A DNA stretch of 64,000 nucleotides from Devriesea agamarum (GTDB taxonomy: Bacteria > Actinomycetota > Actinomycetes > Actinomycetales > Dermabacteraceae): the NCBI RefSeq assembly GCF_900070355.1, contig NZ_LN849456.1:806001-870000 (forward strand). Reading direction: 5' to 3'. The notes beneath the pieces were generated by a model. That model saw only the letters and a list, made by a program, of their open reading frames with translations. It searched no databases and was not told the DNA's origin. Made by a program: the position numbers and the translations under genes. The first letter of the stretch is position 1. Every line of letters starts with the position of its first letter. Of the stretch, positions 1-64,000 are shown one piece after another.

Positions 1-415
1 CACTGAGTTCCGGGCTTGAATCAATCGTCCGCGACACGCGGAACAGTTCATCCTCGACCGTGCCCAGCGCATCCTCGCGTTCTGCTTTGAGTAACAGGCA
101 GGTGGCGCCGACGCATTCCAGCGCGTCGAGTAGGTCATCCTGCTGTGACCACCGCCGACGCACGAGCGCCAGGGTGAGGTCGAGAGCGACCGGGCAGACG
201 CGTCCTTCAAGGAGTTTTTGGGCTACGGATGCCTTGAGATCACCGTCGCGTCCGGAGTCGCTGAGCAGCCTCAGGAGGCGATTGGTGGAGTCGATCAGAC
301 TCGCAATCTCGAAAAGTTCCCGTCCGCAGGTGATCAGATCCGTGTCTGGTGCCGAAAGCACGGCATCGGCTTGGGACATCACCTGGTGGAGGGAATCAGC
401 GGATACTCCGCGCAT
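1..415 (-). CDS. atpH: ATP synthase F1 delta subunit, 3' part missing
   Basis: The minus strand is open from an ATG at 415 to the window edge, giving the N-terminal part (about 138 residues) of the F1 delta subunit, which joins the catalytic head to the peripheral stalk. The translated product is helical, and its order after atpB, atpE and atpF is the usual F-type operon order. The ATG was preferred over a GTG three bases upstream because the GAGGAG Shine-Dalgarno, lying just past the atpF stop, is better spaced for it. atpF stops ten bases upstream, so the two are probably co-translated. The C-terminal end and atpAGDC should lie left of this window. Confidence 0.9.
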   Translation of the reverse strand, partial: MRGVSADSLHQVMSQADAVLSAPDTDLITCGRELFEIASLIDSTNRLLRLLSDSGRDGDLKASVAQKLLEGRVCPVALDLTLALVRRRWSQQDDLLDALECVGATCLLLKAEREDALGTVEDELFRVSRTIDSSPELS

Positions 416-425
416 CACAAACTCC

Positions 426-1291
<866 letters not shown>

Positions 1292-1294
1292 CTA

Positions 1295-2104
1295 TCAGTG
1301 CTCGTCGGAGGTGGCCATCTGAATGTAGACCGCTGAGAGCATGGCAAAGATAAAGGCCTGGAGGATGGCAACGAAAATTTCAAAGCCGTAGATCCCCAGA
1401 GAAAGACCGAACGATAACGGTGACATAGCCTTCATCCACCAGGCTCCGAGTAAAAGCGCCTGGGACATTGAGACGAACACGGCGAGCATCATGTGCCCGG
1501 CAACCATGTTCGCAAGCAGACGGATAGTCAAAGATCCCCAACGGATCAACACAACCTGGAGAAATTCGATCGGGACCAGCAGCAGATAGATCGGCTTCGG
1601 CAGACCCGGGGGCATGGTCTCATGCTTGAGATAACCGGCCAGACCGTGCTTGCGCACACCGAAGTACACGTAGGTCACAAAGGTCCATAGAGCCAGGGCT
1701 AGCGGCATTCCGACTACAGATGTGCCCGCGATATTTAGGCCCGGCACCGCGCCGGACAGGTTCATCGCGAGGACCACAATGAAAATGGTGGTCAGCATGG
1801 GTGCGAAACGCTTACCCTCGCGGATACCGAGCACACCGACCACGATATTGCGGTCGACGAAATCCATCACGAGTTCCAGGGCGCTCTGTGCTTTACCGGG
1901 CACGAGCTTTGCTCTGGATGCGATGAGGCACAGCGTCACACATACCACGACCACTACGACGAGGCGGACGAGCTGGATCCGGTTGAACTCGAAGAAGGTT
2001 CCTTGACCGAAGATGGCCTCGGGGAAAAATTCCTTCAGAGTGGGAATGTGGAAAAACGAGTCACCTTCCGCGAGAAGGTGGGTCGCGACTGCTGGGGTGT
2101 TCAG
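1295..2104 (-). CDS. atpB: ATP synthase Fo subunit a, probable CTG start
   Basis: Subunit a forms the proton half-channels against the c-ring. The essential arginine is present in LTIRLLANMVAGH, and several hydrophobic helices follow. The first conventional start in frame is a GTG at 1954, but this would remove the conserved N-terminal segment containing KEFFPEAIFGQGTFFEFNR, which is encoded upstream in the same frame. No ATG, GTG or TTG exists in frame between 1955 and the stop at 2120-2122. A CTG at 2104 is preceded by GGGAG with six bases of spacing, giving 269 residues, a normal length for the family. The CTG start is therefore inferred; the product identity is secure. Confidence 0.85.
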   Translation of the reverse strand: MNTPAVATHLLAEGDSFFHIPTLKEFFPEAIFGQGTFFEFNRIQLVRLVVVVVVCVTLCLIASRAKLVPGKAQSALELVMDFVDRNIVVGVLGIREGKRFAPMLTTIFIVVLAMNLSGAVPGLNIAGTSVVGMPLALALWTFVTYVYFGVRKHGLAGYLKHETMPPGLPKPIYLLLVPIEFLQVVLIRWGSLTIRLLANMVAGHMMLAVFVSMSQALLLGAWWMKAMSPLSFGLSLGIYGFEIFVAILQAFIFAMLSAVYIQMATSDEH

Positions 2105-2435
2105 GTCGATCTCCCGGTCTCACGGCGTCCGACTCGTCCCTGAGGGGCGACCGGACGGCCTGTCGGTCGTCTGGGTTAGGTGATCATCCCGGAGGAACCA
2201 AGCAGGTCCACCGGTGGACGCGCGCGAAGAGACAGCCTCGTGCGCTGCGATCTTGGCCAGCTTAGCAGAAGTGCCGAATGATGATAGGGACCTTCCGACC
2301 AGTCGCTGGCGATCTCATCCCGCAGGACTTCCCGCAGGAATATGGATAACACAAAGAGATAAGACAGGCCGCACTTTTGGACGGTGACGACGACACTTTG
2401 GATGGCCTGATCAGCGCCGGCACGCGCAGGATGGA
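2105..2435. other. Intergenic gap upstream of atpB
   Basis: About 330 bases between atpI and atpB. Open frames here are shadows with no recognisable product. The stretch may carry the promoter or 5' leader of the main atp operon on the minus strand; no convincing -35/-10 pair can be called by eye. Confidence 0.4.
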
Positions 2436-2903
2436 TCAGCCTTCGACTTCCAACTGATGGCGCGAACGCACCAGCATCACCGCTTCCACAATGACCGTGC
2501 TGACCGCTCCGATTAACAACGCGATACCGATCCACGGACGCGAAAACACAGGGTTATCCTGCACGAGCAGAACTACCCCGATCACGATCACCATTTTCAG
2601 GGCCCAGGTTCCCATCACCGCTGCTGCGGTTGCCGACGGACTCGCCTGACGAGTTGTCCGCACCGTAAATACTGTGGGCGTCGTCATAACCAAGGCTAAG
2701 CCTGAGCCGATCAGCGCCCCGGTAACAGCCGAGGATGATGTCATCGCAGCCACAATCACGATCACGAGATCCAAGATCACGCCAATACCGATTGCGATCA
2801 GAACCGAACGCATCAGGAAGCGGTCATTGTCGGCCCGTCGGCGAGCGAGCCCGGGATCGATCACACGACCCGGGGGGCTGTCATTGGGCGTCGGAGCATT
2901 CAT
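2436..2903 (-). CDS. AtpI-like membrane protein of the ATP synthase operon
   Basis: About 155 residues with four hydrophobic segments after a short polar N-terminus, placed directly upstream of atpB. This matches the position and form of AtpI-like proteins, which in other bacteria help assemble the c-ring or move cations; sequence conservation in the family is low. The ATG at 2903 was chosen because GAGGA precedes it; earlier in-frame starts would run deep into the upstream gene. The start lies inside the 3' end of the wecA-like gene (23-base overlap), suggesting translational coupling. The same wecA-atpI-atpB order is known from mycobacteria. Confidence 0.75.
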   Translation of the reverse strand: MNAPTPNDSPPGRVIDPGLARRRADNDRFLMRSVLIAIGIGVILDLVIVIVAAMTSSSAVTGALIGSGLALVMTTPTVFTVRTTRQASPSATAAAVMGTWALKMVIVIGVVLLVQDNPVFSRPWIGIALLIGAVSTVIVEAVMLVRSRHQLEVEG

Positions 2904-4116
2904 GGCGTTCCTCGTCTCGGCGGTGGGTCTCATCCTGCGTTCCCGATGACACGTGCGAGGTTGCTGGCTGAGATAAAGGAGGTGACTCGCACTGCTGGGG
3001 CTCACGAGATTCTGCGCGAACAGCCCTGCGCCGCAACCGCGTCAACGGATCAATCGTCAAGACCACAGCAAATGCAATACCGACGGCCCAGAAAATCGCG
3101 GCATACGTGAACGGAACCAAGACTGGTAACAACAGCCCAATGGCCACAACTACCGTCCACAGGTACATGATGAGTGCAGCGCCGCGCTTGGAGTGCCCGA
3201 GAGCTAGCAACCGATGATGCAGATGCCGTTTATCGGGATGGAAAGGAGACTTCCCCGCTCCGACCCGTCTGACCACAGCGCTCGTAAAATCGAGGAACGG
3301 AATGAACATGACCCCGAGCGGCAACAGGATCGGAAGGAACTGGCCCACGAGGTCCGAAGTCTTCAATCGTCCAGGATCTACCTGGCCCGTCACCGTGATC
3401 GTTGAGGCTGCAAGCAACAGCCCGAGCAGCATTGAGCCGCTATCCCCCATGAAAATCCGGGCCCGATCAAAGTTGTGCGGCAAGAAACCTAAACAAGCCC
3501 CGATCATGACCGCGGTAATGAGTGTCGCCAGTGAGGAGTAGTCCTCGGCGCTGGCAGACCGGGTCAGATCGTACGCATAGAGGAAAAACGCGATACCACC
3601 GATTGCCATCACGCCCGCGGCAAGACCGTCCAGACCGTCCACAAAATTGACGGCATTCATGCATACGACGACCACGAGCACGGTCAAAATAAGTGAGCTG
3701 CGATACGACAGCAGGGTCACACCGCCCAGTGGCAGCGAGTAAATTTGAACACCCTGCCACGCCAACAACACGGCGGCGAGTACCTGACCTGCAAGCTTCG
3801 TCCACCAGTCGAGGTCCCATTTATCGTCGGCAGCCCCGAGCAGACACACCACGGTCGCCGCAGCGAGCACCGCCCATGGCTGCCCGGTCTGGGTGAACAG
3901 CCCATGCAAGAAGGGAACCTGGGAGGCCACCACCATGGCAGCGGCAACCCCGATCAGCATCGCTACTCCGCCGAGCCGAGGCGTCACCACAGTGTGCACA
4001 TCTCTTGCGCGCACAGCGGTCATAGCACCGATCCGCCGGGCAAGCAGGCGTGCGGCGGAGGTGGACAGATACGTCACCGCCGCCGATAAGACGAGCAAAA
4101 ACAGGTAGACCCTCAA
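2881..4116 (-). CDS. wecA: Polyprenyl-phosphate GlcNAc-1-phosphate transferase (WecA/TagO family)
   Basis: A polytopic membrane enzyme of 411 residues that starts cell-wall glycopolymer synthesis by moving a sugar-1-phosphate from a UDP-sugar to decaprenyl phosphate on the cytoplasmic face. Family signatures are visible: the acidic pair in GAADDKWD, the loop NAVNFVDGLDGLAAG, the FMGDSG motif and the HHRLL histidine motif. Many hydrophobic helices span residues 1-360, followed by a polar Arg/Glu/Ser-rich tail. Translation begins with TTG at 4116, overlapping the stop of sua5 by four bases. The sugar specificity is inferred from the family and from the mycobacterial neighbour order. Confidence 0.9.
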   Translation of the reverse strand: MRVYLFLLVLSAAVTYLSTSAARLLARRIGAMTAVRARDVHTVVTPRLGGVAMLIGVAAAMVVASQVPFLHGLFTQTGQPWAVLAAATVVCLLGAADDKWDLDWWTKLAGQVLAAVLLAWQGVQIYSLPLGGVTLLSYRSSLILTVLVVVVCMNAVNFVDGLDGLAAGVMAIGGIAFFLYAYDLTRSASAEDYSSLATLITAVMIGACLGFLPHNFDRARIFMGDSGSMLLGLLLAASTITVTGQVDPGRLKTSDLVGQFLPILLPLGVMFIPFLDFTSAVVRRVGAGKSPFHPDKRHLHHRLLALGHSKRGAALIMYLWTVVVAIGLLLPVLVPFTYAAIFWAVGIAFAVVLTIDPLTRLRRRAVRAESREPQQCESPPLSQPATSHVSSGTQDETHRRDEERHECSDAQ

Positions 4117-5267
4117 GGCCGCGCGGCTCCGTGGTGACGAGTGGTATCGGTCTCTGAGGCATCATCGGCCGCACCGATCAGATCGGCTGCCGCCGGGTCC
4201 TGCTCAGAGGGAAGTGACGGTTTAGATCCAGAGCCTTCGGGGGCTGCATCAACAGGCACACTCGCATCAACAGGCGCACTCGCATCAACGGCCTTACTGG
4301 CTTCAGGTGCGGTAGTGGCAGCCCCCTCAGAACCCTCATCGCCCTGTTCTTCGGTGCTGGTCGGGCTCTCGGTGCCTGCTGAGCTATCCGCAGTAACCGA
4401 TTCACCCGGGGTCGGCGAATCACTTAGAGCCGGGGCCTCCGGGCTCGTGTGCGCTTCCTGGACCGGTGCTTGGTCAGCATCCGAGCCCGCGATCGACTCG
4501 GCACTCTGGTCAGCATTATCGAGGGCAGCATTGTCAGGGGTGGCGTTGTCGGGGGTGGCCTCGCCATCGGTAGCGTTATCAGAGGCCGGACCACCGGATT
4601 CAACGACCTGCTCAGGTTCCGGTTCGGGCGATGCGAAAATATCACCGATTTTCTCGACGATCTGTTCCCGAGTGAGCACACCAGCTCGCACGATCTCCGG
4701 CGGAGTCACCGTGGCATCAATAATGGTGGACGGCTCCCCCAACGCGCTGGGCCCGCCATCCAGATACACCTCAACCTCGTCGCCGAGCTGGGTCGCCGCA
4801 TCCAAAATAGTGGTCGCTGCCGACTTTCCACTGCGGTTAGCACTGGAGACGGCCAATGGCCCGGTGCGGCGCAGAAGCTCGAGGGCGACTTCATGGTCAG
4901 GCATGCGCAATGCCACAGTCCCCTTGGTATCCCCCAGATCCCAGGTCAGACTCGGTTGGGCAGACAAAATAATCGTCAGTCCCCCGGGCCAAAACGCTTC
5001 CGCAAGACGTTCAATGTCCTCGGGAATGTCGCGCGCCAGCGCATGCAACACGGCGATATCTCCGACGAGAACCGGCGGCGGCATATTGCGACCCCGTCCC
5101 TTCGCTGCCAACAGCCGATGGACAGCGTCTGCGTCAAAGGCATCTGCGCCGATCCCATAGACCGTGTCGGTTGGCAACACAATGAGTTGGCCACCGCTTA
5201 CAGCCTCGGTTGCCGCGTCGAGAGCGGTCGTACGGCTCTCTGCTTGGGTGCAGTCATATACGCTCAC
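4113..5267 (-). CDS. sua5: L-threonylcarbamoyladenylate synthase with long acidic C-terminal tail
   Basis: Residues 1 to about 210 form a YrdC/Sua5 domain that makes threonylcarbamoyl-AMP from threonine, bicarbonate and ATP for the t6A37 tRNA modification; TsaD, the partner acting later, is encoded at 18.4 kb. Motifs include LPTDTVYGIGADA, KGRGRNMPPPVLV and AVSSANRSGKSA. The remaining 170 residues are a low-complexity Ala/Ser/Pro/Asp/Glu tail with short repeats (DNATPDNAALDNAD; VDASAPVDASVPVDA), unlike the usual Sua5 C-terminal domain. The start is GTG at 5267, five bases after the prmC stop. Confidence 0.92.
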   Translation of the reverse strand: MSVYDCTQAESRTTALDAATEAVSGGQLIVLPTDTVYGIGADAFDADAVHRLLAAKGRGRNMPPPVLVGDIAVLHALARDIPEDIERLAEAFWPGGLTIILSAQPSLTWDLGDTKGTVALRMPDHEVALELLRRTGPLAVSSANRSGKSAATTILDAATQLGDEVEVYLDGGPSALGEPSTIIDATVTPPEIVRAGVLTREQIVEKIGDIFASPEPEPEQVVESGGPASDNATDGEATPDNATPDNAALDNADQSAESIAGSDADQAPVQEAHTSPEAPALSDSPTPGESVTADSSAGTESPTSTEEQGDEGSEGAATTAPEASKAVDASAPVDASVPVDAAPEGSGSKPSLPSEQDPAAADLIGAADDASETDTTRHHGAARP

Positions 5268-5272
5268 GTCGC

Positions 5273-6190
5273 TCAGTTTCTCACCTTTAATGTGCTGGGC
5301 GCATCATCAGTCCTTAGAGGTGATGTTTCCCCTCCTCGATGCGCCACCACGAAACGGTCACGACCGCTGAGGTCCACAGCGGTGCGGATATCTTCAAACC
5401 CCCCGATGCGCTCAAGCAGATCCCGGGCGGCCTCGCCTTGGACGTCGGCGTGTTCCATCACGAAGAGACCACCGGGCCTGAGCACATTAGCTGCCACAGC
5501 CATAACGTGAGCTGGAACCCACAGCCCGTCATGTCCGCCGCCAAACAATGCCCGATGCGGATCGTGCCGGATGACCTCAGCGTCAACAGGGACCTGTCCA
5601 GGAGGAATATACGGCGGGTTCGACACCACGACATCGGCATTTGCGAGCTGAGCCACAAGCTCTCCGCGGGCTGAGGTGCCGGCAACATCGGCCTGCACGA
5701 CCCGAAATCTCGATGGATTAGCCACTCGCTGAAGATTCTCACGAGCTAAATCGGCAGCTAGAGCATCCATCTCGACTGCAATGACCTGTGCCTCAGGGAA
5801 CTCATCGAGCAGGGCAGCCGCCAAAGCGCCGCTTCCTGTGCATAGATCAATGACCCTACGACAAGGTCCGTCGTAGGCATGGACGAGATCAATCGCAACC
5901 TCGGTTTCCGGGCGGGGAATGAACACACCCGGACGAACCATCAGCTCAAGCCGCCGAAACGGAGCACTGCCCAGGATGAGCTGTAACGGCTCGCGCGCTT
6001 CCCGGCGCATCAGCAGCGGCTCCAGGCTCTCACCCAGATCTGAGGGAACATCATCAACCAGCACCAACGGTCCCTGCGCACCAAGCGCGTGGGTCAAAAT
6101 CATCCGTGCATCGACCGCCGGGGAGGGCACACCAGCAGCGTCCAATCGAGCGGTCGCCTCCGCCAGTGCGGCGCGAAGAAGAGGGTGCAT
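5273..6190 (-). CDS. prmC: Release-factor glutamine N5-methyltransferase
   Basis: An SAM-dependent class I methyltransferase of 305 residues that methylates the Gln of the GGQ motif in peptide-chain release factors. The N-terminal helical domain is followed by the SAM-binding region VIDLCTGSGALAAALL and the catalytic VVSNPPYIP motif that binds the target glutamine. It lies just downstream of prfA, its substrate, 80 bases away on the same strand, and is followed by sua5. This prfA-prmC-sua5 order is common in actinobacteria. The ATG at 6190 gives a normal N-terminus, although the Shine-Dalgarno is weak. Confidence 0.95.
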   Translation of the reverse strand: MHPLLRAALAEATARLDAAGVPSPAVDARMILTHALGAQGPLVLVDDVPSDLGESLEPLLMRREAREPLQLILGSAPFRRLELMVRPGVFIPRPETEVAIDLVHAYDGPCRRVIDLCTGSGALAAALLDEFPEAQVIAVEMDALAADLARENLQRVANPSRFRVVQADVAGTSARGELVAQLANADVVVSNPPYIPPGQVPVDAEVIRHDPHRALFGGGHDGLWVPAHVMAVAANVLRPGGLFVMEHADVQGEAARDLLERIGGFEDIRTAVDLSGRDRFVVAHRGGETSPLRTDDAPSTLKVRN

Positions 6191-6270
6191 CCGGTCAGAT
6201 TCCTTTACCCGTAGCGACGATCAGCGAGTCCGAAAGCCGCTGTTGCGCATAACCTGGTTCTCATATCGCG

Positions 6271-7368
6271 TCAGTCAGTCGCAGACGCGAGCCGAGCTTC
6301 CCGTTCCGCAGCAACACACGATGAGATGACATCGTCTAGAGCGCCGTCAAGCACCTGGTTGAGATTGTTTGCCTTATACCCGGTGCGGTGGTCACTGATC
6401 CGATTTTCGGGATAGTTGTAGGTGCGGATGCGCTCTGAGCGGTCAACCGTGCGCACCTGTGCCCGCCGAGTGGCAGATGCTTCGGCCTCTTCCTCCGCTC
6501 GGCGAGCATCTAAAAGACGCGACCGTAGGATTCGCAATGCTGCTTCTTTATTTTGCAGCTGACTCTTTTCGTTTTGGCAGGACACCACAAGCCCCGTCGG
6601 CAGATGCGTGATGCGCACAGCCGAATCCGTGGTGTTCACGCTCTGGCCGCCAGGACCAGAGGACCGAAACACATCTATCCGGAGGTTGGCCGGCGCCATT
6701 TCTTCCGCGAGCAGCTCATTTTCATCCATGGCATCGGCCTCGGGAACCACCAACACACCGACCGCGGAGGTGTGAATGCGGCCTGAGGATTCAGTCACCG
6801 GCACCCGCTGGACCCGGTGCACCCCACCCTCATGTTTAAGATGCGCCCATACTCCTTCGGCTGGCGTCGGGGTTCCGGGGGCTTTAATCGCCACTGCGGC
6901 ATCCTTAATTCCGCCGAGGTCGCTAATCGTCGAGGTGAGCACATCCACTCCCCACCCCTTAGATTCGGCATAGGCCCGGTACATGCGCAACATGTCGGCG
7001 GCAAAGAGCGCCGATTCTTCCCCGCCTGCGCCCGCTTTAATTTCTAAAATCACGTCACGGGCATCATCAATGTCGCGGGGGGCAAGCAATTCTTCCAGCG
7101 CCGTTTCGAGGTCGCCCACCCGAACCTCCAGCTCCCGCGCCTCCTGGGCGAACTCACCCCCACCATCTTCGCCCGCAAGCTCCTGAGCTGCCGCTAGGTC
7201 ATCCTTCGCGCGGGCGAGCTCATCTCGGGCGCGCACGATCTGGGTGAGCTGAGCGTAGCGGCGTGACAGGGCACGCGCGCGGGCAGTGTCAGCGTGCACA
7301 GCAGGATCCGCAAGCTGCTTTTCGAGGTCGGCATGCTCAGCTAGCAATGGCGCAAGTGAATCGGTCAC
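6271..7368 (-). CDS. prfA: Peptide chain release factor 1
   Basis: A 365-residue class I release factor recognising UAA and UAG. The GGQ catalytic motif is in [16 protein letters not shown]. The RF1-type tripeptide PVT in [14 protein letters not shown] marks it as RF1 rather than RF2, as does the absence of a programmed frameshift. The start is GTG at 7368 with a GGAGGG Shine-Dalgarno. Downstream is prmC, which would methylate the GGQ glutamine; upstream is rpmE with a hairpin between them. Confidence 0.97.
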
Positions 7369-7440
7369 AAAGACCCTCCGAGAATTCGTGGTGGTATATA
7401 GCCCTGATTACGTGGGGACAACAGGTACGCGGATACAGCA

Positions 7441-7483
7441 ACGGCGCCGGCGCCGCGATAAAGGTTCGCGGAGCCGGCGCCGT
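7441..7483 (-). terminator. GC-rich hairpin after rpmE
   Basis: Perfect 11-base arms (ACGGCGCCGGC at 7441 and GCCGGCGCCGT ending at 7483), with further inner pairing of CCGCG and CGCGG. It lies directly downstream of rpmE on the minus strand. No clear T-run follows, so it may be a weak terminator, a Rho-assisted end or a processing hairpin between rpmE and prfA. Confidence 0.55.
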
Positions 7484-7491
7484 CGGAAAAG

Positions 7492-7710
7492 CTATTTGGC
7501 GGCTTTCTTTTTGCCGTAGCGGGCCTCGAAACGGGCCACGCGGCCACCGGTGTCAAGAATCTTCTGCTTACCGGTGTAGAACGGGTGGCAGGCCGAGCAC
7601 ACTTCGGTGTTGATTCGACCATTGGCCTTGGTGCTGTGCGTGGTGAACGTGTTCCCGCAGGTGCAGGTCACGGTCGTCTCCACGTACTGGGGGTGAACGT
7701 CCTTCTTCAC
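7492..7710 (-). CDS. rpmE: 50S ribosomal protein bL31, zinc-binding form
   Basis: A 72-residue L31 of the C+ type. The zinc ligands are in TCTCGN near the N-terminus and in [14 protein letters not shown]. The GTG at 7710 is taken as the start because AAGGAGA lies five bases upstream and the product then begins with the family-typical KKDVHPQY; a longer open frame reaches 7776 without a better site. It sits between rho and prfA, as in many Gram-positive genomes. The C+ form suggests that a zinc-free paralog might exist elsewhere for zinc shortage. Confidence 0.95.
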
Positions 7711-7900
7711 GTGTGTCTCCTTAGGTGATGGGGCCGCTGGGTCGCCGCGCCGACGCGCCGCGTGAACCAGAACCACAGGTCAGTTTGCCAGAGCAAAGAC
7801 TCCACGGCGACCCTTCCCTCAAGATGGTGATCAACTCATCACGCATCCTGGGAAAGGGTTCACCCGTAAGCCCCTGACAACCTGAATGCTCCCGATCAGA

Positions 7901-9964
7901 TCAGTCGTTGTTACCGCGTCCGGGAACCGGCGTCGTTTTTTGCACGGTCACCAAGAATTCAGTATTGGACTGAGTTTTTTTAATGCGTTCCAGCAGAAGC
8001 TCAAGTGCCTGCTGCTGTTCCAGAGCAGACAGCACCCGGCGAAGTTTCCACATAATGGCGAGCTCTTCGCGGCCCATCAGTGCTTCTTCGCGACGCGTAC
8101 CCGAGGCGTTGACATCGACCGCCGGGAAGATCCGTCGATCCGCCAAACGGCGATCGAGTTTCAGCTCCATATTGCCGGTGCCCTTAAATTCCTCGAAGAT
8201 CACTTCGTCCATCTTCGAGCCGGTTTCTACCAGCGCGGTAGCAAGAATGGTCAGCGATCCACCATGCTCAACATTGCGGGCCGCGCCAAAGAATCGTTTG
8301 GGCGGGTACAGCGCCGAGGAATCCACACCGCCGGACAAGATACGGCCCGAGGCGGGAGCTGCGAGGTTGTAAGCACGCCCAAGACGGGTAATGGAGTCAA
8401 GCAGAACCACTACATCGCGGCCCATTTCCACCAGACGCTTTGCCCGTTCAATCGCCAATTCAGCGACGGTCGTGTGGTCATCGGCTGGGCGGTCAAAGGT
8501 GGAGGCGATGACCTCACCTTTCACGGTCCGCTGCATATCGGTGACTTCCTCGGGGCGCTCATCCACGAGTACCACCATCAGGTGCACCTCGGGGTTGTTT
8601 TCCGCGATGGAGTCTGCAATCTGCTGCAGGATAATTGTTTTACCGGTTTTCGGCGGCGCCACAATCAAACCGCGCTGGCCTTTACCAATCGGAGAGACCA
8701 GGTCGATCACCCGGGGAGTGATGTTTGACGGGTTTCTTTCTAACCGCAACCGTTCATCCGGGTATAGCGGGGTGAGCTTAGAAAACTCCACCCGCTGGCG
8801 CACCTGCTCAGGAGCCAGCCCATTGACGGTGTCCACCCGCACCAAAGCCGCAAACTTTTGGTGCTTTCCACCACCCTGGTTTTGAGACTCACCATCTCGG
8901 GGGGCCTTTACCTGGCCGGTGATGGCATCTCCCTTGCGCAGACCAGCTTTGCGCACCTGGTTCATGGAGACGTACACATCGCTCGGGCCGGGCAGATACC
9001 CAGTGGTGCGCACGAATGCGTAGTTGTCGCGGATATCGAGGATGCCAGCGACGCCCATCAGAACGTCGCCCTCGCGTACATCCTCATCGGTTTCGGGCAG
9101 GTTATCGCCCCGGCCACGCCGTTTGCGATCGCGTCGGTTGCGCGAGCGGCGACCACCGCGACGATCATCGTCGTCGTCCGGCCCGGTGCCAGCCTGGCGG
9201 CGATCAAAGCGCTGTCCGGTGCGCTGCTCGTCGCGATCTTCGGAACGTTTACGCTGGTCGCGGTTCGACACCGGCAATTCGATGTCCTCAATGCGTTGGG
9301 GACGCTGGCGCTGGTCCCGTGCGGGGGGCAAATCTATTTGGATAGCGCCGCGGTTCCCCTGGTCTAAGCCAGATTCTGAGCGTTCCGTGCGTTCCGAACG
9401 CTCAGTCCGTTCGCCACGCTCGGTCCGTTCTCCTCGCTCAGCACGGTCGTAGCGCTGTGAACGGTCTGAGGCGCGGCGACGGTCCCCATCGCGGTCAGAG
9501 TAGCGGCGCGGCGAGCGCTCAGACTCCTGACGTTCACCGCGTTCCGAGGACTCGGCGCGCTCCGGACGCTCCGCCCTCGGGCTACGCCCCTGGGACGAGG
9601 AAGAGTCCTCAGTGCGGTCCGCACGGGAGGTACGGTCGGAGTCTTTCGCCGGTTGCGCCGAAGTGTCGCGAGATACCGGCGACGACGCTGACGTCGAGTC
9701 AGCAGATGAATTCTCACGGGTGCTTCGGGGGGTTGACGACGCAGACCGCTCCTTTGAGGCGGCCTCACTCGCCCGACGTGCAGCAAGCGACGCACTGTAG
9801 GCGGCAGCTCGCGCATGGGCGTTGCGAATTTCGTCGATGAGCTCTCCCTTGCGGAAGCGCCTTACCCCTTTAATACCGAGCGAGGTCGCAATAGATTGAA
9901 GTGCGGGAAGCTTGAGGGATGCGAGGTCGTTCCCGTCAGCCGACGCAGATTTGGTGTCGGTCAC
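7901..9964 (-). CDS. rho: Transcription termination factor Rho with long N-terminal insertion
   Basis: A 687-residue Rho hexameric RNA helicase. The N-terminal Rho_N helix bundle (about residues 10-50, [18 protein letters not shown]) is followed by a roughly 230-residue disordered insert very rich in Arg, Ser, Asp and Glu, with [20 protein letters not shown] repeats. The RNA-binding cold-shock fold follows from about residue 300, then the ATPase core with the P-loop in [14 protein letters not shown] and [14 protein letters not shown]. Large charged inserts here are known in actinobacterial Rho and extend RNA binding. The start is GTG at 9964 after AAAGGA. The gene is flanked by thrB and rpmE. 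Confidence 0.96.
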
Positions 9965-10265
9965 CAGGTGTCCTTTCCTGTCAGACCCTTAAGTCTGCGG
10001 GGATGGAAGATGCGTGATGGTGCGTCGACGTCGACCCCGATCTCAAGGCCTGGCCTGCGTTAGTCGTGCGATACGATCTCGCGGGCAAAGGGCACTGCCA
10101 TCGGAAGGTTCGAAGAGATCCTCACGGAACTGGTCCATCGCTCTGACGCCCATCATTGATGACGGAGTTTCGGGAGAGACCGAGTTGCTGGGGACGACGG
10201 TTCTTCGTAGGAACCGGACGCATGGAAAGGTTAGCACACAGCAGCAGGGAACGGTCTGATAGCAA
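9965..10265. other. Intergenic gap between thrB and rho
   Basis: About 300 bases without a credible gene on either strand. It probably holds the rho promoter and a long untranslated leader on the minus strand; in other bacteria rho is autoregulated through such a leader, but no specific element can be recognised here. Confidence 0.4.
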
Positions 10266-11207
10266 TCAGATGTCGTCGCACACGGCCCCGCGTCGGTCCA
10301 AACCTGGTCGGGCCAGCCGCCATGCCCCGGGATCTCCGACTGCACGACGCACAATACTGGCGAGATCCTCATCGACTCCGGCGAGCACCAACACCGATGG
10401 TCCCGCACCCGAAATAGTCGCCGGATAACCCTCTTGACGCAAGATACGTACGAGGTCCAGCGACTCAGGCATTGCCGGGGCCCGGTATTCCTGATGCAGA
10501 ACGTCTTCGCTTGCGTCCATCAGGAGGCTCAAGTCGCTGTGCTCATTAGTGAGAGCATGTACTAAAAGAGCGACCCGGCTCACCGCGAACACCGCATCGC
10601 GGTGGCTGACCTGTTCGGGGAGCAGACCTCGAGCATGGGAGGTAGCCAGCGTGTTCTGCGGGGACAATATGAGCGGATCCACCACCGAATGAGCCGGGAT
10701 TGGAAGCCGCATCGCCCGCGCAGTCTGCCCGTGTTGCCAGGCGATGGTCGCCCCACCCAACAACGCTGCCGCCGCGTTATCGGGATGCCCTTCCAGGTCA
10801 GAGGCCAACTGAAGCATTGCGGCAGGGTGAAGCACCTCATCCGGGTGTACTCCACGGGGCGTCACGAGTCCGCGAGCCAGCGCGATCCCCGCAATCACCG
10901 CTGCGGCCGAGGACCCCAACCCTCGTCCATGCGGAATTCTATTGATGGCGCGCAGACGCAGACCTGCCTGGGGAGCTCCCACATAATCGAGCGTGGTGCG
11001 CAGGGCGCGCACCACCAAATGGTCCTCGCCGCGGGGAACCTCATCACGTCCCTCCCCTTGGACCTCAATATCGAGACCACCGGCGAGCGCTTCAACCTCC
11101 AGGTCATCGCGAAGTCCCAGGGCAAGACCCAGGCAGTCAAAGCCCGGGCCTAGGTTTGCACTCGTCGCGGGCACGCTGACGCTAACTCCGGTTCGTTCAA
11201 TTCTCAC
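10266..11207 (-). CDS. thrB: Homoserine kinase
   Basis: A GHMP-family kinase of 313 residues that phosphorylates homoserine with ATP to give O-phosphohomoserine for ThrC. The family signatures are VPATSANLGPGFDCLG at the N-terminus, the ATP-binding loop HGRGLGSSAAAV and the C-terminal ATISGAGPSVLVL. The GTG at 11207 was chosen because GAGGAG sits just upstream and it places the first strand at the expected distance; the open frame continues ten codons further. It is the last of the hom-thrC-thrB cluster, 45 bases after thrC. Confidence 0.96.
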   Translation of the reverse strand: MRIERTGVSVSVPATSANLGPGFDCLGLALGLRDDLEVEALAGGLDIEVQGEGRDEVPRGEDHLVVRALRTTLDYVGAPQAGLRLRAINRIPHGRGLGSSAAAVIAGIALARGLVTPRGVHPDEVLHPAAMLQLASDLEGHPDNAAAALLGGATIAWQHGQTARAMRLPIPAHSVVDPLILSPQNTLATSHARGLLPEQVSHRDAVFAVSRVALLVHALTNEHSDLSLLMDASEDVLHQEYRAPAMPESLDLVRILRQEGYPATISGAGPSVLVLAGVDEDLASIVRRAVGDPGAWRLARPGLDRRGAVCDDI

Positions 11208-11252
11208 TGCGCTCTCCTCACGATGCGCAGCGTACACAATGCCAACCCGGTG

Positions 11253-12323
11253 TCACAGATTCATCGCCTGGGCTGCCGCATCCGCAGTGGCGGGAATTTC
11301 CACCGGTCGCAGGTCGCGCGTGGACAGCGCGGTATCGACATCTTTGAGACCGTTGCCGGTCACTGTCACCACAATGGTTTGGCCAGCTTCAACCTCGCCG
11401 CGCCGAGCGTTTTGCACAAGTCCGGCGATCCCTGCGGCTGAGGCGGGTTCCACGAACACTCCGGCCTGGTCCGCGAGCATGGCCTGGGCGGCGAGAATCT
11501 GTTCATCCGTGACCGCTTCAATTTTGCCGCCGGATTCATCTCGCGCAGCGAGGGCCAGGTCCCACGACGCTGGAGCGCCGATCCGGATCGCCGTCGCGAC
11601 CGTTTCGGGATGCGCAACCGGGCCGCCCAGGACGAATGGAGCCGCACCTGCGGCTTGGAATCCCCACATGCGCGGACGAGCTGAGATGACTTTGTCCTGG
11701 TAGTACTCGGTGTACCCGAGCCAGTAGGCCGAAATGTTACCCGCATTTCCGACGGGCAGAATGTGCAGGTCAGGGGCGTATCCAAGCGCATTACAGACTT
11801 CAAACGCAGCGGTTTTCTGGCCCTGTAAGCGGAACGGATTCACGGAGTTAACCAGTTCCACTGGGAAACGCTCGTGGAGCGTGCGGGCAATGGTCAGGCA
11901 GTCGTCAAAGTTACCGTCCACCGCGATTAAACGGGCACCGTGCACAATCGCCTGGGCGAGCTTCCCGGCAGCGATCTTCCCCTGGGGCAAAAGAACCGTG
12001 CAATCCATCCCGAGTCGGCTGGCATACGCGGCCGCGGAAGCGCTGGTGTTCCCGGTGGATGCAGCGATCACACTGCGGGCACCTCGGCCCGCAGCCTTTG
12101 CCATCGCCACCACCATGCCCCGGTCTTTAAAGGAACCGGTCGGGTTCATCCCTTCCACTTTGACATAGACGTCCCCGGACACTTGACGGGATAAAGCTGG
12201 GACCGGGATCAGCGGGGTCCCGCCTTCACCCAGGGTCAGCTCAGGATCCTCGGCGGTGAGCGGAAGGCGCTCACGATGCTCAGCGATAACACCTCGCCAC
12301 AGTTGCGCTCCCACGACGGTCAC
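11253..12323 (-). CDS. thrC: Threonine synthase
   Basis: A 356-residue PLP enzyme converting O-phosphohomoserine to threonine. The PLP lysine is in [11 protein letters not shown], the phosphate cup in [15 protein letters not shown], and TVTGNGLKD is near the C-terminus. The length is that of the short actinobacterial/plant-type enzyme. The GTG start overlaps the hom stop by four bases (GTGA), so the two are translationally coupled. The threonine branch in this window is complete from homoserine dehydrogenase onwards. Confidence 0.97.
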
Positions 12324-13678
12324 TCTCCTTCAACCCGCAGCATCGACGAAATACACACCACATGCGCATCGGCGCGCAGAGACTCAAGCGCAGAATTCAG
12401 GGCATCTTCGCGTGCCCGATATGTCACCAGCTCTACCCTGGCATGCCCACTTTCACTATTGACCTCCTGGTGGATAGTCCGAATGGAGATCCCATGGCCC
12501 GAGAGGGTCCCAGCCACTGCGGCCAGCACGCCCGGCTGATCGAGCACGTCCAGCGCAATATAAAAGCCCGACTCCAGCTCGCCGACCGGGGCGACGGGCA
12601 AATCAGCGTAGCGAGACTCATTGGGGCCTTTGCCGCCCTGCACCCGATGCCGGGCTACCGACACAATGTCACCGAGCACCGCGGACGCAGTGGGCGATCC
12701 CCCGGCGCCCTGACCGTAGAACATGAGACTCCCTGCGGCTTCCGCCTCAACAAACACCGCGTTGTAGGCTCCGCCGACCGAAGAGAGCGGATGCGCCAAG
12801 GGCAACATAGCGGGATATACGCGCGCAGCGATCCGCTCACCGTGCTGGTCATCGTCTACACGTTCCACGATGCACAGCAACTTGATCACCATGCCAAGCC
12901 TGCGAGCGGCGGCGATGTCGTCCACGTTGATAGAGCGGATGCCCTCACAGTGGACATCATCGAGTCGGACCCGAGAGTGAAATGCAAGCGATGCAAGGAT
13001 CGCGGCTTTGCTGGCGGCATCATCCCCGTCCACGTCGGCGGTGGGGTCCGCTTCGGCATACCCGAGTTCTTGGGCACGCCCAAGAGCTTCTTGGAAGTCC
13101 TGTCCGTGGCGAGTCATGGCGTCAAGGATGTAGTTGGTGGTGCCGTTGACAATGCCGAGCACCCGGCGCACTCGATCTCCTGCCAAGGACTCTCGAATTG
13201 GGCGAACCAAAGGAATAGCCCCGGCGACCGCAGCCTCAAAATAGATGTCAGCGCCATGCCGGTCTGCGGCCTCATAGAGCCGCGGGCCATCTGCGGCAAG
13301 CAACGCCTTGTTGGCGGTCACGACCGACGCCCCAGATTCGAGCGCGGATTCCAACAGATCGCCCGCCGGATGCAGACCGCCCATCATTTCGACGACGATG
13401 TCAGCTGTGCGCACAAGAGACTGCGGCTGGTCAGTGAGCAGTTTCCGGTTCACATGCGCAGCCCGTGGGGCATGAAGAGATTGCACCGCAATACCGATCA
13501 CTTCTAAAGGGGCTCCCACGCGCTGAGCCAAGTCATCGCGCTGAATGTCTAAAAGGCGCAGCACCTCAGTTCCCACCGTGCCAGCGCCAAGGATTGCGAG
13601 GGTCACGGGTTTGGTCTGTGCACCGGGCTGTCCCCCGCGCACTAACCGGCTATGGGATGAGGCACTATCCACTGACAT
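12320..13678 (-). CDS. hom: Homoserine dehydrogenase
   Basis: A 452-residue NAD(P)-dependent enzyme that reduces aspartate semialdehyde to homoserine. The order is a Rossmann domain ([17 protein letters not shown]), a catalytic domain ([14 protein letters not shown] and the [16 protein letters not shown] region) and a C-terminal ACT domain ([20 protein letters not shown]). The ACT domain normally mediates threonine feedback inhibition. The ATG at 13678 follows AAAGGA. It is the first gene of hom-thrC-thrB; about 200 bases separate it from lysA upstream. Confidence 0.97.
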
Positions 13679-13882
13679 GGGAGTCCTTTCGATTCGATGG
13701 CGCTATCACCCACGACGGGCATTTCACGCTTTGCAGCCAGAGCATGGCCTATGCGCCGGGGCGGCTGCTCTTTTAGGAATCTAACCTTATGGGGCGCACT
13801 GGCGCATGGTTCGGGTCGAGATATGACATGGTCTCATCTACACCGAGCGTCTCCGCTCGTTAGCAACCCCTCCGGCGACCAG

Positions 13883-15298
13883 TCAGCCCACGTCGCGAGC
13901 TAATAAGTCATCCTCAGTCTCTCGCCGCACGATGGTATGGATTTTCCCGTCCCGAACGGCGACGACGGCGGGCCGGGGAACATGGTTGTAATTCGAGGCG
14001 AGGGAGAAGCAGTACGCGCCGGTGACAGGCACAGCGAGCAAGTCACCGCGACGAACATCGGCCGGAAGGTATTCGTCTTTCACCACGATGTCCCCGCTTT
14101 CGCAGTGTTTACCCACCACCCGAACTACCGCCGGATCAGCCAAGGACACGCGGGAAGCTAGCAGACAGGAGTAGTCGGCATCGTAGAGCGCGGTGCGAAT
14201 GTTGTCGCTCATACCGCCGTCGACGGACACATACCAGCGGTGATAGGGACCGCCAATCGCTACGTCTTTCACGGTCCCGACGGTGTACAGGGTCAGCGCC
14301 GCAGGCCCCGCAATGGCACGCCCGGGTTCTATCGACACCCGTGGGTATTCAAGGCCCGCGCGATCACATTCCTCTCGCACGATCTGGGCGAGCCCGTCCG
14401 CGAGATCCTCGGGGGTCGCGGGAGTGTTTTGGGTGGTGTACATCACCCCAAAGCCGCCGCCTAGATCGAGCTCAGGTAACACCCGACCAAAATCATCCCG
14501 GACTTCTCGCAAAAGCCTCACGATACGCGCGGCCGCAACCCCAAAACCACTCACGTTGAAGATCTGGGAACCGATATGCGAATGCAAACCTTTCAGTTCG
14601 AGGTAATCGTCGCGGTCCAAGACCCGTTCAATGGCACGCCTGGCCTGCCCCCCGGTGAGCGAAAGACCAAATTTCTGATCCTCATGCGCCGTCGCAATGA
14701 ACTCATGAGTATGTGCTTCAACCCCCGCTGTGACACGAATAAGCACGGGTGCGACGACATTAAGGTCCCGAGCAATGCGGGCAACTTGATCCACTTCGTC
14801 GAGGGAGTCGATCACGATCCGCCCAATCCCGGCAGACAAGGCCCGATAAATCTCCTCATCAGACTTGTTATTGCCATGCAACGTCAGGCGATGAGCCGGA
14901 AAACCTGCCCGCAACGCGACCGCTAACTCACCGCCGCTGCACACGTCCAATCCGAGCCCTTCTTCGCTCACCCAACGCGCAACCGCAGTGCATAAAAACG
15001 CTTTACCCGCGTAATACACGTCTACCCCACCGAGTGGAGCAAACGCCGACTCAAACGCTTTTCTAAAACCACGGGCGCGGGACCGGAAATCCTCTTCGTC
15101 GACGATGACCGCCGGAGTGCCAATGTCCCGGGCAATCTCACGGATGTCAACACCCCCAACTTCTAGCGCACCGTCATGTCCGCGGCGCACCGTTGTCGAC
15201 CAGAGTCCATCGATGAGCGCATTCACGTCCTCGGGATAAGGCAACCATTGCGGGCTCGCGTCATTGCCGTGAAGGGCTCCGGCCTCATGTGCACGCAC
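13883..15298 (-). CDS. lysA: Diaminopimelate decarboxylase
   Basis: A 471-residue fold-III PLP enzyme that makes lysine from meso-diaminopimelate. The PLP lysine is in VYYAGKAFLC. The glycine loop is HSHIGSQI, EPGRAIAGPA binds the phosphate, and the active-site cysteine motif is GKHCESGDIV. The GTG at 15298 follows GGAG; the N-terminal HWLPYPED-like stretch is normal for actinobacteria. In many relatives argS lies upstream; it is absent here and a divergently transcribed trehalose gene begins instead. Confidence 0.96.
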   Translation of the reverse strand: MRAHEAGALHGNDASPQWLPYPEDVNALIDGLWSTTVRRGHDGALEVGGVDIREIARDIGTPAVIVDEEDFRSRARGFRKAFESAFAPLGGVDVYYAGKAFLCTAVARWVSEEGLGLDVCSGGELAVALRAGFPAHRLTLHGNNKSDEEIYRALSAGIGRIVIDSLDEVDQVARIARDLNVVAPVLIRVTAGVEAHTHEFIATAHEDQKFGLSLTGGQARRAIERVLDRDDYLELKGLHSHIGSQIFNVSGFGVAAARIVRLLREVRDDFGRVLPELDLGGGFGVMYTTQNTPATPEDLADGLAQIVREECDRAGLEYPRVSIEPGRAIAGPAALTLYTVGTVKDVAIGGPYHRWYVSVDGGMSDNIRTALYDADYSCLLASRVSLADPAVVRVVGKHCESGDIVVKDEYLPADVRRGDLLAVPVTGAYCFSLASNYNHVPRPAVVAVRDGKIHTIVRRETEDDLLARDVG

Positions 15299-15708
15299 CT
15301 GTGTTATCTCCTCATATCGCGATGGCTTGACGTCAATGCTGCTCTAGACGACGTGACCCTGCTGGCCTAGCCAACACATCACTGCCGGGGTAGCTGCAAC
15401 ATGCCCATGCTGGCATGTCGCACACATCGATACCGGCACGGAGACCAGTAACCATCTGTGAGCAGCCGGGCGATGAGCTAGAACCGGATCCTGTCCCCCG
15501 CCACGCAGAAAGCCTAGCGAAGACCTCTGACATTGCAGTGCCATGTCCGCCGTCCAAGATCATCCCAGCACACGCCAAAACCATCCGACTACGAGAGGGC
15601 ATTGCTATGGTCGTCAGTGAGATCTTCTCCCCCGGGCAGCCGTTCGTGTGGCCGTAGACGCCGGCCGCCCCTGTGGCCGCTCATCCCTTAGACGAAGGAG
15701 TTCACCCC
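15299..15708. other. Divergent intergenic region lysA / otsA-otsB
   Basis: About 400 bases between two outward-reading genes. It must carry a promoter in each direction, but no clear -35/-10 pair, riboswitch or strong dyad could be identified. Short open frames on both strands resemble no known protein. Confidence 0.4.
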
Positions 15709-17964
15709 GTGCCCACACACGACCTCGTCGTTGTCGCCAACCGTCTACCCGTGGATCGCAAAACTTTGCCAGACGGGAGCACGGAGTGGGTTCCCAGCCC
15801 GGGAGGGCTGGTGACCGCGATGGAGACGGTGATGAAGGACGTCGACTCCGGCGCATGGGTGGGGTGGCCGGGTACTCCCGACGAAGACCTTCCCCCATTC
15901 GAGGCTGACGGAATGTTCCTCTACCCGGTGCAGCTGAGTGTCGAGGATGTCGAAAAGTATTACGAAGGTTTTTCCAACGGCACTCTATGGCCGCTGTACC
16001 ACGACGTGATCGCCGACCCGACCTTCCACCGAGGCTGGTGGGATATCTATCTCGCAGTCAACCGCCGATTTGCGCGCGCAGCGATTTCGATTGCCGCACC
16101 CGGCGCCACCATTTGGGTACACGACTATCAGCTTCAGTTGGTACCGGAAATGATCCGCGCCAGTCGCCCCGATGTGCGGATCGGTTTCTTCAACCACATT
16201 CCCTTCCCTCCCTTTGAACTATTCGCGCAATTACCCAAACGCAATCAGGTGCTGCGGGGTCTGCTCGGGGCCGACCTCATTGGTTTTCAGCGCGAGCATG
16301 ACACCCTCAACTTTTTAACCTGTGTGCGCCAACTCCTCGGATACCAGATCTCTGACCGCAATGTGCGCGTACCGGGGATCGGTTCCCGCCCCTCCCGAGA
16401 AGCAACCGCCCAAGCATTTCCGATTTCCATTGACGCCGCAGCAATCACGGCCATGTCGCAAGAACCCGACATAAAACAGCGTGCCCGTGAACTTCGCCAG
16501 GAAATGGGGAACCCGCGCAAAATCGTGCTCGGCGTGGACCGGCTGGACTACACCAAAGGCATCAGGCATCGGTTAAAGGCATATGGTGAATTGCTGGCCG
16601 ACGAAGCAATCGACCCTCATGAGGTCGTGATGATCCAGGTCGCAACCCCCTCGCGGGAGCGCGTGGAGGCCTACCGTCAGCTGCGAGACGAAGTTGAACT
16701 CACCGTCGGGCGAATCAACGGCGACTACGCGCCAATTGGCCGGCCCGCCATTTCATATCAGCACCGTTCTTTTGACCGGCGAGACATGACAGCGCTCTAT
16801 ATGGCAGCGGACGTTCTGCTCGTCACCGCTCTGCGCGACGGCATGAACCTCGTCGCCAAGGAATACGTCGCGGCCCGCGAGGACCTTCGGGGAGTGCTGG
16901 TGCTGTCTCAATTCGCGGGTGCCGCAGACGAACTGCGCGCGGCAACCCTTGTGAACCCGCACGATATCGATGAATTGAAAACCGCAATTCTCGACGCCTT
17001 AAACACCTCGGATGAGGAACAGGAACGCCGGATGACCTCACTGCGGCGTCAAGTTATTGATCATGACGTCACCTACTGGGCCAAGAGCTTCCTCACCCAA
17101 TTAGAGGAATTAGATAAACCTGACCACGACCCGGCCTGCCCGCCGGTTCGGCTCCTGGCGCATGATCACCCATCTTCGGAGGACCTCAGCCGGGCAACCC
17201 AGGCATTTATTACCGTGCCCCGTCTGCTGATTGCCTCAGATTTCGATGGGGTGCTCGCACCGTTGATGAATGATCGCCATGCCGCCAAGCCCTTAGCCGG
17301 GTCCATGGGCTCCCTGCGCGCCCTGTCGGAATTACCGGGGGTCAATGTGGCTTTGGTCAGCGGTCGCAGTCTGGCCGATTTGGAGCAGCTAGCCCAGATG
17401 CCCAGTTCCGTCACATTAATCGGTTCGCACGGGGGTGAGGTCGGCCCCCTATCCCCCCAGATGGATGCCGATGTGCTCGACATGGGATCCACCATCATGA
17501 CCGAGGAACGTGAGCTGCTGCTGCGCTCAATTACGCGAACTTTGCAGGTGATCGCCACTCATCATCCAGGAGCCGAAGTCGAGGTCAAGCCCACCTCAGC
17601 TGTTTTGCACACCCGAAATTGCCGTGGTCGTGGCTCAGCGAACGCAACCGAAGAAGCCTTAACCTATGCGCGATCGCTTCCGAATGCACACGTCACCCCC
17701 GGCAAAGAGGTGGTGGAATTCGCCGTGGTCCACACCTCTAAGGGCATGGCGCTTGAGTCGTTACGCCGCGCCTGCGCCGCTGACGCCGTGCTGTACCTCG
17801 GCGACGATGTCACCGATGAGTACGCGTTCGGGGTTTTACACGCTGGTGACCTAGGAATCAAGGTCGGAGACGGCGACACCGCCGCATCATTCCGGCTACC
17901 GGATCCAGAGACAGTCCAGGAGTACCTAGGCCAGCTCCTTAGGATGCGTCGGGATGTTGTCTGA
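15709..17964 (+). CDS. Fused trehalose-6-phosphate synthase/phosphatase
   Basis: A 751-residue bifunctional protein. Residues 1 to about 465 are a GT20 synthase (OtsA) joining UDP- or GDP-glucose to glucose-6-phosphate, with VVANRLPVDR, WVHDYQLQLVP, FFNHIPFPP and GVDRLDYTKGI. From about residue 510 a HAD-type trehalose-6-phosphate phosphatase (OtsB) follows, with the nucleophile motif SDFDGVLAP and the acidic motif GDDVTDEYAFG. The fusion would channel trehalose-6-phosphate directly to trehalose. The GTG at 15709 was chosen because GAAGGAG lies upstream and it begins directly before the first strand. It appears to be a single-gene unit, divergent from lysA. Confidence 0.95.
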   Translation: MPTHDLVVVANRLPVDRKTLPDGSTEWVPSPGGLVTAMETVMKDVDSGAWVGWPGTPDEDLPPFEADGMFLYPVQLSVEDVEKYYEGFSNGTLWPLYHDVIADPTFHRGWWDIYLAVNRRFARAAISIAAPGATIWVHDYQLQLVPEMIRASRPDVRIGFFNHIPFPPFELFAQLPKRNQVLRGLLGADLIGFQREHDTLNFLTCVRQLLGYQISDRNVRVPGIGSRPSREATAQAFPISIDAAAITAMSQEPDIKQRARELRQEMGNPRKIVLGVDRLDYTKGIRHRLKAYGELLADEAIDPHEVVMIQVATPSRERVEAYRQLRDEVELTVGRINGDYAPIGRPAISYQHRSFDRRDMTALYMAADVLLVTALRDGMNLVAKEYVAAREDLRGVLVLSQFAGAADELRAATLVNPHDIDELKTAILDALNTSDEEQERRMTSLRRQVIDHDVTYWAKSFLTQLEELDKPDHDPACPPVRLLAHDHPSSEDLSRATQAFITVPRLLIASDFDGVLAPLMNDRHAAKPLAGSMGSLRALSELPGVNVALVSGRSLADLEQLAQMPSSVTLIGSHGGEVGPLSPQMDADVLDMGSTIMTEERELLLRSITRTLQVIATHHPGAEVEVKPTSAVLHTRNCRGRGSANATEEALTYARSLPNAHVTPGKEVVEFAVVHTSKGMALESLRRACAADAVLYLGDDVTDEYAFGVLHAGDLGIKVGDGDTAASFRLPDPETVQEYLGQLLRMRRDVV

Positions 17965-18100
17965 GCCGAACTGTGGCGGCAGCATACGGTAGGTCGAGAT
18001 CGGGATGCGATAGATAGGGAGACGGGATGAAGGCCGGGATAACACGAGGGATACCCGAAACCGGGACCTTCCTGATTCCCCTGCTGTAAAAACCTCAAAA

Positions 18101-18137
18101 AATTTGCCGGTCACTATCAGTTAGTGACCGGCAAATT
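18101..18137 (-). terminator. Intrinsic terminator of tRNA-Arg(CCG)
   Basis: Perfect 16-base arms (18101-18116 and 18122-18137) around a five-base loop TCAGT. On the minus strand the hairpin is followed by a run of six T (AATTTTTTGAGG), a canonical intrinsic terminator for the tRNA gene just upstream on that strand. Confidence 0.9.
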
Positions 18138-18144
18138 CATGTTG

Positions 18145-18221
18145 TGGTGCCCGCGATAGGATTCGAACCTACGACCTTCTGCTTCGGAGACAGACGCTCT
18201 ATCCAGCTGAGCTACGCGGGC
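18145..18221 (-). tRNA. tRNA-Arg (anticodon CCG)
   Basis: A complete cloverleaf on the minus strand: acceptor GCCCGCG pairs with CGCGGGC, D-arm with GCTCAGCTGGATAGAGC, anticodon loop CTCCGAA giving CCG, and T-arm GTAGGTTCGAATCCTAT. The 3' CCA is encoded in the DNA. A strong terminator follows within ten bases. Confidence 0.97.
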
Positions 18222-18386
18222 GGAACGCACATCACTCTAGCAGGTTCAACCTCACTCCCCCGCCTTCAAGCCTGCGCACACCACGGTTTGAGGTCCATGC
18301 CACACCGAGCATTGCACCCGGCGGAACCCCGACCGTTCTCAGCCGCATCCGAGAGGCGACTAAAGCATCGGCTTCCGCCGAGCATC

Positions 18387-19436
18387 TCAGGCCGGAAGCG
18401 GCAACTGGGCACCATGCAACACAGCCGACGGATCGGCAGACATCCCGTATCCGCTCGGCTGAGCACCGGCACGCGCCAACAGGTCACCCACCGCCGCGAT
18501 CATGGCCCCGTTATCAGTGCACAGACGCACCGGCGGAACCCTCAGGTTAATCCCGGCGCTGGCACACTTTTGTGCGGCCACCTCGCGCAGGTGCCGATTC
18601 GCAGCCACCCCACCCACGATCACTAAGGTATCCAGCCCTTCATCCCGACACGCACGCACTGCTTTATGCACCAAAACATCGACCACCGCGTGCTCGAAGG
18701 ACGCAGCCACATCGGCGACGGGAACCTCAGCTCCCGTACGCTCACAGGTCTCTACTGCCCGAGCCACCGCGGTTTTCAGACCGGAAAACGAAAAGGTGTA
18801 CGGCGCATCGCCCGACTTCATGAAAGCTCGCGGGAAGGCGAAAGCTTCGCGGTCGCCACCGACAGCTGCTGCCGACACCTCCGGACCCCCGGGATATCCA
18901 AGTCCTAGCAGGCGCGCCACCTTGTCAAAGGCCTCACCGGCAGCATCATCGAGTGTGTCGCCAAGGTGAATGATCGGATCACGGACGAGATCGCCTACTT
19001 TGAGAATAGACGTGTGCCCGCCGGAAACGATCAGAACGATGCTTCGAGGGGGCAACGGACCGTGTTCAAGTGTGTCGGCTGCCGCATGCCCGGCTAGGTG
19101 GTGCACCCCGTACAGCGGCAGGTTAAGTGACCATGCGATCGCCTTCGCTGCGGCCAGACCCACGTGCACCGCGGTGGCCAAACCTGGTCCCGAGGTCACC
19201 GCCACATGGGTGAGCTCTCCAGGGGTGATGCCGGCGTCCTCGAGCGCCAGTCGCAAGGTGGGAACCGCGGCGTCCAGATGTGCGCGCGCAGCGATTTCTG
19301 GAACCACGCCACCAAAGCGAGCGTGGGCGGCGGCACTGGAAGCCAGGCTTTGACCGAGCAGGATGCCGTCGCTGACGATACCGAAACCGGTTTCGTCGCA
19401 AGAAGATTCAACGCCGAGGACCACTGGGGTTTTCAC
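18387..19436 (-). CDS. tsaD: tRNA threonylcarbamoyl transferase TsaD
   Basis: A 349-residue ASKHA-fold protein that moves the threonylcarbamoyl group from threonylcarbamoyl-AMP (made by Sua5) to A37 of ANN-decoding tRNAs. Signatures are ESSCDETG at the N-terminus, the metal-binding HHLAGH, and [27 protein letters not shown] and [10 protein letters not shown]. The GTG at 19436 gives the standard N-terminus. TsaB/TsaE and RimI, often neighbours, are not present nearby. Confidence 0.97.
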
Positions 19437-19519
19437 GCGCCCCAGCTTAATCGCTTAGGCTCCGCAACTCGCTCACGGCTGCTTCCGGTATCTGAGCAAA
19501 GCTGCTACCGGACAGGATC

Positions 19520-20368
19520 TCAGCGCTTTTTCGTAAAGAGCGTCATCGGGTTTGAATACTCGCCACTTGGCGAGCGTTTCGCGAAATGCAGATGGCAACC
19601 GGTGGATCGCCCGGTCGAGCCAACCGTTGCGATCACATCACCCTGGGCAACCTTTTGCCCCAATTTGACCTTGTAGGACTGTAAATGGAAGTACCCGGTG
19701 ATCACACCATCACCGTGGTCGATAAAGATACGGCGTCCGCTGGCCTCGTTAAATTCAACTTCGATCACGGTGCCTGCGGCCGAGGCAAGCACAGGGGCAC
19801 CGCAGGGCGCCCCATAGTCCACACCGTCATGCAGTTTGCTGTACCCGAGAATCGGGTGGGTGCGCCATCCGTAACCACTGGTAATAGCGGCTCCAGGTGC
19901 AGGGACGATGAACTTAGGCGTGTTTTTCTGCTTACTATCCGGCTGCGCAGGGCCAGGGGGTTTGGGTGGCGCAGCTAGCGCTGATGCACCTACCTGACCC
20001 CCAATTCCGAGAAGCTTCTCCGCCTGGGTGTTGTGCACGTCATCTAGCGCTTCTTGCTGGATGGGATCGACGCTCGGGGCCGATGCTTCGAGCTGTCCAT
20101 CGAGATCCTGAGAACCGGGTTGCTGGGAGGTCGTTAAATCAGCTCCAAAAGCGGCCCGCAAATCCATGCCGTCGCCTGTGCTGAGATGCGGCGTAGTCGC
20201 GGCAGTCGCCAGCGGCACCGCAATGGTGGCGGTTGCGAGCGCGCCGAGCACACCGGTGCGCACGGCAGCCGCGGCCACCGGGTTTGCGGCACGATGTCCA
20301 CGAACGCGACTGTGGTTGCGGCACCGTGTACGTACCTGCGCCTTTCCGGCGGCACGGTGTGTGGCCAC
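19520..20368 (-). CDS. Secreted M23-family (LytM) zinc peptidase
   Basis: About 282 residues. A positively charged N-terminus and hydrophobic stretch (VLGALATATIAVPLATA) form a likely signal peptide or anchor. A proline-rich linker follows, then an M23 domain at the C-terminus. Zinc and catalytic residues are visible in HDGVDYGAP and in the HLH of STGCHLHFAKR. It probably cuts or regulates peptidoglycan peptide bridges outside the membrane. The GTG at 20368 was preferred since GGAAGG lies nine bases upstream; a TTG at 20377 is the alternative. A roughly 190-base leader precedes it. Confidence 0.88.
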   Translation of the reverse strand: MATHRAAGKAQVRTRCRNHSRVRGHRAANPVAAAAVRTGVLGALATATIAVPLATAATTPHLSTGDGMDLRAAFGADLTTSQQPGSQDLDGQLEASAPSVDPIQQEALDDVHNTQAEKLLGIGGQVGASALAAPPKPPGPAQPDSKQKNTPKFIVPAPGAAITSGYGWRTHPILGYSKLHDGVDYGAPCGAPVLASAAGTVIEVEFNEASGRRIFIDHGDGVITGYFHLQSYKVKLGQKVAQGDVIATVGSTGRSTGCHLHFAKRSPSGEYSNPMTLFTKKR

Positions 20369-20571
20369 GAAAAACAACCTTCCAACGGTGATGAACGAAC
20401 GAGGGAAAGACTGAGCAGCACCGGAAGCTACCGGGCAGTCGTCTTACGTCCACACAACGTTAAATGTGCACGGTCCTTAACTCGACCTCCTGGGCTGAGG
20501 CATTGCGATTTTTTTGCCTCCGCGACCCGGCTCATGGAACACACTTTGACTACGGGGTGATGATGGCCACC

Positions 20572-21624
20572 TCAGGCCGGGTGGCGCTGCATCACGTCGT
20601 GGACTTCGCCCACTAGTTCTTCCAGCACATCTTCGAGGAATACGGCACCAATGCTGCGCGCGGCTGCCGAGTCCACTCGGGCTAAATGCGCCCCGTTAAA
20701 CTGCATGGCCCGCAGCACTTCCTCAATGGCATCGGTGTCAGACACCGACACCACCGCGCGCACTTTCCCGGGATGCACCGGCTTGGAATAGGAGTCGTCC
20801 AGGGCGTTTTCCGGCAGGAGAACATCTTTGAGATGCAGGTATCCCACGAGGTCATCGGCGTCGTTGCGGACACCGATGCGGCTGTATCCGGTGCGCGCAA
20901 CCAGGTCATCAAAGTCTTCCGGCGTCACATCGTAGGTCACAGTGACCACATCCTCCATCGGCACCATGATTTCTCGAGCGGTGCGATCGGAGAATTCGAT
21001 GGCTCCAGACAGCAGCCCCTGATCATCGGCGAGTAGGCCTTCTCGGCGTGATTCGTCGACGATGGCGGCGATTTGGTCTGCCGTGTATTCCGATTCGACT
21101 TCGTCGCGCGGTTCCACTCGGAGGATGCGCAGAGCGGAGTTGGCGATACCGTTGAGGATCCAGATAACGGGGCCGAAGACCTTGGAGATCAGCACCAGTG
21201 GCGGAGCCAGGATGAGCACCGCCTGTACCGGCACAGCGATGGAGAGGTTTTTAGGGATCATCTCTCCGAAGACCACGTGCAGGTAGGACGCAATCATCAA
21301 CGCGATCACGAACGCGATCGGATGGGCAAAGGCCGGGGAGATACCGGTCGCATGCAGAAGCGGCTCGAGCAGGTGCGCAATGGCTGGCTCTGCAACGGCA
21401 CCGAGGGTGACCGAGCAGACCGTGACACCAAACTGCGCGCAGGCCAGCATCCGCGAGACATGCTCAACAGCAAACAGAGCCATTCGAGCTCCGGGGCGCC
21501 CCTTAGCTGCGAGCGGTTCGATTTGGCTGTGCCGGGCAGTCATCACGGCAAATTCCGCACCTACGAAGAAGGCATTACCCAGCAGCATCGCGATACCCAA
21601 AAATATGGCGGTGACATCGCTCAT
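20572..21624 (-). CDS. CNNM/HlyC-CorC family membrane protein, first copy
   Basis: A 350-residue protein with an N-terminal DUF21/CNNM transmembrane domain (about residues 1-180; motifs GAEFAVMTARHSQIEPLA and FGEMIPKNLSIAVP) and a pair of CBS domains (about 200-335; REIMVPMEDVVTV, GYLHLKDVLL). The C-terminal CorC_HlyC domain seen in its neighbour is missing. Family members are linked to magnesium or cobalt efflux and resistance. The ATG overlaps the stop of the upstream paralog by four bases, so the two are co-translated and may form a heteromeric transporter. Confidence 0.88.
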   Translation of the reverse strand: MSDVTAIFLGIAMLLGNAFFVGAEFAVMTARHSQIEPLAAKGRPGARMALFAVEHVSRMLACAQFGVTVCSVTLGAVAEPAIAHLLEPLLHATGISPAFAHPIAFVIALMIASYLHVVFGEMIPKNLSIAVPVQAVLILAPPLVLISKVFGPVIWILNGIANSALRILRVEPRDEVESEYTADQIAAIVDESRREGLLADDQGLLSGAIEFSDRTAREIMVPMEDVVTVTYDVTPEDFDDLVARTGYSRIGVRNDADDLVGYLHLKDVLLPENALDDSYSKPVHPGKVRAVVSVSDTDAIEEVLRAMQFNGAHLARVDSAAARSIGAVFLEDVLEELVGEVHDVMQRHPA

Positions 21625-23057
21625 CGCTGGCCCCCTGCGGGTTCGGTCTGTTCGGATAGGCCAGTGTGACCAGTTAGACCGGTTCGGTTAGATAGATCGG
21701 TTTGTTCGGATGGGCCAATCTCCTCAGATAGGCCAGTCCCCTCCGACGGGCCGGCCTGCTGCACGCGCAGCCGAACTTGATCCACTCGGCGCCCATCCAT
21801 GGCGGTGACGTCTAGCCGCAGACCAGGCAGTTCAACGACATCCCCCACTTCTGGGACACGGCGCAGCGCATCCATCACAAGGCCGCCCAGAGTGTCGTAC
21901 TCGGATGACTCCGGTACGTCTACTCCCAGATCGCGGCGAATTTCATCGGGTCGCAAAAGGCCGGAGACCGTCCACTCACCCGCGCCAGGACGCCCGGCAA
22001 TAAACCGTTCAGGTTCGGCTCCGTCGTGTTCGTCAGAAACCTCTCCCACGATCTCTTCGATCACATCCTCCAAGGTCACAATTCCCGCGGTTCCACCGTA
22101 TTCATCAACGACCACCGCCATCTGGGTTCCGCGGTCCCGCAGGCGTAGCAGCAAAGCATCCAGGCCCACCGTTTCAGGAACCCGCGGCATCTCACTCATG
22201 AGGGATGCCACCAGGGTGTCTCCTCGTCGGGCGCGCGGCACCGAAATGGCCTGGCGAATCTGGACCACACCCACGACGTCATCTTCTGAGGAATCGATCA
22301 CCGGGAATCGTGAGTGTCCGCTGTCCCGGGTGAGGTTGAGCAGGTCTGATGCGGTTTGGTCGCGCCGCAGACTAATCATGGCGCCACGGTGAGTCATCAC
22401 ATCACCGGCGGTTCGCTCCCCCAGGTGCAAGGTGCGGCTGAGCAAAACTGCGGTTCCTGCATCCAAGGTTCCCGCGTCCGCCGAACGGCGCACCAGCGAA
22501 TCGAGTTCGACCGGGGATCGCGCCGCCGAGAGCTCCTCTTGGGGCTCAATACCGACAAGTCGCAGCATCGAGTTCGCGGTGCCGTTAAAGATCGCGATCA
22601 GTGGCCGGGTCACCACAGTGAATGCGGTGTGCAGCGGGGCAACTACCCGCGCTGTCGCCAGCGGCGCAGCAATGGCGAGGTTTTTGGGGATCAGTTCTCC
22701 GAACACCATCGAAAACGCGTAGGCAATCGCCATGGCCAAAGCAACGGAGACGATGCCCACGGCAGCTTCACCCAGTCCGGCGGCCGACAGTGCGGGGGCG
22801 ATCAGCTGCGCAAGCGGATCTTGGACCGCAAAACCGAAAAGCAGGGTGGTGATGGTGATACCAACCTGGGCGCCAGATAACTGGGTGGACAGGTGCGTGA
22901 GGGACTTGAGCACTCGGCGAGCGCGGTGATCTCCGCTTTGAACAGCCTGATCTACCGTGTGTCGATCGAGAGCGACCAGCGAGAACTCAGCGGCGACGAA
23001 CACCGCGGTTCCTGCGGTCAGCACAATTCCCGCAACAAGGAGAAGAAAAGTCATCAT
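21621..23057 (-). CDS. CNNM/HlyC-CorC family membrane protein, second copy, repeat tail
   Basis: A 478-residue paralog with the full architecture: DUF21 membrane domain (1 to about 190, FGELIPKNLAIAAP), CBS pair (about 205-335, DEYGGTAGIVTLEDVIEEIVGE) and CorC_HlyC domain (about 350-430). The last 45 residues are a low-complexity tail of degenerate GLSEQT-like hexapeptides. It is first in the two-gene operon. Magnesium or divalent-cation handling is inferred from the family. Confidence 0.9.
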   Translation of the reverse strand: MMTFLLLVAGIVLTAGTAVFVAAEFSLVALDRHTVDQAVQSGDHRARRVLKSLTHLSTQLSGAQVGITITTLLFGFAVQDPLAQLIAPALSAAGLGEAAVGIVSVALAMAIAYAFSMVFGELIPKNLAIAAPLATARVVAPLHTAFTVVTRPLIAIFNGTANSMLRLVGIEPQEELSAARSPVELDSLVRRSADAGTLDAGTAVLLSRTLHLGERTAGDVMTHRGAMISLRRDQTASDLLNLTRDSGHSRFPVIDSSEDDVVGVVQIRQAISVPRARRGDTLVASLMSEMPRVPETVGLDALLLRLRDRGTQMAVVVDEYGGTAGIVTLEDVIEEIVGEVSDEHDGAEPERFIAGRPGAGEWTVSGLLRPDEIRRDLGVDVPESSEYDTLGGLVMDALRRVPEVGDVVELPGLRLDVTAMDGRRVDQVRLRVQQAGPSEGTGLSEEIGPSEQTDLSNRTGLTGHTGLSEQTEPAGGQR

Positions 23058-23279
23058 GAGCGCTCACTGCCCTGGCTCGCAATCGATAGTGAAATCCATC
23101 GACGAGGTGCGAGGGGATACGAGCTGAGAAACGCAGCCAGGAATGCGCGCGGGAGCGCGGCTAACAATGTGGGGTGGCCCGGTTTTACCGGGCATGGACT
23201 CGGAACAGGCGATGAGTTCATGGTCTGAGCAGTATACGGCACGACCCGATCAGGGAGCCGTCCCGGCTAGGGTGTCGTC

Positions 23280-24140
23280 ATGAATACTCTTGGCCCACTT
23301 TCTGGCAGTGTCAGCGGCCTTGCGGGCCCCGGTGGCAAATCCGGCCCCGTCGGCCCCCCGCCTAGCGCTGGAACCGCGCCCATTCAACGACCTCACGGCG
23401 CCGCCCTGCCCGGCGGACACTGCCCCACCATCGTGGTGGTGGAGGATGAGGTTACGATCTGCCGTGCGATCGCGGATCGGCTGCGTGCCGAGGGCTGGCA
23501 GGTTGAGATGGCTCACGACGGCCCGTCTGGAGTGGCCCTGGTGGGAGAAGTCTCGCCTGACCTGGTGGTACTCGACGTCATGCTGCCCGGTTTTGATGGG
23601 TTAGAGGTCTGCCGACGGATCCAAGCTGACCGTCCTGTGCCGGTGCTGATGTTAACTGCCCGCGATGATGAGACCGATATGCTCGTCGGGCTCGGCGTCG
23701 GCGCAGATGACTATATGACCAAGCCGTTTTCCATGCGGGAACTTGTCGCACGGCTTAAGGCGCTGTTGCGGCGAGTGCAAAGAGCCCAGCCCGCGCCGTC
23801 TCATCGGGAGCAAACCACCTTGGCGGTGGGAGATCTGGTCATAGATCGTGCAGCCCACCGGGTGACGCGTGCCGGGGTACCCGCCCATCTCACACCTACC
23901 GAATACGATCTGCTGGTGTGTCTGGCTGAAGTTCCCGGAACGGTGCTCAGCCGCGAGCAGCTCCTTGAAGATGTCTGGGACTGGGTGGATGCGACGGGAA
24001 CCCGAACGGTTGATAGCCATGTGAAGGCGTTGCGCCGGAAACTGGGATCGGACATCGTGCGCACCGTCCATGGCGTGGGTTATGCGCTAGAGGTTCCCGA
24101 GGATCCCGAAGACGCCACGTCCACCTCCGAAACCCGGTAG
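23280..24140 (+). CDS. OmpR-family response regulator
   Basis: A 286-residue regulator with a receiver domain (about residues 50-165; acidic pocket VVEDE, phospho-acceptor Asp in VVLDVMLPG, and Lys in TKPFS) and a C-terminal winged-helix DNA-binding domain (about 185-270; LTPTEYDLLVCL, RTVDSHVKALRRKLG, VHGVGYAL). A Gly/Pro-rich N-terminal extension of about 48 residues is unusual for the family; no better start inside it has a good Shine-Dalgarno. It is followed seven bases later by its sensor kinase. The signal sensed is unknown. Confidence 0.93.
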   Translation: MNTLGPLSGSVSGLAGPGGKSGPVGPPPSAGTAPIQRPHGAALPGGHCPTIVVVEDEVTICRAIADRLRAEGWQVEMAHDGPSGVALVGEVSPDLVVLDVMLPGFDGLEVCRRIQADRPVPVLMLTARDDETDMLVGLGVGADDYMTKPFSMRELVARLKALLRRVQRAQPAPSHREQTTLAVGDLVIDRAAHRVTRAGVPAHLTPTEYDLLVCLAEVPGTVLSREQLLEDVWDWVDATGTRTVDSHVKALRRKLGSDIVRTVHGVGYALEVPEDPEDATSTSETR

Positions 24141-24147
24141 ACCAGCG

Positions 24148-25248
24148 ATGCCTACCGTTCCGGACCCTAAACCGTTGAACCGTCTCGGGTCGTTCAAAAT
24201 TAAACTGGGAGTGCTGGTCGCTGTTTCGGTCACAGTCGCTGCCGTGGGTGGATGGCTAGGTAGCTCGACTGGTCTGCCGCCGCTGGTCACGATCCCGGTG
24301 ATCGTGGTCGTGGCTCTGCTAGCCACTCAGGTTCTGGCTCGCGGCATGACCTCTCCTTTGCGCGATATGACTGCGGCAGCGCGAGCTATGGCTCGTGGCG
24401 ATTACAGCAGGCGGATTTTCACGAGCTCGCGCGATGAGGTGGGCCAGCTCGCCGAAGCGTTTAACACGATGTCTGCCGATTTAGAGCACACTGACCGGGT
24501 GCGTCGGGATTTGGTGGCGAACGTGTCACATGAGCTACGCACTCCGGTGGCGGCGTTGCGCGGCCAGTTGGAAAATCTCGCGGACGGGGTTACGGCCCCA
24601 GATCCCGCATCATTGCGCACGGCTTTGCACGAGACTGAACGTCTGTCCCGGCTTGTGGCGCATCTTTTGGATCTATCTCGTTTGGAGGCGGGGGTCACCC
24701 ATCTGTCCATCGAGACGATTCAGCTCACTCCTTTCCTGCACGAAACCGTGGATGCGGCGTCCTTAATCGCAAGCAATCAGGATCGTGACGTGATGTGGCG
24801 GGTGGCGGTGAACCCTGCGGATCTCAGCGTGCGCGCTGATCCCGAGCGGTTGCACCAGGTGATCGCCAACCTGTTGGATAACGCGTCGCGCCACTCCCCG
24901 CCGGGCGGCACAATTCGTTTGACTGCTGGTCGTGATCCGGATCAACCCGGCGTGTTTCTTGAGGTGCGAGACGACGGTCCGGGAATCGCCCGGGCCGACC
25001 GGGAAAAAGTGTTTGAACGGTTCCATCGGGGAGGCTCCTCGGATGGCGGCGGTGGCACCGGATTGGGGTTGGCAATTGCCCGCTGGGCCGTGACTCTTCA
25101 CGGAGGGACCATCCGGGTTTTGGATGATCCTCGTGCCCAGGAGGATCATCGAGGGGATGGAGAGCCTGGCGGTGACACCGATCGCTCGTCGGTGATACGT
25201 GTCACACTGCCAGATATTCCAGCTGATCCTTCGGCACCTACCAGCTGA
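24148..25248 (+). CDS. Sensor histidine kinase
   Basis: A 366-residue kinase with two adjacent N-terminal membrane helices (about 20-65) and almost no extracellular loop. A HAMP domain follows (about 65-115), then the phospho-acceptor His in LVANVSHELRTPVAAL and an HATPase domain (NLLDNASRHS; DDGPGIA; GTGLGLAIARW). The near-absence of an external loop suggests that it senses within the membrane or through partners. It is co-transcribed with the regulator upstream. Confidence 0.93.
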   Translation: MPTVPDPKPLNRLGSFKIKLGVLVAVSVTVAAVGGWLGSSTGLPPLVTIPVIVVVALLATQVLARGMTSPLRDMTAAARAMARGDYSRRIFTSSRDEVGQLAEAFNTMSADLEHTDRVRRDLVANVSHELRTPVAALRGQLENLADGVTAPDPASLRTALHETERLSRLVAHLLDLSRLEAGVTHLSIETIQLTPFLHETVDAASLIASNQDRDVMWRVAVNPADLSVRADPERLHQVIANLLDNASRHSPPGGTIRLTAGRDPDQPGVFLEVRDDGPGIARADREKVFERFHRGGSSDGGGGTGLGLAIARWAVTLHGGTIRVLDDPRAQEDHRGDGEPGGDTDRSSVIRVTLPDIPADPSAPTS

Positions 25249-25411
25249 TAAGCACCTGGCGGAGAACCTAAGCCGCGGTAAACCTGGCCGCGGACGCGAC
25301 AAATATGCATGTCTCATACCACGCAGACGCCCCAGGTCGGGTTGCCAACATCCGATAGGCTTAATGCGGTTATCGAACGAACTGATCTGATGAAGGCGGG
25401 CGATCGAAAAA

Positions 25412-28400
25412 GTGTCACAGAAGACACAGGAGGCGGGCCAAACCTCGGCGGAATCCGAGTTCGGACCGAATCAGTGGCTCGTAGACGAGCTGCGTGAACA
25501 GTACCGACAAGATCCCAGCAGCGTTGACCCCTCATGGGCCGAATATTTTGCTTCCCGGGATGTTGCTTATCAGAACGTGGCCGCGCCACCACCCACTACC
25601 CACGAAGAACCGGCCCGCCCACCCCAGACTGCTTGCCATGCTGGCGCAGCTCCGGCGGACCCGCCGAAGGCCCCAGAGCCTCAGAGGGCATCCGCGTCAA
25701 CGCATGCGGCAAAGCCAGCCGAGAACCCCTCCCCCAAACCACCAACCACCCAGCAATCCGTGCCGCAAGCGCAGCCAGCACCAGCACCGGCAAGGCCCGC
25801 AGCGAAAGAAGAGAGCCCCGTGTCCAGCACCTCGGACCGTCCCATCCCGGCAAAGAAGCCGGAACCAACTCCTGCCCGCCCTGAACCCATCCCCCCGGAG
25901 CCGATGAAATTGCGCGGACCCGCCGCAGCGGTGGTTCGCAACATGGCCGAATCACTTGAGGTGCCGACAGCTACCTCCGTACGCGACATTCCCGCGAAAC
26001 TCCTGTTCGACAATCGAATTGTCATCAACAACCATTTACGGCGGCACCGGCGAGGCAAAGTCTCCTTCACGCACCTCATTGGCTACGCCATGATCGAAGC
26101 CATCGTCGAAATGCCCGATATGAATAACGGGTTTGATATTCAGGACGGCAAACCTGTTTTGCTGCGTCGGCAAGACATCAATTTCGGCTTAGCCATCGAC
26201 ATGCCTCGCCCGGACGGTTCCCGCGGCCTGGTAGTGCCCAGCATCAAGTCGGCGCAAACCATGGATTTCGTAGCGTTCTGGGAAGCCTACGAAGATATTG
26301 TCCGCCGTGCCCGCGGCAATAAACTCACCATGGCTGACTTCCAGGGCACCACGGTTACCCTGACCAACCCCGGAGGCATCGGCACGGTGCACTCCATTCC
26401 GCGGCTGATGGCTGGCCAGGGCACCATCGTGGGTGTCGGGGCCATGGACTATCCCGCTCAATTCCAAGGCGCCAGCCAGGAAACTCTCTCCGAGCTCGCG
26501 GTCTCACGAGTCATGACGGTGACCTCCACCTACGATCACCGCATCATCCAGGGCGCAGCATCGGGCGAGTTTTTAAAGATCCTCGCCGACAAATTGCTGG
26601 GCCTGGACGGTTTTTACGACCGGGTTTTCCGCTCCCTGCGCCTACCGTATGAGCCTGTGCGCTGGGTTCAGGACAACCCGCTGAAGGACTCCAAAGAAGA
26701 AAAGTTCGCACACGTTATGGACTTAATCCATGCGTTCCGTGTGCGCGGGCACCTGATGGCTGATACCGATCCGCTGCAGTATCGTCAGCGCCGCCATCCC
26801 GATCTCGACGTGCAAACCTACGGCCTGACCCTGTGGGATCTGGACCGTTCATTCCCCACCCGCGGCTTCGGCGGGACTGACAGCATGCCGTTGCGCAGCA
26901 TTCTCGGTCTGCTGCGGGATGCCTACTGCCGCACCATCGGTGTGGAATACATGCACATCACCGATCCTGAGGAGCGGCTCTGGCTGCAAAAACAGTTTGA
27001 GACCCCGCGACCGAAGCTCTCCAAAGATCAGGTCCACCACATCATGGACCGATTGAACGCGGCCGAAGCCTTCGAGACCTTCCTACAGACCAAGTTCGTC
27101 GGCCAGAAACGTTTCTCCCTGGAAGGTGGAGAATCGGTAATCCCGATGCTGGACTCGATCCTGCACGACGCCTCCCACGACGATATTGACGAAGTCTGCA
27201 TCGGGATGGCCCACCGAGGTCGGTTGAACGTGCTATCAAATCTTGCCGGGAAGAGCTACCGGCAGATCTTCCAAGAGTTCGAGGGGAACCAGGATCCGAA
27301 AACTGTCTTGGGATCCGGTGATGTGAAATATCATCTCGGCACCGAAGGCACCTACACGGCCACGGACGGCGCCACCACCAAGGTTTACCTTGCGGCAAAT
27401 CCATCCCACCTCGAAGCCGTTAATCCGGTGCTCGAAGGAATTGCGCGCGCTAAACAGGACCGGCTCAACCGAGGCGGAGTGGACTTCCCGGTGCTGCCGA
27501 TTCTGATTCACGGCGACGCCGCATTCGCAGGGCAAGGCGTTGTCGCCGAAACCCTGAACCTGTCTGAGTTGCGCGGTTACCGCACCGGCGGCACCATCCA
27601 CGTGGTCATTAATAACCAGATCGGATTCACCACCACACCGGATTCCTCCCGCACCTCGTACTACTGCACTGACATTGCAAAATCGACTCAGCTTCCGATC
27701 TTCCACGTCAACGGTGATGACCCCGAAGCTTGTGTCCGGGTCGCAGAAATCGCCTTCCGGTACCGTCAGAAGTTCCGACGGGACGTGGTGATCGACCTGG
27801 TCTGCTATCGCCGACGCGGACACAACGAAGGCGACGACCCATCGATGACCCAGCCCGAGATGTATCGGATCATCGAAACCAAGCCCAGCGTGCGCAAGCT
27901 CTACACCGAAGCTCTGATTGCCCGCGGCGATCTGACCGAGGACGAAGCCCAAGACGTAGTGCGTAACTTCCAGCACCACCTGGAGCAGGTCTTTACCGAA
28001 TCACGCAAACAGTCCACGTCCCAGGGTGGCAGCCATGACGGAGACCGCGTGGCAGGGCTCGAAGTGCCCGATTCACAGCGAGGGGATCAGAACGCGTCCG
28101 CTCCCATATCCACGGCTGTGGACGCGTCGGTGCTGGCCCGGATCGGGGACGCCCACGTCTCGATGCCAGACCGCTTTACGGTGCATCCCAAACTGCGCAC
28201 CTTGATGGAGAAGCGACGGGAGATGTCCCGCGATGGCCATATCGACTGGGCATTTGCGGAAATTCTTTCGTTCGGCTCCCTGCTTGTCGAAGGAACCCCC
28301 GTCCGTTTAGCCGGACAAGACTCCCGGCGGGGAACTTTTGTCCAGCGCCACGCTGTCCTAATTGACAAGGTCGATCAGGACACCTGGACCCCACTGCTGC

Positions 28401-29266
28401 ACCTGGGCGATGGCCAGGCACGTTTCAACGTGTATGACTCCTCGCTTTCGGAGTTTGCGGCGCTCGGGTTTGAATACGGCTACTCGGTGGAAAGCCCGCA
28501 GGCGTTGGTCCTGTGGGAAGCCCAGTTCGGCGATTTCGTCAACGGCGCTCAGACCATCATTGACGAATTCATTTCCGCGTCTGAACAGAAGTGGGGCCAG
28601 AATTCGTCGGTGGTGCTGTTGCTACCGCACGGTTACGAAGGCCAAGGCCCCGATCACTCCTCAGCCCGCCCGGAGCGGTTCCTTCAACTGTGCGCCGAAC
28701 AGAATCTGCGGGTTGCCATGCCCTCCAGCCCGGCTAACTACTTCCATTTGCTGCGTGATCAAGCTCGTCGTCGGCCACGTCGGCCCCTCATTGTCTTCAC
28801 ACCGAAGTCGATGCTGCGCAATAAGGCTGCGGTGAGCTCGCTGGATGAGTTCACCACTGGCGGTTTCCACCCGGTCATCGAGGATGCATCCGCCGATCCC
28901 AGTGCCATCCGGCAAGTACTACTGTGCTCAGGAAAGGTGTACTGGGATCTGCTGGCCCATCGGAAGGCTGAGCAGCGTACCGACACGGCCATCATTCGCG
29001 TTGAACAGCTGTATCCGCTGCCCATCGACGAGCTGAAAGCGGCCCTTGACCGGTACCCCACCGATATTCCGGTGCGCTGGGTCCAGGAAGAGCCACTTAA
29101 TCAGGGTGCAGCTAGCTATATGGCGATTAGATTTGCGTCCCAGCTGGGACGGCCTCTTCAGCATGCTGCGCGTCCGGCCTCAGCTTCTCCCGCGGCGGGT
29201 ACCAGTGCACGACACAAAGCGGAGCAGGAACAATTGCTGATTGACGCTTTCGCCCCTGCAAAATAA
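25412..29266 (+). CDS. kgd: Multifunctional 2-oxoglutarate decarboxylase/dehydrogenase E1-E2 fusion
   Basis: A 1284-residue Kgd/SucA of the actinobacterial type. It has a short N-terminal E1 segment (FGPNQWLVDELREQY), a Pro/Ala-rich linker without a lipoyl domain (about 50-155), an E2 acyltransferase domain with the catalytic DHRIIQGAASGEFL (about 170-400), and a ThDP-dependent E1 (HRGRLNVL, GDAAFAGQGVVAETLNLS, YRRRGHNEGDDP). It decarboxylates 2-oxoglutarate at the TCA/glutamate branch point. The GTG at 25412 gives the family N-terminus. A GarA-like regulator would normally control it, but none is in this window. Confidence 0.96.
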   Translation: MSQKTQEAGQTSAESEFGPNQWLVDELREQYRQDPSSVDPSWAEYFASRDVAYQNVAAPPPTTHEEPARPPQTACHAGAAPADPPKAPEPQRASASTHAAKPAENPSPKPPTTQQSVPQAQPAPAPARPAAKEESPVSSTSDRPIPAKKPEPTPARPEPIPPEPMKLRGPAAAVVRNMAESLEVPTATSVRDIPAKLLFDNRIVINNHLRRHRRGKVSFTHLIGYAMIEAIVEMPDMNNGFDIQDGKPVLLRRQDINFGLAIDMPRPDGSRGLVVPSIKSAQTMDFVAFWEAYEDIVRRARGNKLTMADFQGTTVTLTNPGGIGTVHSIPRLMAGQGTIVGVGAMDYPAQFQGASQETLSELAVSRVMTVTSTYDHRIIQGAASGEFLKILADKLLGLDGFYDRVFRSLRLPYEPVRWVQDNPLKDSKEEKFAHVMDLIHAFRVRGHLMADTDPLQYRQRRHPDLDVQTYGLTLWDLDRSFPTRGFGGTDSMPLRSILGLLRDAYCRTIGVEYMHITDPEERLWLQKQFETPRPKLSKDQVHHIMDRLNAAEAFETFLQTKFVGQKRFSLEGGESVIPMLDSILHDASHDDIDEVCIGMAHRGRLNVLSNLAGKSYRQIFQEFEGNQDPKTVLGSGDVKYHLGTEGTYTATDGATTKVYLAANPSHLEAVNPVLEGIARAKQDRLNRGGVDFPVLPILIHGDAAFAGQGVVAETLNLSELRGYRTGGTIHVVINNQIGFTTTPDSSRTSYYCTDIAKSTQLPIFHVNGDDPEACVRVAEIAFRYRQKFRRDVVIDLVCYRRRGHNEGDDPSMTQPEMYRIIETKPSVRKLYTEALIARGDLTEDEAQDVVRNFQHHLEQVFTESRKQSTSQGGSHDGDRVAGLEVPDSQRGDQNASAPISTAVDASVLARIGDAHVSMPDRFTVHPKLRTLMEKRREMSRDGHIDWAFAEILSFGSLLVEGTPVRLAGQDSRRGTFVQRHAVLIDKVDQDTWTPLLHLGDGQARFNVYDSSLSEFAALGFEYGYSVESPQALVLWEAQFGDFVNGAQTIIDEFISASEQKWGQNSSVVLLLPHGYEGQGPDHSSARPERFLQLCAEQNLRVAMPSSPANYFHLLRDQARRRPRRPLIVFTPKSMLRNKAAVSSLDEFTTGGFHPVIEDASADPSAIRQVLLCSGKVYWDLLAHRKAEQRTDTAIIRVEQLYPLPIDELKAALDRYPTDIPVRWVQEEPLNQGAASYMAIRFASQLGRPLQHAARPASASPAAGTSARHKAEQEQLLIDAFAPAK

Positions 29267-29408
29267 TGCGCATGCGGTGGCTCAGCCATCTCAACTTCGT
29301 ATCTATGCGACAACCCGGTGGGTGTGCCGCCGCGCCGCCTCGTAGGGCCCGGCGACATCGGTTATGCTCACCGGGCGCGCTACCCGTCCCGACGATTGGA
29401 GATCTCCG

Positions 29409-30035
29409 GTGACAGATACCACCCCCGGACCCGAACGCATCCGGTTAATCGCCCTCGGTGATGAACTGCTCGCGGGTATTGGAGATGCTCGTGTCCTCGG
29501 ATGGATCGGCCGCGCAGTGGCCCGTCACCAACAGCACCGGCCCATCGATCTGTTCACGGCGGCATTGCCCGGTGAAACCTCAGCGGGCCTCGCCCAACGC
29601 TGGGACACCACGGTCGCTGAGCGGGTTGACCATGCGGGGCTCGAATCGGGAACCGTCGATCATCGGGTGGTGCTCGGCCTTGGCTCAGCCGATATTACAA
29701 CCGGCACTTCTTTGGCTCGCTCTCGGCTTAACCTCGCTAAAGTCTTGGACGGTTTAGAACGGGCTCGTATCCCAGCGTTTGTGGTCGGCCCACCGCCAAG
29801 TGCCGATCGCGCCCGAACAACAGCGATCCGCGAGCTTTCCGGGGCCTTTGATGATGTGTGTTCACGCCGTCGAGTCACCTATGTTGACACCGTCAATGCC
29901 CTAGATGGACACGAACAGTGGGTCGCCGACCTCGCGCGCACGGGCACTGATCTCCCGGGGCAAACTGGCTACGGGTTACTTGCTTGGCTCGTTCTGCACG
30001 GCGGGTTCGGAAGCTTCCTGGGAACCGAGGCCTAA
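29409..30035 (+). CDS. SGNH-hydrolase-fold protein lacking the usual catalytic serine
   Basis: A 208-residue protein that lines up with GDSL/SGNH hydrolases. The block I motif reads IALGDELLAGIGDARVLGW, with Glu where the nucleophilic Ser belongs. Block III reads LGLGSADI without the GxND asparagine, and the C-terminal D-x-x-H pair is not evident (GTDLPGQTGYGLLA). It is therefore probably not a classical esterase. The GTG at 29409 was chosen because GGAGATCTCC precedes it. It lies between kgd and rpl37. Function unknown; either a pseudo-enzyme or a divergent active site. Confidence 0.7.
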   Translation: MTDTTPGPERIRLIALGDELLAGIGDARVLGWIGRAVARHQQHRPIDLFTAALPGETSAGLAQRWDTTVAERVDHAGLESGTVDHRVVLGLGSADITTGTSLARSRLNLAKVLDGLERARIPAFVVGPPPSADRARTTAIRELSGAFDDVCSRRRVTYVDTVNALDGHEQWVADLARTGTDLPGQTGYGLLAWLVLHGGFGSFLGTEA

Positions 30036-30165
30036 GACCAATCACCCGTGCTCGTCGAGAAGCAGATCACGGCGGTGAGATACAGCCCACTCCTGCGACT
30101 GTGAACCCAGGCATCGGGCTATGGCAGACTGGACGAGCTGTCCGGACAATCAGAAGGAGGCCAGG

Positions 30166-30240
30166 ATGAGCAAGCGAGGCCGCAAGCGTCGTGACCGCCG
30201 CAAAGGCGGAGCCAACCACGGCAAGCGTCCCAACTCCTGA
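30166..30240 (+). CDS. Ribosomal protein bL37 (24 residues)
   Basis: A tiny, highly basic 24-residue protein that begins MSKRGRKRRDRRKGG and ends ANHGKRPNS. This matches the small actinobacterial large-subunit protein bL37 first seen in mycobacterial ribosome structures. An excellent AGAAGGAGG Shine-Dalgarno precedes the ATG. It is often missed in annotation because of its size. It is followed by a long perfect hairpin that would end the transcript. Confidence 0.82.
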   Translation: MSKRGRKRRDRRKGGANHGKRPNS

Positions 30241-30305
30241 GGACGCCGAGTCGGATCCGGTTTGGTCGTCTGAGCGTTCGTAAACCGGCATTGACCGCAC
30301 TCTTG

Positions 30306-30353
30306 GGTGTAACTAGGGGCCCCATCGGTATCGATGGGGCCCCTAGTTACACC
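30306..30353. terminator. 22-bp perfect palindromic hairpin between convergent genes
   Basis: Perfect arms of 22 bases (30306-30327 and 30332-30353) around the loop GTAT. It lies between bL37 reading right and rsrA reading left, so it can end transcripts from both sides. No T-run flanks it on either strand. Confidence 0.8.
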
Positions 30354-30426
30354 GTGGCTATACCGTCATCGTATAGACGTAGGTGCATGCGATGACCTGT
30401 ATACGCTGGCCTATAAAGGCCGCGCT

Positions 30427-30711
30427 TTAGAGATTTCGTCCTCGGTAACTCACGGTGATACGCCGATATTCAACGGTGATACGTTCGCGCAAGGACTCCG
30501 GGGCACTTTCGGACGCGCAACTGCGCTGCACGAGTTTTTTCAGCAACCGAACGGTTTCGAGCTCGTGGAGACAGCCGGGGCACGCCTTGATGTGGGCCAT
30601 CAGCTCGTCAATCTCACACTCGGGGCATTCCCCGTCGAGTACTTCGTGCAACCGGGCGTTTAAAGCGCCCTCGCATCGTCCGCATCCGTGCCATTCGTTG
30701 GGCATTGTCAT
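30427..30711 (-). CDS. rsrA: RsrA-like zinc anti-sigma factor
   Basis: A 94-residue member of the zinc-binding anti-sigma (ZAS) family. The metal and redox ligands are visible in HIKACPGC, with further Cys residues nearer the N-terminus (CGRCEG; CPECE). By analogy with Streptomyces RsrA it holds SigR inactive until disulfide stress oxidises the cysteines and releases zinc. The ATG at 30711 follows GGAGGTGCACG and overlaps the sigR stop by four bases, so sigma and anti-sigma are co-translated. Confidence 0.92.
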
Positions 30712-31577
30712 CGTGCACCTCCCGTCTGGGCAGTCGGTTCATGATGGTGGGGTTCAGTAACTGGCGCCTCAGGAGATCCAGCTGCCCCCTCGACGCCAGC
30801 AGCGGGTCCTGATGCGGTGCCCGCTGATTCGGCTATAGACCCGCCTGGTTTAGCTGAGATCGGCGCTGCTTCGGCTGGCGCTACTTCAGCTGCGGTCCCA
30901 CCTCGTGCATCGAGTGTCTTCGCTGGTTGGCCTGATGCACCGTCCTGTAGGTCTGATGAATCAGATGCACTCTCCGATGATCGAAGATATCCGCTGTCCT
31001 GCGCATAACTCGCCAACGCATCCCGCAGCAGGCTCCTCCCGCGGTGAAGCCGCGACATCACGGTTCCGATCGGGGTGTCCATGATCTTGGCGATTTCCTT
31101 GTAGGCAAAACCCTCGACGTCAGCGAGGTACACCGCCATCCGATAATCCTCGGGAAGGGCCTGTAATGCTTCCTTAACCGCGGTATCGGGCAACCGGTCT
31201 AGCGCCTCAGTCTCTGCCGACCGCAACCCGGTACTGCTATGGGATTCGACGTCGGCTAGCTGCCAATCCTCCACGGTGTCTGTCCATGCTTCTTTAGGAC
31301 GCCGCTGACTCTTGCGATAGGAGGTGATGTACGTGTTGGTCAGGATCCGAAACAGCCACGCCCGTAGATTGGTACCCGGGGTAAAGCGGTCCTCGGCAGC
31401 AAACGCCTTGAGATATGTCTCCTGCACCAGGTCCTCGGCGTCCTGCGGCTTGCGCGTCATGCGCAGTGCCGCCCCATAGAGCGAGTCGAGATGCGACAGG
31501 GCGTCGCGTTCAAAATCAAAGGACGTCGGATCACCCGCCGGGTCAGTGCCGTCGCTGATGCTGTTGTTCGTGTCCAT
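30708..31577 (-). CDS. sigR: SigR-type ECF sigma factor with long C-terminal tail
   Basis: A disulfide-stress ECF sigma factor. Region 2 spans about residues 20-90 ([30 protein letters not shown]) and region 4 about 130-185 ([35 protein letters not shown]). About 100 extra residues rich in Ala, Ser, Pro and Glu follow region 4, ending in [15 protein letters not shown]; typical SigR/SigH proteins stop near residue 200-220. The ATG at 31577 gives the standard N-terminus, but the frame stays open to 31988. rsrA is translationally coupled downstream. Confidence 0.9.
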
Positions 31578-32165
31578 CCCCAGTGAGCCTATCGGACCTA
31601 GGGCCCCGCGCGGACCCAGATACCGCCGACGATGTCGTTCGGAACTACGTGGCCGACGGTGCGAGCCCAAGGTAAACCCTCGAGATCTTGAGAGCGACCC
31701 TCGCCCGGACCTAGGCCGGCAATGAACAGCGGTCACCGAACGCTCACCTCTTATTGCCTGCATATCTTTACAAATTGACAGATATCCCTGGTTAAGCCGC
31801 GCCTCAACCCAGGCCTTGCCTCTGATCACACCGACATGTCCTTTGCCGCGGCTCAAGATCGCCACCCAACACCATTCAGCTTTCCCGGGCTGATCAGCGT
31901 TAATGACAGTTGATCCGTGATGCATCGTCGGGCAAGTCCACAGTCTCGCCGTGGTTTCACTTCGGATAACGCATTGCGGGTACGCCATTGTTCCTTAACG
32001 TGTTCTCTGCCACCGTTAATAGGGTCTATCCCACGGTCGAAAGTTCGATCGCACGTCATGCGCCAGTCCTTCAGGACAGGTGCATGACAGACAAGCTAGG
32101 GTTAGTGAGAACACACTGGCTACGGCTCATGCCGCAGCCCCTATCCGCACGATCGTGAGGAAGTC
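31578..32165. other. Divergent region upstream of sigR and the DoxX-like gene
   Basis: About 590 bases. On the minus strand the sigR frame continues open to 31988 without a stop, which may reflect an extended SigR isoform. Promoters in both directions are expected. A GGAAC element at 31990-31994 on the minus strand is followed by GTT after 19 bases, close to but not matching the SigR -35/-10 pattern. Confidence 0.4.
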
Positions 32166-32693
32166 ATGGCTCTCGTCCGTCGAATCGCTCGCCCACTGCT
32201 CGCCGCCCCTTTCATCTACGAAGGGGTGAAAACCCTTCAGACGCCCGAACGTCAAAAGGCCATCGCCCCCGGAGCTTTTAATAAGCTCGACGAGAAGCTG
32301 AAAGAAACCTCGATTCCCCTAGGGTCGGACAGCATTGTGCGCATCGCCGCTGGTGTCGCTATCGGCGCGGGCGCCCTATATGCCACCAACCGGATGCCTC
32401 GGCTCGCAGCGCTGACGTTGCTGGTCACTACATCTGTCGGCCTCGCTGGGCGCAAGAAGGTGTGGGAACTAACCGGCAAAGAACGCCAGGAAGAGATCCA
32501 CGCCATCCTGTCGGACGCAGGCCTTTTGGGTGGTGTCATGCTGGCAGCCGTTGATCTCAGCGGAAAACCGTCCCTCAGCTACCGCATGTCGCGCGCAATT
32601 GAACGCGGACGTAAAAAAGCAGAACGCAAACAGCGCGAGCTTGAAAAGGGTGCGAAAGCCACCCGCAAAGCCGTTGAATCCCGCATGTCTTGA
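32166..32693 (+). CDS. DoxX-like membrane protein
   Basis: A 175-residue protein with the DoxX N-terminal signature RRIARPLLAAPFIYEGVKTL and about four hydrophobic segments, ending in a Lys/Arg/Glu-rich cytoplasmic helix (about residues 140-175). DoxX proteins in actinobacteria are linked to membrane redox homeostasis and oxidative-stress complexes, which fits the adjacent SigR/RsrA system. The ATG follows GAGGAAG. aroA starts four bases after its stop, so the two are probably one transcript. Confidence 0.8.
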   Translation: MALVRRIARPLLAAPFIYEGVKTLQTPERQKAIAPGAFNKLDEKLKETSIPLGSDSIVRIAAGVAIGAGALYATNRMPRLAALTLLVTTSVGLAGRKKVWELTGKERQEEIHAILSDAGLLGGVMLAAVDLSGKPSLSYRMSRAIERGRKKAERKQRELEKGAKATRKAVESRMS

Positions 32694-32696
32694 TCC

Positions 32697-34082
32697 GTGA
32701 GCTCACGAGAAGTTCTCTGGACGGCCCCAACAGCCGATAGCCCGCTCGACGCGCTAGTCGAGGTTCCAGGCTCAAAGTCTCTTACCAACCGGTGGTTAGT
32801 CCTTGGTGCACTCGCCGATTCCACCACCTCGTTGCATGGAGTTTTGATCTCCCGCGATACGCGGCTGATGGTGGATGCTTTGCAGCAATTAGGGGCGAGT
32901 TTCCGTCGAGACGGCGCGAGCTGCCACATCACCCCGCTCACGCCAGATGCTTCGATCGATATGGCGCGTGCACCGATGTCCGCACCCGGCGATGGCTCGG
33001 TCGGCTCTCGGAGACAGCCAACCACTATCCACTGCGGCCTAGCAGGAACTGTCATGCGTTTTGTCCCCCCGGTGGCAGCGCTGACAGGCAAAACTGTTGA
33101 CTTCGTCGGCGATCCGGCTGCGTCGTCGCGTCCTATGTCCGCACTAGTTGAGGGGCTGCGAGCGCAGGGCGTACGGGTTGATGACCTCGGCAAACCCGGT
33201 CGTCTACCGCTGCGCCTTTACGGCGACGGCGATCTGGCCGGCGGCACAATTGAGGTGGATGCCTCCGCATCCAGCCAGGTCATATCGGGTTTATTGCTTT
33301 CCGCCCCCCGGGGCCGACGCACCCTGGTTATTCGCCACACGGGGGCGCGTCTGCCTTCTGTGCCGCATATCGACATGACCCTTGAGGTGCTGCGACGCAG
33401 CGGCGTGGATGCCGAGCACCGGATGAGTATCGACGGGCGCACCCATGAGTGGGCGGTTGTGCCTGGGCCCGTCCATCTCGGTGAAGTGGTCATCGAGCCG
33501 GATCTTTCCAACGCTGGCCCTTTCCTCGCCGCGGCCATGGTCACCGGTGGAACCATCGCGATTTCAAGATGGCCCCGCCACACAACCCAACCCGGAGACG
33601 CCTACCGGGACCTGCTCACGCGCATGGGTGCAGACATCCATTTTGAGGATGACGAACTAGTGCTCACCGGAACCGGCGTCATCCATGGGATCGACGAAGA
33701 CCTGGGGGACGTCGGCGAACTTACCTGCACCATCGCGGCGCTCGCAGTGCTGGCCGACTCCCCCAGTCATCTTCGTGGCATTGGACATCTGCGCGGGCAC
33801 GAGACCGACCGTTTACATGCGCTGACCACCGAGATCCGGCGACTCGGCGGGGATGTGGTCGAACACGAGGATTCTCTGGAGATCAAGCCGAGGCCGCTGC
33901 ACGGTGGAGTGGTCCAGACGTATGAGGATCACCGGATGGCCACGGCAGCCGCGATTATCGGCCTCAGAGTTCCGGGAGTTCAGGTGGTCAACGTTCAAAC
34001 CACGGAGAAAACGCTTCCCGATTTTGTCGACATGTGGCTATCAATGCTGCATACGTGCTCCCCCGCAGGCGGCACATGGTAG
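32697..34082 (+). CDS. aroA: 5-enolpyruvylshikimate-3-phosphate synthase
   Basis: A 461-residue EPSP synthase of the shikimate pathway. Signatures are PGSKSLTNRWLVLGALA at the N-terminus, GLAGTVMRFVPPVAAL, and the C-terminal YEDHRMATAAAIIGL region. It joins phosphoenolpyruvate to shikimate-3-phosphate. The start is GTG at 32697. The sigR-aroA-rsgA-hisN neighbourhood is conserved in many actinobacteria, although the pathway link is not obvious. Confidence 0.96.
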   Translation: MSSREVLWTAPTADSPLDALVEVPGSKSLTNRWLVLGALADSTTSLHGVLISRDTRLMVDALQQLGASFRRDGASCHITPLTPDASIDMARAPMSAPGDGSVGSRRQPTTIHCGLAGTVMRFVPPVAALTGKTVDFVGDPAASSRPMSALVEGLRAQGVRVDDLGKPGRLPLRLYGDGDLAGGTIEVDASASSQVISGLLLSAPRGRRTLVIRHTGARLPSVPHIDMTLEVLRRSGVDAEHRMSIDGRTHEWAVVPGPVHLGEVVIEPDLSNAGPFLAAAMVTGGTIAISRWPRHTTQPGDAYRDLLTRMGADIHFEDDELVLTGTGVIHGIDEDLGDVGELTCTIAALAVLADSPSHLRGIGHLRGHETDRLHALTTEIRRLGGDVVEHEDSLEIKPRPLHGGVVQTYEDHRMATAAAIIGLRVPGVQVVNVQTTEKTLPDFVDMWLSMLHTCSPAGGTW

Positions 34083-35122
34083 TGCGTCGCGGCCGCGATC
34101 TCGATGAGTCGGATGTGCGCATCCGGCCTAACCGGCGCGGATCTCGGCCACGCACTAAGGAGCGCCCCCGGCATGCCGACGCGGTGCCTGCTCGTGTCAT
34201 CGCAGTGGATCGCGGCCGATGGACCACCCTGGTTGATGCGGGAACGCCTCACGAACGAGCTGTCCGAGCGATGCGGGCTCGCGAGCTGGGTCGGACTTCC
34301 ATTGTTCCCGGCGATATGGTCGCGCTCACCGGTGATATCAGCGGTTGCGATGGCTCGCTCGCGAGAATTGTCCGCCGCGAGAACCGTTCGTCGTTTCTGC
34401 GGCGCAGCGCGGATGACGACGATGCCACCGAGCGGCCCCTAGTCGCTAATGTCGACCAGATGGTGGTGGTGACGGCGTTAGCCGATCCGCAGCCGCGTCC
34501 CCGGCTGATCGACCGGTGCCTGGTTGCTGCCTATGACGCGGGGATTGAACCGCTTTTGTGCTTAACCAAAGCGGACCTGTGCCCACCCATGGGGTTTCTT
34601 GACCGCTACGCACCACTCGGGGTGCCGTATGTCACGACGTCGTTGGACCCCAGCGGATCGATCTGTGGGTTAGAAGCTCTTAGAGAACGCCTGGCGGGCC
34701 GAACCAGCGTCTTAGTCGGCCATTCCGGAGTGGGGAAGTCCACCATTGTCAATGCCCTGGTGCCGGGAACAGATCGGGCTATCGGTGACGTCAATGACGT
34801 CACCGGTCGCGGACGGCACACCTCCACATCCGCGTTAGCACTTCGGCTTCCCGAGGTTGACGGGTGGGTCATCGATACGCCCGGAGTTCGTTCTTTCGGA
34901 CTCGGGCATGTTGAATCGGAACGATTACTGAACGCCTTCCAGGATCTGGCGCAGTGCGCGGACGCCTGTCCCCGAGATTGCAGTCATCTGGCGACGGCCC
35001 CGGACTGCGCACTGGATGGCGCGGTTGCTCAGGGGCTCGCGGGTCCTGCCGGAGCGTCGCGTCTCGATTCGTATCGGCGCCTGGTCGAGACGCTGCGCCG
35101 CAACGACCCCTGGGATATGTAA
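34076..35122 (+). CDS. rsgA: Ribosome small-subunit GTPase RsgA
   Basis: About 348 residues. A circularly permuted GTPase that matures the 30S subunit: the G4 motif LTKADLC comes before G1 GHSGVGKST and G3 DTPGVRSFG. An OB-fold N-terminus and a C-terminal zinc knuckle (CADACPRDCSHL...CAL) frame it. The ATG at 34076 overlaps the end of aroA and gives the family N-terminus RRGRDLDESDVRIRP; an earlier ATG at 34034 in the same frame is less likely. Confidence 0.94.
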   Translation: MVVRRGRDLDESDVRIRPNRRGSRPRTKERPRHADAVPARVIAVDRGRWTTLVDAGTPHERAVRAMRARELGRTSIVPGDMVALTGDISGCDGSLARIVRRENRSSFLRRSADDDDATERPLVANVDQMVVVTALADPQPRPRLIDRCLVAAYDAGIEPLLCLTKADLCPPMGFLDRYAPLGVPYVTTSLDPSGSICGLEALRERLAGRTSVLVGHSGVGKSTIVNALVPGTDRAIGDVNDVTGRGRHTSTSALALRLPEVDGWVIDTPGVRSFGLGHVESERLLNAFQDLAQCADACPRDCSHLATAPDCALDGAVAQGLAGPAGASRLDSYRRLVETLRRNDPWDM

Positions 35123-35142
35123 CGGTCACCTAAGGTGTAGGT

Positions 35143-35928
35143 ATGACCTATGCCGAAGACCTTCGCCTAGCCCATGTGCTCGCCGATGCTGTCGATCAAC
35201 TCACCATGTCGCGTTTTCGCGCTCAAGATTTACGAGTCGAAACCAAACCCGATATGACTGAGGTGACCGATGCCGACCAAGCAGCTGAACAGCTTGTTCG
35301 GGCACAGCTTGGTCGATCCCGGTCACGTGACCAGGTTATTGGTGAAGAGTTCGGCAGCACTGGGCATTCTCCGCGGCAATGGGTGATCGATCCGATTGAT
35401 GGCACCCGCAATTTTGTGCGCGGGGTTCCCGTCTGGGCAACGCTGATTGGGCTAATTGAAGACGGCAAGGCTGTCGTCGGTCTGGTGTCGGCACCTGCGC
35501 TATCTCGGCGCTGGTGGGCAGGAGCGGGCTCCGGCGCCTGGACGGGAAGCCGTCTCAGCTCGGCTCGGCGCCTCCATGTGTCGAGCGTGGATCGCATTGA
35601 TAACGCGTCCCTGTCGTATTCGTCATTAAATGGTTGGGCTGATTCTGACCGGCTGCCCCAGATGCTTAATTTCATGCAACGGTGCTGGCGAACTCGCGCA
35701 TATGGTGACTTTTGGTCCTACATGCTGCTAGCGGAAGGTGCGGTCGATATCGCGGCAGAGCCAGAGCTGAATCTTCACGATATGGTCGGGCTGGTTCCCA
35801 TCGTGACCGAGGCTGGCGGACGTTTTTCGGACCTGGACGGTCAGGACGGCCCCTTCGGCACCAATGCGGTCGCGACCAATGGCCTGCTGCACGAAGAGGT
35901 TTTAGAAGCCCTCGCGCTTAGAGATTGA
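35143..35928 (+). CDS. hisN: Histidinol-phosphatase of the inositol-monophosphatase family
   Basis: A 261-residue Mg-dependent phosphatase. Metal-binding motifs are IGEEFG and the signature WVIDPIDGTRNFVRG, with a second aspartate motif in EPELNLHDMVGLVPIVTEAGG. In actinobacteria the protein at this position after aroA and rsgA is HisN, which dephosphorylates histidinol phosphate in histidine synthesis; other IMP-family substrates cannot be excluded. The ATG follows AAGGTG. Confidence 0.88.
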   Translation: MTYAEDLRLAHVLADAVDQLTMSRFRAQDLRVETKPDMTEVTDADQAAEQLVRAQLGRSRSRDQVIGEEFGSTGHSPRQWVIDPIDGTRNFVRGVPVWATLIGLIEDGKAVVGLVSAPALSRRWWAGAGSGAWTGSRLSSARRLHVSSVDRIDNASLSYSSLNGWADSDRLPQMLNFMQRCWRTRAYGDFWSYMLLAEGAVDIAAEPELNLHDMVGLVPIVTEAGGRFSDLDGQDGPFGTNAVATNGLLHEEVLEALALRD

Positions 35929-36111
35929 CGATAGTGGGCCGTAAGCGACACTGAGTTGAGCGGCGACAATGAGCTGAACATTGCGCACTCCTCCGCTGTC
36001 GATTTTCGTCCCCAGAAGAGCCATTGGTGTTCTACCTGTGCCGATCCCACGGTGCGTCGATAGGATAGCTGAGGTATGTCTTCATTCCCGTCGAGAGGAT
36101 CGGATCCCACT

Positions 36112-37332
36112 ATGACCGTCCGCCGTGTCGCCCTGCTGACCGCCGGGGGCTATGCCCCCTGCCTATCTTCCGCCGTCGGCGGACTCATCGAGCGTTACAC
36201 CGAACTGGTGCCGGACGTCGAGATCATCGCCTACCAGCACGGCTACTGGGGCCTTCTGTCCGGCCACAAGATTGTGGTCGACGATGAGGTGCGCAAGAAC
36301 GCCGGCGTTTTACACAACTATGGTGGCTCACCGATCGGCAATTCCCGGGTTAAGCTCACCAACACTGCCGACTTGGTCAAGCGCGGTCTTATTCAAGAGG
36401 GCGAGAACGCTCTAGAGGTTGCCGCGAATAAGCTCAAAGAAGATGGTGTTGACGTTTTGCACACCATCGGTGGTGACGATACGAATACCACCGCCGCCGA
36501 TCTTGCCGCGTACCTCCACGAAAATGGGTACGACCTGCAGGTGGTTGGCTTACCTAAAACGATCGACAACGATATCGTGCCGATTCGCCAGTCTCTCGGC
36601 GCTATGACCGCAGCCGAGCAAACCAGCATTTTCGCGCAGAACATTATTGCTGAAAATGGCTCTAACCCGCGGATGCTCATCATCCACGAGGTGATGGGAC
36701 GTGCGTGTGGCTACTTGACTGCGCAGGCTGCCGAGTACTACCAGCAGTGGCACGCCCAGCAGACGTGGCTTCCCACCATCGGGCACACCCCGGAGCGTTG
36801 GGATGTTCACGCGGTATTCCTGCCGGAGATGAAGCTAGACATCGACGGTGAGGCCAAGCGTCTGAAGACGATCATGGATGAGGTGGGCTGCGTTAACATC
36901 TTCCTTTCTGAAGGTGCGGGCATCCCCGAGATCATTGCTGAGATGGAGTCACGCGGTGAACAGGTTGAAAAAGACCCGTTCGGCCACGTCAAGTTGGATA
37001 AGATCAACCCCGGCCAGTGGTTTGCGAAGCAGTTCGCTGAGAAGCTCGGAGCTGAAAAGGTGATGGTGCAAAAGTCCGGCTACTTCTCGCGTTCGGCGAA
37101 GGCCAATGCGGAGGATCTGCGCCTTATTAAGTCAATGACCGACTTGGCTGTGCAGACAGCGCTCGAGGGCGGTACCGGTGTCATTGGTCATGACGAAGGC
37201 AACAATGGCGTTCTGCGGGCCATTGAGTTTGATCGGATTGCTGGCCACAAGGCGTTTGATATCTCTCAGGACTGGTTCCAGGCCGTGATGGGGAAGATTG
37301 GCCAGAAGGTCGAGCCGACCGAAAGCCACTGA
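36112..37332 (+). CDS. pfp: PPi-dependent 6-phosphofructokinase
   Basis: A 406-residue phosphofructokinase. The catalytic loop reads TIGGDDTNTTAADLA; the Asp after GGD instead of Gly, and Lys in LPKTIDNDIVP, are the diagnostic residues of pyrophosphate-dependent enzymes. The reaction fructose-6-P + PPi to fructose-1,6-bisP is then reversible. The ATG at 36112 gives the common N-terminus TVRRVALLTAGG; an in-frame ATG at 36076 would add 12 residues. The gene stands alone, followed by a hairpin. Confidence 0.93.
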   Translation: MTVRRVALLTAGGYAPCLSSAVGGLIERYTELVPDVEIIAYQHGYWGLLSGHKIVVDDEVRKNAGVLHNYGGSPIGNSRVKLTNTADLVKRGLIQEGENALEVAANKLKEDGVDVLHTIGGDDTNTTAADLAAYLHENGYDLQVVGLPKTIDNDIVPIRQSLGAMTAAEQTSIFAQNIIAENGSNPRMLIIHEVMGRACGYLTAQAAEYYQQWHAQQTWLPTIGHTPERWDVHAVFLPEMKLDIDGEAKRLKTIMDEVGCVNIFLSEGAGIPEIIAEMESRGEQVEKDPFGHVKLDKINPGQWFAKQFAEKLGAEKVMVQKSGYFSRSAKANAEDLRLIKSMTDLAVQTALEGGTGVIGHDEGNNGVLRAIEFDRIAGHKAFDISQDWFQAVMGKIGQKVEPTESH

Positions 37333-37600
37333 CCTGTATCATCGGCCGGCATCGGCACGGCATCGGCCCAGTGTCAGCTCGGACCGGGGCCGGTATCCGA
37401 CGACCGGTATCCAGATGTGATGGTTTGTTGATGTGGTGGTTTATTGATACGCGCAGTGTCCCCGCGGTGGTGCACAGCAGGGCTTTAGCACTGCGCGCGC
37501 CGGCACTGGTTCTGGTGCGGCGGCACTGATTCTGGTGCACCTGCAGATGTAGGCGCGAGGCCGCGTACTCGATGCACCTGCCGCGGTGACGGAATATTGG

Positions 37601-37635
37601 TTGGGCCCGCATCCCTCGTGGGGATGCGGGCCCAA
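37601..37635 (+). terminator. Hairpin downstream of pfp
   Basis: Perfect 15-base arms (37601-37615 and 37621-37635) with a five-base loop. It is the strongest hairpin after pfp, although about 270 bases past its stop and without a T-run, so it may end the pfp message or belong to an unannotated small RNA. Confidence 0.55.
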
Positions 37636-38115
37636 CGTTATGTGTGAGGCCGTGATGTTTCCGTCCGTAGCTCCCCGCCGCAATGGCAAGCCAGGTCTGT
37701 AGATTCAGCCCTACACGTGCAATGACGCCACGTTGTCAGCGTGTGCTCGAGATGCTGTCGCGCGGGCACACGAAGTCGTTCCAACGAACAGCCTCATTTC
37801 TTGCAGCGTAATCATCGCTCGAACGCGACAACTCGCATGATCTCGTTCTCGACGCTACCCATGCTCGACGCCGCCCGCATTCGGCATTGCCCGTGCCCTA
37901 CGCCTCCCGTGCCCGATTTCTTGGATCTCTCACACAGCCATGTTCGGATACGCAGCCGCGTTCTGGACCTCATCGAAGTATTCATGGCGTGAGGGGCTCT
38001 GGAGCCCGGAAGGCGGAGTAATGGGACCCGGGCATAGGTTGGCCTTTAACACAGCTATTGAGAGGCCTCCGCGCAGTAGCATCCCAATTATCTAGAAGCT
38101 TCCAGGAGCATCTTG

Positions 38116-38129
38116 GCTATCTAGATAGC
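38116..38129. repeat. 14-bp perfect palindrome
   Basis: GCTATCTAGATAGC reads identically on both strands. It lies in the gap left of the initiator tRNA terminator and could be a regulator operator; no assigned gene uses it obviously. Confidence 0.45.
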
Positions 38130-38149
38130 ATCCGCACAGAACCATGAAT

Positions 38150-38184
38150 AAGGCCCTTACCAGCTACATGCTGGTAAGGGCCTT
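38150..38184 (-). terminator. Terminator of the initiator tRNA
   Basis: Perfect 14-base arms AAGGCCCTTACCAG and CTGGTAAGGGCCTT (38150-38163 and 38171-38184) around a seven-base loop, directly downstream of tRNA-fMet on the minus strand with TTATTC following. Confidence 0.85.
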
Positions 38185-38190
38185 TCTTAG

Positions 38191-38264
38191 TAGCGGGGAC
38201 AGGATTTGAACCTGCGACCTCTGGGTTATGAGCCCAGCGAGCTACCGAACTGCTCCACCCCGCG
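38191..38264 (-). tRNA. Initiator tRNA-fMet (anticodon CAT)
   Basis: A cloverleaf on the minus strand beginning CGCGGGGTGGAGCAG, with the initiator GGG/CCC anticodon stem around CTCATAA. Position 1 is C and position 72 is T, so the top acceptor pair is mismatched as required for initiators. The CCA is not encoded. Confidence 0.95.
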
Positions 38265-38328
38265 GCGACTTGATAAACACTACGGGAGGATACCTATCTC
38301 TGTCCAGCTCAGGCCTATGTAACCTTCG

Positions 38329-38378
38329 TCATGCGCCTCTTAGAACAGAGTGAAACAACCGATCAGAGAGGCGCATGA
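38329..38378. repeat. 12-bp inverted repeat in tRNA/UPF0182 gap
   Basis: TCATGCGCCTCT at 38329-38340 and its exact reverse complement at 38367-38378, separated by 26 bases. It lies in a 280-base gap between the tRNA and the end of the UPF0182 gene; role unknown. Confidence 0.5.
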
Positions 38379-38486
38379 CCACGAACGACCAATGCTTAAG
38401 CCAACACCAAGGGACGAGACTTCAGCGTGTGACCATCTTTCGGACGCCTCAGTCGCGCCACCTTGCAGCGCGCGTCGACACGATCT

Positions 38487-38525
38487 GGCCTCACCTGTCA
38501 CATCACAGCATGCCGAGGTGAGGCC
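38487..38525 (-). terminator. Hairpin downstream of the UPF0182 gene
   Basis: Perfect ten-base arms GGCCTCACCT (38487-38496) and AGGTGAGGCC (38516-38525), about 20 bases past the stop of the minus-strand UPF0182 gene. No T-run, so termination is inferred from position. Confidence 0.5.
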
Positions 38526-38547
38526 AAACCTTAGACACCGGCTCTGG

Positions 38548-41500
38548 TTACTGCGGCGGGGTCCCTCCCCCTTCCACTTGCTTGTTGGCTGCCAGAGCAC
38601 GGTTCAGGGCGTCGTTCAACCGTTTCTGAGCCTCACCGTACGCGGCCCAGTCGCCGTTCTTCTGCGCAGCCTGGGCATCTTTAATAGAAGCGTCCATGTC
38701 CTTCAACGCTTTGTCTAAATCCTGACGTGGGTTACCACTTCCTGCTGGTGCTGGAGTAGGCGCAGGATTCTGGCCCGGGGCGGGGTTTTGTCCAGGAGTC
38801 GGGTTCTGTCCGGGGGCTGGTTGCGCTCCGCCTTCGCCGCCTGGCTTTGCTTTGCCGGCGCCTGAGTCACCACCTGTGGGGAGGTCAGCATCACCGGCTT
38901 TGGCACCTGAATCCCCGTCGAACACTTCATCGAGGGCTAGGTCGAGTGTTTCGGCGAAACCAACCTTGTCGCCAAATGCGACCAGAACTCGGCGAAGCAG
39001 CGGGTAACTCGAGTCGCCAGAACCTTTCACATACACGGGTTGCACGTACAACAGGCCCCCTCCCATCGGGAGGGTTAATAGGTTGCCCCTAATCACGTCA
39101 GAGTTACCCTGTTTCAACAGGTTGAGGGTCTGCACAATCCCCGGGTTGGAGTCGAAGATGTTTTGCATCTGACCAGGCCCGTTGACGGGGTTGGCCGTGG
39201 GAAGAACCAGAAGTCTCAGCTTCCCGTAGTCCTCGGCGGGATTGCCCGCCTTGTTTCCGGTTTCAGAATCAACCGCGAGGAAACCGGTCAGAACGTTCTG
39301 ACCTTTAATCGGAATGTAACTGGACGATAGGGAAAAGCGCGGCTCGGACTGCCCGGGCATCTGCATCGTCAGATAGTAGGGCGGCTGAGTTGGGGCAGCC
39401 GGTGCGTTCTGATTCTGTCCGGCTTTAGCTTTGGTCGGATCAGGGGGCACCTGCCAGAAATCCTGTTTGACGAAGAATTCGTCGGGATTGGTGACGTGAT
39501 ACCGCCCCAGCAGATAACGCTGCGCTTTGAAGAGATCTTCGGGGTAGCGAAGATGCTGCATGAGGGAACCAGAAATCTCAGCCGTTGGCTTGACCGCGCC
39601 GGGGAAAACTTTCTCCCAGGATTTCAAGATCGGGTCTTTGGTATCCCATGCGTACAGGGTCACCTTGCCATCGAAGGCATCGACGGTGGCCTTCACCGAG
39701 TTGCGCATGTAGTTGATATTCCGCTGACGGAGATCAGCGGTTGATTGCCCATCATTAAGAGAGTCGCTCGCGATCTCATCCATATTCAGTGACTGACCGT
39801 ACGGATACGCGTTAGTCGTGGTGTATCCGTCAACGATCCACTTCACCCGACCATCGACCACCGCGGGATACACGTTGGAGTCGAGTGAGAGGAAGGGGGC
39901 CACCTCGCGAACCCGCTTTTGCGGGTCACGGTCATACAGAATCTGGGACTGCGAATTCACATAGTCCGAGATGAGGATATTGGGATCCCGGAATTTAATC
40001 GCGTAGAGGAGACGGTTCCAAAGATTACCGAGGGACGGTCCACCTTGCCCCTGGTAGGTGTTGCTGACTTGGCGCTCGCTGCTGTCTTTACCGGTGCCTG
40101 CCTGGTAATCGAATTCCTGAGGCGCAGAGCCTTTAGGTGCTCCCACGATGGAGTAGTTCGGGGAGTGCTGCCCGAAGTAGATACGTTCTTCGTACTTGCC
40201 GAGCATGCCCTTGGACGGAACACCTGATTCAAAAAATGCGGGTTCACCATCGGAGTGCCGCTGGTTTCCATACGCAGCAACCACGCCGAAACCATGAGTG
40301 TAGATGAGGTGTTGGTTCAGCCAGTTGTCTTTATCGAGCCCCAATTTGTCGGGCCGCAATTCACGCACACCGATCACGGTGTCGTGCAGTTTCCCATCGA
40401 AGCGGTACCGGTCAACGGAGAGCACTTCATCGAAGCCCCAGTACCGGCGATTGGCCTCGCGCTGGCCAAAGGTCGGTGAGACGACAGCGGGATCGAGGAG
40501 ACGGATTGACGCTGTGGTTTGAGCATCAGAACGTAAAGCGCCAGACTCCGCTTCGGTACGCGCGGTATAAGGGATCGTCGTGACGTTTTCTAACCCGTAC
40601 GCTGCGCGCGTGGCTTCGATATTGTTCGTAATGTAGGGGACCTCAAGTGCACGCTCGTTCGGCTTGACCTTAAATTCCTGGATGAGGCCCGGATAAGCCC
40701 ATCCCACCGCAGCCGTAGAGATCACCATGAGCGCGGCTCCGGCGACTGGGATACGCCAGTTTCCACGCACGATCCAGACAATAAAGAGGATCGCTACAAT
40801 GCCGGCGGCGATTGCAAGGATGGTCTGCGCGGGCAGGAATGCCTTGACGTCAGTGTATGAGGCGCCATCAAAGAGCGAATGAGTATTGGTCAGCAGTGCG
40901 TAACGGTCGAGCCAATGCCCGACTCCTAGCAGCAGGACGTACAGCACGATCAGGCTTCCCAGATGAACCCGGGCTGCCTTGCTGATATGAACCCCGGCTG
41001 CCTGGGTCCACGAGATTCCGCCGTAGAAGTAGTGGCCGACAGCCCCACCGACGAAGAGGACGATGCACACAAACTTGAGGTAGGACGCTGCGGCGGCGAG
41101 CATCGGAAGTGTGAAGACGAAGAACGAGATGTCGATCCCGAAAATGGGATCAGTCTTCCCAAAGGCGGTGGGGTGGAGGAAAAGCTGGAACTGTTGCCAG
41201 TATTGGGCGCACGCGAGACCGCCAAAGATGCCTACGACCAGCGGCACCACAACTTGAATCACTTTGCGGGACGATTCTGCGTTCGCGCGGAACTCTTCGA
41301 GGGCGATGTCCTCCCGAGTGATCGGAGGGTAAATAGGTCGCTTTCGGTGGGCAATGCGCAGGGAGATGAATAGTCCCGCGCCTAGCACCAAGGCGCCTGC
41401 CAAGAACAGCCCCGCTTGGGTAAGCCACTGCGTGACGATGACCGAGGAGAATCCAATCTGGTCAAACCAGAGGAATTGAGTCCAGTATTGGGCGATGAAA

Positions 41501-41631
41501 AGCATCGCCACGCACAGGAACCCCAGGACCAGCACCGTGATCAGGAAGGGATGACCTTTCCTCCTCCCCGATGATTTCGCGCGGGACGAAGGGGTGTTGG
41601 GTCGGCCGGGGGTTGGCGCAGTGAAACTCAC
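38548..41631 (-). CDS. UPF0182 family large membrane protein
   Basis: A 1027-residue protein. About seven hydrophobic helices occupy residues 28-330, with the family motif YWTQFLWFDQIGFSSV, followed by a large extracytoplasmic region of about 570 residues. A Pro/Gly/Gln/Asn repeat linker (PAPGQNPTPGQNPAPGQNP) and a short charged helical end complete it. UPF0182 proteins are widespread in actinobacteria; the function is unknown. It stands between tRNA-fMet and a divergent PPA1309-like gene. Confidence 0.93.
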   Translation of the reverse strand: MSFTAPTPGRPNTPSSRAKSSGRRKGHPFLITVLVLGFLCVAMLFIAQYWTQFLWFDQIGFSSVIVTQWLTQAGLFLAGALVLGAGLFISLRIAHRKRPIYPPITREDIALEEFRANAESSRKVIQVVVPLVVGIFGGLACAQYWQQFQLFLHPTAFGKTDPIFGIDISFFVFTLPMLAAAASYLKFVCIVLFVGGAVGHYFYGGISWTQAAGVHISKAARVHLGSLIVLYVLLLGVGHWLDRYALLTNTHSLFDGASYTDVKAFLPAQTILAIAAGIVAILFIVWIVRGNWRIPVAGAALMVISTAAVGWAYPGLIQEFKVKPNERALEVPYITNNIEATRAAYGLENVTTIPYTARTEAESGALRSDAQTTASIRLLDPAVVSPTFGQREANRRYWGFDEVLSVDRYRFDGKLHDTVIGVRELRPDKLGLDKDNWLNQHLIYTHGFGVVAAYGNQRHSDGEPAFFESGVPSKGMLGKYEERIYFGQHSPNYSIVGAPKGSAPQEFDYQAGTGKDSSERQVSNTYQGQGGPSLGNLWNRLLYAIKFRDPNILISDYVNSQSQILYDRDPQKRVREVAPFLSLDSNVYPAVVDGRVKWIVDGYTTTNAYPYGQSLNMDEIASDSLNDGQSTADLRQRNINYMRNSVKATVDAFDGKVTLYAWDTKDPILKSWEKVFPGAVKPTAEISGSLMQHLRYPEDLFKAQRYLLGRYHVTNPDEFFVKQDFWQVPPDPTKAKAGQNQNAPAAPTQPPYYLTMQMPGQSEPRFSLSSSYIPIKGQNVLTGFLAVDSETGNKAGNPAEDYGKLRLLVLPTANPVNGPGQMQNIFDSNPGIVQTLNLLKQGNSDVIRGNLLTLPMGGGLLYVQPVYVKGSGDSSYPLLRRVLVAFGDKVGFAETLDLALDEVFDGDSGAKAGDADLPTGGDSGAGKAKPGGEGGAQPAPGQNPTPGQNPAPGQNPAPTPAPAGSGNPRQDLDKALKDMDASIKDAQAAQKNGDWAAYGEAQKRLNDALNRALAANKQVEGGGTPPQ

Positions 41632-41769
41632 TTGGGGTCCTCTTTTGCGTCGTAGCGTTGGTCGACATACAGCTAAGCGGCATGGTCGTTACCGCTCATA
41701 TGGCGCACCAGCGTTAGGCTAGCCGCCCGGGGATATAGTTCACCCCTCCCTATTGTGACAGGACCTACC

Positions 41770-42477
41770 GTGGACAAGAAACTGTGTGACGCTTCAAGCC
41801 CACTGCCTGAGCCGCACCCGCATGGGTCAGCCTGCGCGCACCCTGGGTCGGACCTCGCCGAGGATTTATCTCCGAGTGAGGCCGCGTTACTGGCGAGCGC
41901 ATTGGACGTGCGACGACATCTTCTCGACTCAGTTGACTCTGCGAACGCCAGTCGGCCGCAACTATTCTCACTGGTCTCTACGTCCACATTGATTGCTTCG
42001 CAACCCGCTTTTGCAGCCCTCTTGGATCCCACCACTCGTACGGCTGCGGCAGCTGACGCATACCATCTGACCCCGATCGCAATGGACGATATGGATTATC
42101 CCGGCACTGAGGATACTTCCGAGGCCGGCGATGTCCAGACCTTTGACCCCCTATCCCCTTCCGATACCTCAGATGTTGCCGCTACCTCAGATGAACTTGC
42201 GAACACCTTGGAATATGTGCAGTGGCCGGATATCGCGGTGGGTGGCATTGTGACTATGGTGCGCCCGGTGCAATCGGCTGGGAGCGGTGCATCCACGCAG
42301 GACACCGCACCGGGTCGAATTGTGGTGGGAGTCCATGAAAACGGGGATGCATGGTGCGTGGTCGATGTCCCTGAGGCAGAGGGGCCCGTGGCCGGGCGTT
42401 ATCTCCTCCCGGATCTCGTGACAGCTCTTCGAGCGAGTCTCGGGTATCTACCTGAGACTGGTGCACCTATTGCTTAA
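41770..42477 (+). CDS. PPA1309-family conserved actinobacterial protein
   Basis: About 235 residues, acidic, with no signal peptide or membrane helix. The arrangement next to UPF0182 and the pattern RPQLFSLVSTSTLIASQPAF ... LEYVQWPDIAVGGIVTMVR match the conserved family named after PPA1309. A low-complexity Asp/Ser/Thr stretch (about 115-150) splits two halves. The GTG at 41770 has AGGA six bases upstream; an in-frame GTG at 41755 is the alternative. Function unknown. Confidence 0.72.
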   Translation: MDKKLCDASSPLPEPHPHGSACAHPGSDLAEDLSPSEAALLASALDVRRHLLDSVDSANASRPQLFSLVSTSTLIASQPAFAALLDPTTRTAAAADAYHLTPIAMDDMDYPGTEDTSEAGDVQTFDPLSPSDTSDVAATSDELANTLEYVQWPDIAVGGIVTMVRPVQSAGSGASTQDTAPGRIVVGVHENGDAWCVVDVPEAEGPVAGRYLLPDLVTALRASLGYLPETGAPIA

Positions 42478-42534
42478 CCGTCCCGCGCTTAACCAGGCGA
42501 TATGCCTTCATGCATTCACACCACCTAGCTCCGC

Positions 42535-43119
42535 CTAAAATGGTGCGGCAACTCGTGAGGCTTGAACGCTCTCGGTTAGGTCATCAGGCGCGGATGATTC
42601 ATCCGTGGCTGATCGGCTCGACTTCTTCTTGCTGGTCTCATCTCTTCGCACTAAGGGGGACTTTGCCGATGCCGTACCGAGATCGCTTTCGCGTTCGGCC
42701 ACGACCTCACCTGTGTCGAAGTCGATGGCGGGTTCATCTTTGATCGCATCGCAGCGACGTTGAGCACGTTGGTAAGTTGCCGTCCCAAAGGTGAGGTCGT
42801 GCCCGATCGCGTCCGCATGTAGCGTCAGGGAAAACATTTTCTCTCCACCGTCGGACACCCATTCGTTTGTTCCGATGCGACCGGAGGCCACCACAGGATG
42901 TCCTATCGCAAGGCTCTCGCGGACATGACGAGCAAGAGACCTGCGCGCGTAAACAGTCATGAATTCGGTTTTACGGTGCACCCACTCCCCCGATTCGGGA
43001 TGCCGGTACACGGGATTAACCGCAAGTCGGAAACTGACCGCATCGTCATGGGCATCTTGTCCGAGCGGAGAAGGATCTGTGGCTACATTGCCGGTGACGG
43101 TGGTGCGTATGTCTTTCAT
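42535..43119 (-). CDS. Single-stranded DNA-binding protein (SSB-like)
   Basis: A 194-residue protein with an OB-fold SSB domain in the first 110 residues (VTGNVATDPSPLG; SFRLAVNPVYRHPESGEW; YARRSLARHVRESL; GRIGTNEW). A charged Ser/Lys/Glu-rich tail follows without the DDDIPF-type acidic tip of the main replicative SSB. It is therefore likely a secondary SSB. The ATG at 43119 has AAAGGA upstream; the longer open frame to 43239 lacks a better site. Confidence 0.85.
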   Translation of the reverse strand: MKDIRTTVTGNVATDPSPLGQDAHDDAVSFRLAVNPVYRHPESGEWVHRKTEFMTVYARRSLARHVRESLAIGHPVVASGRIGTNEWVSDGGEKMFSLTLHADAIGHDLTFGTATYQRAQRRCDAIKDEPAIDFDTGEVVAERESDLGTASAKSPLVRRDETSKKKSSRSATDESSAPDDLTESVQASRVAAPF

Positions 43120-43388
43120 GATGTGTCCTTTTAGTGAGCGGCCAGAGCCACATAACAGCCCTAAGCCTGGTGCACGCAACGCTTCTGCGACGCTGCAGAT
43201 AGCTTGTTCGACGATACGCCCACGAGATAGCGACCTCATGATCTGGGGATAAGTGCGCGCAGCTCACCTTGGTGCACAGCACGCTGCCCTCACCTACGCC
43301 TCACCCGCTGCCCCTCCCCCATTACATGGATCCACTAAGCCCACCTTGCCGGACTGCATCACACCAGCAAACTGGTTGGCAGCAAGAA

Positions 43389-43424
43389 AACGGGCCACCC
43401 TGCCTCGTGGCAAGGTGGCCCGTT
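43389..43424 (-). terminator. Intrinsic terminator of sodA
   Basis: Arms AACGGGCCACC (43389-43399) and GGTGGCCCGTT (43414-43424), extended inward by TGCC/GGCA around a TCGT loop with one mismatch. On the minus strand TTTTCTT follows directly. Confidence 0.85.
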
Positions 43425-43488
43425 ATACCGACCGGATCGAGTCCAAGGAATACTCCCCTGTCCCCACCAAATCCGGGACATTACATTG

Positions 43489-44112
43489 TCACAGAGTGAT
43501 CAATCCTGGGGTCTGCTGACGGGCACGGGAGAACCGCTCAGCCACGTCAGCCCAGTTGACAATGTTCCAGAACGCTTTGACGTAGTCAGCTTTCACGTTC
43601 TTGTACTGCAGGTAGAAGGCGTGCTCCCACATATCAAGTAGAAGCAGCGGGATGCTGCCGGCCGCCATGTTGGCCTGATGGTCGTACAGCTGCTCGATAA
43701 TGAGCTTCTGACCGAGGCTGTCCCAGGCGAGAATCGCCCAGCCTGAGCCCTGAATTCCGAGCGCTGCTGCAGAGAACTGAGCGCGCAGAGCGTCGAACGA
43801 TCCGAAGAACTCTTCGACCGCAGCCGCAAGATCACCTTCGGGCTTGTCCCCACCATCAGGAGACAGGTTTTTCCAGAACACCGTGTGGTTCACGTGTCCT
43901 GCGAGGTTAAATGCGAGATTCTTTTCCAGAAGGTTGATGGTCGCGAAGTCATCCTTGGAGCGTGCTTCAGCCAACTTCTCCAGCGCCGTATTAGCACCAT
44001 CTACATATGCCTTGTGGTGCTTGGAGTGGTGCAGTTCCATGATCTGACCAGCGATGGCCGGTTCGAGAGCACCGTAATCGTAGGAGAGATCGGGGAGAGT
44101 GTAGTCCGCCAT
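43489..44112 (-). CDS. sodA: Superoxide dismutase (Fe/Mn family)
   Basis: A 207-residue Fe/Mn superoxide dismutase. Metal ligands are the His in [14 protein letters not shown], the His in [13 protein letters not shown], and Asp and His in [15 protein letters not shown]. The GSGWAILAW segment and the lack of a signal peptide indicate a cytoplasmic enzyme; Mn versus Fe use cannot be fixed by eye. The ATG at 44112 has AGGA seven bases upstream; the longer frame to 44199 is not needed. Confidence 0.96.
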
Positions 44113-44405
44113 AGCGTCATCCTTTTCTGTTGACGAGCGCGGACCCGGCCACCGGGCCCGGCGCATTCTTATCCTCGCACGATCACCTACATAATTCACT
44201 TGTCAATCTCTGCCCGCTCGTCCCGCACCCCGCTGCACCTGCCGCGCTGTGCCCGTCTCCAGCGGCAGGCGGCTCGACACTGTCGCTCTCACGGTGAGGC
44301 CACGACATTACATATCGACGTATGTCACAAGGCCGTCCGTGAGGATCCGGGCAAAAACTCCGGTTGATGATGTACCGAAAGGGACTTCAGGGTATTCTCT
44401 CAGGT

Positions 44406-44915
44406 ATGGCAAATCCCTACGCATACCCTGACCCCAACGCTCAGCCGAACCCGTACGTCGGTGGCGCACCGATGAAGCGCCCGATGACGGCGACCATCAT
44501 GATCGGATCAGTGTTGGTCGGCTCGCTCGCACTCTTGATCGGATTCCTCGTAAGCTTTATGACCGCCTCCGCTTTGGGTGGATTTAATCCTGCATCGTTC
44601 GCTATCGTTGTCGCTATCGTTGTCGGACTCGCTATGGCTAATTTCTTAGTGAAGAGGAACAAGCAAGCACGCCTCGTTGTGGCTATTCTGGGTGGATTTT
44701 TGCTTATTGTATCCCTGATCAACTTCCTGGCCCATATCGCTTTGGCTATCAGTGGGACAGATATCAATAGCATGCCCCTACAGAGCGGAACCCAGCTGTG
44801 GCTCGTCCTGGCGGCTCTCTTGAACCTAATTACCGCAGCGTGCGTCATCATCTACTACGCAACAGCTTGGATGAAGCCTACGTCTCAATGGTACAAGCAG
44901 GGCAGTAACGCATAG
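44406..44915 (+). CDS. Small four-helix membrane protein, unknown
   Basis: About 169 residues: a short Pro/Tyr/Asn-rich cytoplasmic N-terminus (MANPYAYPDPNAQPNPY) followed by four hydrophobic helices (about 28-50, 60-80, 88-110, 130-155). The shape resembles small actinobacterial membrane proteins with Pro/Tyr-rich N-termini, but no family is recognised. The ATG at 44406 is taken since the N-terminus then looks natural, although the Shine-Dalgarno is weak. It borders the AT-richer stretch to its right. Confidence 0.65.
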   Translation: MANPYAYPDPNAQPNPYVGGAPMKRPMTATIMIGSVLVGSLALLIGFLVSFMTASALGGFNPASFAIVVAIVVGLAMANFLVKRNKQARLVVAILGGFLLIVSLINFLAHIALAISGTDINSMPLQSGTQLWLVLAALLNLITAACVIIYYATAWMKPTSQWYKQGSNA

Positions 44916-45577
44916 CAGGAATCTTTTCAGACACCTAGCAAAATCTGAACCATATCTCTAATTAAATAGACCCCGACATTCACACGATGATTCATCTGGC
45001 AAATATACCTGCTATAAATGCAATAGGATCCGCCAGGTGTCGCACAAATGTCGGGGTCTACCCTTCACAAAGTCAAAGACACTCCAACGCAAGAGCTTGC
45101 ACCCTGAAACTTCTTTAGACTTTGGAAATTTCACCTATACCAAAATCAAATGGGCAAGATTGATGCAAGTTTTTCCTATCACCAACACCCACCTTTACCA
45201 TCATATACTGCAATACGGACGTTAAATCCGATTTAATCGGACGTCATGGAACTACCCCAAGACCGACAACATTATTCCCCCCACCGATGCCCCAATAAAG
45301 GCATTCGACCAGAAAAACCTCTCGACGAGTACCAAAACGCAAACCATGGCTTAGGGTCTTAAAACCGCCACATCAATCGTCATAGCAAACCAAGACAGGC
45401 CAAAAGAAATCCTTTAATTGCCTCTAGGGGCCAGGCTTTAGATTTACTCTGCGTGCTCAAGAAGCACTAATACGATAAAGCCCACAGCGCGGGCTGACGA
45501 CGAGACGCACGGCTACAAAACCAATACGCGCTTCACACCTTGGAAACCGATGGTGAATCTGATCCCACAAGTCCCTG
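44916..45577. other. AT-richer intergenic stretch between convergent genes
   Basis: About 660 bases, visibly poorer in G+C than the neighbours, with no convincing gene. It holds a 94-bp element with terminal inverted repeats and the palindrome TCCGATTTAATCGGA at 45227-45241. It may be remnant or imported DNA. Confidence 0.5.
44967..45060. repeat. 94-bp element bounded by 14-bp inverted repeats
   Basis: TAGACCCCGACATT at 44967-44980 and its exact reverse complement at 45047-45060. Short inner similarity near ATCTGGC/ACCTGGC extends the pairing. It could be a miniature transposable element end pair or a long terminator hairpin for the upstream membrane-protein gene. Confidence 0.55.
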
Positions 45578-46699
45578 TTAGACGGCCTTGACCTGACTGT
45601 TCGCTGCACGACGGGCACGGAGATCCAGGAAAGGCTTCTCAACCAACCAATAAGATAGCTCGGCCACGAGGATGGCAGCCAAGATGCTCACTGGGAACCA
45701 TCCAAGGAACGTCTCATTCTTGGATGTCAAAAATAGCTGCTGCCAAAGATAGAGACTGTAGGACAGAATTCCGATGTGCTTGATCGGTGCCCAGTTCAAA
45801 ACCCGACCACCGACAGTCTGGGGTCGCAGAACAAGCCACACGATCATAACGGCTATGGCGAGAGCATCCCCGAGATACCCCACGGTAAAGTTCCAGCTGT
45901 CACCCAGTATGTGGCTCATATATACGGAGAGACCGATCCATGCCAAAGCACCCCACCCAAGACCCTTGCGGATTGCCACGATAGCACGGTCCTGGAACGC
46001 TGGGTTCGCAAACAGCACAGCCAATAGACATCCGACCATGAGAGCGTCGGCGCGGGTGTGGAACATAATTTCGATGCCGTTCCGCAACGGCGGGATGAAC
46101 ACCCACGTCACAATCCTGACTAGCGGTGACAGGACTATTCCAACCCACAGCAGGCGGCGGACCCAAGGGCCGCGAAGCTTGATGAATACCAACGGCCACA
46201 ACAGGTAGAACTGTTCCTCAATACTGATGGACCAGGTGTGCCCAAGCCACCAACTTCCGCCGCTCGGCACGTAATCTCGGACGAACAACGCGGCCGCCGC
46301 CAGCAACAACGGACTTACATCAATGATGTTCAGAACCAAAAGCGCAGCAACGACCACCAGAAACGTATAATAAGCCGGAAGTATCCGATAGGCCCGTCGC
46401 ACATAGAACGACTTGAGCGAGACCCTCCCGGTTTTATCGCGCTCCCGGATAAGCAGAGTTGTGATGAGGAATCCACTCAGCACGAAGAAGATCTGCACGC
46501 CGAAGCCACCAGTGGGCAGGAACTGCCACAGCGGGTCTAAGAAGGCCGGCGTAGCGCCAATCGTGGAACTCGCGTGAGCCCACATAACGCAGGCGATAGC
46601 GACAGCACGTATGCCATCCAGCGACGGTATCCGATGCGCCGAGCCGACCGGCAAGCTGTCCGTAACGCGGATCTGATCGCGGTGCGTTGAACTTGACAC
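45578..46699 (-). CDS. Acyltransferase 3 (OafA/YrhL-like) membrane protein
   Basis: A 373-residue polytopic protein of the acyltransferase-3 family, which O-acylates cell-surface sugars or lipids. The N-terminal signature RIPSLDGIRAVAIACVMWAH holds the catalytic-type His, and GVQIFFVLSGFLITTLL and GHTWSISIEEQFYLLWP are diagnostic. About ten hydrophobic helices are visible. The start is GTG at 46699. G+C is lower than in the surrounding genes and it has no operon partner, suggesting recent acquisition. The acyl acceptor is unknown. Confidence 0.9.
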   Translation of the reverse strand: MSSSTHRDQIRVTDSLPVGSAHRIPSLDGIRAVAIACVMWAHASSTIGATPAFLDPLWQFLPTGGFGVQIFFVLSGFLITTLLIRERDKTGRVSLKSFYVRRAYRILPAYYTFLVVVAALLVLNIIDVSPLLLAAAALFVRDYVPSGGSWWLGHTWSISIEEQFYLLWPLVFIKLRGPWVRRLLWVGIVLSPLVRIVTWVFIPPLRNGIEIMFHTRADALMVGCLLAVLFANPAFQDRAIVAIRKGLGWGALAWIGLSVYMSHILGDSWNFTVGYLGDALAIAVMIVWLVLRPQTVGGRVLNWAPIKHIGILSYSLYLWQQLFLTSKNETFLGWFPVSILAAILVAELSYWLVEKPFLDLRARRAANSQVKAV

Positions 46700-47231
46700 T
46701 TATGCCCCTAAGAACGTTTGTTTGCCCCCATTCTAGGGGCAACAAAAGATCAGTTAAGCAACGGCCCGCCACCCCGCCAGCATCGCTTGCCCCTGCATTG
46801 CGGGTCGAAAGCGGATGGCAGTGCCAAGTCTCGTGCCCGGCATAGGAAATCTGTAGGCCCAAGGGCTGTCTCATTCTTGGACCAGCCGCAATTAACCCTC
46901 AGGCGGCCAGCTTCTCGGAAAGCGCATGGTGACAGGAGTCCTACCAGCATTACTCTGGGGCATACAGCCAAAATGGTATGCAACGGAAGGACTTATTGAG
47001 GTTCCAGACTTCACCGTCCATCGTCGCCGTGTCCAGAGGCATGGTTTCGAGGACGCGACTGATTTCGCAACGAATTCACGACTGGCGAGAGATCATTCGA
47101 GCTGATCATCATCCTCATTCGGCTAAATCACGAGCGCGATCTGGGCTCCGTCGCGGCATAAGGCGCGTGTCCTACCTTGACAGTATTTTGGAGTCGGTGG
47201 TAGTCCGACGCTACACTGGGTTGCGCATCCC
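46700..47231. other. Gap upstream of the acyltransferase and tRNA-Arg(TCT)
   Basis: About 530 bases. An inverted repeat TGCCCCTA/TAGGGGCA (46703-46710 and 46734-46741) lies just before the acyltransferase start and could be an operator or leader hairpin. The open frame 46978-47241 resembles nothing known. The right end should carry the tRNA promoter. Confidence 0.4.
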
Positions 47232-47304
47232 GCCCCAGTAGCTCAGGGGATAGAGCAGAAGACTTCTAATCTTCGGGTCGGGGGTTCGATTCCCTCCTGG
47301 GGCG
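47232..47304 (+). tRNA. tRNA-Arg (anticodon TCT)
   Basis: A complete cloverleaf: acceptor GCCCCAG pairs with CTGGGGC, D-arm GCTCAGGGGATAGAGC, anticodon loop CTTCTAA giving TCT, T-arm GGGGGTTCGATTCCCTC. The discriminator is G; CCA is not encoded. A terminator follows. Confidence 0.96.
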
Positions 47305-47314
47305 CGCATACGAC

Positions 47315-47347
47315 AGGCGCCGGTCATCGTCATGGTGGTCGGCGCTT
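47315..47347 (+). terminator. Terminator of tRNA-Arg(TCT)
   Basis: AGGCGCCGGTCATC pairs, using some G-U, with GGTGGTCGGCGCTT around GTCAT; TTTTCTTT follows at the end of the hairpin on the plus strand. Confidence 0.75.
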
Positions 47348-47542
47348 TTCTTTACCTCGTGCGCGGCATCGGGCAACGGATCTCTCCAGTGGCGGTCAGA
47401 CCTTGCCGGAAAATGCGGGCATGGTGCCGGGATCGTGGAGAGATTCTTTTAATCCCAGTCAATCCCACCTCCATCCACAGCCCCACCTCCGAGACCCGCA
47501 GAGCCACGTAGTAGCGCACCGCAAGCAGGTCTTCTAAGAACT

Positions 47543-48211
47543 ATGCTGGAACCCGTGAGTTCCACGCTGCCACGCCCCACCCACGACCGGATCGTCTGGG
47601 TGGACTGCGAAATGACGGGCCTAGATAAGGCCAACGATGCCCTGATCGAAGTGGCGGTTCTCGTCACCGATGCCGACCTAAACATCCTGGGAGACGGGGT
47701 TGATGTTGTCATCACACCGCCGCCAGGTGCGCTCGAGCGCATGGGAGACTTTGTGCGCCGTATGCACACCGAGTCCGGCTTAATCCATGAGCTTGCCGAC
47801 GGGATTAGCCTCGCCGAAGCCGAAAAAGCATGTTTGGACTATGTGCGTCAGCACTGTCCCGAACCGGGCAAGGCGCCGCTGGCCGGTAATTCCGTAGGAA
47901 CAGATCGCACGTTCCTAGCCCGTGATCTCCCTGTTTTTGAAGAGCACTTGTCCTATCGCACTATCGACGTCTCCAGCCTTAAGGAACTTGCCAAGCGCTG
48001 GTTCCCTCGAATCTATGTCGGCTCTCCCGCAAAACACGGCGGACATCGCGCACTAGCTGACATCCGCGAGTCCATCCAGGAACTCGCGTTTTATCGCGAG
48101 GTTATGTTCGTGCCCACTCCGGGACCCACGAGCGAAGCCATCCGTGACATCGCCAAGACCTATGAGCTTCCCGCTGATCACAGTGGGACCACTACTTCAA
48201 AGGAGTCCTGA
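47543..48211 (+). CDS. orn: Oligoribonuclease
   Basis: A 222-residue DEDDh 3'-5' exonuclease that degrades two- to five-nucleotide RNAs, including pGpG. Exo motifs: VWVDCEMTGLD (Exo I), AGNSVGTDRTFLARDLP (Exo II), and KHGGHRALADIRESI (Exo III with the catalytic His). The actinobacterial form carries a short C-terminal extension, as here. An in-frame GTG at 47555 is an alternative start. The next gene begins one base after its stop. Confidence 0.95.
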   Translation: MLEPVSSTLPRPTHDRIVWVDCEMTGLDKANDALIEVAVLVTDADLNILGDGVDVVITPPPGALERMGDFVRRMHTESGLIHELADGISLAEAEKACLDYVRQHCPEPGKAPLAGNSVGTDRTFLARDLPVFEEHLSYRTIDVSSLKELAKRWFPRIYVGSPAKHGGHRALADIRESIQELAFYREVMFVPTPGPTSEAIRDIAKTYELPADHSGTTTSKES

Positions 48212-48212
48212 T

Positions 48213-49460
48213 ATGGCCCTCTGGCTCGACACCCCGGCACATCGGACCTGGCTGGAAGGAGAAGGCGATCTCCTTCTCGACTTCGCCTCAGCTTCCGTTC
48301 GCCCCGATGGCGGCTTTGCTTGGCTCCATGAGCAAGGAGAACCGGACCTGAGCCGACCTGCTGAGCTGTGGATTACCTGTCGGATGACCCACTGTTTTGC
48401 GCTAGGTCATATGCTCGGGCGGCCCGACTGCGGTCGTATCGCAGATCACGGATTGCGATCTCTGCGCGGAGTCTTTTTTGACCCAGAGCATGGCGGTTGG
48501 TTCTCCGCTGTTGCCGACGGTAAACCAGTAGATGATTCAAAGCAGGCGTATGCGCACGCGTTCGTGGTGCTGGCAGCAGCTTCTGCAACAGCTGCTGGTC
48601 GCCCCGGCGCCCAGGAATTACTGAATCAGGCGCTCACCGTCCTCGACGAACGGTTCTTCGATGCCGAGGCGGGGATGAGTGTTGACACGTTCAACCGCGA
48701 TTTCTCCGAATGCGAGGAGTACCGCGGCATTAACGCGAACATGCACACGGTGGAGGCCCTGCTTGCGGCCGCGGATGTCACCGGGGAGCGTCGTTGGCTA
48801 GACCGCGCAGTCGGCATTATCACCAAGGCGGTTAACGAGTTCGCCCGCGCTAATAGTTGGCGGCTGCCCGAGCACTTTGATACCTCGTGGAAACCTCTTC
48901 TGGAATACAACCGTGACCAGCCCGATCACCCGTTCCGTCCGTTCGGCGCCACGATCGGACACTGGCTCGAATGGGCTCGGCTCACCCTCCATGCCCGGGG
49001 TGCGTTGCTCGCGAAGGACGGGTCGGCCCCAGATTGGATGCTCGAGGCATCACGTGCACTGATTGATGCGTCAGCTGAAAGCTTTGGGCAAGACGGCGCC
49101 CCCGGCTTCGTCTACACGGTTGACTGGGACGGGCAACCCGTGGTGCATGAGCGGATGCACTGGGTTCCTGCCGAGGCCGTGGGCGCGGCCGCGGTGATGT
49201 ACCGGGCGACCGGGGAAGAAAAGTATGCGCGGCTATACGAGCAGTGGTGGGAGTACATTGCCGAGTACTTCCTCGATTCCGAGTTCGGATCATGGCATCA
49301 CGAGCTCGATCGTCACAATGCCCCGCAGGGCACGGTCTGGCCCGGTAAGCCCGACGCCTATCACGCGTTCCAGGCCACTCTCATTCCTCGTTTACCGGTG
49401 ACGCCGGTCCTCGCCGCCGCGCTGCGCGAGAATTTACTGGACGCGCCCTCGGCACGTTAA
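48213..49460 (+). CDS. AGE/YihS-family sugar isomerase
   Basis: A 415-residue (alpha/alpha)6-barrel protein of the N-acylglucosamine-2-epimerase family. Active-site-type motifs are GINANMHTVEALLAA, SWRLPEHFD, GHWLEWARL, HWVPAEAVGAAAV and WPGKPDAYHAFQA. The general pattern is closest to YihS-like aldose-ketose isomerases acting on mannose or sulfoquinovose; the exact sugar is inferred. AAAGGAG lies seven bases before the ATG. It is one base after orn, so the two are co-transcribed, without an obvious metabolic link. Confidence 0.85.
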   Translation: MALWLDTPAHRTWLEGEGDLLLDFASASVRPDGGFAWLHEQGEPDLSRPAELWITCRMTHCFALGHMLGRPDCGRIADHGLRSLRGVFFDPEHGGWFSAVADGKPVDDSKQAYAHAFVVLAAASATAAGRPGAQELLNQALTVLDERFFDAEAGMSVDTFNRDFSECEEYRGINANMHTVEALLAAADVTGERRWLDRAVGIITKAVNEFARANSWRLPEHFDTSWKPLLEYNRDQPDHPFRPFGATIGHWLEWARLTLHARGALLAKDGSAPDWMLEASRALIDASAESFGQDGAPGFVYTVDWDGQPVVHERMHWVPAEAVGAAAVMYRATGEEKYARLYEQWWEYIAEYFLDSEFGSWHHELDRHNAPQGTVWPGKPDAYHAFQATLIPRLPVTPVLAAALRENLLDAPSAR

Positions 49461-49483
49461 GACACTCAGCCTTAACCCGATAA

Positions 49484-49532
49484 CGCGTCGCGTCCTGGCA
49501 GAACTGCTGATGCACTGCCAGGACGCGACGCG
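49484..49532 (+). terminator. Terminator after the isomerase gene
   Basis: Perfect 18-base arms (49484-49501 and 49515-49532) around a 13-base loop, 24 bases after the stop codon at 49460, with TTT following. Confidence 0.85.
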
Positions 49533-49622
49533 TTTCACAGTCGCCGAAGGCTGTTCGGTGCAGGAAGTTGTTCCTAGGCACGGTATGCTTATAAACCGTT
49601 GCGGGCTGCGGCACGCAATATG

Positions 49623-49698
49623 GTGGGCGTAGCTCAGTAGGTAGAGCATCTGGTTGTGGTCCAGAAGGTCGCGGGTTCAAACCCCGTCGCTCACCCCA
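49623..49698 (+). tRNA. tRNA-His (anticodon GTG)
   Basis: A cloverleaf with acceptor GTGGGCG paired to CGCTCAC, an additional 5' G at 49622 available as G-1, anticodon loop TTGTGGT giving GTG, T-arm CGGGTTCAAACCCCG, and discriminator C opposite G-1. CCA is encoded. Confidence 0.96.
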
Positions 49699-49703
49699 CT
49701 GTG

Positions 49704-49751
49704 AAGAGCGCGAACTGCGGTTCAGGTTTCCTGATCGTGATTCGCGCTCTT
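49704..49751 (+). terminator. Terminator of tRNA-His
   Basis: Arms AAGAGCGCGAA (49704-49714) and TTCGCGCTCTT (49741-49751) with further T residues following on the plus strand. Confidence 0.85.
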
Positions 49752-49835
49752 TTTATGTCTGCTTATGTCTGCGTCCGCCGTGCTTGTGACCGACGTGTAT
49801 ACACGTGCTATCTTGCCCCTTCACAGTGTTTGCGC

Positions 49836-51209
49836 TCACCCGCGCAGGTTTTGATATGCCTCCAGCGCTTCCCGACGCGATGAGGCAAGGTCGACAATTG
49901 GGTCAGGGTAATCGTCTGTGCCTAGGTGCGGTAACCAGCGGCGCACATACAGGTCCTGGGGATCGAAGCGTTCGCGTTGCCGCTGGGGGTTGAAGATCCT
50001 GAAGTATGGGGCCGCGTCGTCCCCCGATCCTGCGACCCACTGCCAGTTAAAGGGGTTAGAGGCTTCGTCAGCGTCCACCAATGTGTCCCAGAACCATTCT
50101 TCGCCGCGGCGCCAATGAATCTGAAGGTTTTTCACTAGGAACGATGCCGTCACCATCCTGACTCGATTGTGCATGGTTCCGGTGACCCACAGTTCTCTCA
50201 TTCCGGCGTCGACCAGTGGAATGCCGGTTTGCGCCCGAGTCCACGCCCGGAATACGGCAGGATCGTCTGACCAGGGATAGCGGTCAAATTCGGGCCGAAC
50301 GTTTTGCGTGGCAAGGTGTGGAAGATGGTAGAGGCGGTGCCAGGCAAACTCTCTCCACAGCAACTCGGAACGAAAGGTTTCGGGTCCGCGTCCCTGTCCA
50401 TGGACCTGATGCCACACCTCGTGAGGCGAGATCTCCCCAAATCGAAGATGAGCCGAGAGCCGTGACGTACCGTCGAGATAGGGATGGTCGCGGTCATCCG
50501 CATAGGTATCGAGAATTCGGTCGAGATGCCGAAGCCGCTGCCTGGCACCCGCCTCCCCCGGTTGCCAGGTCTGACGTAAGCCGTGACTCCAATCAGGCTT
50601 CCGAGGACAATACCCGCGCATCTCGAGGCTTTCACTCCAGATGTCCTTAGCTAGCCACTGATGAAGCGACCGGCCTGCAACCTGCTTGCCGAGGTTCTGC
50701 GGACCGCGCAGGTTTTTCGGCAGACCGCAGGGCAATCTCAATGGGTTCGCTCCACGATGCGCCCGGGCGTAGGCCGAGAACACGCGGAAAGGTGTGGACT
50801 CACGGGTCATCACTGTCCATGGTTCGCGCAACAGATATCCGCCGTAGCTATCGGCGGCGATCCCCTGGCCCCGCAAGCTGTGTTTGACTCGCGTATCCAC
50901 ATCGCGTCGAGGCTCGTGATAGCGACGCGACCACGTGATTCTGGTGGCGTCGCAGGCTGCTACGAGGTCGGGGATAACCTGTTCAGCATTTCCGGCTGCA
51001 AGCACCAGAGGAATACCCAACTCTCGTAGGTCAGTGGCGAGCGCGCTCAAGGAATGATGTAGCCACCAGCGAGAGGCTGCCCCTAATTCTCGTGCACCGG
51101 GGATGTCTTCCGCGAGGTGAACCGCGATCACCTCGTCGTCGGCAGCAGCTGACAGGGCGAGATTATCGTGCAGCCGCAGATCGTCGCGGATCCACCAAAT
51201 CGTTGTCAC
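49836..51209 (-). CDS. phrB: Deoxyribodipyrimidine photolyase
   Basis: A 457-residue cryptochrome/photolyase. The N-terminal alpha/beta antenna domain starts with TTIWWIRDDLRLHDN. The C-terminal FAD domain includes DGTSRLSAHLRFGEISPHEVW, ELLWREFAWHRLYH, TGIPLVDAGMREL, TGTMHNRVRM and NPFNWQWVAGSG. It repairs cyclobutane pyrimidine dimers with light. The start is GTG at 51209. A lipoprotein gene ends nine bases upstream on the same strand. Confidence 0.95.
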   Translation of the reverse strand: MTTIWWIRDDLRLHDNLALSAAADDEVIAVHLAEDIPGARELGAASRWWLHHSLSALATDLRELGIPLVLAAGNAEQVIPDLVAACDATRITWSRRYHEPRRDVDTRVKHSLRGQGIAADSYGGYLLREPWTVMTRESTPFRVFSAYARAHRGANPLRLPCGLPKNLRGPQNLGKQVAGRSLHQWLAKDIWSESLEMRGYCPRKPDWSHGLRQTWQPGEAGARQRLRHLDRILDTYADDRDHPYLDGTSRLSAHLRFGEISPHEVWHQVHGQGRGPETFRSELLWREFAWHRLYHLPHLATQNVRPEFDRYPWSDDPAVFRAWTRAQTGIPLVDAGMRELWVTGTMHNRVRMVTASFLVKNLQIHWRRGEEWFWDTLVDADEASNPFNWQWVAGSGDDAAPYFRIFNPQRQRERFDPQDLYVRRWLPHLGTDDYPDPIVDLASSRREALEAYQNLRG

Positions 51210-51218
51210 GGGTTTACT

Positions 51219-52253
51219 TTATGGGAGTTTCGCAAACACGTATCCTGGACGCTGGTCGAGGAATGGCTGGTAGGTCGCATACCAGGTGCCGTCGCCGCCA
51301 CCACCCTCAGTTCCTCGAATCGTGCATAGCAAGTGCTGACCGCGGTCAAGCACTTTGCAGCGGGTGTCGATGTGTGCAGGCACCTGACCGTCCTCGCGCC
51401 ACGCCAGCAGGACACCGTTGCGTGCTGTCCGATTCGCGATAGCTCGGGTCATGCGTGCCGGGCCGGTGCTGGCGGACGTAGACAATCCGACAGCGGGAGC
51501 GTAGAAGACCTGCGTGCCGCTGGGGATCGCAAACCTGGCTCCATCATCGTGGGCCCCGCGAATTTTCGAGAGCACCACGCGGTTGCCGTAACCGGTTTGT
51601 GCGAGCAGGACATCTGCGTTAAGAGTTTGACCGCCGATGGTGAGGGTGCACGGTTGAGCTGGTCCTCCCAGGGTGATGGTGTGCGTGCAGGTCATTTTCC
51701 CTGAACGGCCGTCCAGATCGATGGGGGCCGATAACTCTGTCGCCATATATTCTTTCGGGGTCAGGCTGGTCCCAGACCCGTGAATCAGAACTTGCGACAG
51801 CGCCCCGCTATGCTTCACATCCGACGTGCGTAACGCACCTGGCTCAGCGAGGATCGTGCCCTTCCACGACGATGGAATCTTCACAGGCGAGCGTTGATCT
51901 GAGGCAGAGGTGCCCCCAAGGCGGTGAGCTTCGTCCCCGTGCACGCCGTAAGCCGCGATGCTTTGTCCGCTGCCGCGTCCTGCATCAGCTTGATCAGGCC
52001 CGGGCGATGAGTGGCTTACCGAGTTTGGCTGGGGCACAGCCCCGGATTGGGTACCGTTTGTGCTGTTGCCCGGTGATAACACCTTTGAGGTATTCGTGTG
52101 GGCCTGTTGCGAGGCATCCGGAGCATGGTCAGTTGAGGGCCCGGCCTGGCAACCGGCCAGCGTCACCACACAGGCCGCAGCCATCGCTAACGCGCTGCGC
52201 CAGCTCACGTTTCGGGCTTGCACAGCACGTGTGCCAGGTTGAATTGCACCCAT
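51219..52253 (-). CDS. Putative lipoprotein, unknown function
   Basis: A 344-residue protein with a lipobox at the end of its signal peptide (ACVVTLAGC, Cys near residue 35), a Ser/Pro/Gln-rich linker (about 40-130), and a globular C-terminal region with paired cysteines (MTCTHTITL/QPCTLTI; TRCKVL/LLCTIRG). The pattern suggests an extracellular, lipid-anchored domain stabilised by disulfides. No family recognised. AAAGGA precedes the ATG. A hairpin separates it from the importer operon upstream, so it may not belong to that system. Confidence 0.7.
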   Translation of the reverse strand: MGAIQPGTRAVQARNVSWRSALAMAAACVVTLAGCQAGPSTDHAPDASQQAHTNTSKVLSPGNSTNGTQSGAVPQPNSVSHSSPGPDQADAGRGSGQSIAAYGVHGDEAHRLGGTSASDQRSPVKIPSSWKGTILAEPGALRTSDVKHSGALSQVLIHGSGTSLTPKEYMATELSAPIDLDGRSGKMTCTHTITLGGPAQPCTLTIGGQTLNADVLLAQTGYGNRVVLSKIRGAHDDGARFAIPSGTQVFYAPAVGLSTSASTGPARMTRAIANRTARNGVLLAWREDGQVPAHIDTRCKVLDRGQHLLCTIRGTEGGGGDGTWYATYQPFLDQRPGYVFAKLP

Positions 52254-52319
52254 CGGAAGGTCCTTTCAAGACTGACCTCGACGCCATCGCGCCGACGTCA
52301 TATCAAGTGGCCGGTTTTC

Positions 52320-52354
52320 GGGTCGGCTGCGGCCCATTGGAGCGCAGCCGACCC
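52320..52354 (-). terminator. Hairpin after the importer operon
   Basis: Perfect 12-base arms GGGTCGGCTGCG (52320-52331) and CGCAGCCGACCC (52343-52354), 57 bases past the stop of the binding-protein gene on the minus strand. No clear T-run. Confidence 0.65.
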
Positions 52355-52410
52355 ACAACCAAACTTTACTAACCCTTGACCTTCATATGCAATTTGTTTG
52401 ACGCTTTGGG

Positions 52411-53421
52411 TTAGAAGACTCCCGGGTACAGGGCTTTCGCCAGGACCTCAACGGCACCGATATTGCCAAGCGTTCCCGGGTGCAAATCTCGCTCAGGAAT
52501 CGCAACCAGGCGGTCGTTCTTCACCGCCGACACATTGGGGAAGGTTTTCTTCAGGTAGTCCCTGGTCTGGTTCTCGTGCTCCGAACCGGTCACCCCGAAC
52601 ACGATCACCTCTGGATTGCGGGCCACCACCTCTTCGGGGTTGATCTGGGCGGCAAAAAACTTTGCGAATTGCGGATCCGTAGGGGAAAACACGTTCTTGC
52701 CGCCCGCCGAGGCCACGATATCGGCCTCAACTCCGGCGCCGATGGCACTCAGCGAGCCACCCTCAACAAAAAGCTGAGCGACAGTTGGACGCGGATGGCC
52801 CGAGATCTTGTCTTCCACCGCCTTCAACCGGTGCTTACCGTCTGCGATGAGCTTATTGGCCTCATCAGGAACGCCCATGATGGCACCAATGTTTTGGATA
52901 TCGGTGAAAACGTCCGCAACCTTCGCGGTATTACGACGGTCCTTACATCCACCGGTTGCGATGTACACATTGGCACCGTTATCGCGCAGCTGCTGAACAG
53001 TGGCAAAGCCCTGTTCCGCCGTGAATTCATACGAGGTCGGAGACACCACAAAATCCGGCGAAACCGAAAGCAACTTTTCACGTGATGGCGGCGCATCCGT
53101 GCTGAGCACCGGAATGTCCTTAGCCTGCTGAGCCACATCAGCGGGAAGCTCCGACACCCCGGTCTGAGCCTGAGCCACGATCGCATCACGCAACCCCATC
53201 CGAAGTAGCAGCTCAGTCTGCGTCGGCATCAACGAAACCACCTTGGTGGGCGTCTTATGGAAGACCAGCTGCTGGCCGCAGTTATCGATACGTTCGATCG
53301 CCTCGGTCTTTTTTGAATCTGCTTTGTCCGTGCTCACCGACGTTCCACAGGCGCTGAGAAGCAAAGGCACCGTCGCGATGGTAGCGATCATGGAGGTCAG
53401 GGAACGGGATGAGATTTTCAT
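52411..53421 (-). CDS. Metal-chelate/cobalamin-type ABC substrate-binding lipoprotein (BtuF/FepB fold)
   Basis: A 336-residue lipoprotein with the lipobox PLLLSACGTS near residue 25. The mature part matches class III binding proteins (Peripla_BP_2): DNCGQQLVF, TPTKVVSLMPTQTELLLRMG in the N-lobe and VEADIVASAGGKNVF, NPEVIVFG in the C-lobe. The ligand class includes siderophores, heme, cobalamin and F420-0 precursors; the sequence alone does not decide. The ATG at 53421 overlaps the ATPase stop by four bases. It is the last gene of the five-gene leftward operon. Confidence 0.88.
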   Translation of the reverse strand: MKISSRSLTSMIATIATVPLLLSACGTSVSTDKADSKKTEAIERIDNCGQQLVFHKTPTKVVSLMPTQTELLLRMGLRDAIVAQAQTGVSELPADVAQQAKDIPVLSTDAPPSREKLLSVSPDFVVSPTSYEFTAEQGFATVQQLRDNGANVYIATGGCKDRRNTAKVADVFTDIQNIGAIMGVPDEANKLIADGKHRLKAVEDKISGHPRPTVAQLFVEGGSLSAIGAGVEADIVASAGGKNVFSPTDPQFAKFFAAQINPEEVVARNPEVIVFGVTGSEHENQTRDYLKKTFPNVSAVKNDRLVAIPERDLHPGTLGNIGAVEVLAKALYPGVF

Positions 53422-54386
53422 GAGGTGGGGATTCCTTCCTGGGATCCGGGTGTTGGTGACACCGTGGTGTCGGCGGGCGCGGTCATTGAGGCTGTGCCCA
53501 CTGAATCCGCGTCGAACTGAGGAGTAGGCCTGGCTTCGCAGGCAGGCATGACATCGGGAACCGGCAGGGCATCGGAGGATTGCCTCGCGTCGAAGCGCGA
53601 GCACAACGAGTCATCGTGCGAAGCCCGCGCATCAAATAGGAAATGCTTTCGCCCGGTGCGAGGGTGGTTGACGGTTGTGGAGTCCACACCAAAGACGGAT
53701 CGAACAAGGCGCGCATTGAGGATGTCCTGGGGCGGTCCGTAGCTGATGAGCCGTCCATCTTTGAGGATCGCCAATGCGTCACAGGAATGAGCCGCAAGAT
53801 TCAGATCATGCAAAGCCACCAAGGCCGTACGCCCGCTAGCTTGAACTAAATCGAGAAGCTCCAGCTGGTGAGCGATGTCGAGGTGATTTGTCGGCTCATC
53901 CAAAATCAATACCGGCGTGTCTTGCGCCAAAGCCCGCGCAAACAGAACACGCTGCCGCTCGCCACCGGATAACGTCGAGAAAATCCGTTCAACCAGGTGC
54001 TCGGCCCCAACCTGAGCGAGGCAAGAATGCGCCATCGCGATGTCCTCTTGACGGTCCCGCCCAAACCCTCGACCATGGGGGATCCGTCCGAGAAGCACCA
54101 AGTCGATGACTGTGATCTCGAATTCCTCACTGTGTTCCTGGGACATGACTGCAACCCTGCGAGCCACCTCGGGCCGAGGCATAGCCGTCAGTTCATCGTG
54201 GTCATACCAAACCCTGCCCGAGGTGGCAGGCGATACCCCCGAGACGGCCCGTAGGAACGTCGATTTACCGCTGCCATTGGGACCCAGCAAACCCAGAACT
54301 GTCCCCGAGGGAACACAGAGGCTCACATCAGAGAGAATCCAACGCCCACCGCGGCGCACGCCGAGATTCGACGTTTCCACTCTCAC
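53418..54386 (-). CDS. FecE/BtuD-type ABC importer ATPase
   Basis: A 322-residue ATPase. Walker A is GPNGSGKST, the signature TLSGGERQRV, Walker B VLILDEPTNHLD, and the switch His in VALHDLNLAA. This is the FecE/FepC/BtuD class pairing with FecCD permeases. About 70 extra residues at the C-terminus, Asp/Ser/Thr/Pro-rich, exceed the usual 255-residue length. The GTG start overlaps the permease stop (GTGA). Confidence 0.9.
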   Translation of the reverse strand: MRVETSNLGVRRGGRWILSDVSLCVPSGTVLGLLGPNGSGKSTFLRAVSGVSPATSGRVWYDHDELTAMPRPEVARRVAVMSQEHSEEFEITVIDLVLLGRIPHGRGFGRDRQEDIAMAHSCLAQVGAEHLVERIFSTLSGGERQRVLFARALAQDTPVLILDEPTNHLDIAHQLELLDLVQASGRTALVALHDLNLAAHSCDALAILKDGRLISYGPPQDILNARLVRSVFGVDSTTVNHPRTGRKHFLFDARASHDDSLCSRFDARQSSDALPVPDVMPACEARPTPQFDADSVGTASMTAPADTTVSPTPGSQEGIPTS

Positions 54387-55537
54387 TGCCCCACTCCCAT
54401 CTTGTCTGCCCGATCACGGCGTAGCAGCCATAGAAAGAACGGGGCTCCGACGAAAGCGGTGAGCACACCGAGCGGAATTTCGGCTGGGGCAGCCAGGGTT
54501 CGGGCAAGCACATCACACAGCGCAAGAAACACCGCTCCAGCAAGTAAAGCAACCGGCAGCATTCGGCGATGATCAGCACCCACAACAATTCGGGCGATAT
54601 GCGGAATAATAAGCCCGACAAAACCGATCCCCCCGGAGACGGCAACCACGGATCCGGTTAACAACGCAGCGGCGATTAACACAGTGGTGCGCAACTGGTT
54701 CACCCGGATTCCCAAGGCTGACGCGGCGTCATCACCTATCAGCAGAGCGTTGAGCGCCCGTGACCGCAATGCGGCAAACAGCCCGATCACCGCCAGAGCA
54801 ATAGCCGGAAAAATGAGGTGGGACATGGTCGCCGCCGATACCGATCCCAACAGAAAAAACATAATGCCGGGCACGTTTTTGACGTCGGTGGAAATGGTGA
54901 GATAACTGGTGATAGCACTGAACAAAGACCCAAGGGCGACCCCTGCAAGGACCAGCCTTTGCGGCGCGATGCGACCATCCTTACGCGCGAGAATATAGAC
55001 GGCGGCGGTTGCGATCAGGGCACCGAGGAACGCAAAAAACCCCAGTCCGATGGTCGCGCTGATCCCAAAGACGATGGCTGACACAGCCCCGACCCCGGCG
55101 CCAGCCGAAACCCCAAGAATGTACGGCTCAGCCAGGGAGTTATGTACGACCGCCTGCATCAAGCCTCCCGCGAGCGCTAAAGCTGCCCCGGTGATCGCGG
55201 CGAGCACGGTTCGCGGCAGTCGAAACTGCCAGACCGCGTTGTCTTGGACGGTGGTGAGAGAACCATCTGACATCCACGACATATCAGGGATTAAGTGGCC
55301 GAGAATGAGCTGACCAGCCTGGATTGGAGATACCGGGATTGTTCCCACACTGGCCGATATCAAAATAATCGCTACCAGCGCCGCCGTGAGGATCAATATA
55401 AGCACGCGCGGAAGACGGGGATGGCGCCGACCCCGCTCAAGCGCGAACCTCAACGAGGCGGGAGACACCGATGCTCGGCGCGCGCGTATCTCCTCCGGTT
55501 GAGACGGAGGGGTCTGATCGGTTTGTGGCGATGTCAT
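54383..55537 (-). CDS. FecCD-family ABC importer permease
   Basis: A 384-residue integral membrane protein with about ten helices. Family motifs are FRLPRTVLAAITGAALALAG, QAVVHNSLAEPYILGVSAGA and SGGIGFVGLIIPHIARIVVG. It would form a homodimeric channel for an iron-, heme- or cobalamin-type ligand. A polar N-terminal region of about 45 residues precedes the first helix. Start ATG overlaps the stop of the S9 peptidase gene by four bases, tying the importer to the peptidase. Confidence 0.92.
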   Translation of the reverse strand: MTSPQTDQTPPSQPEEIRARRASVSPASLRFALERGRRHPRLPRVLILILTAALVAIILISASVGTIPVSPIQAGQLILGHLIPDMSWMSDGSLTTVQDNAVWQFRLPRTVLAAITGAALALAGGLMQAVVHNSLAEPYILGVSAGAGVGAVSAIVFGISATIGLGFFAFLGALIATAAVYILARKDGRIAPQRLVLAGVALGSLFSAITSYLTISTDVKNVPGIMFFLLGSVSAATMSHLIFPAIALAVIGLFAALRSRALNALLIGDDAASALGIRVNQLRTTVLIAAALLTGSVVAVSGGIGFVGLIIPHIARIVVGADHRRMLPVALLAGAVFLALCDVLARTLAAPAEIPLGVLTAFVGAPFFLWLLRRDRADKMGVGQ

Positions 55538-57579
55538 GGGTGGTGGCAGGCCTTTTCTGTGCGCTGGGGGCGAAGCCCAGTGGTTGCCGCGGCAAAACTG
55601 AGGATGACTGCGGCAAGATCATGAACCCGGTCAAGGTGGTTACTGCCGTGGCCGGTGTGCCGGGCGGTCCACATGGTGGCCTCGGCTCCGACGTCGCGCA
55701 GCACCCGAACCATGCGCTCGGTGTCGTCGGCAGCGACCCGGGAGTCTTCCTCCATCACGATGCCGAGAAAACGCGGTAGTTTTCCGGATGCGGACGTTAA
55801 CGCCTGGGCGCGGGCAAGCGGCGAAATTCGACGCAGCCGAGCCAGCTGTTCGTCCATGTCGTCGACGCATCCCGGTGACGCGACTATTCGGGGCTGACCG
55901 GACTGTATTCGGTTGAATATCTGGGAATTTTGGGTGGACTGAGTGACATTACTGGCGCCGAATTCCGTCATCCACAGGCGTCCGAGCGGATGGGCAGCAA
56001 GGTTCAATAGGTCCAATGGCGCAGCGGTCGATACGATCCCGGCGCAGAGCTCAGGGTGTCCGAGTCCAGCGCTCGCGACGATCACTCCCCCGTGGGAAGC
56101 ACCGACCAGGACCAGCTGATCGGCCCGGGTATAACCGGCCTCTATTAAGCTGCGGGCGGCACATACGAAATCATCGACCGTGCGGTGCTTGTGCTCGCCC
56201 CGACCGGCGTGATGCCAGGGGATACCGCGTTCGCCGCCACCGCGCACATGTGCAATGGCATACCGTCCGCCCTGTTCAACCCAGGCGGAAATGCTCGGGT
56301 CGAAGGTTGGTAAGCACGGCACACCGAAGCCGCCGTAGCAGGTCAGGATCATCGGCCCTGGCCGCGGGCCACATATCGGTTCGGTGACGGTGACGGTGAT
56401 ATCGGTTTCGTCGCTGGCATGCGCTGTATGCCAGTGCGTGCGCACCTGTCCGCGTGTTTGAGCTCTAATCGTCGAGCGCGAGTTCGCAACGACGTCTGCC
56501 CATCGGACCACTCGCGGAGGCTGCACTTGGTTTTCCACCACGAGCATCACCTGCTGGCGCCCTGCCTCGGTGACAGCATCACACAGGCCTGACGTCACAG
56601 CGTTATGACCGGTTTTCGCCGGGTCGGCTATAACAGCGTTATGGATGACGTCGGCGGACACCTCAGGTCCTGCACGATCAGCACAATCGACACCACCATG
56701 GCCGACGTCATCGAGCCCAATCGCGGTGGCGACGGCAGGTTTACCGTGACTCGTCACTGGGTACTCACCACTCGTGCGGCCACCTTCAATCTCGACAATC
56801 ACGCTTCGACCGTTGCGCACCACCACCGCGAAAACGGTCTCCTCTGCGACTGTCCAGCACATCACTTTGGTCTGCGTGCCATCCCACGACCACAGCGGCT
56901 CACCACGTTGGGGATCCACGGCGTGCAAACTCACGCCGTCGTCGACCAATGCCGCCGCACCGATGGCGGCAACGCGAACAATTCCTGGATACTGCGCGAT
57001 CATATGGCCGGATGCTCTGTCGATCAGACGGGTCGGGCGCTTAGGGGCGCTGATGGCGACCAAACCCTGCTCCCCGCCCGGAAAGAGCCTGCTGGTGGCC
57101 GCATCGGGGATGGAGTGCATGAGCACCTGATCGGTGTGAACCCGGTAGGTGACCGCTTGCCCTAGGGGTCTGGCAAAAAACTCTACGGCCAAGGAGTCCT
57201 TCGTCCACAGCATGGGCTCGTACCGGCAGCGCAGGTCAGGAAAGCGCCGTAGCTGACCAGATCGGACATGAAGAACTGCAAAATAGGCGTTTTCATCTGC
57301 GCGTTCAGCCAGCTGGAGTGCGATATGGCGCCGGTCTGGAGACGGCGCCATCGACAATATGTGCTGGTCAGTCTCAAAGAGTGGCCTGTCACCGTCGTAG
57401 ATACCGCGTCGGTGCCGTCCCGGTTTTCTCGACAGCGTGAAGCCACGCTCGGGGATACCTGGCCGGCCGTGGTGCTCCCAGCGGCGTAAACCAGCATCTA
57501 AAACCGGGTCAAGAGCATCTGCAGTGGGGTCATTTATGGGGATGCTATTGAGCCGTGGGGTCGTATCGATGGGGATCAC
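55534..57579 (-). CDS. Prolyl-oligopeptidase-family (S9) serine peptidase
   Basis: A 681-residue protein with an N-terminal beta-propeller-like region (about 50-400) and a C-terminal alpha/beta hydrolase (about 405-665). The triad looks intact: Ser495 in GASHGG, Asp612 in MEEDSRVAADD, and His644 in RHTGHGS. S9 enzymes cut small peptides, often after proline, and some fungal and plant members macrocyclise peptides. There is no signal peptide, so it acts in the cytoplasm. It sits between a propeller protein and an importer, all joined by four-base overlaps, opposite a RiPP biosynthetic operon. Start is GTG at 57579. Confidence 0.9.
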   Translation of the reverse strand: MIPIDTTPRLNSIPINDPTADALDPVLDAGLRRWEHHGRPGIPERGFTLSRKPGRHRRGIYDGDRPLFETDQHILSMAPSPDRRHIALQLAERADENAYFAVLHVRSGQLRRFPDLRCRYEPMLWTKDSLAVEFFARPLGQAVTYRVHTDQVLMHSIPDAATSRLFPGGEQGLVAISAPKRPTRLIDRASGHMIAQYPGIVRVAAIGAAALVDDGVSLHAVDPQRGEPLWSWDGTQTKVMCWTVAEETVFAVVVRNGRSVIVEIEGGRTSGEYPVTSHGKPAVATAIGLDDVGHGGVDCADRAGPEVSADVIHNAVIADPAKTGHNAVTSGLCDAVTEAGRQQVMLVVENQVQPPRVVRWADVVANSRSTIRAQTRGQVRTHWHTAHASDETDITVTVTEPICGPRPGPMILTCYGGFGVPCLPTFDPSISAWVEQGGRYAIAHVRGGGERGIPWHHAGRGEHKHRTVDDFVCAARSLIEAGYTRADQLVLVGASHGGVIVASAGLGHPELCAGIVSTAAPLDLLNLAAHPLGRLWMTEFGASNVTQSTQNSQIFNRIQSGQPRIVASPGCVDDMDEQLARLRRISPLARAQALTSASGKLPRFLGIVMEEDSRVAADDTERMVRVLRDVGAEATMWTARHTGHGSNHLDRVHDLAAVILSFAAATTGLRPQRTEKACHHP

Positions 57580-58763
57580 CTACCGATCGGATCGCGGGCG
57601 GAGCCGATCCAAAACAGCTGCCCACCTTCGTCGAGCCGGGTGGGAACGGTGATGGTATGCATATCCTCGCCACGCACTAGGTGAACCTGTCCGTCCCCAC
57701 CCCGGCTCACCGCGATGGTGGTTCCTGAGGGGTCAATCGCGACCGAACGGCGCTGGGCTGGGGAGTCTCCATCCGGTTCCCATGGCAGATGCCCAGGCCG
57801 AGGAGGATGAGACATCGGCGGAAGCCAGTGGGAACGGACGGGCTGCACACACCCTGCGCTGCGGTCGATCACGGTGAGGGTGTCCCCGTCGGGGTGGATG
57901 GTCGCCACAGCAGCGCACTGCCCGCTGAGACCGAACCGGAATGCGAGACCCGTCGGCAGACTGCACGACGACACCTCTGCGCTGCGGACGTCGATATCGA
58001 CCAGGGTGTTAGACCACGATGTCCATTCGGTCAGGCAGGAGGGTCCGCCGCGCACAATGCCGAGGGCCCTGCCGGTTGCTGCATCAAAACGTAGGTAAAA
58101 CGCTCGCCCGTGCACAGGCCACGGCACGATGCCAATGCATCGAGGTACACCGCCGTCAATGACGTATCGTTCCAGTCCGCGACCGGTTGCGGTCGCCATA
58201 ATTCCGCTCGCATGATCGACGACATCACCATGCCCGTCATCACCGATGTCGCGGCAAATCGCACCTTCTAGCGGGGGTACATGAGGCCCCACATTCAGAC
58301 ATTGCTGCAGAGGGAACGATTCAATGGCGCCGGGTTCGCGGTGCCGCAGGACCAGGTGTGTGCTGCCGTCGCGCTGATCCGGTGCAAACATCACCCCCGG
58401 TTCGCCGCGGCGACTGCGGAACCGGCATGAGGTGTCATTGTCACGATCAATGAGTGTCACTACATCGCTCCACGGCGATTCGTTGGCACCGAGGCCGGTG
58501 GTGACAGCGAGATAGGAATCACTTGGATCTGAGGCGAGGTGTTCCGCTGGGATAGCCACGGACACTGTGGATGTGCGTTCACCGGACACGGTGATGAGCG
58601 TTCCCTCACGGTCGTCAACGAACGCCCAGCGATCGTCACCGAAGGCGAGAATCCCGGCGTGTTCTGCGGCTATACCCATGCGAAACGCGCTTGCGAGGCC
58701 GTCCTGAACACGGTAGAGCTGGCCTGCCCGGTGGTCCGCGATCACGAGCTGGTGTGACAACAT
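57576..58763 (-). CDS. Beta-propeller-like protein, unknown function
   Basis: A 395-residue soluble protein made of repeated beta-rich units (for example LAFGDDRWAFVDDREGTLI, VAIDPSGTTIAVSRGGDGQV) typical of seven-bladed or WD40-like propellers. No catalytic domain follows; it resembles the propeller half of S9 peptidases without the hydrolase half. It is the first gene of the leftward operon and overlaps the S9 gene by four bases (GTGA). A substrate-gating or partner role for the neighbouring peptidase is inference. Confidence 0.7.
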   Translation of the reverse strand: MLSHQLVIADHRAGQLYRVQDGLASAFRMGIAAEHAGILAFGDDRWAFVDDREGTLITVSGERTSTVSVAIPAEHLASDPSDSYLAVTTGLGANESPWSDVVTLIDRDNDTSCRFRSRRGEPGVMFAPDQRDGSTHLVLRHREPGAIESFPLQQCLNVGPHVPPLEGAICRDIGDDGHGDVVDHASGIMATATGRGLERYVIDGGVPRCIGIVPWPVHGRAFYLRFDAATGRALGIVRGGPSCLTEWTSWSNTLVDIDVRSAEVSSCSLPTGLAFRFGLSGQCAAVATIHPDGDTLTVIDRSAGCVQPVRSHWLPPMSHPPRPGHLPWEPDGDSPAQRRSVAIDPSGTTIAVSRGGDGQVHLVRGEDMHTITVPTRLDEGGQLFWIGSARDPIGR

Positions 58764-58870
58764 GGGGCCACCATAGTTGAAATTGGTTGTCGTTTACATA
58801 ATGATGAGGGGCCTCACCGGTCCGCGCCACCAACCGATGAGCGTGGGCCACGTACCGAGAGGAGTCCCGC
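58764..58870. promoter_or_regulatory. Shared divergent promoter region of the RiPP and importer operons
   Basis: The 107 bases between the divergent starts contain an AT-rich core at 58773-58805. A TTGAAA element at 58777-58782 could serve as a rightward -35, with CATAAT at 58797-58802 nearby, though spacing is not canonical. An imperfect dyad with TTGAAA and TTTACA arms flanks the core and could be a shared operator. The precursor has a strong GAGAGGAG Shine-Dalgarno. Confidence 0.5.
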
Positions 58871-58969
58871 ATGAGCGAGAACACCGTCGTCGAGATCGAA
58901 GAGACCGAGCAGCTAGCTCATCTATCTGCCAGCCACTCGAACGCGCTCGTCGAGAACCCGTTCGACTGA
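58871..58969 (+). CDS. Predicted 32-residue RiPP precursor peptide
   Basis: A small gene with GAGAGGAG six bases before its ATG, ending in TGA at 58967-58969. The first 15 residues are acidic (MSENTVVEIEETEQL), as in many leader peptides bound by RRE domains. The last 14 residues read SASHSNALVENPFD. Ser19, Ser21 and Ser23 alternate with Ala20 and His22; there is no Cys. A single Pro30 precedes the last two residues. Directly followed by a stem-loop and the modification genes, this is the natural substrate candidate for the YcaO enzyme. Too short for usual gene callers. Confidence 0.72.
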   Translation: MSENTVVEIEETEQLAHLSASHSNALVENPFD

Positions 58970-59005
58970 TCCTGCAGACCTCACTGCCTAGGCCGTGAGA
59001 TATGA

Positions 59006-59041
59006 GTTCCGGTCGGGCAGCAAATGCTGTCCGGCCGGAAC
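59006..59041 (+). terminator. Stem-loop between precursor and modification genes
   Basis: Arms at 59006-59022 and 59025-59041 pair fully if two G-U pairs are allowed; realistic loop AAAT. No T-run follows. Such a hairpin would attenuate or process the transcript, leaving more precursor than enzyme message, a common arrangement in RiPP operons. Confidence 0.7.
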
Positions 59042-59060
59042 CGTAAGAGAGGTACAGCCC

Positions 59061-59909
59061 ATGCGTAGTCCGAACCACCAAGCAGCTATTCCCGGCACGG
59101 GCGCCACCGCACTCATGTCCGAGGACGGTAAAGGCGTCGTTCGCACCGCGTCCGGTCAATTCCTCCGCCTACAGACACCACCGGCGGACCTCATCGCCAC
59201 ACTCACCAACCCCACCGACCACACCGCAACCGAGCCTGAGGCCGATGAGCCCACCCGCGCTCACGCCACCCGGCTACAACACGAAATCGCCGCCAGAGAA
59301 ATTCGCGAGGCTGACAACCGCTGGCCACAGACCCGACGCAACGTGGCCATCACAGGAACCGGCGATATCCCCGAAAAGCTCGCCGCAGCGCTCCTAGACT
59401 GGGGAATCACCGCGCACTGCATTCCCACCGCGTCCGACCTCGATTTAACCGACACCCACTGGGACCTCGTCATCGGGTACGCCACCGGCCCCTCCGAACG
59501 CGAAGCATGGTCACGGCTTGACCAGTTACCGCGAAACGGCACCGCCTGGCTACGGGCATACCGCGAAGGTCACGTCTGCTACGTCGACCCCATCGCCATC
59601 ACCGAGCACGACCCCACCAGCACCCAGGTCACCAAACGCAGGCTAGCTGCCAGCCCAGTCCCCGCCGAACTCGCCGCGTGGCAGCGCACCGCGCCCGACG
59701 AACCCAATCCGCTGCCGCTCACCGCGCACACCTGGCTACTCGGACATATCCTCACCGTAGCCCTCAGCTGGGCACAAAACGCCCCAGATTGTGAGCGCTA
59801 CCGCTACACGCTGTGGAAACACGTGCCAGCCGCAGGCACCACCGATGAACATACGATCATTGCCTACCCGGCCCCGTTTCAGCCATCTCCACAGGGCGCC
59901 ACGGGATGA
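59061..59909 (+). CDS. RRE/E1-like partner protein of a TOMM cyclodehydratase (ocin-ThiF-like)
   Basis: A 282-residue protein. Residues about 12-50 (ATALMSEDGKGVVRTASGQF...) have the beta-rich pattern of a peptide-recognition element. From about 93 a Rossmann-like E1 core begins with NVAITGTGDIPEKLAAALLD, and WLRAYREGHVCYVDPI lines up with the GP-motif region of TOMM C-type proteins. The zinc CxxC pairs of full E1-like cyclodehydratase partners are missing. The probable job is to bind the precursor leader and present the core to YcaO. The ATG at 59061 follows AGAGAGG; a start at 58995 would place the stem-loop inside the gene. Confidence 0.75.
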   Translation: MRSPNHQAAIPGTGATALMSEDGKGVVRTASGQFLRLQTPPADLIATLTNPTDHTATEPEADEPTRAHATRLQHEIAAREIREADNRWPQTRRNVAITGTGDIPEKLAAALLDWGITAHCIPTASDLDLTDTHWDLVIGYATGPSEREAWSRLDQLPRNGTAWLRAYREGHVCYVDPIAITEHDPTSTQVTKRRLAASPVPAELAAWQRTAPDEPNPLPLTAHTWLLGHILTVALSWAQNAPDCERYRYTLWKHVPAAGTTDEHTIIAYPAPFQPSPQGATG

Positions 59910-61057
59910 CACCGCAAACCGGTAACCCCCAGCCCCAACAGGTCCGCGCCAGCCGGGCTCACACCTGTCAGACGGACGATGGCGTCCATCTGCGTGGCCT
60001 TCTATGGCAATGCCCCACCGCGCGAGCCATTGCCATTATCCGCACCCCCTATAACGCCGTCGAGCACGCCTCTACCGCCCTCGCACTCAACAGCCGCGGC
60101 TTCCATTGCCTGGTCCAAGATGTTCGCGGGCGATACCAATCCGATGGCCACTGGCATCCTTACCACCACGAAGCCGCCGACGGACTCGCAACCCTGCAAG
60201 CCATAGCCGCGCAGTACCCACACTTACCAATTGTCCTCTTCGGATCCTCCTATGCCGCGCACACAGCCCTCGAAACGGCATACGCAGCGAGCGCATCACC
60301 ACGCACGTCCCCACCCGCCGCGATCATGACACTTGTTCCAGCGCTCGGCTTGGCAGAAACCGCCTGGGATCAGCACGGCGCCCCAGAGATCAGGAACCGC
60401 ATCGGCTGGTGGCACCAGCATGGACGGACTCGACAAGCTCAGATAGCTCTGTCACCAGCTGAGTTGTCACAGCGTGAAGCCGATGTCGCCGAGCTCGGCA
60501 TGGTCGAGGCAGCCAGGTCATGGGGCTGGGACGACAACTGCATCGACGCCTGGGCACAGCTATGGACCGCCGACCATCTCGACCTCAACGCGCGATATGC
60601 GCACTTGCACATGCCTTTGCTCGTGCTCAGCGGAACCGAAGACTTCTTTGACCATCACGCTCGACGCCTGGCATCAGCCTGGGCCGGCCAGAGCCATTTC
60701 GCGACGGGTCCCTGGGGGCATCAGCTCGTGGCTGGCGTCCCTGATCCCGCAGTGCGCCACGCAATTCAAGCCGAAGGCGGACCGGGACATCTCATGGACC
60801 TGTGGCTCGCCGCCCATGGTTTCTCCAATAGCCCCACACCTTTATCCGAGATCATATCCACCTATCGGCAAACCCAATCCTGGTTCGATCTCTCCGATGC
60901 GACCTGGCATTTTGGTCCACTGACAACACCTCCACCACCGCTCCCGCGACTGCAGCTCGACGCCGTGCCTGGTCTGCATCATCCACCTAACCGTGTGGCA
61001 ACCGAACCTGTTTCATATTCCCGTACACCCAGCAGCGAACTGGAAACCTTGCGATGA
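59906..61057 (+). CDS. CocE/NonD-type (S15) alpha/beta hydrolase
   Basis: A 383-residue hydrolase of the X-Pro dipeptidyl-peptidase/CocE group. DVRGRYQSDGHWHPYHHEAAD is the family signature region. The triad candidates are Ser115 in FGSSYAAH, Asp246 in SGTEDFFDHH and His272 in GPWGHQL. Typical S15 enzymes release X-Pro dipeptides or hydrolyse esters/amides. ATGA overlap with the upstream gene places it in the maturation operon, so processing of the modified peptide is likely. No signal peptide. Confidence 0.85.
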   Translation: MTPQTGNPQPQQVRASRAHTCQTDDGVHLRGLLWQCPTARAIAIIRTPYNAVEHASTALALNSRGFHCLVQDVRGRYQSDGHWHPYHHEAADGLATLQAIAAQYPHLPIVLFGSSYAAHTALETAYAASASPRTSPPAAIMTLVPALGLAETAWDQHGAPEIRNRIGWWHQHGRTRQAQIALSPAELSQREADVAELGMVEAARSWGWDDNCIDAWAQLWTADHLDLNARYAHLHMPLLVLSGTEDFFDHHARRLASAWAGQSHFATGPWGHQLVAGVPDPAVRHAIQAEGGPGHLMDLWLAAHGFSNSPTPLSEIISTYRQTQSWFDLSDATWHFGPLTTPPPPLPRLQLDAVPGLHHPPNRVATEPVSYSRTPSSELETLR

Positions 61058-62487
61058 CCTCAACTTCTCCTACCCACTGCGACACCACCAACGCGGGGTC
61101 GGCAACGCAGGCTCCACCACTACCTGAGCTTCCCGTCGATGCACTCGTCGATAAAGAATGCGGGATCATCCGAAGCGTCAGAGAAGTTCCCCACCCGCCC
61201 GGAGCACCCCGTGCGTATCTAGCTCTCACAGCAGCTGTTGCCGATGCGCGACAACTCGGCGAATGGCCAGCAGACCGAGTATCGCTGGGAACCTCATTTG
61301 CAGATCCAGCCCAAGCCCGCATTGCCGCTATCGCCGAAGGAGTCGAACGATACTGCGGAAACTGGCTACCTCCTGAGCTTCCCACCCATGACCTGCGCAT
61401 TGGCACGCATCGGGAGCTGACAGCTGAGGGGTTAAACCCGATTAACCTTGACGACCTCCCGACCTTCGCCGACTGGCAGTATGCGCGTAATGCTTTTCCC
61501 TACACCCGGTTGACCGACACCACCCCGACTCTATGGACCGAGTGTTCAGATCTATCCGGCACCCCGGTATGGATGCCCGCCTCCCTGATATACCTCAACT
61601 GGCGACAGTCACGGTTTCGCCACCTGCCGCGCATCCACCACCTCAATTACGCGGGAATCGCCACCGGCCAAGGTGCAGACGATGCCCGTGACCGCGGGGT
61701 CCTCGAAATCATCGAACGTGACGCCCTCGAACTGTGGTGGCATCTCGACGGTCCTACAGCGGGCATCGATCCCGCCAGCGTGCCTGGGCTGAGCGAGGAC
61801 CTTCGCGGCAGTAACCTCGAGGTTTCCCTCGTCTCCATGCCCTCTGAGTTCGCTCCCGCCATCGGAGCGTTGGTATACGACCCCGACCGTCAGCTATATG
61901 CGGCTGGATTTTCCGCCGCTTTGGATCCGGTGCGAGCCGCACGCAAAGCCGTCCTGGAGGCGGTCCACACCTGGGTCTACACCCAGGGATGCACCGATCA
62001 CGACGGTTGGGTTTTTCGCGCCGTTGAGCAGGGGTTAATGGCTAAAGGGCTTTACCTCGACTATCGCGCCGACGCCCGCTATCTCGACGCCGCCGGACCA
62101 CAGTGCGAACACGTGGTCGATCTCGGGGCCCATGTCCAGGTGTGGTTAGATCCCCGAGTCCATCACGAGGCTCGCCGCTTCACCGACCCTGCTCACGGCA
62201 TCATCTCTGTTGCGGACATCCCTGCTACCACCATGGCTGAGGTCTACCACAAGCTGGCTGATGCTGGTCACCGCGTTATCACCCGGGACGTGACCACCGA
62301 CGATATCCGGCGAACACCTTTGCGCGTGGTCCGCAGTTTTGTGACCGGTCTCATCCCTAATGCACCGGCTGCGTTCACTTACGCGGGAATGAGCCGGTTC
62401 CCCCGCGCAGCAAAAGAACGGGGATGGCGCACCTCGTGGAGCAACACGCCCGCTGATCTATCGCTGATCCCAGCACCCCACATGTAG
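61054..62487 (+). CDS. YcaO-domain azoline-forming cyclodehydratase
   Basis: A 477-residue YcaO enzyme that uses ATP to cyclise Ser/Thr/Cys side chains onto the peptide backbone. The ATP/Mg motifs are visible: AEGVERYCG (about 94-102), EIIERDALELWW (about 218-229), and KAVLEAVHTWVY (about 298-309). The C-terminus ends IPAPHM, resembling the proline-rich PxPxP tail of TOMM YcaO enzymes. It overlaps the S15 gene by four bases. The standalone E1-like partner upstream and the SagB-like gene downstream mark an azol(in)e pathway rather than thioamide chemistry. Confidence 0.92.
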   Translation: MTSTSPTHCDTTNAGSATQAPPLPELPVDALVDKECGIIRSVREVPHPPGAPRAYLALTAAVADARQLGEWPADRVSLGTSFADPAQARIAAIAEGVERYCGNWLPPELPTHDLRIGTHRELTAEGLNPINLDDLPTFADWQYARNAFPYTRLTDTTPTLWTECSDLSGTPVWMPASLIYLNWRQSRFRHLPRIHHLNYAGIATGQGADDARDRGVLEIIERDALELWWHLDGPTAGIDPASVPGLSEDLRGSNLEVSLVSMPSEFAPAIGALVYDPDRQLYAAGFSAALDPVRAARKAVLEAVHTWVYTQGCTDHDGWVFRAVEQGLMAKGLYLDYRADARYLDAAGPQCEHVVDLGAHVQVWLDPRVHHEARRFTDPAHGIISVADIPATTMAEVYHKLADAGHRVITRDVTTDDIRRTPLRVVRSFVTGLIPNAPAAFTYAGMSRFPRAAKERGWRTSWSNTPADLSLIPAPHM

Positions 62488-62492
62488 GCCCT

Positions 62493-63563
62493 ATGACGCA
62501 ACCAGCCATATACGCGGGCCCCGCCTTAGCTTCTGATGCCGTTGTTCCTCAGCCACCGGCAATAGCGTCTTTGCCCCATATACTCGCTCATTCCCTGGGA
62601 CCGCAAAAACCCGGGCCGCCTCGACCTCCCGGCCCTAAAGTAAACCCCTGGGACGCATCAGCGACCTGGCGGATGGCCGTCCTCCCATCGCAGATCAACT
62701 CCCTGCTCACCGGCCTGTGGGGCAGCCGCGGCTACCATTGCGGCGCTGATGGCCGACCCACACGGATTCGTCAACGCCCGATCCCCTCAGCTGGCGGAAC
62801 CTACGCGGTGCAGACGCATCTTGCGATCGGATATCCCGGTGCATACGGCCTTGAACCTGGCCGATACGTCCTCGACCATGAACGTGATCTCCTCCTGCGC
62901 AGACGCGATAGTTCAAGACCTCTGCCGACCGGGGCATGGCTCATCTTTTCTGTTCAACCAGGACGCAGCTTTGGCCGATACCAGCATCGTTCTTGGCCTC
63001 TATGGATCGCCGATACCGCATATGCACTGGTTGCTACCCAATTCCTGCTCAACCAGCCCCTGCCGCCTCTCCTCGGACCCTCCGATCAGCTGCGCGAACT
63101 CTCCGCTGTAGCCCGTGGTTCCGATACCTCATGGTGGGTACAGCGCGGACTGGCACCGGAAATACCATTAGCTGCTGTGCGGTTACCGGGCAAGCTGCGA
63201 GTATGCCGCGACCGCAGCACTGCCCTAGCGCTTCGGCGTTCGCCGTCTCACGCGTCTTTTGCCTCCAACCTCGAGGGGGCGCGGAACAACCACGCCCGAG
63301 AACTAGCCGTGCGATCAGGGCAATCCTGGGTTGCCGGCGCAGACAGGGTCGAAGCCTGGAGCGTCCGTCTCAATTCGCCATCCCAATCCATTTTTCAGAT
63401 GCTGTGGACCGCCCATCAAAGAGCTGCCCGCCTGACCTATGACAGCGCGCTCTCCGGTATTTGGCGGTGCCGACCAATCTCCGGTTTTCCCGCTACCTCA
63501 ACATCGTGGATCGTCCATGCCCTTGCCATGCTCCGAGTAAGAGATACGGAGACCCTGTCATGA
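62493..63563 (+). CDS. SagB/ThcOx-like FMN azoline dehydrogenase
   Basis: A 356-residue nitroreductase-fold protein. The SagB signature is IPSAGGTYAVQTHLAI (about 97-112), and FGRYQHRSWPLWIADTAYAL (about 160-179) corresponds to the R..Y.HR....D.G region of the family. Such enzymes oxidise azolines to azoles with FMN. A Pro-rich N-terminus (about 35-55) precedes the fold. It starts six bases after ycaO. The C-terminal third is less typical, so a partial or altered activity is possible. Confidence 0.82.
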   Translation: MTQPAIYAGPALASDAVVPQPPAIASLPHILAHSLGPQKPGPPRPPGPKVNPWDASATWRMAVLPSQINSLLTGLWGSRGYHCGADGRPTRIRQRPIPSAGGTYAVQTHLAIGYPGAYGLEPGRYVLDHERDLLLRRRDSSRPLPTGAWLIFSVQPGRSFGRYQHRSWPLWIADTAYALVATQFLLNQPLPPLLGPSDQLRELSAVARGSDTSWWVQRGLAPEIPLAAVRLPGKLRVCRDRSTALALRRSPSHASFASNLEGARNNHARELAVRSGQSWVAGADRVEAWSVRLNSPSQSIFQMLWTAHQRAARLTYDSALSGIWRCRPISGFPATSTSWIVHALAMLRVRDTETLS

Positions 63564-64000
63564 TGATCGTGCGTGAGCTGTGGCGGGAGGCCATGCGATT
63601 TCCCGCAGCTCTTTCCGCCAGCGTCTTTTTTCTCCTGCTGGTATTCGGCACCTATATAGCGCAAGCCATCGGTACCGCGTGGGCCATGTCGGCGGTTATT
63701 GGCCGTCACACAGATCAGATCTGGGCCGCGTTATTGCTGATCGCGGGCGTGGCTCTGCTCCGATTAGTGCTATCGGTAGCACAGACAGCCTCGGCAAACC
63801 GCCTGGGTGGGCAGGTGAGACAAACCCTCCGGGTTCGTTCTCTCACCCGTACTTTGCGGGCACAGCGCCTTCACGATACGGCAGCTCGCGACGGCAGCCT
63901 CAGCGCGACGCTCGGAGACGGAATCGACGGCACCGACGCGTACGTTTCAAAATACATTCCCGTCATTACGCAGGTGTTCATTGCCTGCCCGGTGATTGTG
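63560..64000 (+). CDS. ABC exporter subunit, 5' part
   Basis: The ATG overlaps the end of the SagB-like gene (ATGA) and the frame stays open to the window edge (147 codons). The product begins with basic residues, then helices at about 14-45 and 55-78 (LLLIAGVALLRLVL) separated by a polar loop, followed by a stretch (GQVRQTLRVRSLTRTLRAQRL) typical of the first cytoplasmic coupling region of CydD-like ABC exporters. It presumably exports the mature peptide. The ATPase domain lies outside the window. Confidence 0.75.
   Translation, partial: MMIVRELWREAMRFPAALSASVFFLLLVFGTYIAQAIGTAWAMSAVIGRHTDQIWAALLLIAGVALLRLVLSVAQTASANRLGGQVRQTLRVRSLTRTLRAQRLHDTAARDGSLSATLGDGIDGTDAYVSKYIPVITQVFIACPVIV

What the first reader, a model, noticed from the sequence alone, without database searches (positions are those of the whole stretch)
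58871..64000. Apparently undescribed azol(in)e RiPP operon with a Cys-free 32-residue precursor
A short acidic leader-like peptide, a hairpin, an RRE/E1-like protein, an S15-type hydrolase, YcaO, a SagB-like dehydrogenase and an ABC exporter are co-directional with overlapping starts. These families together define a TOMM pathway. The candidate core S-A-S-H-S-N-A-L-V-E-N-P-F-D lacks Cys, so rings would be oxazol(in)es from Ser only. I recognise no characterised TOMM with this gene set or core.
Basis: partly seen in the sequence, partly recalled or inferred. Interest (0 to 1): 0.93.

Follow-up and report, generated by a model that had tools for sequence, protein, structure and literature searches.

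The report
Zinc-controlled streptamidine-type peptide gene cluster
This stretch holds a known kind of bacterial peptide-making gene cluster (the streptamidine family, not a new azole pathway); in its relatives the control region carries the DNA mark recognised by the zinc sensor Zur, with a weakened copy here, so the cluster would likely switch on when zinc is scarce and its peptide likely helps to gather zinc.

Summary
The genes are real, but the system is not undescribed. The 32-residue ORF passes NCBIfam's streptamidine-family model (65.8 bits, cut-off 40), and the gene set matches the ami cluster published in 2021. The cluster also reaches left to 52411 (AmiX propeller, S9 peptidase, FecB/FecCD/FecE importer) and right past the window (amiT1, amiT2).

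New here: a palindrome matching the published actinobacterial Zur box lies upstream of amiA in 78 of 78 promoters at >=9/12 positions (shuffle mean 2.4) and in 70 of 78 at >=10/12 (0.14), in 15 named genera. Of 27 exact copies in 28 ami-bearing genomes, 11 lie at ami loci, 8 at znuA, COG0523 or zur-like genes, 5 beside ZnuC-like ATPases, 2 are unassigned, 1 unexamined. A matrix trained on non-ami Zur sites ranks 58778-58792 first of 63,980 window positions (17.8; runner-up 17.3), though this copy is degenerate.

Most likely: a Zur-repressed zinc-acquisition cluster. Zinc binding is unproven; the published hexapeptide bound no metal.

The parts
52411..53421 (-). FecB-type substrate-binding lipoprotein (importer); start set at the ATG that overlaps fecE by 4 bases (the longest ORF starts at 53604)
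   Evidence: 48-68% identical copies beside or near ami genes in related loci; lipobox by eye
53418..54386 (-). FecE-type importer ATPase
   Evidence: ABC_tran 1.1e-31
54383..55537 (-). FecCD-type importer permease (one gene, where Streptomyces ami loci show more than one place of match)
   Evidence: FecCD 1.2e-92
55534..57579 (-). S9-family (prolyl oligopeptidase) peptidase, S495/D612/H644 conserved; predicted to act on the peptide inside the cell
   Evidence: Peptidase_S9 1e-29; PDB prolyl endopeptidases; conserved residues in 23 sequences; gene in 24 of 80 named loci
57576..58763 (-). AmiX: beta-propeller protein
   Evidence: homologue of the Streptomyces gene at amiX's place; model mean pLDDT 92.9; closest solved folds AztD
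58778..58792 (.). Zur-box-like operator TGAAATTGGTTGTCG (9 of 12, degenerate) between the two operons; a second overlapping register at 58784-58798
   Evidence: rank 1 and rank 10 of 63,980 positions with a matrix from 13 non-ami Zur sites
58777..58805 (+). sigma-70-like promoter predicted for the amiA operon, overlapped by the operator
   Evidence: only promoter-like site in 58600-59200; shuffle mean 0.2; a consensus match only
58871..58969 (+). amiA: streptamidine-family precursor, leader MSENTVVEIEETEQLA, predicted core HLSASH, follower SNALVENPFD
   Evidence: NF040714 65.8 bits, cut-off 40
59006..59041 (+). intercistronic hairpin (16-bp stem, no T tract)
   Evidence: similar stems in relatives
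59061..59909 (+). amiB: RRE/E1-like YcaO partner
   Evidence: model and fold matches to TruD, McbBCD, LynD
59906..61057 (+). amiC: S15-type alpha/beta hydrolase, predicted leader peptidase; S115/D246/H272 conserved
   Evidence: Peptidase_S15 4.9e-16; conservation in 79 sequences
61054..62487 (+). amiD: YcaO enzyme
   Evidence: YcaO 1.5e-41; TIGR03604 198.5 bits, below cut-off 219.25
62493..63563 (+). amiE: flavin-dependent dehydrogenase-like, named by place and by similarity to the same gene in related loci
   Evidence: no family model matches
63560..64000 (+). amiT1: ABC exporter, continues beyond the window to 65350; amiT2 follows at 65347-67011 (window numbering)

Best explanation
This is a streptamidine-family (ami) peptide gene cluster with an S9 peptidase in its import operon, and its two divergent operons are likely repressed by zinc-bound Zur at one operator between them and so would be switched on by zinc starvation to make, export and re-import a peptide that likely gathers zinc. 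Shown: gene content, precursor family, the conserved operator in relatives, and that many of the operator's other genomic sites stand at zinc genes. Inferred from the characterised homologue: AmiB presents the AmiA leader to AmiD, which with ATP forms a six-membered N-terminal amidine on core HLSASH once AmiC has removed the leader; AmiT1/T2 export the product. Inferred from anatomy and untested: the FecB lipoprotein with FecCD/FecE brings the loaded product back in, and the S9 peptidase and AmiX process it or take over its metal inside the cell. Predicted hexapeptide [M+H]+ 633.310 (the same sum gives 647.326 for streptamidine, as published).
For: Family: NF040714 above cut-off; gene order shared with 80 named loci; published gene set. 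Operator: 78 of 78 promoters at >=9/12 (shuffle mean 2.41), 70 at >=10/12 (0.14); it fits the S. coelicolor Zur ChIP motif (passages), 33 of 78 at 11 of 11 fixed positions, shuffle mean 0. Exact copies are 27 in 28 genomes, reversed control 0: 11 at ami, 8 at znuA/COG0523/zur-like genes, 5 beside ZnuC-like ATPases. In the window's own genome the one exact copy is at the start of znuA, whose downstream genes include a Fur-family gene. Matrix from non-ami sites: 58778-58792 is rank 1 of 63,980. Importer operons that stand apart carry their own box in 8 of 8 loci looked at. No IdeR-like box (0 of 78 at >=12/19; consensus recalled).
Against: The window's own box is degenerate (9/12), absent from its genome's list at <=2 mismatches, and only just ahead of the next position (17.8 against 17.3). 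The motif was first read off ami promoters, and the 28 genomes were chosen for having ami, which favours ami hits. Of three sites at <=1 mismatch in the window's genome one (1482322) stands by an alpha/beta hydrolase gene, not a known zinc gene. 51 of the 78 promoters are from Streptomyces and not independent. PMC8442711: streptamidine bound no metal in their assays, including Zn(II), and the amiD mutant was like wild type under metal starvation. AmiX shows no profile relation to AztD.
Confidence: 0.72

Rival explanations
1. A new azole TOMM whose core Ser residues become oxazoles.
For: YcaO of SagD type, E1-like partner and a dehydrogenase are all present; oxazoline-like shunt products were raised in the amiE and amiX mutants of the homologue.
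Against: The precursor belongs to a characterised family whose main product has an amidine and unmodified Ser and Thr; the paper notes the absence of Ser/Thr/Cys-rich regions in these precursors.
Confidence: 0.05
2. The cluster is Zur-controlled, but its peptide does not carry zinc: it is a signal, a zinc-sparing factor or an agent against competitors that is made when zinc is short, and the importer takes it up for sensing or recycling.
For: Published negative metal-binding and metal-starvation tests; the authors themselves suggest signalling or development.
Against: A FecBCDE-type importer is required for production of the published compound, comes in two unlike sequence types and keeps its own Zur-like box when it stands apart; Zur-controlled clusters named in a review are metallophore clusters (coelibactin, EDDS, pseudopaline; passages); no antibacterial or antifungal activity was found.
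Confidence: 0.25
3. Another Fur-family regulator (iron, nickel or peroxide sensing) acts at these boxes, not Zur.
For: Fur-family operators share the 7-1-7 form (recalled); the importer is of siderophore type; the window's genome has two Fur-family genes.
Against: The same motif stands at znuA, COG0523 and zur-like genes in these genomes and fits the Zur ChIP motif.
Confidence: 0.06
4. In this organism zinc control has been lost or is weak, so the cluster is expressed otherwise. (Not exclusive with the best explanation for the family.)
For: Three of 12 fixed positions are lost at 58778-58792, while znuA in the same genome keeps an exact box.
Against: It is still the best of 63,980 positions in the window and lies in the only predicted promoter; 7 other promoters of the 78 also reach only 9/12.
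Confidence: 0.25

Closest known systems
Streptamidine (ami) cluster of Streptomyces albidoflavus J1074 (PMC8442711, parts 1-4 of 5 read, the fifth being references; MIBiG BGC0002115)
   Same: Precursor family, AmiB, hydrolase, YcaO, dehydrogenase, two ABC transporters, FecBCDE-type importer and AmiX
   Different: Core HLSASH instead of HLSATH; import genes in one minus-strand operon with AmiX and an S9 peptidase; FecB, FecE and one FecCD gene instead of four importer genes; the Zur operator is not mentioned in that paper's main text (0 occurrences of Zur, palindrome or promoter)
Zur-controlled metallophore clusters: coelibactin (S. coelicolor) and EDDS (Amycolatopsis japonicum) (passages of PMC6103462 and PMC12161575)
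   Same: A biosynthetic cluster with Zur boxes in an actinobacterium
   Different: Those are not ribosomal peptides (recalled); zinc binding is not shown here
Bottromycin and klebsazolicin (amidine-bearing RiPPs, as cited in PMC8442711)
   Same: YcaO-made amidine ring in the characterised homologue
   Different: Other precursors and gene sets; klebsazolicin blocks translation, streptamidine was reported not to
AztD zinc chaperone (PMC6689063, passages)

Membership tests
Streptamidine family RiPP (motif A) | Precursor passes the family model NF040714 | tested here: met
   65.8 bits, cut-off 40
Streptamidine family RiPP (motif A) | amiB, amiC, amiD, amiE, amiT1, amiT2 downstream of amiA | tested here: met
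   amiT2 lies beyond the window
Streptamidine family RiPP (motif A) | FecBCDE-type importer genes and amiX beside the precursor (usual in the major subset) | tested here: met
   FecB, FecE, FecCD and AmiX in the divergent operon
J1074-type sub-architecture (over 90 BGCs in PMC8442711) | Four separate importer genes amiF1-F4 | tested here: not met
   Three importer genes, with an S9 peptidase in the operon
Streptamidine family RiPP (motif A) | Product with a six-membered N-terminal amidine | not testable with these tools
   Needs MS and NMR
Azol(in)e RiPPs (TOMMs) | YcaO, E1-like partner and dehydrogenase encoded together | tested here: met
   dehydrogenase by orthology only; SagD-family score below its cut-off
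Azol(in)e RiPPs (TOMMs) | Azol(in)e rings in the product | not testable with these tools
   The characterised homologue has none
Zur regulon | Zur box in the promoter, family level | tested here: met
   78 of 78 promoters at >=9/12, 70 at >=10/12; motif shared with znuA, COG0523 and zur-like genes
Zur regulon | Zur box in this window's promoter | tested here: inconclusive
   Degenerate (9/12) yet rank 1 of 63,980, runner-up close
Zur regulon | Zur binds and represses in vivo | not testable with these tools
   Needs EMSA, footprint or a zur mutant
Zincophores | Product binds zinc and supports zinc uptake | not testable with these tools
   Published hexapeptide: no binding detected
AztD zinc chaperones | Match to the AztD family model or profile | tested here: not met
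   0 of 34 AmiX proteins match NF038015 at E <= 10; hhalign probability 8; fold similarity only

The most novel reading that the evidence does not exclude
The ami clusters make the first ribosomally encoded zincophore. The true product is longer than the published hexapeptide: a two-histidine, dehydrated and AmiE-oxidised peptide running through the invariant SNALVENPF segment. It is exported by AmiT1/T2, re-imported with zinc by the FecBCDE-type importer and cut up inside the cell, in this branch by the S9 prolyl oligopeptidase. Streptamidine is then the remnant left after re-import. That would explain why the importer genes are needed for its appearance, why AmiE is essential although streptamidine is not oxidised, why the hexapeptide binds no metal, and why the 'follower' is more conserved than core position 2.
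Probability: 0.28. Interest if true: 0.9.

Novelty: new variant of a known kind. Interest (0 to 1): 0.66.

Why it matters
The paper that described streptamidine, made by a cluster family found in over 230 species, states that its biological role is unknown. A Zur-type operator conserved over 15 named genera names the likely signal (zinc starvation), a growth condition in which to look for the real product, and a likely function, and makes all three testable in strains that already exist. It would add a ribosomal peptide to the Zur-controlled metallophore clusters, and it marks a branch with a dedicated S9 peptidase.

Tried and rejected
Azole reading: rejected on the published structure of the homologue. 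Iron control: no IdeR/DmdR-like box upstream of amiA (0 of 78 at >=12/19; consensus recalled). AztD membership of AmiX: fold similarity only; hhalign probability 8 and 0 of 34 members match NF038015; kept as a hint. PDB sequence searches: the AmiB profile gave only weak hits, best E 0.002 to an unrelated transferase; the AmiX profile best E 0.014 to profilin; AmiE best E 0.56. Second NCBIfam model NF040715: this precursor scores 21.3 bits, cut-off 45, not a member; that model was found in 0 of 396 genomes of the phylum, and nothing rang in the controls, so no conclusion. S. albidoflavus J1074's own promoter: not identified among the loci held, not done. Distribution among close relatives: AmiD-like proteins at E <= 1e-30 in 2 of 58 genomes, one being the window's own and the other the distant two-YcaO cluster of G035; NF040714 in 19 of 394 genomes of the class, own included, 18 over the cut-off.

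Literature: 'streptamidine' is in 12 papers of the library (only PMC8442711 was opened). Searches pairing Zur with zincophore and Streptomyces, Zur with RiPP or YcaO, Zur with biosynthetic clusters and LogoMotif, zincophore with RiPP and amidine and Zur with EDDS showed in their listings no paper that by title or abstract start links ami clusters to Zur or reports a RiPP zincophore; the listings showed 20 of 42, 25 of 394, 15 of 15, 20 of 134 and 6 of 6 papers. Subscription journals are mostly not held, and antiSMASH 7 (listing only) predicts regulator sites, so a tool output may already flag such boxes. Passages only were seen of PMC5472717, PMC12161575, PMC6103462, PMC6689063 and PMC7463823.

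Rows dropped and limits: 3 of 80 named loci (L009, L050, L061) gave no amiA. Of 157 relatives found only the best 80 were kept. In the class-wide draw 25 loci were read: 4 duplicates and 2 without a motif match (L160, L166) left out; of 19 distinct promoters (the window's own included, two from one genome) 18 reach >=9/12, and L151 does too (11/12) once its start is set by hand to an in-frame GTG. These partly come from the same genomes as and are not an independent sample. Of 27 exact sites one (G815 contig 100) was not examined. The 5 ZnuC-like neighbours are ATPases of 33-44% identity, not proof of zinc genes. One search used the pattern with any centre base, with G or C. Genes around sites were named by eye except the ten scanned; the matrix was trained on sites so named.
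Full report
WHAT IS THERE. The described genes are present. The precursor ORF 58871-58969 (MSENTVVEIEETEQLAHLSASHSNALVENPFD) hits NCBIfam NF040714 'streptamidine family RiPP' at 65.8 bits, cut-off 40. The plus operon is amiA, a hairpin, amiB, amiC, amiD, amiE, amiT1; the genome stretch L004 shows that amiT1 and amiT2 complete it beyond the window's end. The minus operon 58763-52411 (AmiX propeller, S9 peptidase, FecCD, FecE, FecB, with 4-base overlaps between neighbours) belongs to the same cluster: the same genes stand beside amiA in related loci.

KNOWN FAMILY. PMC8442711 (parts 1-4 of 5 read) describes this gene set: precursor, AmiB (predicted TruD-like), hydrolase, YcaO, dehydrogenase, two ABC transporters, FecBCDE-like genes and amiX. 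In S. [quoted passage not shown] Genes B to E and the importer genes F1-F4 were essential, T1-T2 important, X not required. The authors detected no metal binding, no metal-starvation phenotype and no antibiotic activity, and call the role unknown. By homology the core here is HLSASH; dehydrated [M+H]+ 633.310.

RELATIVES. One scan of genome contigs gave 157 relatives of AmiD, of which the best 80 were kept, mostly Streptomyces and Nocardiopsis. amiA was found in 77 of these 80. In 88 motif units of 78 precursors, the window's included (60 distinct segments), His1, Ser3, His6 and the follower residues S-N-A-L-V and N-P-F are invariant, with codon variation at 6 of those 8 follower sites, while core position 2 is L, D, A or H. 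Two further precursors from the class-wide draw (L151, L159) read THSAGH in place of the core, so His1 is not universal, but SNALVENPF is kept. So the 'follower' is under stronger constraint than part of the published core: it is either a recognition element or part of the product. The S9 gene is found in 24 of 80 loci, all outside Streptomyces; the word peptidase does not occur in the paper's main text.

THE OPERATOR. Aligning the DNA upstream of amiA from 26 loci outside Streptomyces, the window's included, showed a palindrome TGAnAATnATTnTCA. In the 150 bp before amiA it reaches >=9 of 12 fixed positions in 78 of 78 loci (mean of 100 dinucleotide shuffles 2.41, maximum 7), >=10 in 70 (0.14), >=11 in 36 (0.01) and 12 in 10 (0.0); random 150-bp stretches of the same loci reach >=10 in 16 of 3022. 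All 15 named genera have it at 9 or better; 51 of the 78 are Streptomyces. Most Streptomyces loci carry another site close to the start of amiX. The pattern fits the S. coelicolor Zur ChIP motif tGaNNatSatNNtCa (passages of PMC5472717); 33 of 78 promoters match that motif at all 11 fixed positions, shuffle mean 0.0.

WHICH REGULATOR. Exact copies are rare: 27 in 28 whole genomes, all chosen because they hold an ami locus, against 0 for the reversed pattern. By tblastn of the flanks, 11 lie at ami loci (one at a FecB-like gene just behind amiT2 in L011), 8 at znuA, COG0523 or zur-like genes, 5 beside ZnuC-like ATPases, 2 unassigned, 1 not examined. With one mismatch allowed there are 31 sites in 10 of these genomes, reversed control 2; among them are znuA operons with Fur-family genes, COG0523 genes and L28/S14 ribosomal genes, others have no evident zinc link. 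In the window's own genome the one exact copy stands at the start of znuA, whose downstream genes include a Fur-family gene; of two one-mismatch copies one stands between a COG0523 gene and L28/L31 genes, the other by an alpha/beta hydrolase gene. Hence the operator is most likely Zur's. COG0523-type genes neighbour 16 and S14/L28/L31-type ribosomal genes about 10 of the 82 loci searched.

THE WINDOW'S OWN SITE. A matrix trained on 13 sites, none of them ami, ranks 58778-58792 first of 63,980 positions in the window, score 17.8; the next is 17.3 at 1780-1794. Training sites score 21.5-33.4 and the 78 ami promoters 17.2-34.3. The site overlaps the only predicted promoter (58777-58805), 15 bp before amiX and 93 bp before amiA. 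It is degenerate: 9/12, and not among the <=2-mismatch sites of its genome. Control in this organism is likely but weaker, or partly lost.

MECHANISM. Shown: genes, precursor family, conserved operator, its zinc company. Inferred: with zinc, Zur blocks both divergent operons; without it they are made together. AmiB, AmiD and AmiC make the amidine peptide, T1/T2 export it, FecB/FecCD/FecE bring it back, and S9 and AmiX work inside on the returned product. The hairpin behind amiA (16-bp stem, z -4.1; stems in 22 of 22 loci folded) likely sets a surplus of precursor over enzymes. The published negative metal tests used streptamidine; if that is a remnant, the importer requirement and the essential AmiE would make sense. 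That last step is speculation (novel case).

VERDICT. The cluster is a member of a known family in an S9-bearing architecture; the azole claim fails; the new result is the Zur-type operator and the zinc-acquisition function that it predicts.

Noticed in passing
L198 (G035:C34:33000-52000): small ORF 10694-10804, minus strand; boxes at 2134 and 14329: A distant two-YcaO cluster in a genome of the window's family, with a 36-residue candidate precursor (MTELNITEVATERSDDQILAPNANNHGHVSTAFAWS) just upstream of a 741-aa YcaO frame, exporter genes, two FecBCDE-type importers, a COG0523-like gene and Zur-like boxes; possibly a separate Zur-controlled RiPP family.
   Followed up: partly
G000:C1:2733943-2734383 and 2744339-2744728 (L003, L002): Two further weak YcaO-like frames about 10 kb apart in the window's own genome (28% and 32% identity to AmiD); perhaps another RiPP locus.
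   Followed up: no
L158, L164, L166 (G145): One genome of the same order holds three matches to the streptamidine precursor model on two contigs.
   Followed up: no
L151, L159 (G219, G209): Precursors with core THSAGH in place of HLSATH but unchanged SNALVENPFD, each with a box at 11/12 80 bp before the start (L151 from a GTG set by hand); a natural test of which part is the product.
   Followed up: partly
L006, L007, L010-L015, L017, L018: Tandem precursors: two complete leader-core-follower units in one ORF; 10 of 78 precursors have two units.
   Followed up: no
L011: Record titled Glycomyces fuscus carries a locus like those of Nocardiopsis, plus an extra FecB-like gene with an exact box behind amiT2; the record may be misnamed.
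   Followed up: no
G000:C1:2212288-2213385: The window's genome also encodes an AztD-like protein (NF038015, 399.4 bits, just under the cut-off of 400), so a second zinc-uptake system may exist and could mask an ami phenotype.
   Followed up: no
window:1780-1794: Second-best Zur-like site of the window (TGAAAATGGTGGTCA, score 17.3); neighbouring genes not examined.
   Followed up: no
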